In this document: in pieces, positions 1-24,778 of the stretch
Position numbering within the stretch: the stretch's first letter is position 1
Layout of the letters: the number at the start of each line of letters is the position of its first letter
Virus record (IMG/VR): IMGVR_UViG_3300019132_000064
Location: 1 to 24,778 of that record
Source of the DNA: a virus
Direction: 5' to 3' (one strand)
DNA: 24,778 bases
Translations under genes and position numbers: made by a program
Notes under the pieces: generated by a model
Told to the model about the DNA's origin: nothing
Seen by the model: the letters and a program-made list of their open reading frames with translations, nothing else
The model's database searches: none

Positions 1-1175
1 CTATCGCTTGCCCCCAATGGCAACAATCTTAGGTTCCGCAGCGCGGGCGGGCTGGCGGGTCGAGATGCCCCGCACGGCCTCGGCCAGGAAGTCCGGGTGA
101 TGATGTCCATAGACGTCCCGTAGCACCTCCTCGGTCATACCGAGGAAGCCGGATGCCTGCCAGATCGGAACCCCGTTCTGCATCATCCAGGTTGCCGCCG
201 TATGGCGCAGGGTGTGCGGAGTTACGTCCTCGCCCAGCCCCGCAGCCTCACAGGCACGGCGGAAGGACTTGGATACCCGCGAGACCGGCTCTCCGTTCCA
301 CTCGACCACATGCTTATGGACGAGACCCAGCCGCTGCCATCGCTTGATATGGGCTAGCAGGCGCTTGATATGGGCTAGCAGGCGCGGCGGGATGGGGCAG
401 GGCGTTTGCCGTTTCTTGGTCCTCCGGGCGGTCTGAGCACGCCGGTAGAAGATGCCCCGCTCAAGGTCGATGTAGCCGCGATCTGGATCGGGCACGAGCG
501 AGGCGTTGCAGATCGCCCCTGCGCGGGTGCCCGTGTAGAACCCGACCAAGAGGAACCGGGCCAAGTGTTGGCCGGTGCGCCGGTCGCTCTCCTGTCCCTT
601 CCACTTCTGCGTCATCCGCCATGCTGCCAGGAGAAGCCTTGCGGCCTCGCCACGGGTTAACCACCGTTCCCGAGGCGAACCCTTCTCAGGCAGGACGACC
701 GGCGTCAGGGTCGTGCAGTAGCCTTCCCGGTAGTGTATGTGATAGCGGCCCGCAAGTCTTCCAGTTCCCGACGCCCCGCCGCTCTGCCCCGCTGTTCTGC
801 ATACTGGCGACATAGGGTGCCGTTGATCTCCGAGAGCGTCTTATCCCCGAAGAACTCCCCCAGCCGCTCGATCCGGCCCAGAACCTCCTTGGGCCTGGCC
901 TGATGCATGCCTTTGTCTGTCGAATAGATCGCCAGCACGTGGGCTACCTTGATCTCAGAGGCGTCACGGTCGCGCTCGCGCGGCGTGGCAGCTTTGGCGA
1001 GGATGTATTCTGCAAGCTGTCTTTGAGCTTCCTCACGGTCGCCCGGAGCGCAGCCTGTGCCTCGCTTGATGGAGCCGTCTCGAATGACCCAAGTCGCGGC
1101 TTCCTTGAGCTTGCCCGCCTTGTCGTATCGGGCTTGCTGGAGATAGAGGCGGGGGCCGAGGGATTGACGTGGCAT
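1..1175 (-). pseudogene. int: Tyrosine recombinase (prophage integrase), frameshifted
   Basis: Two minus-strand frames together make one integrase. The frame from 1175 down to 705 begins MPRQSLGPRLYLQQARYD and carries the N-terminal part and the SAM-like core-binding domain, up to the helix ELEDLRAAI. The frame ending at position 1 continues with HYREGYCTTL and holds the catalytic domain: Arg in TGTRAGAI, the HTLRH box, GHHHPDF, and the tyrosine in DVYGHHH. The frames join near 736-740, where five bases separate ATC from CAC, so one base has been lost or two gained. The catalytic part also has a 7-residue tandem duplication (LLAHIKR twice). The enzyme would integrate and excise the prophage. 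As read, no full-length protein can be made, so it is inactive, rescued by slippage, or a sequencing error. It overlaps the excisionase gene by more than 200 bp. Confidence 0.88.
341..382. repeat. 21-bp tandem duplication inside the integrase gene
   Basis: The 21-base unit beginning CGCTTGATATGGGC occurs twice head to tail (341-361 and 362-382), with no mismatch. It keeps the reading frame and adds a second LLAHIKR to the catalytic domain between the first catalytic Arg and the HTLRH box. This looks like a recent replication-slippage event. Confidence 0.95.
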
Positions 1176-1363
1176 AGTTCGATCATCGCCTTGATTGCGC
1201 CGAGGGTCGTGAAGTCCTTCCCGGCGATCCGGGTGAGCTGCAGATTGCCGCGCTGTGCTTCGCGGCGAAGCGATTTGACTCCAATTGAGCCGTCAGGGAA
1301 AGCCAGCCGTGCCGCTGTCTCCAAACGCAGAGGTGTGTCATCGCTAATGTTATCAAATGTCAT
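944..1363 (-). CDS. Excisionase-like DNA-binding protein
   Basis: A 139-aa protein starting MTFDNISDDTPLRLETAARLAF. Its first ~70 residues look like a winged-helix/AlpA-type excisionase: RLETAARLAFPDGSIGVKSLRREA, then GNLQLTRIAGKDFTTLGAIKAM, a pattern I recognise next to rhizobial prophage integrases. The C-terminal half is Ser/Ala/Arg-rich and probably disordered. I chose the ATG at 1363 because AGGTG lies six bases upstream; an in-frame ATG at 1399 gives 12 extra residues. The 3' part overlaps the integrase start (1175) by 232 bp in another frame, so the two are probably translated from one mRNA. Expected role: directing the integrase towards excision. The function is inferred from sequence pattern and position. 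Confidence 0.8.
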   Translation of the reverse strand: MTFDNISDDTPLRLETAARLAFPDGSIGVKSLRREAQRGNLQLTRIAGKDFTTLGAIKAMIELCHVNPSAPASISSKPDTTRRASSRKPRLGSFETAPSSEAQAALRATVRKLKDSLQNTSSPKLPRRASATVTPLRSR

Positions 1364-1931
1364 GTTGAGCACCTTCGAGAACCTCCATGACCGTAGCAAT
1401 CAGCCGAATGCCTTCCCGCTCTTCAGACGAGACGTTTTGTTTCAAGGGGTTGGAAGTCGTGGATCGTGCAGAGGGGAGGGGCAGATGCGTGCAATGCAAT
1501 CTATGCAACCCAGCTTCGCCGCTGTTGCCATGGGAGGCTTCGGACGGAATTACCATTTCGTCAGTGAGGCGAGACGACCTCCATCTCGCATCGTTCCCTC
1601 TGGAAGGACCTAGGTCCCACCTTCGGGCCGCCGGAAACGGCGGCCTTTTTCTTTCTCTGCTTTCAGCAAACGGGAAGTCGCAACTAACACTCCCGTAACT
1701 ATAGTCCTTCACCATCCTGATGACGCGGACGTTTGCGGCCGCTGATTTGAGTATGGGGATTTCAATGGCGTTGCTTTTGCTTTCGATTGTTGTGGTCTCG
1801 TTCGTAGCTTCGATTTCAGTCCCGGCTTGGCACATGCTGACTTTGCCAAGAGGCGACCGGCGGTCGCGCACTCCTGAGAGCCTTGCTGCGCTCGAGCGTC
1901 GCGCACAGGGCTGCTGATCTGAACTGGTCAT
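1353..1931 (-). CDS. Doubtful hypothetical ORF between methyltransferase and excisionase
   Basis: A 192-aa minus-strand frame. Its ATG overlaps the stop codon of the methyltransferase (ATGA) and its own stop lies 11 bases past the excisionase ATG, so it would fill the gap exactly. That geometry is the only good argument for it. The translation (MTSSDQQPCARRSSAARL to VMEVLEGAQHDI) resembles no family I know, is Ser/Arg-rich, and runs through a perfect plus-strand terminator hairpin at 1626-1645. The last ~30 residues (SEEREGIRLIATVMEVLEGA) look most protein-like, so a shorter gene is possible. Otherwise the stretch 1400-1927 is an untranslated spacer. Confidence 0.3.
   Translation of the reverse strand: MTSSDQQPCARRSSAARLSGVRDRRSPLGKVSMCQAGTEIEATNETTTIESKSNAIEIPILKSAAANVRVIRMVKDYSYGSVSCDFPFAESRERKRPPFPAARRWDLGPSRGNDARWRSSRLTDEMVIPSEASHGNSGEAGLHRLHCTHLPLPSARSTTSNPLKQNVSSEEREGIRLIATVMEVLEGAQHDI
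1606..1617. repeat. 12-bp perfect palindrome
   Basis: GGACCTAGGTCC is perfectly self-complementary and lies just before the terminator hairpin at 1626. It could be a dimeric protein-binding site; nothing in the sequence says for what. Confidence 0.4.
1626..1655 (+). terminator. Rho-independent terminator (plus strand)
   Basis: A perfect 8-bp GC stem (GGCCGCCG / CGGCGGCC) with a GAAA tetraloop is followed by TTTTTCTTTC. It points rightwards, against the direction of the flanking genes (integrase, excisionase, methyltransferase). No plus-strand gene ends here, so it either stops antisense transcription or ends an unannotated small RNA. Confidence 0.75.
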
Positions 1932-3664
1932 CCGGCAGCCTCCAGCAGTGGGGCCGTAGATGCGCGGCGCCGCACAGGCAGAGCGGCCTCGTCCTCGCGA
2001 TAGTTCGCGCTCACCAACGCGCGAGCCATTACCGGAGAGACGGAATTGCCGCACATGCGGATGGATGCCGTTTTGGTGAGTGTGATCCACTCACCAGTCC
2101 CGACGCATCGGCCGCGATCGATGATGTAGTCGTCGCCGAACCCTTGGGCGCGGAAGAGCTCGCGCGGGGCCAGCATCCGCATGCCGATGTCGGTGACGAC
2201 GTAGGGCTCGCCCTGGACCTGCACCGCGCAGAGGCCGAAGCGGTCCTTGGTCGTGACGGTGTGCAGCGGCTCGCCGAGCTGAGGATCCTGATCGGAGCCG
2301 TAATATTTCGTCAGGAACGCCGCGACATGGGCGGCGTGGGTTCCTTCGGCGCAGACCGTGTTGAGCGGCGCATCAACCGGGCGGTCGCGCCGCTCCGTGC
2401 CCTTCAGGCTCATGAGAAGGGCGGAAACAACCGCCTGGGTGCAGCCCTTCTGGACGATGGTCGAGACCGGCTCCTGCATGGCGTGGCCGACCATGTCGGT
2501 GTTGTGCTGCGCCATGAAGGCGGCGACCAGGGATGCGCCGTTCGCCGTCGGCACGATGACAGGGGCTGGTTCCTCGACTGACCTGGTGCGCGGTTCCTGT
2601 GTCAGGCGCTCGCCATAGCGCGGCACGAGATACGGCGCGACGATGCAATTCTGGTCCTTACGGGAAGCGGTGACCGTGTGCAGCGGGCCTTCGGCATCGC
2701 GATTGCGCCCACCCTGCTGCGCATGGCTGACGAAGGGTGCGACCAATGACATTCCGCCAGCCGTTGTGACAGTGCGGATCGGCTCGTCGAGAGGATGCAC
2801 ACCCTTGCGCGCGGCATCTCCGCTGGTCTGATCGACACGGATAATGAACGGCTTCGGGTTGTCGATCACGTACCGCTTCAGCCCCTTGGCGATGCGCGCC
2901 ATGGTCTTTTCGGCCAGCGGACGGTTCACGCCGACCTTGCGGCCCTCCTCACGGGTCAGGAAGATCGAATGGCACGGCAGCGACCAATCGATGATCTCGG
3001 CCGCCGTGCGCCAGGGCAGCAGCTTGCCGCTCTTCACCGCGTCAGACTTCGGATCGCCGTGTGTCGGCTTCGGCCACACAATCGGGCGGCCGTCGCGCCT
3101 GGCAATCAGGAACAGGCGTTTGCGGATCGTTGGCGCGCCATAGTCGCACGCCCTGAGCTCGCGGTGCTCGACCTTGTATCCGAGGCGCTTGAGCTCGCCT
3201 TCCCATTGCTTGAAGGTCTGGCCTTTGCGCTGCGGACAGGGCTTGCCGTCCTCGGTCAGCGGGCCCCAATCCCTGAATTCCTCGACGTTCTCCAGGATGA
3301 TCACGCGAGGGCGCACCTGCTTGGCCCAGCGCACCACAACCCATGCAAGGTCGCGGATGTTGCGCTTCACCGGCTTGCCGCCCTTGGCCTTTGAAAAGTG
3401 CTTGCAGTCCGGCGAGGCCCAGAGCAGTCCGACCGGACGTCCCTTGGTCACCTCGACGGGATCGACCTTCCAGACATTGTGCGGCAGGTGGAGCGTGTCG
3501 GGATGGTTGGCGTAGTGCATCGCGAGGGCTTCGCGATCGTGGTTGATCGCGATGTCAGGCGAGCGGCCGAGCGCCAGCTCAATGCCTTCGGACGCTCCAC
3601 CGCCGCCGGCGAAGCTATCGACAATCAGCTCAGTCGTTTGTGCTGAATCCATAATATTCTGCAT
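1928..3664 (-). CDS. Phage DNA (cytosine-5) methyltransferase
   Basis: A 578-aa C5-cytosine methyltransferase transferring methyl from AdoMet to cytosine. From the chosen start, motif I is VDSFAGGGGASEG (about 15-27), the catalytic motif IV is the variant SPDCKHFS (nucleophile Cys87) in place of the usual PPCQ, motif VI is LENVEEF (about 124-130), and a motif VIII-like RKRLFLIARRDG follows. The long middle stretch with repeated EPxxTV segments (PLDEPIRTVT, EPVSTIVQ, EPLHTVTT) is the presumed target-recognition region. The ATG at 3664 is chosen because AGGGAAG lies upstream and the operator-like repeats at 3689-3707 sit in front of it; in-frame ATGs also occur at 3652, 3709 and 3721. It stands apart from the left operon, and probably modifies phage DNA against host restriction. 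Confidence 0.92.
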   Translation of the reverse strand: MQNIMDSAQTTELIVDSFAGGGGASEGIELALGRSPDIAINHDREALAMHYANHPDTLHLPHNVWKVDPVEVTKGRPVGLLWASPDCKHFSKAKGGKPVKRNIRDLAWVVVRWAKQVRPRVIILENVEEFRDWGPLTEDGKPCPQRKGQTFKQWEGELKRLGYKVEHRELRACDYGAPTIRKRLFLIARRDGRPIVWPKPTHGDPKSDAVKSGKLLPWRTAAEIIDWSLPCHSIFLTREEGRKVGVNRPLAEKTMARIAKGLKRYVIDNPKPFIIRVDQTSGDAARKGVHPLDEPIRTVTTAGGMSLVAPFVSHAQQGGRNRDAEGPLHTVTASRKDQNCIVAPYLVPRYGERLTQEPRTRSVEEPAPVIVPTANGASLVAAFMAQHNTDMVGHAMQEPVSTIVQKGCTQAVVSALLMSLKGTERRDRPVDAPLNTVCAEGTHAAHVAAFLTKYYGSDQDPQLGEPLHTVTTKDRFGLCAVQVQGEPYVVTDIGMRMLAPRELFRAQGFGDDYIIDRGRCVGTGEWITLTKTASIRMCGNSVSPVMARALVSANYREDEAALPVRRRASTAPLLEAAG

Positions 3665-3688
3665 TTCAGGGGACTTCCCTAATGAACG

Positions 3689-3707
3689 CGTTAACCGTTC
3701 GTTAACC
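3689..3707. promoter_or_regulatory. Direct repeat upstream of the methyltransferase, operator-like
   Basis: CGTTAACC occurs at 3689-3696 and 3700-3707, spaced 11 bp, one helical turn, so a protein could contact both on one face. Each copy contains the palindrome GTTAAC. They lie 25-43 bp upstream of the chosen methyltransferase start. Autoregulation by the methyltransferase or control by a phage regulator are both possible. Confidence 0.45.
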
Positions 3708-3786
3708 ATGATCCCGCACATTCATTGACGCGGGCCGAGTGGGGCATCAGGTTCGCAAGTTTCGGGGGGCGAAAATCATTTCAGAC

Positions 3787-3819
3787 AAAGGCCGCGGGGT
3801 TGTTGCGGCCTTTCTTTTT
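3787..3819 (+). terminator. Terminator hairpin (plus strand; weaker on minus)
   Basis: The stem AAAGGCCGC / GCGGCCTTT with a 9-base loop is followed by TCTTTTT on the plus strand. It lies between the end of the left operon (HNH gene, stop at 3836) and the methyltransferase start. On the minus strand the hairpin is followed only by TTTGTCTG, so it would end the left operon inefficiently while efficiently blocking rightward transcription. Confidence 0.65.
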
Positions 3820-3835
3820 GTCCGCGCAGGGAAGG

Positions 3836-4213
3836 TCATTTGGACCTCCGCTCGAGCGTTCCATCCATCTTCCGTTTCCACGGCGAGTCCTTGCTGCCAG
3901 GGATCGGCGGACCTTTGCGCTGCCGGATGCCCAGATGGCGCATCTTCATGCGCTTGGCCTTCGCGATCCGCGCCAGGTCGCCGTCCTTGCCATGTGTCTT
4001 GGCGTCAGCGCAGAAGTCATGCGCAGGGCCTCGGTTGGAGGGATCATTCGTTCCGCCGAGCCCCAGCGGGATTAGATGTTCATCGATCCACTTATGGCGG
4101 GCCGTAATCTTCTTCCCGCAAATACAGCAGATGCCGTTGTGGCGCTCGAACATCGCGAGCCGCTGCGAGGGCGTAAGGGCTTTGCGCCGTGTGGTGCCGA
4201 CATCTTCCGTCAT
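3836..4213 (-). CDS. HNH endonuclease (left operon)
   Basis: A 125-aa protein with a compact HNH fold. Residues ~29-32 give a zinc knuckle (CCIC), then IDEHLIPLGLGGTNDPSN supplies the acidic-His pair (D44, H46) and Asn60, with GPAHDFC giving His65 and Cys68. The C-terminal third is strongly basic (KAKRMKMRHLGIRQRKG) and could bind DNA. Its ATG overlaps the stop of the upstream gene by four bases (ATGA), so it is the last gene of the left early operon. HNH proteins nick or cut DNA with one metal ion. Here it travels with recombination genes, unlike the second HNH gene at 16801, which lies near terminase and probably serves packaging. Confidence 0.82.
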   Translation of the reverse strand: MTEDVGTTRRKALTPSQRLAMFERHNGICCICGKKITARHKWIDEHLIPLGLGGTNDPSNRGPAHDFCADAKTHGKDGDLARIAKAKRMKMRHLGIRQRKGPPIPGSKDSPWKRKMDGTLERRSK

Positions 4214-4725
4214 GCCGCCCTCCCGACATTCCGCGTCAGCGTCTCAGGCTGAACGCCGATCATCTCAGCCAGCACATCCAGGACCTTGTTCTTGCTCTCT
4301 TGGAAGACCTGCTTGCCCATCGCGGCCTTGGATTGGCTCTTAGCCGTCCAGACCGTCACAACAGCCTCGTGAGTGGTCACGACGGCGAACTCGTCCATGG
4401 GCTTGATGAAGGCCGCGATCCGCTGCGCCTCGGCCTTGGAATTGCAGACGATGGACCGCTCGTCCCGATACCCCGCCTTGATCAGCGCATACTTGCGAAG
4501 ATGCTCGGTCGTGGGGAACCGCTCGGCCATGAGGTCGGGCAGGTTCATCCAGGCTTCCTGAATGGCCGCGAAATAGTGGTTGTGGCTGGCCTGGGAACGG
4601 TGCTCCTGGACGCCAAGGCGGTAGACCTCACCGACCACGAACCAGGCGTCACATTCTCGCCGGGAGCGAGGGTGAGGTACCATGGCCTCGCCCGTCCACT
4701 GGAAGAGAATAGGAGCGGCAGACAT
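4210..4725 (-). CDS. Conserved phage protein, left operon, function unknown
   Basis: A 171-aa protein. The ATG at 4725 overlaps the upstream stop by one base (TGATG); a GTG at 4728 is also in frame. It begins MSAAPILFQWTGEAMVP, continues through an aromatic stretch (SHNHYFAAIQEAWMNLPDLMAERFP), then YALIKAGYRDERSIVC, and ends in a Lys-rich helical part (SQSKAAMGKQVFQESKNKVLDVLAEMIG). The early part resembles DUF1367/NinB-type phage proteins of lambda-like recombination regions, but this is a weak impression. Its position between exonuclease and HNH genes suggests a recombination accessory role. No catalytic motif is visible. Confidence 0.75.
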   Translation of the reverse strand: MSAAPILFQWTGEAMVPHPRSRRECDAWFVVGEVYRLGVQEHRSQASHNHYFAAIQEAWMNLPDLMAERFPTTEHLRKYALIKAGYRDERSIVCNSKAEAQRIAAFIKPMDEFAVVTTHEAVVTVWTAKSQSKAAMGKQVFQESKNKVLDVLAEMIGVQPETLTRNVGRAA

Positions 4726-5357
4726 CACGCAGCCTTCCTCTCATAGAGGGCGGTGAGCTCAGCGACCTTGCCATCCAGCTCGGCCAGGAAGTCGGCGACA
4801 TCGCGCTCGAGTTCCGCAATGCGGGCGTCATCGCGAGGGACGCGCTTCACGAACAGCCGCATGTGCTCGGGCATGCGAGGATCGAAGGAAACGAAGTCGC
4901 ACCACTGGCGGCCGGTGCAGGCCATCTGCCAGAGCATCTGCGTGACGTACTTGCCTGGGACCGTCTGGCTGATGAGGGTGTCGATGTGGGTTGCCGTATT
5001 CGGGCACTTGATTTCTACCAAGCCATCATCACCGACCAGACCGTCCGGGCTGGCGCCAGTCATGCTGATCGTGGGGTGCGGGATGAACCCGACCTGTACG
5101 ACCTCGGAATCCGTGCGGAACTCGTAGGCTATGCGGGCGTCGGGCTCGTTCTCCGTTCCCCACTTCATCGCCGCATTCGTGAACTTCTCGGCGGGCTCGC
5201 CGGTCAGGCGCTCCGCGATCAGTTCGGCCATGTAGTTCACGCGGGATGCGCCCCAGCCGGTCTTCGTGCGAGCAATCACGTCTGCCACACGGGAGGCTGT
5301 GACTTTGCCGACGCGGATGGCCAGCCACTCTTCAGAGCCCTGAATGATCTCGCTCAT
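4725..5357 (-). CDS. YqaJ/lambda-exonuclease family recombinase nuclease
   Basis: A 210-aa protein of the lambda-exonuclease-like (YqaJ) PD-(D/E)XK family. The motif order is clear: QGSEEWLAIRVGKVTASRVADVI near the N-terminus, KWGTENEPDARIAYE (about 65-79), then GASPDGLVGDDGLVEIKCPN with Asp105, Glu115 and Lys117 as metal-binding and catalytic residues. A coiled-coil-like tail (IAELERDVADFLAELDGKVAELTALYERK) follows and may mediate oligomerisation. The enzyme resects double-stranded ends 5' to 3', producing single strands for the neighbouring ERF annealing protein. Its start overlaps the ERF stop by one base (TAATG), so the pair is translationally coupled, as expected for a two-component recombination system. 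Confidence 0.92.
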   Translation of the reverse strand: MSEIIQGSEEWLAIRVGKVTASRVADVIARTKTGWGASRVNYMAELIAERLTGEPAEKFTNAAMKWGTENEPDARIAYEFRTDSEVVQVGFIPHPTISMTGASPDGLVGDDGLVEIKCPNTATHIDTLISQTVPGKYVTQMLWQMACTGRQWCDFVSFDPRMPEHMRLFVKRVPRDDARIAELERDVADFLAELDGKVAELTALYERKAA

Positions 5358-6100
5358 TACTTCGCCCTCTTGGCGTTGAGGGCATCTACGGCCCGCTGGT
5401 ACTGATCGGCCGGCAGGGCTGCGAGGCTCTCCACCTTGAGGTACGCGAGGAACTTCTTCGGATCGGCGCCGACCTCAATGATGAGGTCCTGCAGATCCTT
5501 AACCTGCTCTTCCGAGATGGGAGCAACGCCACCGGCCGCCTTGCCGTCATCATCCTCTCCGCGACTGGTGATGTTCAGCAGGGCGCTTGCCGTATACCGC
5601 TTGCCATAGGAGATGGAGGACCCGACCGCCTGGACGGAGTTCTTGCTGCCGCTGGTATCGATCGGCAGGTGCATCGTCGTCTCTTCGCTATGGCCCTCGC
5701 GGTGAGAGAGGACGCCGGTCACAGTGATGCGGCCCTCTTCCTGTCCGGTGCGGAAGCTCAGGGCGAAACCGTGCTTGGATAGAACCGGCTTGATGGCGTC
5801 GTTGATGTCCTCCCAGAGGGCATAGGTGCTCTGGACACGCCCGGACCGGTCCTTGATGCCGCCGCGCTCGGCGATGACCGGGAGTTCCGGCTGCATGCGC
5901 GCCAAGTCAGCAGCATAGGCCGCCCGGGCGTTGCGCTGCATGATCCGCTCCTGCATCTCGAGGAGGCGCTCCATCTTGTCGATGTCGACGGCAGGGTTGA
6001 TGGCAGCGCGTTCAATGACCTGAATGATGGCCGCGCTCTCAGGAACGGCAGGTGCGCTGACAGGCTCTTGGACAGCGACGGCGTTGGATTGCTTGCTCAT
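5357..6100 (-). CDS. ERF family single-strand annealing protein
   Basis: A 247-aa ERF-superfamily recombinase. The core starts near residue 55 (RNARAAYAADLARMQPELPVIAERGGIKD) and runs through TYALWEDINDAIKPVLSKHGFALSF and VTGVLSHREGHSEETTMHLPID to the signature SVQAVGSSISYGKRYTASALL. That is followed by an acidic stretch (RGEDDDGKA) and a C-terminal helical domain ending DALNAKRAK. It binds and anneals complementary single strands and works with the exonuclease encoded next. The true start is the ATG at 6100, which overlaps the stop of the preceding 47-aa gene (TAATG); the open frame runs further upstream but is covered there by other small genes. Confidence 0.93.
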   Translation of the reverse strand: MSKQSNAVAVQEPVSAPAVPESAAIIQVIERAAINPAVDIDKMERLLEMQERIMQRNARAAYAADLARMQPELPVIAERGGIKDRSGRVQSTYALWEDINDAIKPVLSKHGFALSFRTGQEEGRITVTGVLSHREGHSEETTMHLPIDTSGSKNSVQAVGSSISYGKRYTASALLNITSRGEDDDGKAAGGVAPISEEQVKDLQDLIIEVGADPKKFLAYLKVESLAALPADQYQRAVDALNAKRAK

Positions 6101-6243
6101 TAATGCTTGTCCTTCGGCAGCTTCAGAACGGGTTTGGGGAGACCAAGCTCCTTGCAGAGCCGGGACGTTGTTTCGATCTTGCGGCGGGCGAGGCGTTTGG
6201 TTTCCGGGCCTCGCCAGCGGGGAGTGAGGACGACCTGCTTCAT
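6100..6243 (-). CDS. 47-aa basic micro-protein
   Basis: Begins MKQVVLTPRWRGPETKRLAR and ends KPVLKLPKDKH. It is bounded on both sides by coupling overlaps: ATGA with the upstream membrane micro-protein and TAATG with the ERF gene. It is very basic, so nucleic-acid binding is possible. I recognise no family. The overlaps are the main evidence that it is a gene. Confidence 0.55.
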   Translation of the reverse strand: MKQVVLTPRWRGPETKRLARRKIETTSRLCKELGLPKPVLKLPKDKH

Positions 6244-6371
6244 GGGCGCAGTACCCAGACCGAATGAAGCAGGACGCCGAGAGCAGCGAGAGTGACGCCG
6301 CCCATGAGGAACAGAGCGAAGTTATGGGCGCGACGGCTGAAGGCGCGGCATTCAGGGCTTTTGAACGACAT
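6240..6371 (-). CDS. 43-aa single-span membrane micro-protein
   Basis: Begins MSFKSPECRAFSRRAHNFAL, with one hydrophobic span at residues ~17-40 (NFALFLMGGVTLAALGVLLH) after a positively charged N-terminus, which predicts a cytoplasmic N-terminus. Its stop overlaps the next ATG (ATGA) and its start lies inside the end of the 63-aa gene. Small inner-membrane proteins in early operons often modify the host envelope or block superinfection; nothing here shows which. Confidence 0.55.
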   Translation of the reverse strand: MSFKSPECRAFSRRAHNFALFLMGGVTLAALGVLLHSVWVLRP

Positions 6372-6543
6372 GGCCGGCCCTCCGCTGTTCGGTTGCTCTG
6401 CGGACGTGGTGATCTCTGCACTGTCGAACCTTGCGGGAGATGCTGTTCAGGCAGGCGCGGATCTTGGCGTCCTGTGTGGTGCCAGCGAATGTCTCGACGA
6501 CTTCGAGGAGAACCGTGGACTCTTGGCTGCTGAAACGAGGCAT
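6352..6543 (-). CDS. 63-aa hypothetical protein
   Basis: Begins MPRFSSQESTVLLEVVETFA and contains RACLNSISRKVRQCRDHHVRR, a basic, probably helical stretch. The start overlaps the upstream stop by one base (TGATG), and its last 20 bases overlap the membrane micro-protein. No recognised domain. Membership of the left operon is secure by spacing. Confidence 0.55.
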   Translation of the reverse strand: MPRFSSQESTVLLEVVETFAGTTQDAKIRACLNSISRKVRQCRDHHVRRATEQRRAGHVVQKP

Positions 6544-6776
6544 CAGGCGGCACCTCCGAAGTCAGGCATTTCGATCCGATCCGCATCAGTCCCGCCGCAA
6601 GGGCAGGGGCGGTAGCTCGGGCCGTATGCCGTCTGGAAGAACACCACGCCACGGTCAGCACATGCCGAGCAGCGGGGCTCGTCGTCCTCTGCCAGAGCAT
6701 CCCTGACGGCCACCTGCTCAGAGGTGATCAACGGGAGGGCACGAAAGCGAGGGCGGAAGCGGACGACATTGCTCAT
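6543..6776 (-). CDS. 77-aa zinc-ribbon-like protein
   Basis: Begins MSNVVRFRPRFRALPLITSE. Two cysteine pairs stand out: CSAC at about 36-39 and CPC at about 58-60 followed by GG, spaced like a small DnaJ-type zinc ribbon. The start overlaps the upstream stop by four bases. It could bind nucleic acid or act as an adaptor. The exact family is unknown to me. Confidence 0.65.
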   Translation of the reverse strand: MSNVVRFRPRFRALPLITSEQVAVRDALAEDDEPRCSACADRGVVFFQTAYGPSYRPCPCGGTDADRIEMPDFGGAA

Positions 6777-6973
6777 CGAAGCGCCTCCAGCTTGCAGGTC
6801 AGGTCGTAGAGACGGCGGCGCAGATCGTCGGCAGGACCAACGCCAAGAACGCCAAGCGTCATGTCTGCGTCTTTGATGGCCTGGAGCGCCTCACGGATGA
6901 GCATCTGCTCAGGGGTGCGGTAGCGCTTCATGTCGCGCATGGCGCCAGCCCAGTTGATGGTGCGCTGGCGCAT
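6773..6973 (-). CDS. 66-aa hypothetical helical protein
   Basis: Start chosen at the ATG at 6973 (MRQRTINWAGAMRDMKRYRT), which overlaps the upstream stop (TAATG); a longer frame begins at 7033 but would overlap the preceding gene. The protein is predicted mostly helical (PEQMLIREALQAIKDADMTL, DDLRRRLYDLTCKLEAL). No known motif. Confidence 0.6.
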   Translation of the reverse strand: MRQRTINWAGAMRDMKRYRTPEQMLIREALQAIKDADMTLGVLGVGPADDLRRRLYDLTCKLEALR

Positions 6974-7401
6974 TAGGCGGCTTCCTCGTTCGCAAGGCCA
7001 AACGGGAGCGAAGCACCTTCGGGAAGCACCCACATGTGATACATGTCGGCTTCGTCCACGAGGTTAGATCGTGCAGGCATGACTTCGACAGCTACGCGCT
7101 CCGTTCCGAAGAGTTCGTCCTTGATACGTTGCTTGTCACGCCACGGCGGCTCAAGGTTTGATGCAGTGCGGATAGCGCAGTGGAGGACTTCGCCTTCCTG
7201 CGTAGGGACGGGGCGGACTAGAACCGCGTAAAGCTGGTTCCTGTATGCGTACCGGATGCGCCTGCACCAGCCCGTGCCGGGGATGCCATGGGGGAGATCG
7301 ATCCGATCCCATGCGCCCCATTTGCCGGAGCGGATGGCTTGCCTCTCCATGGCATAGGCAGCACGGCGCTGGTCGCGAGTTCCCGAAATGCCAAGGCCCA
7401 T
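6973..7401 (-). CDS. DUF7694-like phage protein
   Basis: A 142-aa protein with the start taken at MGLGISGTRDQRRAAYAMER, directly after the stop of the 36-aa membrane peptide (one-base gap) and preceded by GGTGGGGG. An ATG at 7446 would add 15 residues. It has a compact, aromatic C-terminal domain (RNQLYAVLVRPV, HCAIRTASNLEPPWRDKQRIKDE, ADMYHMWVLPEGASLPFGL). The MWVLPEGxxLPFGL ending is a signature I associate with DUF7694 proteins of rhizobial phages, whose biochemical function I do not know. It belongs to the left early operon. Confidence 0.75.
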   Translation of the reverse strand: MGLGISGTRDQRRAAYAMERQAIRSGKWGAWDRIDLPHGIPGTGWCRRIRYAYRNQLYAVLVRPVPTQEGEVLHCAIRTASNLEPPWRDKQRIKDELFGTERVAVEVMPARSNLVDEADMYHMWVLPEGASLPFGLANEEAA

Positions 7402-7402
7402 C

Positions 7403-7513
7403 TCAGTAGCCCCCACCGAGAGCCACACATCCGAGGCCAACAACACCGATCAGGAACACGACGGCAAAGCCATCGCGGGCGACTTCAAGAAGGAAGGTGG
7501 AGAGGGGTTGCAT
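7403..7513 (-). CDS. 36-aa membrane micro-protein, first gene of left operon
   Basis: Begins MQPLSTFLLEVARDG, followed by one hydrophobic span (FAVVFLIGVVGLGCVALGGG). It starts about 24 bases after the predicted start point of the leftward promoter and stops one base before the next gene. The ribosome binding site is poor (GGATGAG). A first-expressed, single-span peptide would fit a host-takeover or exclusion role, but that is only a guess. Confidence 0.5.
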   Translation of the reverse strand: MQPLSTFLLEVARDGFAVVFLIGVVGLGCVALGGGY

Positions 7514-7543
7514 GGAGGCTCATCCGTGGTGTTTGGATGAGCA

Positions 7544-7571
7544 ACCATACCAATTCGGTATTAACTGTCAA
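7544..7571 (-). promoter_or_regulatory. Leftward early promoter (PL-like)
   Basis: On the minus strand, TTGACA (7571-7566) is followed after 16 bases by TATGGT (7549-7544). The -35 box is a perfect consensus. One operator lies between the boxes and a second abuts the -35 box, so repressor binding would block RNA polymerase. It drives the left operon that ends at 3836. Confidence 0.75.
7547..7561. promoter_or_regulatory. Repressor operator OL1
   Basis: ATACC-AATTC-GGTAT: perfect 5-base arms around a 5-base centre. It matches the sites beside cI and lies in the spacer of the leftward promoter. Confidence 0.75.
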
Positions 7572-7585
7572 TACCAAATCGGAAT
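7571..7585. promoter_or_regulatory. Repressor operator OL2
   Basis: ATACC-AAATC-GGAAT: one mismatch in the second arm. It is 24 bp centre-to-centre from OL1 and overlaps the first base of the -35 box, so cooperative binding with OL1 is plausible. Confidence 0.68.
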
Positions 7586-7680
7586 TGATTAAGTATGAAG
7601 AAGTGGCCGAGATTGTGAACTATTGTGGAAAACGATTTCAGACTCGACTCTTCTTTCACCATTCGGCAGCCTGAGAACAT

Positions 7681-7953
7681 ATGCAGAACATCGGGGCCAA
7701 AATGGAAGCAAGGCACTATGTGAGTGAGTTACGGCAGGCGAGGGCGCTGGACATCGTTTGCGAGGATTGCGGGCGCACCAGACGCTTCCAGCGGCGCTAC
7801 CTGTTGGAACTGGACATGGAAGGATTCACGAGCTTTCACCAGCTCGGTAGCAAGCTCGTATGCAAGCACTGCCGGGAACGTCGCGGGGAAGGGCGGAACA
7901 TCTCTCTTAAGCCCCGCTGGTTCTCTCACCTACGGGCGACGGGGCGGCACTAG
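7681..7953 (+). CDS. Small zinc-ribbon protein in the immunity region
   Basis: A 90-aa protein beginning MQNIGAKMEARHYVSELRQA. Residues ~25-29 (VCEDC) and ~60-64 (VCKHC) form two Cys-x2-Cys pairs about 33 residues apart, a zinc ribbon. Between them lies RRFQRRYLLELDMEGFTSFHQLG. A second ATG at 7702 (MEARHY) could be the true start, since no strong ribosome site precedes the first. It is transcribed away from the leftward operators and ends just before the shared terminator at 7965. A regulatory role is possible. I know similar small zinc proteins in rhizobial genomes but not their function. Confidence 0.7.
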   Translation: MQNIGAKMEARHYVSELRQARALDIVCEDCGRTRRFQRRYLLELDMEGFTSFHQLGSKLVCKHCRERRGEGRNISLKPRWFSHLRATGRH

Positions 7954-7958
7954 GCAGC

Positions 7959-7984
7959 AAAAAACCCCGGTCTTTCGACCGGGG
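7959..7984 (-). terminator. Terminator of the cI-lipoprotein transcript
   Basis: On the minus strand CCCCGGTC-GAAA-GACCGGGG is followed by TTTTTT: an 8-bp stem with a GNRA tetraloop and a run of six T. It lies between two convergent genes and is strong in the minus direction. In the plus direction the stem may also slow transcription from the zinc-ribbon gene. Confidence 0.88.
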
Positions 7985-8002
7985 CTCTAAATCACAACGC
8001 AA

Positions 8003-8452
8003 TTATGAGGTCGGCGGAGCTTCCTCCTTGACGGGGCCCCGGGCGGGTCGCTTGGTCGGCTTGCCCCGAAGCACAAGGGGTTCCAGTCTGACTGAGACTG
8101 GGTTCGGGTAATGCTCCAGGGTTGAGCCAGTCGCGGCATCAACACCCATGCCGACAAGGCCTCCAATGAGCACGTTGCCGGCAAAGCCCGCAGCGCCGCT
8201 GCCAGCCACGCGGGTCTGAACCATCACGTCCTGGCTATGGTAGCCCTCCTTGGTGAAGGTGGCGACGAACTCCGACTTGCGGCTCACCTCAAGCGTGCAT
8301 GGCGTTGTAGGGCAGGTGAGGCCGGTCGACGTCCTCATGGCTGCCGGCGGATCGGAATCAAAGGTGACCTGTTCCGTTGTGCCCCGTGTGACGGTGGCGC
8401 AGGCCCCTAAGGAAAGTGTGCTCGCAACAACTGCGAGAAAATAAATGCGCAT
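8003..8452 (-). CDS. Lipoprotein, PEGA-like, lysogeny cargo gene
   Basis: A 149-aa exported lipoprotein. The signal MRIYFLAVVASTLSLGAC ends in a lipobox (LGAC), with the lipidated Cys at position 18. After it comes a small beta-rich domain (TEQVTFDSDPPAAM to EVSRKSEFVATFTKEGYHSQ) resembling PEGA-type surface domains, a Gly-rich hydrophobic stretch (GSGAAGFAGNVLIGGLVGMG), and a basic Pro/Lys tail. Two further Cys (47 and 52) flank the TCPTTPC loop and may form a disulphide. It lies downstream of cI on the same strand with a 151-bp gap and ends at the strong terminator. It may therefore be expressed in the lysogen, as a lambda rex-like or other lysogenic-conversion gene. Confidence 0.8.
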   Translation of the reverse strand: MRIYFLAVVASTLSLGACATVTRGTTEQVTFDSDPPAAMRTSTGLTCPTTPCTLEVSRKSEFVATFTKEGYHSQDVMVQTRVAGSGAAGFAGNVLIGGLVGMGVDAATGSTLEHYPNPVSVRLEPLVLRGKPTKRPARGPVKEEAPPTS

Positions 8453-8603
8453 TGGTGCCCCCAGTATCCGGCGCTGGAAGGTTATCTCTTGCCGGCAACG
8501 GGATCACGCTAAGCATTCGGGCCGTAGCTGGACAAGCTAAACTAACGATCTGTTAACATTTTTGAGGGGTGGGTATCGGTGCCCGAGATGACACCAGGCG
8601 CCA

Positions 8604-9290
8604 TTAGACACCAAGAAGTTCATCTGTCGGGATCACCCGCAAGATGCGCTTTACCTTGGTCATCTCAAACTCAAGATCTTTAGCCGGATTGAACTGCGAA
8701 ACAACCAGCCGAGTCGGTGTCTGCTTCACCAAGCGCTTGATGTAGCCCTTGCCCGCCTCGCTTTCGCTCTCGCCGTGCAGCTCGACAACCACGTATTCGC
8801 CTGTACGAGGCTTCCTGTGTGGGTCCACGTAGAGCCGTTCCCCAGGTTCAAACTTCGGGAACATGCTGTCGTTTTCGACATAGAGGCAGAACACATCCTT
8901 CCGGGTCGCAATGCCTGGGGGGCGTGGGGCCATGTCGATCTGCTCGCCATTAAACCGGAAGTCGCCATCCTCATCCCCACCGCCTACAGCTGTCCCATAC
9001 ACAGGGACATCCCGAGGGCCGCCGAATCGTTGGTTGGTAGGCACAGACTCGACCCTGGATAGGTCAACATCGGGTGGCGTGGTCGCGCCGGATTGATGGC
9101 TCCGATCGGGAAAAAGGATTTCCTCGGCAGTGACCCCAAGGTGAGGAGCAAGCCTCTCGGCCCATGCCTTCGTGAGCTCACGTTCGCCGTCCTCAAGGCG
9201 CTTGATCTGCGGCTGACTGGTGCCGGCAAGCGACGCGAGTTTTGCCTGTGAAAGGCCTTTTTGCTCTCGGAGGGCTCTTAAGCTGGGCAT
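8604..9290 (-). CDS. cI: Prophage repressor, XRE-HTH plus S24 peptidase domain
   Basis: A 228-aa repressor. Residues ~3-60 are a helix-turn-helix (LRALREQKGLSQAKLASLAGTSQPQIKRLEDGERELT). A linker follows, then a LexA/S24 domain with catalytic Ser142 in VENDSMFPKFEPGE and Lys185 in GYIKRL. The usual Ala-Gly or Cys-Gly self-cleavage bond appears as Val102-Gly103 (GTAVGGGD), which may slow SOS-dependent cleavage. The start is taken at MPSLRALREQ (9290), just before the HTH; in-frame ATGs at 9353 and 9425 would run across the operators. The mRNA has no good ribosome site at 9290, so it may be leaderless or start at 9353. One operator (9289-9303) overlaps the start codon, suggesting autoregulation. 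Confidence 0.92.
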   Translation of the reverse strand: MPSLRALREQKGLSQAKLASLAGTSQPQIKRLEDGERELTKAWAERLAPHLGVTAEEILFPDRSHQSGATTPPDVDLSRVESVPTNQRFGGPRDVPVYGTAVGGGDEDGDFRFNGEQIDMAPRPPGIATRKDVFCLYVENDSMFPKFEPGERLYVDPHRKPRTGEYVVVELHGESESEAGKGYIKRLVKQTPTRLVVSQFNPAKDLEFEMTKVKRILRVIPTDELLGV

Positions 9291-9303
9291 ACCAAATTGG
9301 TAA
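9289..9303. promoter_or_regulatory. Repressor operator OR-a (at the cI start)
   Basis: ATACC-AAATT-GGTAA, one mismatch in the right arm. It overlaps the cI ATG by two bases, so its occupancy should repress cI itself. Confidence 0.7.
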
Positions 9304-9325
9304 TCCACAGGCCCAACAGCGTCTA

Positions 9326-9340
9326 ACTCCAAATTGGTAT
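9326..9340. promoter_or_regulatory. Repressor operator OR-b (middle)
   Basis: ACTCC-AAATT-GGTAT: a good right arm but a weak left arm, hence probably the lowest-affinity of the three sites. It is centred 37 bp from OR-a and 33 bp from OR-c. Confidence 0.55.
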
Positions 9341-9347
9341 GTGATTG

Positions 9348-9376
9348 TTGCATGTCCGATACCGTTTTGGTATTAA
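9348..9376 (+). promoter_or_regulatory. Rightward early promoter (PR-like) for cro
   Basis: TTGCAT (9348-9353) and TATTAA (9371-9376) are separated by 17 bases. The operator at 9359-9373 fills the spacer and overlaps the -10 box. Transcription would start near 9382-9384, at or next to the cro ATG, so the cro mRNA may be leaderless. Confidence 0.6.
9359..9373. promoter_or_regulatory. Repressor operator OR-c (in the cro promoter)
   Basis: ATACC-GTTTT-GGTAT has perfect arms. It sits over the rightward promoter, so repressor bound here should silence cro and the right operon. Confidence 0.75.
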
Positions 9377-9383
9377 TGAGGGC

Positions 9384-9617
9384 ATGAAGCTTGCTGATTA
9401 TCTCTCGAAACACGGCCTTACCCATGCGGATTTCGCGTCCAAGATTGGGGCGTCACAGGCCGATATAAGCCGCTACATCAGTGGGGCGCGCACCCCGCGA
9501 CCGGCTCGAATGGCGCTGATTACCTTGGCTACCAAAGGCAAGGTTACAGCAAACGACTTCATTCCGCCCCCTACTCAAAAGAGGGTGGTCAGCGGCACCC
9601 AAGATGAGGCCGCGTGA
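9384..9617 (+). CDS. cro: Cro-like HTH regulator
   Basis: A 77-aa protein consisting almost entirely of a helix-turn-helix: MKLADYLSKHGLTHADFASKIGASQADISRYISGARTPRP, followed by a helical tail ALITLATKGKVTANDFIPP. The pattern matches YdaS/Cro-type phage regulators. It is divergent from cI across the three-operator region and is the first gene of the rightward transcript, which identifies it as the Cro counterpart. The start at 9384 is chosen because the HTH begins there; an upstream in-frame start at 9345 would run through the promoter. GAGGG lies only one base before the ATG, too close for normal use. Confidence 0.85.
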   Translation: MKLADYLSKHGLTHADFASKIGASQADISRYISGARTPRPARMALITLATKGKVTANDFIPPPTQKRVVSGTQDEAA

Positions 9618-9904
9618 TGGGTGCCATTCTCATTCATCCCATCGGCTCTTCCTCCCTGGCTGATGGCACCTGCGCGGGCGACCATGTGCAACCGTTCCCT
9701 CCGGTCGCCCGCGTCTTTCTTTTTCTCTCCACTCTTCGGCAACAGCTGCTTCAGCACGCGGCGAATGTGAGCGCGCACCTGTCTGTCGCTCGCGCCCTTC
9801 GTCTCTTTGCCGTCGCCCATCGTTCCGGCCCCCTGTCTACGGCTGCTGTTTTCGCACCCGGCCTGTCCACCGTCACAGCAAATATTCCTGAGATCGAAGC
9901 ATGA
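9617..9904 (+). CDS. Doubtful ORF between cro and the CII-like gene
   Basis: A 95-aa frame starting MGAILIHPIGSSSLADGTCA. It overlaps the cro stop by one base (TGATG) and the next gene's start by four (ATGA), as a real operon gene would. Against it, a strong terminator hairpin (9673-9713 plus T-rich tail) lies inside, and its product (Ala/Leu/Ser-rich) matches nothing I know. An opposing minus-strand frame (9820-9575) begins MGDGKETKGASDRQVRAHIRR and also has coding-like GC-rich third positions. I regard this mainly as a regulatory spacer that may encode one of the two. Confidence 0.3.
   Translation: MGAILIHPIGSSSLADGTCAGDHVQPFPPVARVFLFLSTLRQQLLQHAANVSAHLSVARALRLFAVAHRSGPLSTAAVFAPGLSTVTANIPEIEA
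9673..9724 (+). terminator. tR1-like terminator after cro
   Basis: A perfect 11-bp stem (CGCGGGCGACC / GGTCGCCCGCG) with a 19-base loop is followed by TCTTTCTTTTT. It lies 56 bp after the cro stop and before the replication genes, the position of lambda tR1. Right-operon expression would then need read-through, antitermination or another promoter in 9725-9900, where I see no clear one. Confidence 0.82.
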
Positions 9905-10404
9905 ACACGCGCTATCTCGCCCGCATCGATTACGACCGCCTGAAGAAGGCGCAAGACGAGCTGATTAAGCATCCGGAGGTTGGAGGCCCGAAGGCGGCGG
10001 CCGAGGTCACACGTGTCGATCCGGCCCGTCTCTCCCGCTACGGCAGCCCGCATGAGACGACCAACGCACCAGTTGATGTGATCGCCGATCTGGAGGCGAA
10101 GGCGAATGCGCCTATCGTCACCCGTATTCTGGCGGATCTGCATGACTGCGATCTCGTCCCGCGTGACCGCTCTCTCAAGCAGCAGTCCGACTATGATGAG
10201 CATGCCACTGACCTGACCCGCGCGGCCTGTGCACTGATGGTGAAGCTGCAAGAGGCCCGCAAAGACGGCATTGATGCCGTGGAGCTCGTTCAGCTGGAAT
10301 CCCTCGCTACGCAGCTGCAGATCGAGATTGCCGAGTTCCGCCGCGATGCCAAGCGCGATCTGAGCGCCCCGGTGCCGATGCGCCGGACTGGCGGTGCAGC
10401 ATGA
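9901..10404 (+). CDS. CII-like phage regulatory protein
   Basis: A 167-aa protein beginning MNTRYLARIDYDRLKKAQDE. Residues ~20-60 hold a diverged HTH (GGPKAAAEVTRVDPARLSRYGSPHET), then PVDVIADLEAKANAPIVTRILADLHD, which I associate with the phage regulatory protein CII (CP76) type. The C-terminal half is a long helix (LVQLESLATQLQIEIAEFRRDAKRD) likely to oligomerise. It is the first conserved gene after the tR1-like terminator, where lambda carries cII. A role in the lysis-lysogeny decision is inferred from position and pattern. Confidence 0.65.
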   Translation: MNTRYLARIDYDRLKKAQDELIKHPEVGGPKAAAEVTRVDPARLSRYGSPHETTNAPVDVIADLEAKANAPIVTRILADLHDCDLVPRDRSLKQQSDYDEHATDLTRAACALMVKLQEARKDGIDAVELVQLESLATQLQIEIAEFRRDAKRDLSAPVPMRRTGGAA

Positions 10405-10700
10405 GCCGCCGCATTCCTGACGAGAAGATTGCCGTCGCCCGCGCACTTCGCGCCAAAGGCCATAGCATCAGCGAGGTTCAGGCTCTCGCCCGCATCAGCC
10501 GGGGCAGGGCCCATGAGTTCACCAAGGGCATCCAACTTCCATTCGGGCCTCTGAAGCGCGGGCCCAAGAAGCAGATCGCGTTCAACGTCTGCAAGGCGCT
10601 GAAGGATCAGGGGCTGACCTATCGGGCCATCGCAGCCCGCCTCGGCTGCGGCGTCGGCTCCGTTCACCGCACCCTCAAGACCGGAAAGGCTGCCGCATGA
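10401..10700 (+). CDS. Small HTH protein (two helix-turn-helix-like segments)
   Basis: A 99-aa basic protein. Segments at ~12-37 (ALRAKGHSISEVQALARISRGRAHEF) and ~67-93 (ALKDQGLTYRAIAARLGCGVGSVHRTLKTGK) both look like resolvase/homeodomain-type HTH motifs, joined by a basic linker (PLKRGPKKQ). Start and stop overlap both neighbours by ATGA. It probably binds DNA as a regulator or replication accessory. Family unknown to me. Confidence 0.72.
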   Translation: MSRRIPDEKIAVARALRAKGHSISEVQALARISRGRAHEFTKGIQLPFGPLKRGPKKQIAFNVCKALKDQGLTYRAIAARLGCGVGSVHRTLKTGKAAA

Positions 10701-10975
10701 GCGATGGATCAAACACCGAGCCGGTCACATCCTTCATGGACCGCATCCTCAACCTGAAAGCGGAAGAGGATCAGATCAGGGAAGACATCAAGAGCGTCTA
10801 TGCCGAGGCCAAGGCCATGGGCTTCGACAAGACAGCCTTAGGCGATGCCATCGCGCGCATCCGCAAGATGCAGAAGGACCCCGAGAAGCTCTCCGAGCGT
10901 GAGACTATCCGTGACCTGTACCTACAGGCCTACGAGGACGCCTCACGCACGCATACGCATGCGCGTGAGGGCTGA
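10697..10975 (+). CDS. DUF2312 / GapR-like nucleoid protein
   Basis: A 92-aa, highly helical protein: FMDRILNLKAEEDQIREDIKSVYAEAKAMGFDKTALGDAIARIRKMQKDP then a C-terminal dimer-type helix (ETIRDLYLQAYEDA). The EDIKSVYAEAKAMGFD segment is the hallmark of DUF2312, the alphaproteobacterial family that includes GapR, which clamps overtwisted DNA ahead of replication and transcription. A phage copy among replication genes could aid phage replication or compete with host GapR. It supports an alphaproteobacterial host. Confidence 0.85.
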   Translation: MSDGSNTEPVTSFMDRILNLKAEEDQIREDIKSVYAEAKAMGFDKTALGDAIARIRKMQKDPEKLSERETIRDLYLQAYEDASRTHTHAREG

Positions 10976-10977
10976 GC

Positions 10978-11463
10978 ATGGACGACGTTTGCATCCTCGG
11001 CGTAGATCCCGGCTCTTCAGGCGCCATCGCCCTCTATTGGCCGTCCGCTCCTCACATGATCATTGCTGAGGATGTGCCGACCGTTGACGGCGCGATCAAT
11101 CCGGCTGCCCTGGCACGTCGACTGGAAGAGGCGAGGCCATCTCTCGCGATGGTCGAACTGGTCGGCGCCATGCCCAAGCAGGGCGTCTCCTCAACCTTCA
11201 AGTTCGGCGTTGCTTACGGCCTGGTCCGCGGTGTGATCGGTGCCGCCTTCATCCCCATGCACCTCGTCACCCCCGGCAAGTGGAAGAAACACTTCCGGCT
11301 CTCGTCCGACAAGGAAGAAGCGAGGGCGCTTGCAACCCGCCTCTGGCCTGCGGCGACATGCTTCTCCCGCAAGAAGGATCACGGCAGGGCTGAAGCAGCT
11401 CTGATCGCCCGCTATGCCGCCGAGACGATGTTCCGCGACGTTCAGCCGAGGGTGACGCCATGA
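10978..11463 (+). CDS. RuvC-like Holliday junction resolvase
   Basis: A 161-aa RNase H-fold nuclease. Asp10 in ILGVDPGSSGAIALY, Glu60 in LAMVELVG, and the C-terminal Asp134/His135 with Glu139 in KKDHGRAEAALIARY form the RuvC-type metal site. It follows the phage RuvC pattern, including TFKFGVAYGLVRGV and the TPGKWKKHF block. It would cut four-way junctions made by the ERF/exonuclease system and resolve branched DNA before packaging. It begins two bases after the GapR-like gene. Confidence 0.9.
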   Translation: MDDVCILGVDPGSSGAIALYWPSAPHMIIAEDVPTVDGAINPAALARRLEEARPSLAMVELVGAMPKQGVSSTFKFGVAYGLVRGVIGAAFIPMHLVTPGKWKKHFRLSSDKEEARALATRLWPAATCFSRKKDHGRAEAALIARYAAETMFRDVQPRVTP

Positions 11464-11723
11464 GCGAAAAGCCCTCCCTCGACGCCCAGATCAGCGCTGT
11501 CGCATGCGACATGCTCTCCCGTCGTGGCTTCCTGGAAGCCGCGGAGCGCCGCCTTCAGAGCGACCGCCTGAAGCCTAGCGAACGTGAGACCATCGAACTG
11601 GACCGCCTCAACACCCTCCGCTCGCAGCCCGCGCTTGAGGCAGCAGTCGAGACCCTGAAGTGGGTCCGCGACAACGTCGATGACATCCGAGCCTTCATGG
11701 CGACCAAAAGAGGCGCGGCATGA
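11460..11723 (+). CDS. 87-aa hypothetical protein, right operon
   Basis: Begins MSEKPSLDAQISAVACDMLS and is predicted almost wholly helical, rich in Arg/Glu (EAAERRLQSDRLKPSERETIELDRLN). Overlaps both neighbours by four bases. No recognised domain; possibly a small structural partner of the replication proteins. Confidence 0.65.
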   Translation: MSEKPSLDAQISAVACDMLSRRGFLEAAERRLQSDRLKPSERETIELDRLNTLRSQPALEAAVETLKWVRDNVDDIRAFMATKRGAA

Positions 11724-12517
11724 GCGGACTGTCACCTGAGATGATCGACGCTATGCTCGCCGCTGGTCTCACTGCTGAGCAGATGGCGGCTCTCGTAAAG
11801 GCGCAACTAGCAGCCCAGGCAGCTGCCGATGAGGCTCGACGTGCTGCCAAAAGGGAGCAGGCGGCCGAGCGTCAACGGCGCAAGCGTCAACGTGATCGTC
11901 AGTCTGTCACGCATGTCACGCATGTCACGCATGTCACGCGTGACAGCGCGTTACAGACCGTGACAGAGCGTGACCTCCCCTCGGATGGTTCCCCCCAAGA
12001 GAATATAACTCACCCCCCCTCCTTACCTCCCCACAGTTCCGATGCTGACGCATCGGCGCAGCCTGCCGGCAGCGCGGCGGAAGTTTCGATCAACGATCAA
12101 ATCTGGAACTCGAAAGCCGCCCTGGCCGACCTGTCGGGACGATCCGAGGAGGCTGTCGGCAAGTGGATCGGCAAGGCGCTGAAAGACCATCCGCCCGATG
12201 TCGTGAAGCAGGGCATCGACGCCGCCCTGCTCGCCGGAACCAGAGACCCCTTCAGCTACGCCCGCAGCGTGATGCTCAATTCCCGAGGAGCCAAGAATGC
12301 CCAGCAATCAACTCGCGACGGTCGAACCTATCCCGCCGCTCGACCCGAAGGCACCGCGGCTCGAGTCGCTGCCCTCATGGGCTATGAGCCTGAACCAGAC
12401 CTGCATGGATCTGAGGAAGAACGACGCCTATCGGATCGGGACGCATGGCCGAAAGGTCGTCATGCTTCCGGCTTCCTCGATGCCGAGCCTGACGCAGCGG
12501 GCGTTTATCGAGCGTAG
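11720..12517 (+). CDS. Probable phage replication protein containing origin-like repeats
   Basis: A 265-aa protein. The N-terminal ~60 residues are a highly charged helix (AADEARRAAKREQAAERQRRKRQRD). Then comes the repeat VTHVTHVTHVTR encoded by 9-bp tandem repeats (11905-11940), a Ser/Pro-rich linker, and a folded-looking segment at ~125-190 (NDQIWNSKAALADLSGRSEE, then IGKALKDHPPDVVKQGIDAALLAGTRDPFSYARSVM), like the C-terminal domain of phage primosomal or O-type proteins. The frame from 12297 on overlaps the next gene by 221 bp, so its last ~70 residues may be an extension after loss of an earlier stop. Role in replication is inferred from layout and embedded repeats. Confidence 0.65.
   Translation: MSGLSPEMIDAMLAAGLTAEQMAALVKAQLAAQAAADEARRAAKREQAAERQRRKRQRDRQSVTHVTHVTHVTRDSALQTVTERDLPSDGSPQENITHPPSLPPHSSDADASAQPAGSAAEVSINDQIWNSKAALADLSGRSEEAVGKWIGKALKDHPPDVVKQGIDAALLAGTRDPFSYARSVMLNSRGAKNAQQSTRDGRTYPAARPEGTAARVAALMGYEPEPDLHGSEEERRLSDRDAWPKGRHASGFLDAEPDAAGVYRA
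11905..11940. repeat. 9-bp tandem repeats, possible replication-origin iterons
   Basis: TGTCACGCA occurs three times in a row (11905, 11914, 11923) and a fourth time as TGTCACGCG (11932). Inverted copies of the core follow (GTGACAG at 11940-11946 and again just downstream near 11960). A short AT-rich tract (AGAGAATATAACT) lies near 12000. Lambda's origin iterons likewise lie inside the O gene. Confidence 0.6.
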
Positions 12518-13079
12518 GGTCGCAGAGTTGGACCTGATGACGCAACCGGGCCCAGCGAAGGAGATCGACGCCACCATTGGCGCCATCATCGTCCGCTATG
12601 CCACGGCCCGCCAGGACGACGACATGATGCTGGCCCGCATGGAGGGATACCGGATCGTGCTGCGCGACTTTCCGGCTTGGGCTGTGCGCGAGGCGTATGC
12701 CCGCTGGCTGAAAGGCGAGATCGGCCGCGAATACGACGCCTCCTTCCCGCCGCCCGAGCGCGTCCTGCACGATGCCGCGAAGGGTTTGGTGCTGGCAGCC
12801 ATCGGTCAGAAGGTGGGGCTGCAGCTCGTGCTCGATGCGGAAGGCTACCAACCGCCGAGCGAAGCCGAGATGGCTGAGCGCCGCAAGCGCCTGGAAGAGC
12901 TGACGCAGCGGATCGCTGAGACGGCGAGCCCGGAGGATCGCGGCCCCGGAAAGCCGAAGCGGCGCGCTGAATCTCCGGAAGAGCAAGCCCGCAAAGAGCA
13001 GATCCTGAAGAACCCCGGCAAGGGCATTCTCGCGGGCCTGCGCGAACTCCAAGAGGCCGGACATGCAGCCGCTGAGTGA
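12297..13079 (+). CDS. Conserved phage protein, replication region, function unknown
   Basis: A 260-aa protein starting MPSNQLATVEPIPPLDPKAP, with a good ribosome site (GAGGAG seven bases upstream of the ATG). A central helical domain at ~75-165 (RAFIERRVAELDLMTQPGPAKE, YRIVLRDFPAWAVREAYARWLKGEIGREYDASFPPPERVLHD) is followed by a charged coiled-coil-like stretch (AEMAERRKRLEELTQRIAE) and a basic tail. I recognise this general type from rhizobial prophages but know no assigned function. It starts within the previous gene in another frame and overlaps the next one by 17 bases. A helper in replication initiation is possible. Confidence 0.75.
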   Translation: MPSNQLATVEPIPPLDPKAPRLESLPSWAMSLNQTCMDLRKNDAYRIGTHGRKVVMLPASSMPSLTQRAFIERRVAELDLMTQPGPAKEIDATIGAIIVRYATARQDDDMMLARMEGYRIVLRDFPAWAVREAYARWLKGEIGREYDASFPPPERVLHDAAKGLVLAAIGQKVGLQLVLDAEGYQPPSEAEMAERRKRLEELTQRIAETASPEDRGPGKPKRRAESPEEQARKEQILKNPGKGILAGLRELQEAGHAAAE

Positions 13080-13287
13080 TGACGCGACACCCGAGCAGCG
13101 CGCCCGTGCCGTCCGTTTCAGGGAAGAAGTCGTGAGACCCGAGATGAACACACGCGAAGCCGTCAAGCCGACAGAAACGCCGCTCGAAGCGCTGGAGCGC
13201 CTGAGGGAAGAGGCCAAGACGCCAGTCACGATTGGCGCTGGTCTCGCGAAGATACTCGCCGGCATGAGGAAGGGGCGAGCAGCATGA
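13063..13287 (+). CDS. 74-aa hypothetical protein
   Basis: Begins MQPLSDDATPEQRARAVRFR and contains EVVRPEMNTREAVKPTETPLEALERLREE, likely helical, ending in a basic tail (KILAGMRKGRAA). It overlaps the previous gene by 17 bases and the next by four. No recognised domain. Confidence 0.6.
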   Translation: MQPLSDDATPEQRARAVRFREEVVRPEMNTREAVKPTETPLEALERLREEAKTPVTIGAGLAKILAGMRKGRAA

Positions 13288-13598
13288 ACAACAAGCTGAC
13301 CGCCCGTGCTGTATCGAAAATCCGGCGCGACTGGATTGCCGGAGTAAGTCTTTCGGATCTTGCGGCTGAGCACGATGTCACAGACGCCGCTATCCATTAC
13401 CACGTCAGGGGCTTGGCCCGCGAAGCCATGCCCCCAAAAGGCCGTCCCCCGTCATTCGACCACAAGAAGGCACTGAAGCTCTTCGACTATGGACTCTCGA
13501 TGGCCGAGATTGCGAGGCGCTTCGGCGTCAGCCGCGTGCATATCCGGCGTATCCTTCTGGATGCTGGCATATCGACCAAGAGGAGGGCCGCAGCATGA
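13284..13598 (+). CDS. Small protein with two HTH motifs
   Basis: A 104-aa basic protein. The first HTH is at ~8-45 (RAVSKIRRDWIAGVSLSDLAAEHDVTDAAIHYHVRGLA) and the second at ~62-98 (KALKLFDYGLSMAEIARRFGVSRVHIRRILLDAGI), both of resolvase/Hin type. The same layout as the 99-aa gene at 10401 suggests the two are distant paralogues. Likely DNA-binding; target unknown. Confidence 0.75.
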   Translation: MNNKLTARAVSKIRRDWIAGVSLSDLAAEHDVTDAAIHYHVRGLAREAMPPKGRPPSFDHKKALKLFDYGLSMAEIARRFGVSRVHIRRILLDAGISTKRRAAA

Positions 13599-13966
13599 CC
13601 CTTCCCAAAGACGAAATCGTATGGGCCTGGAACACGACCAAGCTCACCAGCGGCCAGCTCGCCCGCAAGTACGGCACCACCAAGGGCGTCATTCTCGGCA
13701 TTGTCCATCGTGATCCTCGGGCCAAGCAGCGCCGGCCGCATACCCCGCTTCAGAAGGCGAAGAAGGAAATTCTGGCGCTTCGGGCAGAGGTGTCTCGCCT
13801 CCATGAGTTGGAAGCCTCTGTACTCACGACAGTCCGCACGAGGCTGCGGAGAGGCAAGAAGGCGACCATGGAAGCCCAATTCTGGGAAGAGTTGAGACAG
13901 GCTCTCTACGAGGACCAACAACCCCGCGTCCATTCACGCCACAACGAACGGAAGGCAGCAGCATGA
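13595..13966 (+). CDS. HTH protein with coiled-coil (GcrA-like N-terminus)
   Basis: A 123-aa protein. The N-terminal HTH (DEIVWAWNTTKLTSGQLARKYGTTKGVILGIVHR) resembles the start of GcrA-type cell-cycle regulators, and a basic linker leads to a coiled coil (AKKEILALRAEVSRLHELEASVL) and a basic end. It overlaps the start of the adenine-methyltransferase frame by ATGA. GcrA senses N6-adenine methylation in Caulobacter-like bacteria, so an HTH protein adjacent to an adenine methyltransferase is suggestive, but the similarity is short. Confidence 0.65.
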   Translation: MTLPKDEIVWAWNTTKLTSGQLARKYGTTKGVILGIVHRDPRAKQRRPHTPLQKAKKEILALRAEVSRLHELEASVLTTVRTRLRRGKKATMEAQFWEELRQALYEDQQPRVHSRHNERKAAA

Positions 13967-14013
13967 GCTAGTGGCCTTTCGGAAACCTGCGCCCGTTTGC
14001 CTACGACCTGATT

Positions 14014-14535
14014 ATGGCGGATCCGCCTTGGCGCTTCGACACGTGGAGCCTTGCGGGCAAGAAGCACAAGAGCCCCGAGTCCCACTACTCAACGATGACG
14101 CTGGAGGAAATCAAGGCTCTGCCAGTTGGGCACCTCGCGGCGCCGGACTGCCTTCTTTGGCTCTGGGCTACCCATCCCATGCTGCCGCAGCAGCTCGAGG
14201 TGGTTGCCGCTTGGGGCTTTCGCTTCGTTACCTCGGGCGTCTGGGTCAAGAGGACCGTGAATGGTGGGTTGGCCTTCGGTACTGGCTACCGCCTGCGCTG
14301 CGCCTCTGAGCCTTTCCTTCTCGCGACCAACGGAAACCCGGACACGGCAAGGAACATCCGCACTGTGATTGAGGGGCCGCTTCGCGAGCACTCCCGCAAG
14401 CCTGACGAGGTGTTCGCCGCGGCAGAGCAGATGATGCCTGGCGCCCGCCGCCTTGAGCTCTTCAGCCGTCAAACCCGTCCTGGCTGGGACAATTGGGGCA
14501 ACGAGTCCACGAAATTCGATGAGGCAGCAGCATGA
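14014..14535 (+). CDS. MT-A70 family adenine methyltransferase, N-terminus interrupted
   Basis: An MT-A70-type N6-adenine methyltransferase with catalytic DPPW (residues 3-6 of this frame), HYSTMTLEEIKALPV, LLWLWATHPMLPQQLEVVAAWGFRFVTSGVWVKR, TGYRLRCASEPFLLATNG and HSRKPDEVF, all family landmarks. The natural start is the ATG at 13963, coupled to the upstream gene (ATGA, with GGAAGG upstream), but its third codon is TAG (13969-13971). After the stop, the same frame continues WPFGNLRPFAYDLIMADPPW, the expected family N-terminus. The first in-frame ATG after the stop (14014) drops the beta strand before DPPW, so activity is doubtful unless the amber codon is suppressed. It would methylate phage DNA, perhaps against restriction. 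Confidence 0.85.
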   Translation: MADPPWRFDTWSLAGKKHKSPESHYSTMTLEEIKALPVGHLAAPDCLLWLWATHPMLPQQLEVVAAWGFRFVTSGVWVKRTVNGGLAFGTGYRLRCASEPFLLATNGNPDTARNIRTVIEGPLREHSRKPDEVFAAAEQMMPGARRLELFSRQTRPGWDNWGNESTKFDEAAA

Positions 14536-15209
14536 CCAATCTCCCCCGCCTTCAACTGTCTGCCGAAGTCCAAGAGTGGCTGCGGCTTGCCCCGGAACTC
14601 GTCTCGCACTTCAAGGAAGTCCCGCAGGTCAACGATGATCCTCCGGAGACCTTCGAGGGCTTCACCTGGTTCGTCGTCGTCTGCAATCCCAAGTGCGAGA
14701 GGAGGGCGCAGCTCGGCCTCCGTCGTGCGGGATATGAGACGTATCTGCCCCAGACAAAGCGCTGGGTCGTTCACGCACGCAAGAAGGAGGAGCGGGAGAA
14801 TCCGCTCTTCCCGCGTTACCTGTTCCTCGGTCTCGCCCCTGGGCAGGACTTCTACCGTATGCGTGGCGTCGATGGCGTCGAGGGCCTCGTCAGGGACGGC
14901 TACGGCATGCCCGTGCAGATCCCGGCAGGAAGGCCCCGTGATGGCGTTGTGCCGCCTCATCCGCTGGCGAGGCTGCTTGAGCGGGAGCTGGCCGGCGAGT
15001 TCGACTTCACCCGCCTGCCGGAACTCGGCCCGCAATACAGCCCCGGAGAGGTTGTCCGCCTGACTGTCGGCGCCTTCACCGACCTTCAGGCGCAAGTCGT
15101 CTCCATGCTCTCAAAGGGTAGGGTTGAAGTGTTGCTCGACTTCATGGGGCGTGGCACGAAGGTGCAGATGAAAGCAACTGAGCTTCAGCGCCTCGAAGCC
15201 GCAGAGTGA
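14532..15209 (+). CDS. Phage NusG/RfaH-like transcription antiterminator
   Basis: A 225-aa NusG-family protein. After a ~42-residue N-terminal extension comes the NGN domain (FTWFVVVCNPKCERRAQLGLR, AGYETYLPQTKRWV, NPLFPRYLFLGL, VRDGYGMPVQIP, about 43-135), a spacer with Leu/Arg-rich helices, and a KOW domain (YSPGEVVRLTVGAFTDLQAQVV to GRGTKVQMKATELQRLE, about 167-222). NusG paralogues bind RNA polymerase at the clamp and make it processive. It is the last gene of the right early operon and is followed within 25 bp by a promoter, hairpin and terminator. That suggests it antiterminates the late operon, as Q does in lambda by an unrelated protein. Confidence 0.9.
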   Translation: MTNLPRLQLSAEVQEWLRLAPELVSHFKEVPQVNDDPPETFEGFTWFVVVCNPKCERRAQLGLRRAGYETYLPQTKRWVVHARKKEERENPLFPRYLFLGLAPGQDFYRMRGVDGVEGLVRDGYGMPVQIPAGRPRDGVVPPHPLARLLERELAGEFDFTRLPELGPQYSPGEVVRLTVGAFTDLQAQVVSMLSKGRVEVLLDFMGRGTKVQMKATELQRLEAAE

Positions 15210-15230
15210 GTGGATAACCTTGCTCGACTC

Positions 15231-15259
15231 TTGCCACGGTTGAACCATTGCGCTAGAAA
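15231..15259 (+). promoter_or_regulatory. Candidate late promoter (pR'-like)
   Basis: TTGCCA (15231-15236) and TAGAAA (15254-15259) are spaced 17 bases, with transcription expected near 15266. It lies directly after the NusG-like gene and drives a leader of about 85 nt ending in the terminator at 15318-15348. Confidence 0.55.
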
Positions 15260-15271
15260 TAAGTTCTCAAA

Positions 15272-15300
15272 GCACTCTCGGTGATTTTCACCCGGAGTGC
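15272..15300 (+). promoter_or_regulatory. Leader hairpin between late promoter and terminator
   Basis: GCACTC pairs with GAGTGC (6 bp) and GGTG with CACC (4 bp), separated by a 2x2 internal loop and closed by ATTTT. Just after it, TGCGTTAGCTT (15298-15308) matches the RfaH ops consensus GGCGGTAGCNT at 9 of 11 positions. That could be a pause or loading site for the NusG paralogue, or chance. Confidence 0.4.
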
Positions 15301-15317
15301 GTTAGCTTTAGACGGAT

Positions 15318-15348
15318 GCCCCGGCGAGATGATCGCGCGGGGCTTTTT
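15318..15348 (+). terminator. Rho-independent terminator of the late leader
   Basis: GCCCCG / CGGGGC plus an inner GCG / CGC around a 7-base loop, followed by TTTTT. On the plus strand it closes the transcript of the NusG-like gene and of the short leader. The minus strand lacks a T-run, so it does not serve the opposing HTH gene. Confidence 0.82.
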
Positions 15349-15352
15349 AGTG

Positions 15353-15610
15353 TCACCCATCGGTGATGAGCCTCGCAAGTTCCAGCGCCTTCTTGCGAAG
15401 TGGTGCAGGGACCAGCATTGGGTTTTCCAAGAAGAGCGCCATGTCGAGCGCTACCATGTAGGCTTGAGCCAGATGGATCTTCTTCACCTCGGCTTTGCCT
15501 TGTTCAAGGTTGTGGTAGCCGGCTTTGCTCATGCCCATCTCTCGGGCCATAGCTTCAACAGAGAGGCCCAGATGATTGCGAATGGCCTTCAGATCATCTG
15601 TATCAGTCAC
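15353..15610 (-). CDS. XRE-type HTH regulator
   Basis: An 85-aa protein with a GTG start (15610) preceded by AAGGAG at seven bases. HTH at ~8-42 (LKAIRNHLGLSVEAMAREMGMSKAGYHNLEQGKAEVKK), then a helical region (HLAQAYMVALDMALFLENPMLVPAPLRKKALELARLI). It resembles small antitoxin-like or Cro-like regulators. It is transcribed against the phage late direction, after a 22-aa leader peptide gene, from the promoter at 15796-15823, and could bind the large dyad there. Confidence 0.8.
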   Translation of the reverse strand: MTDTDDLKAIRNHLGLSVEAMAREMGMSKAGYHNLEQGKAEVKKIHLAQAYMVALDMALFLENPMLVPAPLRKKALELARLITDG

Positions 15611-15651
15611 TGTTGAACTCCTTGGTGTTCTGTCTTATCTTTTCGGGAACC

Positions 15652-15669
15652 GGGAGAGATTTCTCTCCC
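15652..15669. repeat. Hairpin between micropeptide and XRE gene
   Basis: GGGAGAGA-TT-TCTCTCCC is a perfect 8-bp inverted repeat with a two-base centre. No T-run follows on either strand, so it is more likely an mRNA-processing, stability or attenuation element than a terminator. It lies about 40 bases before the XRE start codon. Confidence 0.5.
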
Positions 15670-15682
15670 CCGGCCCCCGGTC

Positions 15683-15751
15683 TTAGAGGGTTACGGAAAG
15701 GGTCAGTTTCCGTTTCCCGAACCGGATTTCGATGGTGAACTTGATGTTCAT
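15683..15751 (-). CDS. 22-aa micropeptide upstream of the XRE gene
   Basis: MNIKFTIEIRFGKRKLTLSV plus TL, alternating hydrophobic and charged residues (beta-strand-like, amphipathic). GGAG lies six bases before the ATG. The transcript from the strong minus-strand promoter reaches this frame first, then a hairpin, then the regulator. It could be a leader peptide controlling the regulator or a small toxin. Evidence is the ribosome site and position only. Confidence 0.45.
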   Translation of the reverse strand: MNIKFTIEIRFGKRKLTLSVTL

Positions 15752-15795
15752 ATCGATCTCCGTTAGTGCGCCAGGCGGATTTGCCTGACACAATG

Positions 15796-15823
15796 AACAT
15801 ACCATTTTCTAGTACGGTGTCAA
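15796..15823 (-). promoter_or_regulatory. Promoter of the XRE/micropeptide module
   Basis: On the minus strand, TTGACA (15823-15818) and TATGTT (15801-15796) are spaced 16 bases, almost the same architecture as the leftward early promoter. The -35 box lies at the centre of the large inverted repeat. Confidence 0.65.
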
Positions 15824-15845
15824 CAGCATCGTGCTAGTTTTTGGT
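15801..15845. promoter_or_regulatory. 45-bp inverted repeat, probable operator
   Basis: Left half ACCATTTTCTAGTACGGTG (15801-15819) and right half (15827-15845, reverse complement ACCAAAAACTAGCACGATG) agree at 13 of 19 positions: ACCA, CTAG, AC, G and TG, around a 7-base centre. It covers the minus-strand promoter. The sequence differs from the cI operators, so a different regulator, probably the XRE protein encoded next to it, should bind. On the plus side a TATAAA (15845-15850) follows, hinting at divergent control. Confidence 0.6.
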
Positions 15846-15898
15846 ATAAAAAATAGGCTCTGCGCTTCTAGGTGTGGAGCCTATTCGCGTTCGGGCCT

Positions 15899-16015
15899 AT
15901 GACCACAAAACCCCGCAAATCCTACACCCGAGACGATGGCTGTCTCATGGTAGAGATCCGCCCATCCGTCTACGTGGAAGAGAGCATGGCCGAGAGGCTG
16001 GGGCTGTTGAGGTAG
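15899..16015 (+). CDS. 38-aa micro-protein
   Basis: MTTKPRKSYTRDDGCLMVEI to the end MAERLGLLR. Soluble and charged. The stop is one base before the next ATG. Its last codons lie in a 19-bp segment repeated at the end of the next gene. No family recognised; no good ribosome site is evident. Confidence 0.4.
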   Translation: MTTKPRKSYTRDDGCLMVEIRPSVYVEESMAERLGLLR

Positions 16016-16016
16016 C

Positions 16017-16139
16017 ATGGGCCGCTTGCTTGTTCCTCTGGTGATCCTCGGCAGCATCCTTGGTTATGGCTTGCTATTCGCCTGGGTTTTCATCTTCCCG
16101 ACGATCGGTCTGCTCTGGTCGCTGGGGTTGTTGAGGTAG
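16017..16139 (+). CDS. 40-aa membrane micro-protein
   Basis: MGRLLVPLVILGSILGYGLL followed by FAWVFIFPTIGLLWSLGLLR: almost entirely hydrophobic, one or two membrane spans. GAGGTAG lies just upstream of the ATG as ribosome site. It ends in the same LGLLR as the preceding gene. It could be a holin-like or envelope peptide, but no lysis genes are nearby. Confidence 0.45.
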   Translation: MGRLLVPLVILGSILGYGLLFAWVFIFPTIGLLWSLGLLR

Positions 16140-16153
16140 AGAGCGTCAGGTTT

Positions 16154-16256
16154 GTTTGGGTGCCCGAGTGGTCTAAGGGTACGCAGGTAGATCGGATGGT
16201 GGCCCCTGCGAGGCCGATACCAGAACCGATCCATGGGTTCGAATCCCATCCCAAGC
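16154..16256 (+). tRNA. tRNA-like element with an abnormal middle
   Basis: A 7-bp acceptor stem (GTTTGGG / CCCAAGC, one G-U), a D-arm (CCC-GAGTGGTCTAA-GGG) and a T-arm (ATGGG-TTCGAAT-CCCAT) are in tRNA order and spacing, with the class II (Ser/Leu-like) D-loop. Between D- and T-arms are 53 nt in which no normal 5-bp stem with a 7-base loop containing U33 can be drawn. Instead a 13-bp interrupted hairpin forms: ATCGG/CCGAT, TGGT/ACCA and GGCC/GGCC, with loop CCTGCGA. CCA is not encoded. It is either a degenerate phage tRNA with an insertion or a tRNA mimic. Amino acid identity cannot be assigned. Confidence 0.55.
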
Positions 16257-16290
16257 GCCGATGCCTACACCAGTGCATTGAGGTAGAGAG

Positions 16291-16485
16291 ATGGCCAATT
16301 GGCACAAACAACTCCCGAAGGCCCCTCTGATCCGCTTTGAGTGGTGGCCTCGTTGGCGAAGGATATCGATGTTCCGACTCGCCAATGTGCGGCAGATCCA
16401 CCTTGGCCCTCTTATGGTGATGGTCCGTGCCCCTTGGCTGGAACATGCGGCACGCGCCCACTATCCGCAGCTATTCACGAAGTAG
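16291..16485 (+). CDS. 64-aa hypothetical phage protein
   Basis: Begins MANWHKQLPKAPLIRFEWWP with GAGGTAGAGAG as ribosome site, and ends with the conserved-looking block RQIHLGPLMVMVRAPWLEHAARAHYPQLF. Trp- and Arg-rich, with no membrane span. I have an impression of similar short proteins in rhizobial phages; function unknown. Confidence 0.6.
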   Translation: MANWHKQLPKAPLIRFEWWPRWRRISMFRLANVRQIHLGPLMVMVRAPWLEHAARAHYPQLFTK

Positions 16486-16487
16486 CC

Positions 16488-16607
16488 ATGGACATCCTTC
16501 TCCGCTTCCTCACCCAGACACTCAGGGAAAACCAGACAGAGCTCCAACTGTCCGAGATGCTGCGGGATCAGATGCTCATCATCGCGGCTACGATCATACT
16601 GGCGTGA
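16488..16607 (+). CDS. 39-aa micro-protein with C-terminal hydrophobic end
   Basis: MDILLRFLTQTLRENQTELQ followed by LSEMLRDQMLIIAATIILA. It begins two bases after the preceding stop. An amphipathic helix and a hydrophobic C-terminal tail suggest a tail-anchored membrane peptide. No strong ribosome site; coupling to the preceding gene is likely. Confidence 0.45.
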   Translation: MDILLRFLTQTLRENQTELQLSEMLRDQMLIIAATIILA

Positions 16608-16623
16608 TCGGGAAGAGACCGGT

Positions 16624-16734
16624 CTATTGCTTCAGGGCTGCATACAGAAATAGCCCGAGTAGCCCCAGGGCTGTTAGGACAGCCAAAGCTACCCATGTGT
16701 GCCAGCCTTGCCGTGGTACATTGCCGAAGGGCAT
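16624..16734 (-). CDS. 36-aa membrane micro-protein on the opposite strand
   Basis: MPFGNVPRQGWHTWVALAVL followed by TALGLLGLFLYAALKQ: a short basic N-terminus and one clear membrane span. AAAGGA lies nine bases before the ATG. It opposes the surrounding genes. An in-frame start at 16842 would give 72 aa but the extra part is not convincing. It could be an independently expressed peptide or chance. Confidence 0.4.
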   Translation of the reverse strand: MPFGNVPRQGWHTWVALAVLTALGLLGLFLYAALKQ

Positions 16735-16800
16735 CAGCCATCGTCCTTTATGAGCCGATCTTGGTCCCTCATTGTGCTCGGAATGAGTCCTTGTAGCTGA

Positions 16801-17136
16801 ATGCCCAAGCCCCTCGATTACAAAGCAAGGCAGAGAGAGCACGACGCCAAGCGCAGGGCAGAGCAGCCGTGGAGAGCTTGGTACAAGACGCTCGGCTGGT
16901 TCCGCATCCGCTCCAAGCGCTTGAGAGACGAGCCCCTATGCCGGATGTGCAGGGCAGAGGGCAGGGTGACGCCCGGACGGATCGTCGACCACATCAGGCG
17001 CCACCAAGGGCAGCGAGAGTTGTTCTTCGATTACGAGAACACCCAGACGCTCTGCAAGCCCCACCACGACAGGGACAAGCAACGCGAGGAGCGAGGCAGG
17101 TTCCAGGCGGTAGATGCTGATGGATGGCCGATATGA
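16801..17136 (+). CDS. HNH endonuclease near terminase
   Basis: A 111-aa HNH protein. A basic N-terminus (KARQREHDAKRRAEQPWRAWYKTLGWFRIR) precedes the zinc-binding PLCRMC, the catalytic IVDHIRRHQG, Asn in YENTQTLC and a final HHD. HNH proteins of HK97-like phages lie next to cos and stimulate terminase cleavage, and this one is in that place: cos candidate and TerS begin about 400 bp downstream. The ATG directly follows a TGA, so the gene may be read from the late transcript. Confidence 0.88.
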   Translation: MPKPLDYKARQREHDAKRRAEQPWRAWYKTLGWFRIRSKRLRDEPLCRMCRAEGRVTPGRIVDHIRRHQGQRELFFDYENTQTLCKPHHDRDKQREERGRFQAVDADGWPI

Positions 17137-17327
17137 GATGCACTTACTGCGGCTCTCGGCTCCATACCTACACCAACTGCCCCAAGACATGGGCAGGCCA
17201 AGGCAATCGAAGGGCAATGCGCTGCACCTACAGCGGCAAGAACGATCACAACTATGAGGCATGCCCTAAGATCGTGGCGTCTCATGTGCGTGACCCCAAC
17301 GCCTATGTGAAGGATCGCAATGACTGA
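17133..17327 (+). CDS. Zinc-knuckle protein with a degenerate second knuckle
   Basis: A 64-aa protein starting at an ATG that overlaps the HNH stop (ATGA); nine bases upstream another in-frame ATG exists. CTYCGSRLHTYTNC is an exact C-x2-C-x4-H-x4-C knuckle. The second copy, CTYSGKNDHNYEAC, keeps the spacing but has Ser in place of the second Cys. Zinc knuckles bind single-stranded nucleic acid, so a role in cos recognition or packaging with the adjacent HNH protein is plausible but unproven. Confidence 0.78.
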   Translation: MRCTYCGSRLHTYTNCPKTWAGQGNRRAMRCTYSGKNDHNYEACPKIVASHVRDPNAYVKDRND

Positions 17328-17511
17328 GGTCTGGGTCGTCGCCCGTCTCCTTCCTCAGCAGAGCAAGGATGCATGGGAACTCGATGGTGTCTACGACACC
17401 AAGGAAGCTGCCCTTGCTGCATGTATCGATGAGAACACGCAGGCAGTCAGGTTCGAACTGAACAAGGACTACCGAGATATCCAAGAGTTCGAGATCGTTC
17501 GGCCTGAGTGA
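17320..17511 (+). CDS. 63-aa hypothetical acidic protein
   Basis: MTEVWVVARLLPQQSKDAWE, then GVYDTKEAALAACIDENTQA and an acidic end. It looks like a small alpha/beta protein, and overlaps the knuckle gene by eight bases. No family recognised. It ends immediately before the candidate cos region. Confidence 0.68.
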   Translation: MTEVWVVARLLPQQSKDAWELDGVYDTKEAALAACIDENTQAVRFELNKDYRDIQEFEIVRPE

Positions 17512-17605
17512 GCCCGGGGGGTATCTGAAACTCTAGAGCCCTTCCGCAACGGACCGGCGCCCCAAGTCAAACGCGCAATTCCGCAAGTTTTCAGAAAAAG
17601 TTCCA
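17512..17605. other. Candidate cos / packaging region upstream of TerS
   Basis: A 94-bp non-coding gap between the HNH-side genes and TerS, containing GGGGGGTATCTGAAA near 17515 and GACCGGCGCCCCAAGTC near 17550. I recall a G-run, TATCTGAAA and GCGCCCCAAG combination in the same place in HK97-like phages, where the cohesive end site lies. The actual nick positions cannot be read from this sequence alone. Confidence 0.4.
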
Positions 17606-18094
17606 ATGGGTAAGCGAGGGCCAAAGCCGAAGCTGGCGAGCATCAAGCAGTTGGAGGGCAACCCGGGCAAGCGGGCCATCGATCTGATCGGGCTTGAGGC
17701 CACCGGCGAGGCCCTGGTCCCCGACCATCTGCACGACGACGCGCAGGCCTGCATTGAGCTGGTCAAGCGGTCGATGCCGCCGAAGACCTACGCCACCGTC
17801 GACACGTTCGCCCTCTCTGCTTTCGCCACGGCCTGGGCGTGGCACAAGAGAGCGACCCACGAGATGAACGCCCCAGAGTTCGAGCCCATCGTGGAAGGCA
17901 GTAAGGGCCAGAAGCAACCGAACCCATGGTTCAAAATCCTGAAGGCCATGTCGGAGGAGATGAGGACATGGGGCGACCGCCTCGGACTCGATCCAAAGGC
18001 AAGGGCCGCGCTCAAACTCCCCGACGAAAAGCCTCGCAGCAAGTTCGACGGCCTGATCGGGCAGCCCGGGTCATCGCGTTCATTGAATGCCTGA
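17606..18094 (+). CDS. terS: Terminase small subunit, P27 family
   Basis: A 162-aa protein with the P27-family start MGKRGPKPKLASIKQLEGNPGKR, a helical core (DDAQACIELVKRSMPPKTYATVDTFALSAFATAWAWHKRAT, WFKILKAMSEEMRTWGDRLGLDPKARAALKLP) and a flexible end. It recognises the packaging site and loads the large subunit. The spacing after the candidate cos region fits. It overlaps the large subunit by about 127 bp. Confidence 0.93.
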   Translation: MGKRGPKPKLASIKQLEGNPGKRAIDLIGLEATGEALVPDHLHDDAQACIELVKRSMPPKTYATVDTFALSAFATAWAWHKRATHEMNAPEFEPIVEGSKGQKQPNPWFKILKAMSEEMRTWGDRLGLDPKARAALKLPDEKPRSKFDGLIGQPGSSRSLNA

Positions 18095-19608
18095 TCGTCC
18101 CGAGCGGCGAAGGGCAGGGCGGGCCATTCAAGCTCCGCGAGTGGCAGAAGCGCTTCATCCGCGACATCTACGAGCCGCACAATCGAGTGACCGAGCGCCG
18201 GCTCGTGCGTCGGGCCATCCTCTCGATTGCGCGTAAGAACGGCAAGACGGCATTGATCGCGGCTCTCGTGCTCGCCCACTTGGTCGGACCTGAGGCAATC
18301 CAGAACGGGGAGATCTATTCCGCGGCGAACGACCGCGAGCAGGCTGCCCAGGTCTTCAAGATGGCTCGGCAAATCGTCGACGCTGATCCGGAGCTCAAGG
18401 CGCTTGTGCGGGTGATCCCGTCGACCAAGACTCTGGCCTGCTACTCCAACGGCTCATTCTATCGGGCGATCTCAGCGGAGGCAGGCACGAAACACGGCTT
18501 CAACCCATCACTGGTGATCTTCGATGAGCTGGCTCAAGCGAAAGACCGCGAACTTTATGACGTTCTTGATACTTCGATGGGTGCTCGTGCGGAGCCGCTC
18601 TTCGTAACCATCTCGACGCAGAGCAACGACCCCGAGCACATTCTGTCGAAGCTCATCGACGACGGCCTGGGAGCCAAAGACCCGACCATCGTCTGCCATC
18701 TCTATGCTGTTCCGGAGGAGCAGGAGGATATCTTCGAACCGAAGTGCTGGAAGCTGGCCAATCCGGCTCTTGGCGACTTTCGATCATTCGAGGATCTGAA
18801 AGCCATTGCCGACAAGGCTAGGCGGATGCCGGCAGAGGAGCCGAAGTTCCGGAACCTCTATCTCAACCAGCGCGTGGCGCCGACTGCTTCACTGATCTCG
18901 CGGGCCGAATGGATGGCCTGCGTTGGGGATGCCGAGTTTGAGGACGGAGAAGAGGTCTATCTGACGCTCGATATGTCCACGGTGGTCGACCTGACATCGC
19001 TCACCATGGGCAGCGCGGCCGATCCGACGAAGATCAAGCCGTTTTTCTGGAAGCCGGAAGACCTTTTGAGAGAGCACAGCAATCGTGACTTCGGCACGGG
19101 CAACCATCGCTATCTTGAGTGGGCACAACAGGGTTATCTCGAGGTCTCGCCTGGTCGCTCTATCGACCCCAAGGTTGTCGCTCTCCGAATTGCTGAACTC
19201 TGCGGCCAATATAAGGTGCTTGGCCTTGCGTATGACCGATGGCGCATCGACGACCTCTTGCGAGAATTTGACCGTATTGGCCTCCAAGCTTTCAAAGACG
19301 GCGAAAAAGGCGACGGCCTGAGGCTCATCCCATGGGGGCAGGGCTTCAGGGACATGGCGCCGGCCATTGATGCGCTCGAGCTGGCGGTGATCGAGCGCAA
19401 GCTCATCCACCCGAGCAATCCGGTGCTGAACTGGAACATGGCGAATGCGGTCGCGACTATGGATCCCGCCGGCAATCGCAAGATCGACAAGAACAAGGCC
19501 CGGTTCCGGATCGACGGCGCTGTGACGCTGGCGATGCTCTGCGGGCTCAAGTCTCGCGATCGCAAGGATGAGCGAAAGCCTGACTACCAGATGTTCGTGC
19601 TGGGCTGA
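17968..19608 (+). CDS. terL: Terminase large subunit
   Basis: A 546-aa packaging motor of the HK97 type. The N-terminal ATPase has Walker A ARKNGKTALI (about 88-97), Walker B SLVIFDELAQ (about 181-190), an Arg-rich start and LREWQKRFIRDIYEPH before it. The C-terminal nuclease begins near VYLTLDMSTVVDLTSL, with acidic residues typical of the RNase H-like fold. The ATG at 17968 is chosen for GGAGGAG eight bases upstream; 17926 is in frame but lacks this. This places about 127 bp over terS in another frame, longer than usual, and the first ~30 residues are basic and low in complexity, so a later non-ATG start is possible. Confidence 0.93.
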   Translation: MGRPPRTRSKGKGRAQTPRRKASQQVRRPDRAARVIAFIECLIVPSGEGQGGPFKLREWQKRFIRDIYEPHNRVTERRLVRRAILSIARKNGKTALIAALVLAHLVGPEAIQNGEIYSAANDREQAAQVFKMARQIVDADPELKALVRVIPSTKTLACYSNGSFYRAISAEAGTKHGFNPSLVIFDELAQAKDRELYDVLDTSMGARAEPLFVTISTQSNDPEHILSKLIDDGLGAKDPTIVCHLYAVPEEQEDIFEPKCWKLANPALGDFRSFEDLKAIADKARRMPAEEPKFRNLYLNQRVAPTASLISRAEWMACVGDAEFEDGEEVYLTLDMSTVVDLTSLTMGSAADPTKIKPFFWKPEDLLREHSNRDFGTGNHRYLEWAQQGYLEVSPGRSIDPKVVALRIAELCGQYKVLGLAYDRWRIDDLLREFDRIGLQAFKDGEKGDGLRLIPWGQGFRDMAPAIDALELAVIERKLIHPSNPVLNWNMANAVATMDPAGNRKIDKNKARFRIDGAVTLAMLCGLKSRDRKDERKPDYQMFVLG

Positions 19609-19622
19609 AAAGGAATCCAAGA

Positions 19623-21581
19623 ATGAACCGGATGTATTCGGTCCTTCACGTCAAGGCTGTGGAGGAGGAGCAGCGTATTATCCGCGGCGTGGCAACGACA
19701 CCCAATCCAGACCGTGTCGGCGATATCGTGGAACCCCTTGGCGTCCAGTTCAAGAACCCGATGCCACTGCTGCATCAGCACGACCACGACAAGCCGGTCG
19801 GCACCGTCACATTCGACCGACCCACCAAGGACGGCATCACTTTCGAGGCTCGTCTGCCGAAGATCGAGGAGCCCGGCCCGTTGCGCGACCGCGTGGAAAC
19901 GGCATGGGGCGAGGTCAAGGCTGGCCTGGTTCGTGCCGTGTCCATCGGCTTCCGCGCCCTCGAATATGCCTTTCTCGACAGCGGCGGCGTCCGGTTCACC
20001 GAAACCGAGGTGCTCGAGCTGTCCCTCGTCTCCGTGCCGGCCAATGCCGACGCGGTGATCTCCACCATCAAGTCGATTGATGCCCCATTGCTCGCCGCGA
20101 CCGGCAAAGAGCCCAAGGCAACCGATCGGCCTGTCCGTCCGGGCGCTTCCGGAAAATCCGTCAAATCCGTCAACTTGCGCCCGAAGGAGGGCACTAGAAT
20201 GAAGACCATCGCAGAACAGATCGCGGCTCTGGAGGCCTCTCGCGCCGCCAAGTCCGCTCGCATGGCCGAGGTCATGCAGAAGTCCATCGATGAAGGCCGC
20301 TCGACCGATCAGGCCGAGCAGGAGGAATTCGACACCCTAGAGCAGGAAGTCGAAGCCATCGACGGCGACCTGAAGCGTCTCCGGGCGCTGGAAAAGGCAC
20401 AGGCCTTGTCCGCAAAGCCTGTCGTGCACAATCAGATCAAGTCTTCCGACGAAGGCTCGGCAGCTCGATCCGGCATCGTGCTCAAGAACCCCGCTCCTGA
20501 GAAAGGTATCCGCTTCGCTCGCTATGCCCGCTGCTTGGGCCTCGCTCGCAAACAGGGTCGTGACGTGCTCAGCGTTGCCGAAGAGCAGTATGGCACCCGT
20601 GACCCGGATCTCGTCGGGATCGTCAAGGCCGCTGTCTCGGCCGTCAATACGAACACGGATGCGGCTCTCATCGGTAACGAAGGCGGCTTCGGTGACTTTG
20701 TGGAGTACTTGCGCCCCATGACCATCGTCGGGCGTTTCGGCAACGGTGGCGTTCCTGCCCTCCGTCGCGTTCCCTTCCGTGTCCCGCTGATCCAGCAGAC
20801 CGGCGGCTCGACCGGATACTGGGTGGGCGAGGGTGCCGCGAAGCCGCTCACCAAGCCAGCTTGGGGCCGCACTGAGCTTGCCCCGCTCAAGGCCGCCAAC
20901 ATCGCGGTTGCGACCATGGAGGCTCTTCGCGACAGCTCGCCCTCTGCCGAAACGCTGCTTCGCGACGACCTTGCAGCGGCTATCGCTGCAGCTATCGACT
21001 TGGCGTTCATCGATCCGGCCAATGCGGGCACGGCGGGAGTCAAGCCCCGCTCTATCACGAACGGTCTGACTCCGATTGCGTCGAGTGGCAACGACGCGGC
21101 GGCCATCCGTGAGGACGTGCGCCTCGCCATGGCGGCCTTTGTGGCGGCAAACAACCCGCTGTCCTCGGGCGTCTGGATCATGTCGGCCGGCACCGCCCTG
21201 GCTCTGTCGATGATGCGGACGGCGCTGGATCAGCCGGAGTTCGCAGGCATCACCATGACAGGTGGCACCTTCTTCCAGCTGCCTGTGATCGTGTCCGAGC
21301 ATGTGGGCGACTATGTGGTGCTCGCCAATGCCAGCGACGTGTGGGTTGCGGACGATGGCGGTGTGACGGTCGACATGTCGACTGAGGCATCGCTGCAGAT
21401 GGACGACGCCCCGGCCGGCTCGTCCGTCACCCCGACCGCCGCCCAGCTCGTGTCGATGTTCCAGACCAACAGCGTGGCCTTCCGCGCCGAGCGCACCATC
21501 AACTGGGCGCGGCGCCGTGACACCGGTGTAGCGGTGATCTCCGGCGTGGCCTGGGGCACTCCTGAGCCTGTGACCCCGTAA
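19623..21581 (+). CDS. Fused HK97-type prohead protease and major capsid protein
   Basis: A 652-aa fusion. Residues 1-150 are a U35-type prohead protease: GVATTPNPDRVGDIVEPLG, a His cluster LLHQHDHDKPVG (His51-55), catalytic Ser107 in AVSIGF, and LELSLVSVPANADA. After a linker, residue 193 begins the scaffold-like delta domain with a long coiled coil (EEFDTLEQEVEAIDGDLKRLRALEKAQ), then the capsid fold from about 290 (GNEGGFGDFVEYL, VPFRVPLIQQTGGSTGYWVGEGAAK, AFRAERTINWARRR). Proteolysis of the delta domain drives capsid maturation. A strong internal ribosome site may also yield free capsid protein. The gene follows TerL by 14 bp; the portal gene comes after it, not before. Confidence 0.93.
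   Translation: MNRMYSVLHVKAVEEEQRIIRGVATTPNPDRVGDIVEPLGVQFKNPMPLLHQHDHDKPVGTVTFDRPTKDGITFEARLPKIEEPGPLRDRVETAWGEVKAGLVRAVSIGFRALEYAFLDSGGVRFTETEVLELSLVSVPANADAVISTIKSIDAPLLAATGKEPKATDRPVRPGASGKSVKSVNLRPKEGTRMKTIAEQIAALEASRAAKSARMAEVMQKSIDEGRSTDQAEQEEFDTLEQEVEAIDGDLKRLRALEKAQALSAKPVVHNQIKSSDEGSAARSGIVLKNPAPEKGIRFARYARCLGLARKQGRDVLSVAEEQYGTRDPDLVGIVKAAVSAVNTNTDAALIGNEGGFGDFVEYLRPMTIVGRFGNGGVPALRRVPFRVPLIQQTGGSTGYWVGEGAAKPLTKPAWGRTELAPLKAANIAVATMEALRDSSPSAETLLRDDLAAAIAAAIDLAFIDPANAGTAGVKPRSITNGLTPIASSGNDAAAIREDVRLAMAAFVAANNPLSSGVWIMSAGTALALSMMRTALDQPEFAGITMTGGTFFQLPVIVSEHVGDYVVLANASDVWVADDGGVTVDMSTEASLQMDDAPAGSSVTPTAAQLVSMFQTNSVAFRAERTINWARRRDTGVAVISGVAWGTPEPVTP
20184..20201 (+). promoter_or_regulatory. 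Internal ribosome binding site and start within the protease-capsid gene
   Basis: AAGGAGG (20184-20190) stands eight bases before an in-frame ATG (20199) at the beginning of the capsid delta domain (MKTIAEQIAALEAS). It would give a 460-aa capsid precursor without protease, allowing many capsid subunits per protease. Confidence 0.6.
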
Positions 21582-21602
21582 TTGGGCAATCCAATGAAAC
21601 GA

Positions 21603-21625
21603 GACCGGCCGCTCAGTGGCCGGTC
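21603..21625 (+). promoter_or_regulatory. Intercistronic hairpin after the capsid gene
   Basis: GACCGGCC-GCTCAGT-GGCCGGTC: a perfect 8-bp stem with a 7-base loop, without a T-run. It lies between the capsid stop and the next ribosome site, so it probably protects or processes capsid mRNA or limits read-through. Confidence 0.6.
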
Positions 21626-21644
21626 CATCCAAAAGGAACCCGCG

Positions 21645-21950
21645 ATGAACAAGAGCATGATTGCAACCCGCCCGATGACTTACGGCACGCGCCGGCTCAA
21701 GGCAGGCGACGGTTTCACCGCGGCTTCGCGGGATGCTGATCTGTTGCAGCGCCTCGGTCGCGCCCGCTATGTCGAGGCAGAGCCACTCGGCCATGATCAG
21801 GACGGGAAGAAGGGCGGCTCCAAGGCGCCAAAGAAGGCGGATGACCTGAAGGAACTGCGGAAGCAGTATCAGGAGGTTGTCGGCAAGAAGCCCTTCGCTG
21901 GCTGGGATGCCGAGACCCTCAAGTCCAAGATCGCCGCTGCGAAGGCTTGA
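21645..21950 (+). CDS. 101-aa capsid-adjacent protein
   Basis: Start at 21645 (MNKSMIATRPMTYGTRRLKA) because AAGGA lies seven bases upstream; a longer frame from 21582 would cross the hairpin. Middle part GDGFTAASRDADLLQRLGRARYVE, Lys-rich linker, and a SAP/HeH-like C-terminus (DDLKELRKQYQEVVGKKPFAGWDAETLKSKIAAAKA). Between capsid and portal, it is a candidate decoration or small head protein. Function not known. Confidence 0.72.
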   Translation: MNKSMIATRPMTYGTRRLKAGDGFTAASRDADLLQRLGRARYVEAEPLGHDQDGKKGGSKAPKKADDLKELRKQYQEVVGKKPFAGWDAETLKSKIAAAKA

Positions 21951-21953
21951 TCC

Positions 21954-23303
21954 ATGCGCCTATTCGGGCTGAACATCACTCGCGCGCGAGCGACCGACGA
22001 GAAAGCCATGTCGCCTGTCGCGCAAGGGCGCGGCGGGTGGTATCGCATTTTCGAGCCGTTTGCCGGCGCGTGGCAGCAGAATGTCGAAGTCAAATACGAC
22101 TCCGTTCTGTCGAACCATGCCGACTTTGCCTGCCGTACGCTGATAGCGTCGGACATCGCGAAATTGCGGATCAAACTCGTGCAGAAGGATGCGGATGGCA
22201 TCTGGTCAGAGGTTGCCAATCCCGCCTATTCGCCAGTCCTTCGAAAGCCCAATGATTTCCAGACCCGCATCCAGTTCATGGAGGCTTGGGTTCTCTCTAA
22301 ACTCCAGCGTGGGAATGCCTACATCCTAAAACAGCGTGATGGCCGCGGCGTCGTCAAAAAGCTGTATGTGTTGGATCCGAACCTCGTCACGCCGCTTGTG
22401 GCGGATGATGGCAGCGTTTTCTATGAGCTCCATACGGATAAACTTAGTGGGTTATCCGAGCGTGTGGTCGTCCCGGCTCGCGAGATCATTCACGACCGTT
22501 TCAACTGCTTCTTCCATCCTCTCGTCGGGCTCTCCCCGATCTTCGCCGGAGGGCTCGCCGCTACGCAGGGGCTGGCGATCCAGAGCGACAGCACCTTGTT
22601 CTTCCAGAACGGGGCCCAGCCTGGCGGCATTCTGACGGCGCCGGGAGCAATTGGCGACGACACGGCGAAGCGGCTCAAGGAACATTGGGAGGCTAACTAC
22701 TCTGGCAAGAACTCGGGCAAGGTGGCGGTTCTTGGTGATGGCCTAAAATATGAAGCCATGAAGGCCAAGGCCGTCGACGCTCAGCTGATTGAGCAGCTGA
22801 AGTGGACCGCTGAGGTCGTCTGCTCGACCTATCATGTCCCGCCCTACAAGATCGGCGTTGGGCAGATGCCGACCTACAACAACATTCAGAGCCTGAACGT
22901 CGAGTATTATGCCCAGTGCCTGCAAGTGCTGATTGAGGCTATCGAACTCTGTCTCGATGAAGGCCTCGGCATGGGCGAGAACATCGGCACCGAGTTCGAC
23001 ACGGACAATCTCCTGCGCATGGACAGCGTGACGCAGATGGATGTGCTCGAGAAGGCCAAGAGCGTCATGACCTTGGACGAGCGCCGCAAGAAGCTGGAGC
23101 TCAAGAAAGTCCCGGGCGGGAATACGATCTACCTGCAACAGCAGGATCACTCCATTGAGGCGATTGCGGCACGCGATGCTCAGCTCATTGCCCAGGCGAA
23201 TGCGCCGGCAGAGCCCCCGGTTACTGAGCCTGTCGCCAATGACAATGCAGTCGAGGCGCAAGCCCGGGCCGCCTTGGTCGAAATCTACAAGGGACTTCGC
23301 TGA
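21954..23303 (+). CDS. HK97-family portal protein
   Basis: A 449-aa portal. Family features run throughout: early VKYDSVLSNHADFACRTLIASDIAKL, WVLSKLQRGNAYILKQRDGRG, LYVLDPNLVTPLV, GLSPIFAGGLAATQGLAIQ, QNGAQPGGILTAPGAI, and the late IGVGQMPTYNNIQSLNVEYYAQCLQ. A helical, Ala/Pro-rich tail ends it. Twelve copies form the ring through which DNA enters and to which the connector attaches. It overlaps the next gene by one base. In HK97 the portal gene precedes protease and capsid; here it follows them. Confidence 0.94.
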   Translation: MRLFGLNITRARATDEKAMSPVAQGRGGWYRIFEPFAGAWQQNVEVKYDSVLSNHADFACRTLIASDIAKLRIKLVQKDADGIWSEVANPAYSPVLRKPNDFQTRIQFMEAWVLSKLQRGNAYILKQRDGRGVVKKLYVLDPNLVTPLVADDGSVFYELHTDKLSGLSERVVVPAREIIHDRFNCFFHPLVGLSPIFAGGLAATQGLAIQSDSTLFFQNGAQPGGILTAPGAIGDDTAKRLKEHWEANYSGKNSGKVAVLGDGLKYEAMKAKAVDAQLIEQLKWTAEVVCSTYHVPPYKIGVGQMPTYNNIQSLNVEYYAQCLQVLIEAIELCLDEGLGMGENIGTEFDTDNLLRMDSVTQMDVLEKAKSVMTLDERRKKLELKKVPGGNTIYLQQQDHSIEAIAARDAQLIAQANAPAEPPVTEPVANDNAVEAQARAALVEIYKGLR

Positions 23304-24298
23304 TGTTCGATGGAAAAGCCTTCGGCCAAGAGATCGTCGGCGTGGTCAAGGACTTCGTGGGCAAGGAATTGGCCCCGATCCTGTCTCGCATGGACGCTTT
23401 GGAGAAGCGCTTCAATGAACTGCCGGCGCCGCGGGACGGCAAGGACGCCGATCTTGGCGAGGTTCGCCAGATCATCACGGAGGAGATCCAGGCGGTTAAG
23501 GAAATGGTCGAAGCGCTGCCTGCGCCGCCGATGCTGCCCGATATTCCCACAATGGTCGCTGAAAGCGTAGAGGCTGCCGTCGCCGCGCTCCCGGCACCGC
23601 AGGACGGCAAGAGTGTCACGGCAGAGGACGTTGCCCCGCTGATCGCCTCTGAGGTCGAGAAGCGCATCAAGGAACTCCCGATGCCCAAAGACGGGCAGGA
23701 CGGCAAGGATGGTGAGAGCATTGATCCAGCCGAAATGCAGCGGATGATTTCTGAGGCAGTTGAGAAAGCCATGTCGGCGTTCCCGATCCCGAAGGACGGC
23801 CTCGATGGGAAAGATGGGAAGGACGGCAAGGATGGCATCGGCCTCGCAGGCGCTCTCATCGACCGGGCTGGCGAGCTTGTCGTGACCCTGACGAACGGCG
23901 AGACCCGAAACCTCGGCCCTGTGGTTGGCAAGGACGGTGAACCCGGCAAGCCTGGTCTCGATGGCTTCGGCTTCGATGATCTTGAGGCCACCTATGACGG
24001 CGAGAAGACCGTCACCCTGAAATTCACCAAGGGCGAGCGCGTCAAGGAGTTCGCCTTTACCCTGCCGGTGGTCATTGACCGCGGGATCTACACCGAAGGC
24101 AAGACCTATTCTGCCGGCGATGGTGCCACGTGGGGCGGTTCCTTCTGGATTGCTCAGAAGGATACCTCGACCAAGCCCGGAGAAGGCGGCGATTGGCGTC
24201 TTGCTGTGAAGAAGGGCAGGGATGGCCGTGACGGCGTGATGAAGGAAGCCAGGCCGAACGAGCCGGTGCGTGTCGGCGTTCCAGCAAAAGGGGCATGA
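23303..24298 (+). CDS. Collagen-like virion protein with a carbohydrate-binding-type domain
   Basis: A 331-aa protein. The N-terminal ~110 residues are coiled-coil helices punctuated by Pro-rich repeats (LPAPRDGKDA, LPAPQDGKSV, LPMPKDGQDGKDGES, IPKDGLDGKDGKDGKDG), the last parts being G-x-y collagen-like triplets. After another DGEPGKPGLDGFG segment comes a compact beta domain with DRGIYTEGKTYSAGDGATWGGSFWIAQKDT and GDWRLAVKKGRDGRDG, resembling type-5/12 carbohydrate-binding folds. Such proteins are usually tail or head fibres binding cell-surface glycans. Here the gene lies between portal and connector, so head or neck decoration is possible. Confidence 0.75.
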   Translation: MFDGKAFGQEIVGVVKDFVGKELAPILSRMDALEKRFNELPAPRDGKDADLGEVRQIITEEIQAVKEMVEALPAPPMLPDIPTMVAESVEAAVAALPAPQDGKSVTAEDVAPLIASEVEKRIKELPMPKDGQDGKDGESIDPAEMQRMISEAVEKAMSAFPIPKDGLDGKDGKDGKDGIGLAGALIDRAGELVVTLTNGETRNLGPVVGKDGEPGKPGLDGFGFDDLEATYDGEKTVTLKFTKGERVKEFAFTLPVVIDRGIYTEGKTYSAGDGATWGGSFWIAQKDTSTKPGEGGDWRLAVKKGRDGRDGVMKEARPNEPVRVGVPAKGA

Positions 24299-24299
24299 T

Positions 24300-24593
24300 A
24301 TGGCGCTCATTACCCTCGAACAGGCCAAGCGCCAGCTCCGCATCGATCACGATGACGACAATGCCGACCTCCTCCTGAAGATGGAGCAGGCTTCGGCCAT
24401 TGTGGTGGATTACATCAAGCGGCCTGACCACGGCTGGACGGAAGAGACGGTGCCCCCACTCGTACAGGCCGCCATCCTCATTGTTCTGACCGATCTCTAC
24501 GACCGCCGGAACGGCACGGATAAAGATGACGTGCTTCTGTCTAAGCCCGTGCGAGACATTCTCGAACGCTTCAGGGACCCGGCTTTCGCATGA
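24300..24593 (+). CDS. Head-tail connector protein (gp6-like)
   Basis: A 97-aa protein starting MALITLEQAKRQLRIDHDDD, the standard opening of HK97 gp6-type adaptor (DNA-packaging-like) proteins, with NADLLLKMEQASAIVVDYIK and PPLVQAAILIVLTDLYDRR following. It forms the ring beneath the portal. The ATG at 24300 is chosen over 24270 because it follows the stop of the preceding gene and gives the family's usual N-terminus. Confidence 0.9.
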   Translation: MALITLEQAKRQLRIDHDDDNADLLLKMEQASAIVVDYIKRPDHGWTEETVPPLVQAAILIVLTDLYDRRNGTDKDDVLLSKPVRDILERFRDPAFA

Positions 24594-24778
24594 TTGTTCG
24601 CCTCGGATCAGTGACCGTCGAGACCTTCGACGGCTACACCGTCACGCGCTTTGCTGACGGCAAGGAAGTTCACGCCCTGCATGCTGAACAGCCGGGGCAG
24701 GCGGAAACCGCCAAGGGACTCGGCTATCCGGATGCTGAAGCCATGAACACCGAGCATGACCTAAGTAGGTCGTCATAA
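24590..24778 (+). CDS. 62-aa hypothetical protein
   Basis: MIVRLGSVTVETFDGYTVTR followed by FADGKEVHALHAEQPG and a short helical end. It starts within the connector stop (ATGA) and ends with the TAA that closes the window, so it is complete. Probably a small head-completion or accessory protein; no family recognised. Confidence 0.65.
   Translation: MIVRLGSVTVETFDGYTVTRFADGKEVHALHAEQPGQAETAKGLGYPDAEAMNTEHDLSRSS

Follow-up and report, generated by a model that had tools for sequence, protein, structure and literature searches.

The viral DNA analyzed here (IMG/VR record IMGVR_UViG_3300019132_000064, 24,778 nucleotides, hereafter the window) very probably carries a lambda-type immunity switch, in which a CI repressor acts on five ATACC-N5-GGTAT operators to block the early promoters PL and PR, to activate its own promoter PRM and to shut off cI at OR3. 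The genes that point to such a switch are cI itself, which encodes an HTH and a Peptidase_S24 domain, a divergent cro, a CII-like gene after cro and an Erf gene in the PL operon. Because more than 30 related loci in phages and prophages share this layout, we regard it as a real circuit of a known kind with a different operator sequence; it is ordinary in kind, and its geometry is well conserved and testable. The lambda switch is the textbook circuit, and the generality of its fine geometry is less clear. In the more than 30 alphaproteobacterial phage and prophage loci considered here the operator is unrelated, yet OR2 and OL stand at lambda distances, and the family makes shared positive autoregulation, negative autoregulation and looping testable. 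It also provides candidate orthogonal repressor-operator pairs for alphaproteobacteria.

A first-pass annotation had placed five operators at positions 7547, 7571, 9289, 9326 and 9359, with about 35 bp between the OR sites and 1.8 kb between OL and OR. All five sites were recovered at these positions, with 0, 1, 1, 2 and 0 mismatches to ATACC-N5-GGTAT respectively, and nothing else in the whole 24,778-base record matches with two mismatches or fewer. The distances agree as well, the centre-to-centre spacing being 33 bp for OR1-OR2 and 37 bp for OR2-OR3, with 1812 bp from the centre of OL1 to that of OR1. At one mismatch or fewer, four sites are observed where 0.12 would be expected, and not one of 100 dinucleotide shuffles reaches four; at two mismatches or fewer, five sites are observed against 2.4 expected, and 8 of 100 shuffles reach five. 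Since the latter count is unremarkable, the site at 9326 (OR2) is not significant by count alone. What rescues it is its placement, since relatives keep a site at -43, together with its score with a matrix derived from the relatives only, with the window left out. In a scan of the whole record with this 15-bp matrix the window's five sites rank first, at 24.8, 24.4, 22.3, 21.0 and 17.1 bits, the weakest being OR2, and the next best match scores 8.1 bits; the absence of comparable matches elsewhere in the record is in line with the earlier proposal that these five sites define the repressor regulon.

Two of the operators lie, as had been proposed, at a leftward TTGACA promoter. PL (7544..7571, minus strand; TTGACA, a 16-bp spacer and TATGGT) is the top promoter match in 7300-9500 and faces the recombination operon. 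OL1 (7547..7561, ATACCAATTCGGTAT) lies inside the PL spacer and touches the PL -10, and OL2 (7571..7585), at 24 bp from OL1 by centres, adjoins the PL -35 with one T in common, so that beyond cI the window has a further cluster of operators, at a leftward early promoter. CI bound at OL1 and OL2 would block PL and, with it, the early operon that includes the Erf recombinase. The Erf-like single-strand annealing protein is encoded at 5357..6037 on the minus strand (Pfam ERF, 1.5e-18; phrog_155, 8e-48), and by eye the next ORF in the leftward operon beyond it (4725-5357) resembles a YqaJ-type exonuclease. On the 3' side of cI lies a small lipoprotein-like gene (8003..8452, minus strand; phrog_6823, function unknown) with a lipobox, LGAC, in its translation. 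This gene occupies the position of lambda rexAB, and its expression in lysogens is possible. A putative intrinsic terminator (7958..7989, minus strand; GC stem, GAAA loop and U run, z = -5.0), not picked up by a consensus scan of the region, likely terminates the cI-lipoprotein transcript ahead of OL. At the far end of the window, a tyrosine-integrase-like gene at positions 1-1175 is divided between two minus-strand frames that overlap (705-1175 and 1-813), possibly through a frameshift, and a large minus-strand ORF (1928-3721) resembles, by eye, a C5 cytosine DNA methyltransferase.

The cI gene (8604..9290, minus strand) encodes a repressor of 228 aa with an N-terminal HTH (GTSQPQIKRLE; Pfam HTH_31/HTH_3) and a C-terminal Peptidase_S24 domain (phrog_4 for the protein), and a dimer of this protein would use that HTH to bind the five operators. 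The S24 domain has AVGG close to where cleavage is expected, as does that of phage 16-3, and not the canonical Ala-Gly; RecA-stimulated cleavage is only putative. Longer upstream cI starts, in an ORF that extends to 9425, were rejected because the alignment with relatives begins at the ATG at 9290 and because OR1 and OR2 lie within that stretch. PRM (9297..9325, minus strand) comprises a -35 element TAGACG (9325-9320), a 17-bp spacer and a -10 element TACCAA (9302-9297), and is weak, with 7/12 consensus matches in the window and 7-9/12 across the family. The best PRM match places the -35 element at position -35 and the -10 element at position -12, both in the window and in most relatives; transcription would then begin with the A of the cI ATG, and PRM is thus predicted to drive a leaderless cI mRNA.

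Around PRM and PR the three right-hand operators are arranged as follows. OR3 (9289..9303) covers both the PRM -10 and the start codon of cI, and CI (or Cro) bound there would turn cI off by negative autoregulation. OR2 (9326..9340), centred at -43 from the cI start, adjoins the PRM -35, its last base standing directly before that element and its degenerate half pointing towards PRM; CI at this site would be placed to contact RNA polymerase and activate the weak promoter. OR1 (9359..9373) lies inside the PR spacer and overlaps the PR -10, and CI bound there would block PR and thereby cro, the cII-like gene and later genes. PR itself (9348..9376, plus strand), read directly from the sequence, consists of TTGCAT (9348-9353), a 17-bp spacer and TATTAA (9371-9376), and the cro ATG starts 8 nt past its -10. 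The cro-like gene (9384..9617, plus strand) encodes a 77-aa HTH protein (HTH_3, 4.7e-5; phrog_35, 8e-7) and is followed on its 3' side by the gene for a CII-like activator (9901..10404, plus strand; phrog_101, 1.8e-7); the surroundings of cI, cro and cII yielded no CII-type TTGC-N6-TTGC pair. Three sites had been described as lying between divergent cI and cro, and all three do fall in the cI-cro interval, but the inner one (9289-9303) is not purely intergenic because it overlaps the cI ATG, whose A is at 9290.

CI protein searches returned 18 viral and 12 genome loci, including Methylorubrum, Rhizobium, Pseudochrobactrum, Paenochrobactrum and Bartonella. Relatives of the CI DNA-binding domain are mostly from Hyphomicrobiales, and judging by them the host of the window phage is presumably an alphaproteobacterium. 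Operator positions were scored in 34 distinct loci with a window-type CI N-terminal domain, drawn from the protein searches and from later scans. In nearly all 34 loci OR1 is centred between -75 and -79 (with three mismatches or fewer in 33), and OR2 at -43 or -44 from the cI start, again with three mismatches or fewer in 33 of the 34, L017 being without OR2. OR3 takes one of two positions, -6 in 14 loci (13 and the window) and -18 to -20 in nine further ones, and is absent from the remaining loci (some Brucellaceae-type, most Bartonella and others). Of the 34 loci, 26 have an OL pair at 24-25 bp, almost always with GGTA-TTGAC as the junction between OL2 and the PL -35, and nearly all relatives outside Bartonella have a site equivalent to OL1. 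The ATACC of OR2 begins exactly at -50 or -51 in 24 of 25 diverged loci, the neighbouring spacer being only 29% identical pairwise. The OR2 half beside the PRM -35 is degenerate family-wide, as expected if bases or contacts are shared with the promoter. Four Brucellaceae-type loci (L015, L027, L028 and L029, with CI at 2961, 5001, 3530 and 5001, respectively) encode a CI of 99 aa that consists of the N-terminal domain only, and they retain OR1, OR2 and OL despite the missing S24 domain.

Compared with lambda, for which site positions were taken from the lambda annotation (OR3 at -19, OR2 at -42, OR1 at -66 and 24 bp between OL1 and OL2), the window has the same gene order (PL-rex position-cI-OR-cro-cII), likewise three OR sites, the same distance between OL1 and OL2 and nearly the same position of OR2 (-43). 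Lambda OR3 is close to the -19 class of the relatives, whereas OR3 of the window, at -6, covers the start codon. In lambda PL, as in the window, the -35 adjoins OL2 and OL1 lies in the spacer, and the lambda cI mRNA is leaderless, as predicted for that of the window. The two differ in operator sequence, that of lambda being unrelated to the 15 bp of the window, in the number of OL sites (three in lambda's own layout, two in the window), and in their CI proteins, whose HTH domains show distant similarity only. The reading of the two clusters as lambda-like OL and OR thus holds, and is strengthened by the relatives, with amendments: the OR spacing is 33/37 bp, compared to 24/23 bp in lambda, and OR3 is not universal. 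With OR1 and OR2 33 bp apart and not 24 bp, and OR2 and OR3 37 bp apart, adjacent cooperativity of the lambda kind is not assured, and cooperativity may be arranged differently from lambda.

The nearest studied alphaproteobacterial switch is that of phage 16-3, whose operator geometry was taken from the annotation of its record. Phage 16-3 is, like the window phage, an alphaproteobacterial phage with annotated OL and OR pairs; the end of its Pc -10 lies 7 nt upstream of the c start, and its C repressor is about 37% identical to window CI in the C-terminal domain (31% in a full-length alignment). The N-terminal domain of C, however, gave no tblastn match to window CI at 1e-3, and the sites number two in OR and two in OL, against three and two in the window, with the OL sites 17 bp apart directly after c and an otherwise different geometry. 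Lacking both detectable HTH homology and the 16-3 site geometry, the window falls outside the 16-3 C repressor family. One could still read the window as a looser version of the 16-3 switch, with CI blocking PL and PR by simple repression, with no activation of PRM from OR2 and with no looping. We consider this unlikely, though deserving of serious weight: OR2 is the weakest of the window's sites, 16-3 is annotated with two OR and two OL sites and has a homologous C-terminal domain, and the distance from the cI start to OL varies among the relatives between about 0.66 and 3.95 kb, roughly sixfold, so that a looping distance is not obviously constrained. Against simple repression stands the fixed position of OR2 at -43/-44 beside a weak PRM, which is the activation geometry of lambda (-42) and is not needed for plain repression. 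Within the lambda-type switch that we favor, looping between OL and OR is possible.

Loci at which the two CI domains have parted company bear on which of them selects the operator. At L007 and L008 the CI C-terminal domain matches that of the window at 90-92% while the HTH is unrelated, and no ATACC site with one mismatch or fewer occurs anywhere in either record. Upstream of cI at these two loci (4925-4960), only CCGAAATT-like palindromes are present. L009 resembles L007 and L008 and has a single ATACC site, which lies outside the locus. At L013 to L018 and others, only the CI N-terminal domain matches that of the window, and the operators are mostly kept. Through these natural domain swaps operator choice goes with the N-terminal domain, which would be the part of CI that sets it. 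The repressors of Rhizobium phage RHph_Y25 and Microcystis phage Mae-JY35 are 62-66% identical to window CI in the N-terminal domain, with a C-terminal domain that is diverged or unrelated, and go with the same OR and OL operators, RHph_Y25 having OR3 at -19 and Mae-JY35 no OR3-like match. Among named phage repressors whose DNA-binding domain has been solved, the closest is that of phage 434 (E = 4e-4), whose helix 3, TTQQSIEQLE, aligns with TSQPQIKRLE of window CI. The 434 operators read ACAA...TTGT, as against ATACC...GGTAT in the window.

That the sites chiefly serve Cro, and that CI binds them more weakly or has its sites elsewhere, we hold to be very improbable. Such a reading could draw on the location of cro next to the sites, on the SQ-x-x-[IV]-x-R that helix 3 of Cro has in common with CI, and on the common sites used by lambda CI and Cro; but Cro sequences differ strongly between loci with the same sites, whereas the CI recognition helix TSQPQI[KR]RLE is nearly invariant across them, and in L007 and L008, where the N-terminal domain of CI is a different one, the sites are missing.

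Searches of 20 whole records found sites with one mismatch or fewer almost only at OL and OR among the matches listed, with one or two extra such sites, among the matches listed, in G009, G010, G011 and G014. In a reverse test, IMG/VR was searched blind for the OL pair alone, with the same pattern reversed as control; the OL-pair pattern gave 27 loci and the reversed control none. A window-type CI N-terminal relative is encoded in the locus or record for at least 21 of the 27, and eight of these at least 21 records were already among the protein-search matches. Among the OL-pair matches, L038/L043 and L054, without TTGAC and without CI, were set aside as probable chance matches or tandem repeats. 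L045 (644-682) and L057 (5899-5937) have a 24-bp operator pair over TTGACA and further sites, together with HTH proteins without detectable relationship to the HTH of window CI. Because these two loci share the OL geometry without a detectably related HTH, the ATACC motif is not exclusive to the window-type repressor, which suggests that it originated, or was taken up, in other settings too. That the sites are chance palindromes, or were inherited in common without having a function, can be dismissed as vanishingly improbable, for although the weak site at 9326 is at chance level by count, the sites lie exclusively at promoters, are separated from the next best match by a wide score gap (17.1 vs 8.1 bits), are conserved against a diverged background and were found 27 times against 0 in the blind OL-pair scan.

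For the Hyphomicrobiales phages at large, we see an even chance that the operator and the N-terminal domain form a widespread cassette that keeps lambda geometry (OR2 at -43, the OL pair at 24 bp and a leaderless cI), while C-terminal domains have been exchanged and OR3 has moved over the start codon, where cI is possibly shut off by a block of transcription start at the first codon. In the part of the literature on leaderless CI or lambda-like OL/OR in alphaproteobacteria that was covered, we found no paper describing the ATACC operator. A terminase comparison returned only HK97/HK022-type relatives, at below 60% identity. Finally, two loci combine an alphaproteobacterial-type immunity region with another host label, namely L064 (PP438426, Microcystis phage Mae-JY35) and L027 (a contig labelled Bacillus subtilis SK6B4), and for both a mislabelled host or contamination seems likely.

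Follow-up and report, generated by a model that had tools for sequence, protein, structure and literature searches.

To our knowledge, no transcription factor family other than NusG is universally conserved; the known specialized NusG paralogs drive long host or plasmid operons. The locus analyzed here lies in a viral contig of 24,778 bases (hereafter, the window) from a temperate phage of soil bacteria and raises the question of whether such a paralog can serve as the late switch of a phage, in the manner of Q in lambda. Judging from sequence and predicted structure, we consider it probable that the NusG-like protein encoded in the window is a processive late antiterminator acting at the leader that follows its gene, that is, a Q-like switch. 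This reading is based on the protein family, the anatomy of the leader, its conservation, its co-occurrence with the gene, base-pair covariation and synteny. The relevant features of the window are as follows.

13284-13598, plus strand: HTH protein, candidate activator, conserved immediately 5' of the NusG gene (partial phrog_836 match)
14532-15209, plus strand: NusG-family (NGN+KOW) protein, proposed late antiterminator (Pfam, PHROG and RfaH matches)
15210-15218, plus strand: GTGGATAAC box ~21 nt upstream of the -35, possible activator or UP site (recurs in relatives)
15231-15259, plus strand: putative late promoter, -35 TTGCCA at 15231-15236, 17 nt, -10 TAGAAA at 15254-15259 (conservation)
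15272-15300, plus strand: RNA hairpin, a few nt past the inferred start site (folding, covariation)
15299-15306, plus strand: ops-like 8-mer GC-GTTA-GC, sharing its first two bases with the 3' end of the hairpin
15318-15348, plus strand: predicted intrinsic terminator of the leader, analog of lambda tR' (folding, T5)
15353-15610, minus strand: XRE-type HTH cargo gene between the leader terminator and the late genes (PF01381/PF13560)
15809-15842, plus strand: second terminator-like hairpin, in the path of any late transcript (-15.6 kcal/mol stem, then TTTTT)
15899-16015, plus strand: short ORF MTTKPRKSYTRDDG..., probable first late ORF (translation; similar starts in relatives)
16801-17136, plus strand: HNH endonuclease, start of the packaging module (phrog_2323, E 5e-28)
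17606-19608, plus strand: small and large terminase subunits, first structural late genes (PF05119, PF20441, PF03354)

The 225-aa product of the ORF at 14532-15209, the final gene of the early/middle operon, matches the Pfam NusG family (PF02357, E 9e-14, residues 45-131) and the PHROG family phrog_6386, 'transcription antiterminator' (E 7e-18). In the NCBIfam ranking RfaH comes on top (E 1.5e-17), with a score under the curated equivalog cut-off (TIGR01955, 64 bits vs 144.5), and the LoaP cut-off is missed as well (18 bits vs 125, E 0.002). The structure was predicted with AlphaFold from an alignment of 29 sequences, given that 18 similar sequences yielded a mean pLDDT of only 56. The resulting model (mean pLDDT 80) comprises an NGN domain, mostly above pLDDT 84 and aligned to the RfaH NGN domain with Z 12.4, and a KOW barrel with five strands in residues 174-220 (pLDDT ~80), to which the KOW regions of NusG and RfaH also align. 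The top eight solved matches to this model are all RfaH chains, the best being RfaH on the ops-paused polymerase (Z 12.4), so that RfaH, which shares the NGN+KOW fold, is the best match by both sequence and structure. The phage KOW is predicted as a beta-barrel, and nothing in the model points to the autoinhibited helical form of RfaH; the prediction comes from a shallow alignment, and a second fold would still be compatible with it. The ORF, the PF02357 match and the predicted fold thus confirm the NGN+KOW protein reported in the preliminary description, and its product is a specialized NusG paralog that is neither an RfaH equivalog nor, by family score, LoaP, nor Q. No Q-family match was found among the window proteins scanned against PHROGs, a set that includes part of the small ORFs. 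The earlier statement that no Q-like protein is visible holds at the PHROG level, with the qualification that the HTH protein encoded at 13284-13598 partially matches phrog_836, 'late transcriptional activator' (E 6e-7); this protein recurs upstream of NusG in many relatives, in up to three copies.

The -35 hexamer begins 21 nt past the NusG stop codon, and TTGCCA-17-TAGAAA was found as previously described. A promoter scan of the window based on the E. coli consensus missed this one, and support for it comes from its conservation across loci. The hairpin at 15272-15300 (-16.9 kcal/mol, z -4.9) and the terminator at 15318-15348 (-20.1 kcal/mol with T5, z -3.9), both already noted from inspection of the letters, were located, and the proposed leader length of ~85 nt, counted from the inferred start, is correct. 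Between them lies the ops-like 8-mer GCGTTAGC. The 9/11 ops match claimed at 15298-15308 proved to be only 8/11 when compared to GGCGGTAGCGT, and sites matching GGCGGTAGCGT at 8/11 or better number 107 in the window, with 85 expected by chance; as evidence from one genome, the match is therefore at chance level and was rejected, and support for the ops claim is supplied by the comparative data. The overall arrangement is that of lambda Q at pR'-tR', with a putative late promoter, a short terminated leader, the proposed antiterminator gene immediately upstream and the late operon downstream. In contrast to lambda, the protein is unrelated to Q, its signal would probably lie in the transcribed leader rather than between -35 and -10, the promoter spacer appears poorly conserved and a hairpin stands at the start of the RNA.

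Close NusG relatives were compared in 26 loci, namely 21 that were fetched, 4 subsequently found via a wider alignment, and the window. The leader is present 3' of the NusG gene, on the same strand, in 26/26 of these loci (in divergent versions in L013, L014, L015, L016 and L020), at distances from ~20 to ~2,500 nt and with otherwise unrelated flanks. This variation bears on the simplest alternative, namely that the terminator merely marks the end of the NusG operon and protects the XRE cargo gene, the promoter and hairpin being incidental: in the window, the terminator indeed lies 109 nt past the NusG gene and adjoins a convergent gene, but most relatives have other DNA, from several hundred up to 2,500 nt of it, between NusG and a leader whose parts stay together, and we regard this explanation as very improbable.

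Comparison of the leader in related prophages had been suggested as a check, and the leader passed it: the promoter, hairpin and ops-like site are kept, and the flanks and the terminator sequence are not. When the loci are anchored on the -35 hexamer, identity is 0.25 (chance) in the flank and increases from the GGATAAC box onward; the promoter hexamers have values of 0.76-0.85 and the ops-like core one of 0.82, and past the terminator identity is back to 0.25; the promoter spacer, at 0.43, falls below the hexamers and above the flank. The TTG and TA..AT of the promoter are near-invariant across 24 leaders, and a GGATAAC-like box (GGGGATAAC/GTGGATAAC) occurs at -21 to -24, with two mismatches at most, in most of the 19 non-redundant leaders. 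In part of the leaders, GACTC (GANTC, a CcrM-type site) overlaps the -35.

The leader and the protein also occur together in wider searches. The exact leader pattern TTCACCCN{2,3}AGTGCGTTAGC, scanned over 2.9 million viral contigs, matched 13 contigs, and all 13 encode a close NusG relative. Among 48 Microvirga genomes, the leader lies downstream in 7/7 NusG loci of the window type; in one of these, G045, both the NusG gene and the stem of the leader after it are broken. In addition to the 26 loci, two Microvirga prophages carry variant leaders beside NusG, and in a third both the NusG gene and the leader are decayed. In the decayed prophage L144, the NusG gene (10011-10620, minus strand) is split, and the leader (near 9905-9991, minus strand) has a damaged 3' hairpin arm. 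A search of Rfam with the leader found no family, only chance matches. A leader-model search of 298 sampled genomes returned only two Microvirga genomes that were already known, a yield that rules out the leader as a general small RNA.

The conserved box and the HTH protein invite another explanation, under which the leader is either a small RNA gene or just a promoter, constitutive or attenuated, the late genes are started by an activator (for example, the HTH protein 13284-13598), and NusG acts elsewhere, for instance as a general anti-Rho factor. The GGATAAC box upstream of the -35, the GACTC over the -35 in part of the set, the partial late-activator match of an HTH protein that is conserved upstream of NusG, and the orphan leaders described below, which end in a terminator and resemble small RNA genes, all speak for this explanation, but it does not account for the conservation of the hairpin and ops-like site past the start, for the retention of a terminator of variable sequence, or for the tight pairing with NusG type, and appears unlikely to us. 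Moreover, an activator and an antiterminator can coexist, as do GafY and GafZ of the Caulobacter gene transfer agent CcGTA, an alphaproteobacterial case in which a structural-gene cluster is controlled by antitermination together with an activator bound at the promoter; GafZ reportedly resembles no known antiterminator and binds between -10 and -35 (PMC11150451), and differs from the phage protein in not being a NusG homolog. The GGGGATAAC/GTGGATAAC box, GACTC and the HTH protein could point to additional control of the late promoter, by an activator or through sensitivity to methylation.

In every close locus, folding places the last two bases of the hairpin precisely on the first two of the ops-like 8-mer. 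Its outer stem takes the forms GCACT/AGTGC, GCAAG/CTTGC, GCAGG/CCTGC, GGACA/TGTCC, GGACG/CGTCC and others, with 95.8% of the cells paired and 12 double changes, a level of pairing reached in 0/500 shuffles; the sole unpaired row, L020, is an alignment shift. Like the ops element in an RfaH target leader, the 8-mer can close a 2-bp mini-hairpin in 28/28 leaders, as GC-N4-GC or a compensated form; the predicted likeness is one of the element. The usual form is GC-GTTA-GC, with the variants CC-GTTA-GG, CC-GTAA-GG, GT-GTTA-AC, GC-GACA-GC, GC-GATA-GC and GC-GGTA-GC; the compensated changes are GC->CG and CG->UA, and the double changes occur in three sequences and reflect perhaps two events. Given that the first two bases of the mini-hairpin are also part of the RNA stem, covariation alone does not separate RNA from DNA pairing. 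In E. coli, the non-template strand of ops forms a hairpin with the stem C3:G8 and the loop G4-A7, and restoring the stem pair partly restores RfaH recruitment (PMC5995543). The phage element would share with ops the non-template mini-hairpin, the C3:G8-type pair and the 4-nt loop G...A (PMC5995543). It differs in that the loop is usually GTTA, compared to GGTA in E. coli, the factor is encoded beside its target, a promoter-proximal RNA hairpin is fused to the ops-like site, and an intrinsic terminator follows close behind.

The same hairpin could instead be recognized as RNA. The LoaP protein of Bacillus is a NusG paralog whose 5' leader contains both a hairpin and an intrinsic terminator; LoaP depends on the RNA hairpin of this leader and allows read-through of intrinsic terminators (PMC12691694). 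A LoaP-like phage protein would bind the nascent RNA hairpin and then suppress the terminator, which differs from the switch proposed here only in the recognition step; each close locus has a hairpin between its promoter and its terminator, one that covaries as RNA, and this fits such a course. However, apical loops and stem sequences vary, so that, unlike in LoaP systems, the hairpin sequence is not conserved across loci, and the best conserved positions are the 8 nt at or just past the stem base, the ops-like element of the phage leader; the mini-hairpin pairs in all leaders with compensated changes, and two RNA base pairs would hardly be stable; and the family score favors RfaH (E 1.5e-17) over LoaP (0.002). 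We consider recognition of the LoaP type a possibility to be reckoned with, if the less probable one. Since LoaP demonstrates that NusG paralogs can use RNA hairpins (PMC12691694), DNA recognition by the phage NusG is held with somewhat lower confidence than the antiterminator switch itself.

The protein and the leader also appear to diverge together. Across loci, NusG identity correlates with the identity of the hairpin plus ops-like site (r 0.63, permutation p 0.0003) and not with that of the promoter (r 0.02) or the terminator (0.05); this co-divergence rests on few splits, given that r falls to 0.28 (p 0.10) without the most divergent groups. A third NusG type (L148, L150), the gene of which ends inside the leader, has the same promoter and a different hairpin. 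Bradyrhizobium-type phages, including the sequenced phage ppBjS10J-1, encode a NusG ~30% identical to that of the window and have a conserved element of their own, CGGCCGGT-N-TTTCACCCGCCGGGYGGCTTGTG, just downstream of the gene. The exact pattern CGGCCGGT-N-TTTCACCCGCCGGGYGGCTTGTG occurs in 17 contigs, in 13 of which NusG lies upstream (13/14 of those with enough upstream sequence); of the remaining contigs, three have <300 nt upstream, and one (L076, element at 1461-1483) has 1,460 nt upstream in which no NusG-like protein is encoded. The L076 element also lacks its conserved upstream part. Neither a settled structure nor a promoter was obtained for the Bradyrhizobium-type element.

In the sampled host-family genomes, eight further NusG paralogs have a TerL match at a distance of ~2.5 kb or less, and another two precede a match to the presumed large-terminase gene of ppBjS10J-1, which is annotated as hypothetical. 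A stem, GC-N4-GC and a terminator follow three of these ten paralogs, in the distant prophages L178, L179 and L205; L181, L183, L185, L187, L188 and L190 have at most a terminator after NusG and no convincing hairpin-ops unit, and the leader-scan matches in L180, L188 and L190 may be due to chance. In the Labrenzia phage L049, a hairpin and a terminator follow the NusG gene, at a single locus without relatives for comparison. As a tentative but quite possible extension, a class of temperate Rhizobiales phages might have swapped Q for NusG paralogs, with a composite loading signal in which the last bases of an RNA hairpin double as an arm of an ops-type non-template DNA hairpin, and with several co-diversified, mutually specific pairs of protein and signal (the Microvirga, L148 and Bradyrhizobium types) that would be exchangeable between promoters and terminators.

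At the end of the leader, a terminator-like stem with a T tract, represented by several unrelated sequences, was found in 23/26 loci, beginning ~15-37 nt past the start of the ops-like core; no obvious terminator was detected in L008, L013 and L014. As far as the predicted stems indicate, the leader terminator is retained as a function and not as a sequence, and unrelated terminators recombine freely with the rest of the leader. The gene order is NusG, leader, cargo, HNH, TerS, TerL and portal, with some of the fetched loci stopping short of the terminase. NusG and the leader persist despite a TerL identity of only 26-37% in L004, L010 and L020 and a TerS identity of 26% in L013. Among the loci compared, a relative of the XRE cargo gene occupies the same place, on the minus strand, only in L009. 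Varied cargo occupies the junction of leader and late genes, as well as the interval between NusG and leader, in relatives. An ORF start similar to that at 15899-16015, an ORF that may be truncated in the window, follows soon after the leader terminator in L012, L016, L020 and L066. Additional terminator-like structures precede TerL in the window and in several relatives, so late transcription would need processive rather than single-site read-through.

The proposed switch would operate as follows. Early in infection, the polymerase would start at 15231-15259 and stop at 15348, producing an ~85-nt leader RNA. Once the operon that ends in the NusG gene is expressed, the NusG protein would be loaded promoter-proximally: the hairpin/ops-like site (15272-15309) would make the polymerase slow or pause, the GC-GTTA-GC mini-hairpin would form in the non-template strand exposed there, and both this mini-hairpin and the polymerase would be bound by the NGN domain, which would recognize DNA rather than RNA. 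The modified polymerase would then pass the leader terminator and later ones, a read-through dependent on the protein, into the HNH, terminase and structural genes. Intrinsic terminators are reported to be overcome only inefficiently by E. coli RfaH (PMC7819879), so the phage mechanism must differ from it in strength.

Phage NusG-like genes have been annotated before, and what appears to be new here is the cis element with the proposed switch; no description of a phage NusG with a cognate leader, or of such a switch, was found in the open-licence literature. Phage phiLM21 and Rhizobium phages (AII27786.1, MN988468, MN988516) have NusG-like genes that are annotated by name only, with no cis element described. 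The phiLM21 homolog, named 'NusG-like transcription anti-terminator' in the record, lies directly before the HNH and terminase genes, and those of the Rhizobium phages are ~41% identical to it. In phiLM21, the position of NusG is kept, but a leader of the window's sequence type is not clearly visible. This case, the other prophages in which NusG adjoins the terminase but a clear leader is likewise missing, the three loci without an obvious leader terminator and the orphan leaders of Microvirga count against the switch. If true, the use of NusG as a late switch by a phage would connect RfaH-ops with Q-pR', both textbook systems, would provide a natural set of co-varying proteins and DNA signals for target choice by NusG paralogs, and would explain possible late-gene control in rhizobial temperate phages without a recognizable Q.

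Intact leaders with neither NusG nor terminase nearby are found in three Microvirga contigs, L137 (7448-7533, plus strand), L138 (18343-18429, minus strand) and L139 (2953-3038, minus strand). Those of L138 and L139 have a similar context and lie ~1.6 kb or less from the contig end, and the L139 leader contains GCGGTAGC, the 8-mer of E. coli ops. In the Microvirga lenta prophage L142, a second leader (9348-9433, minus strand) lies ~7 kb downstream of the first, before the HNH and TerS genes, so that one NusG may serve two loading sites.
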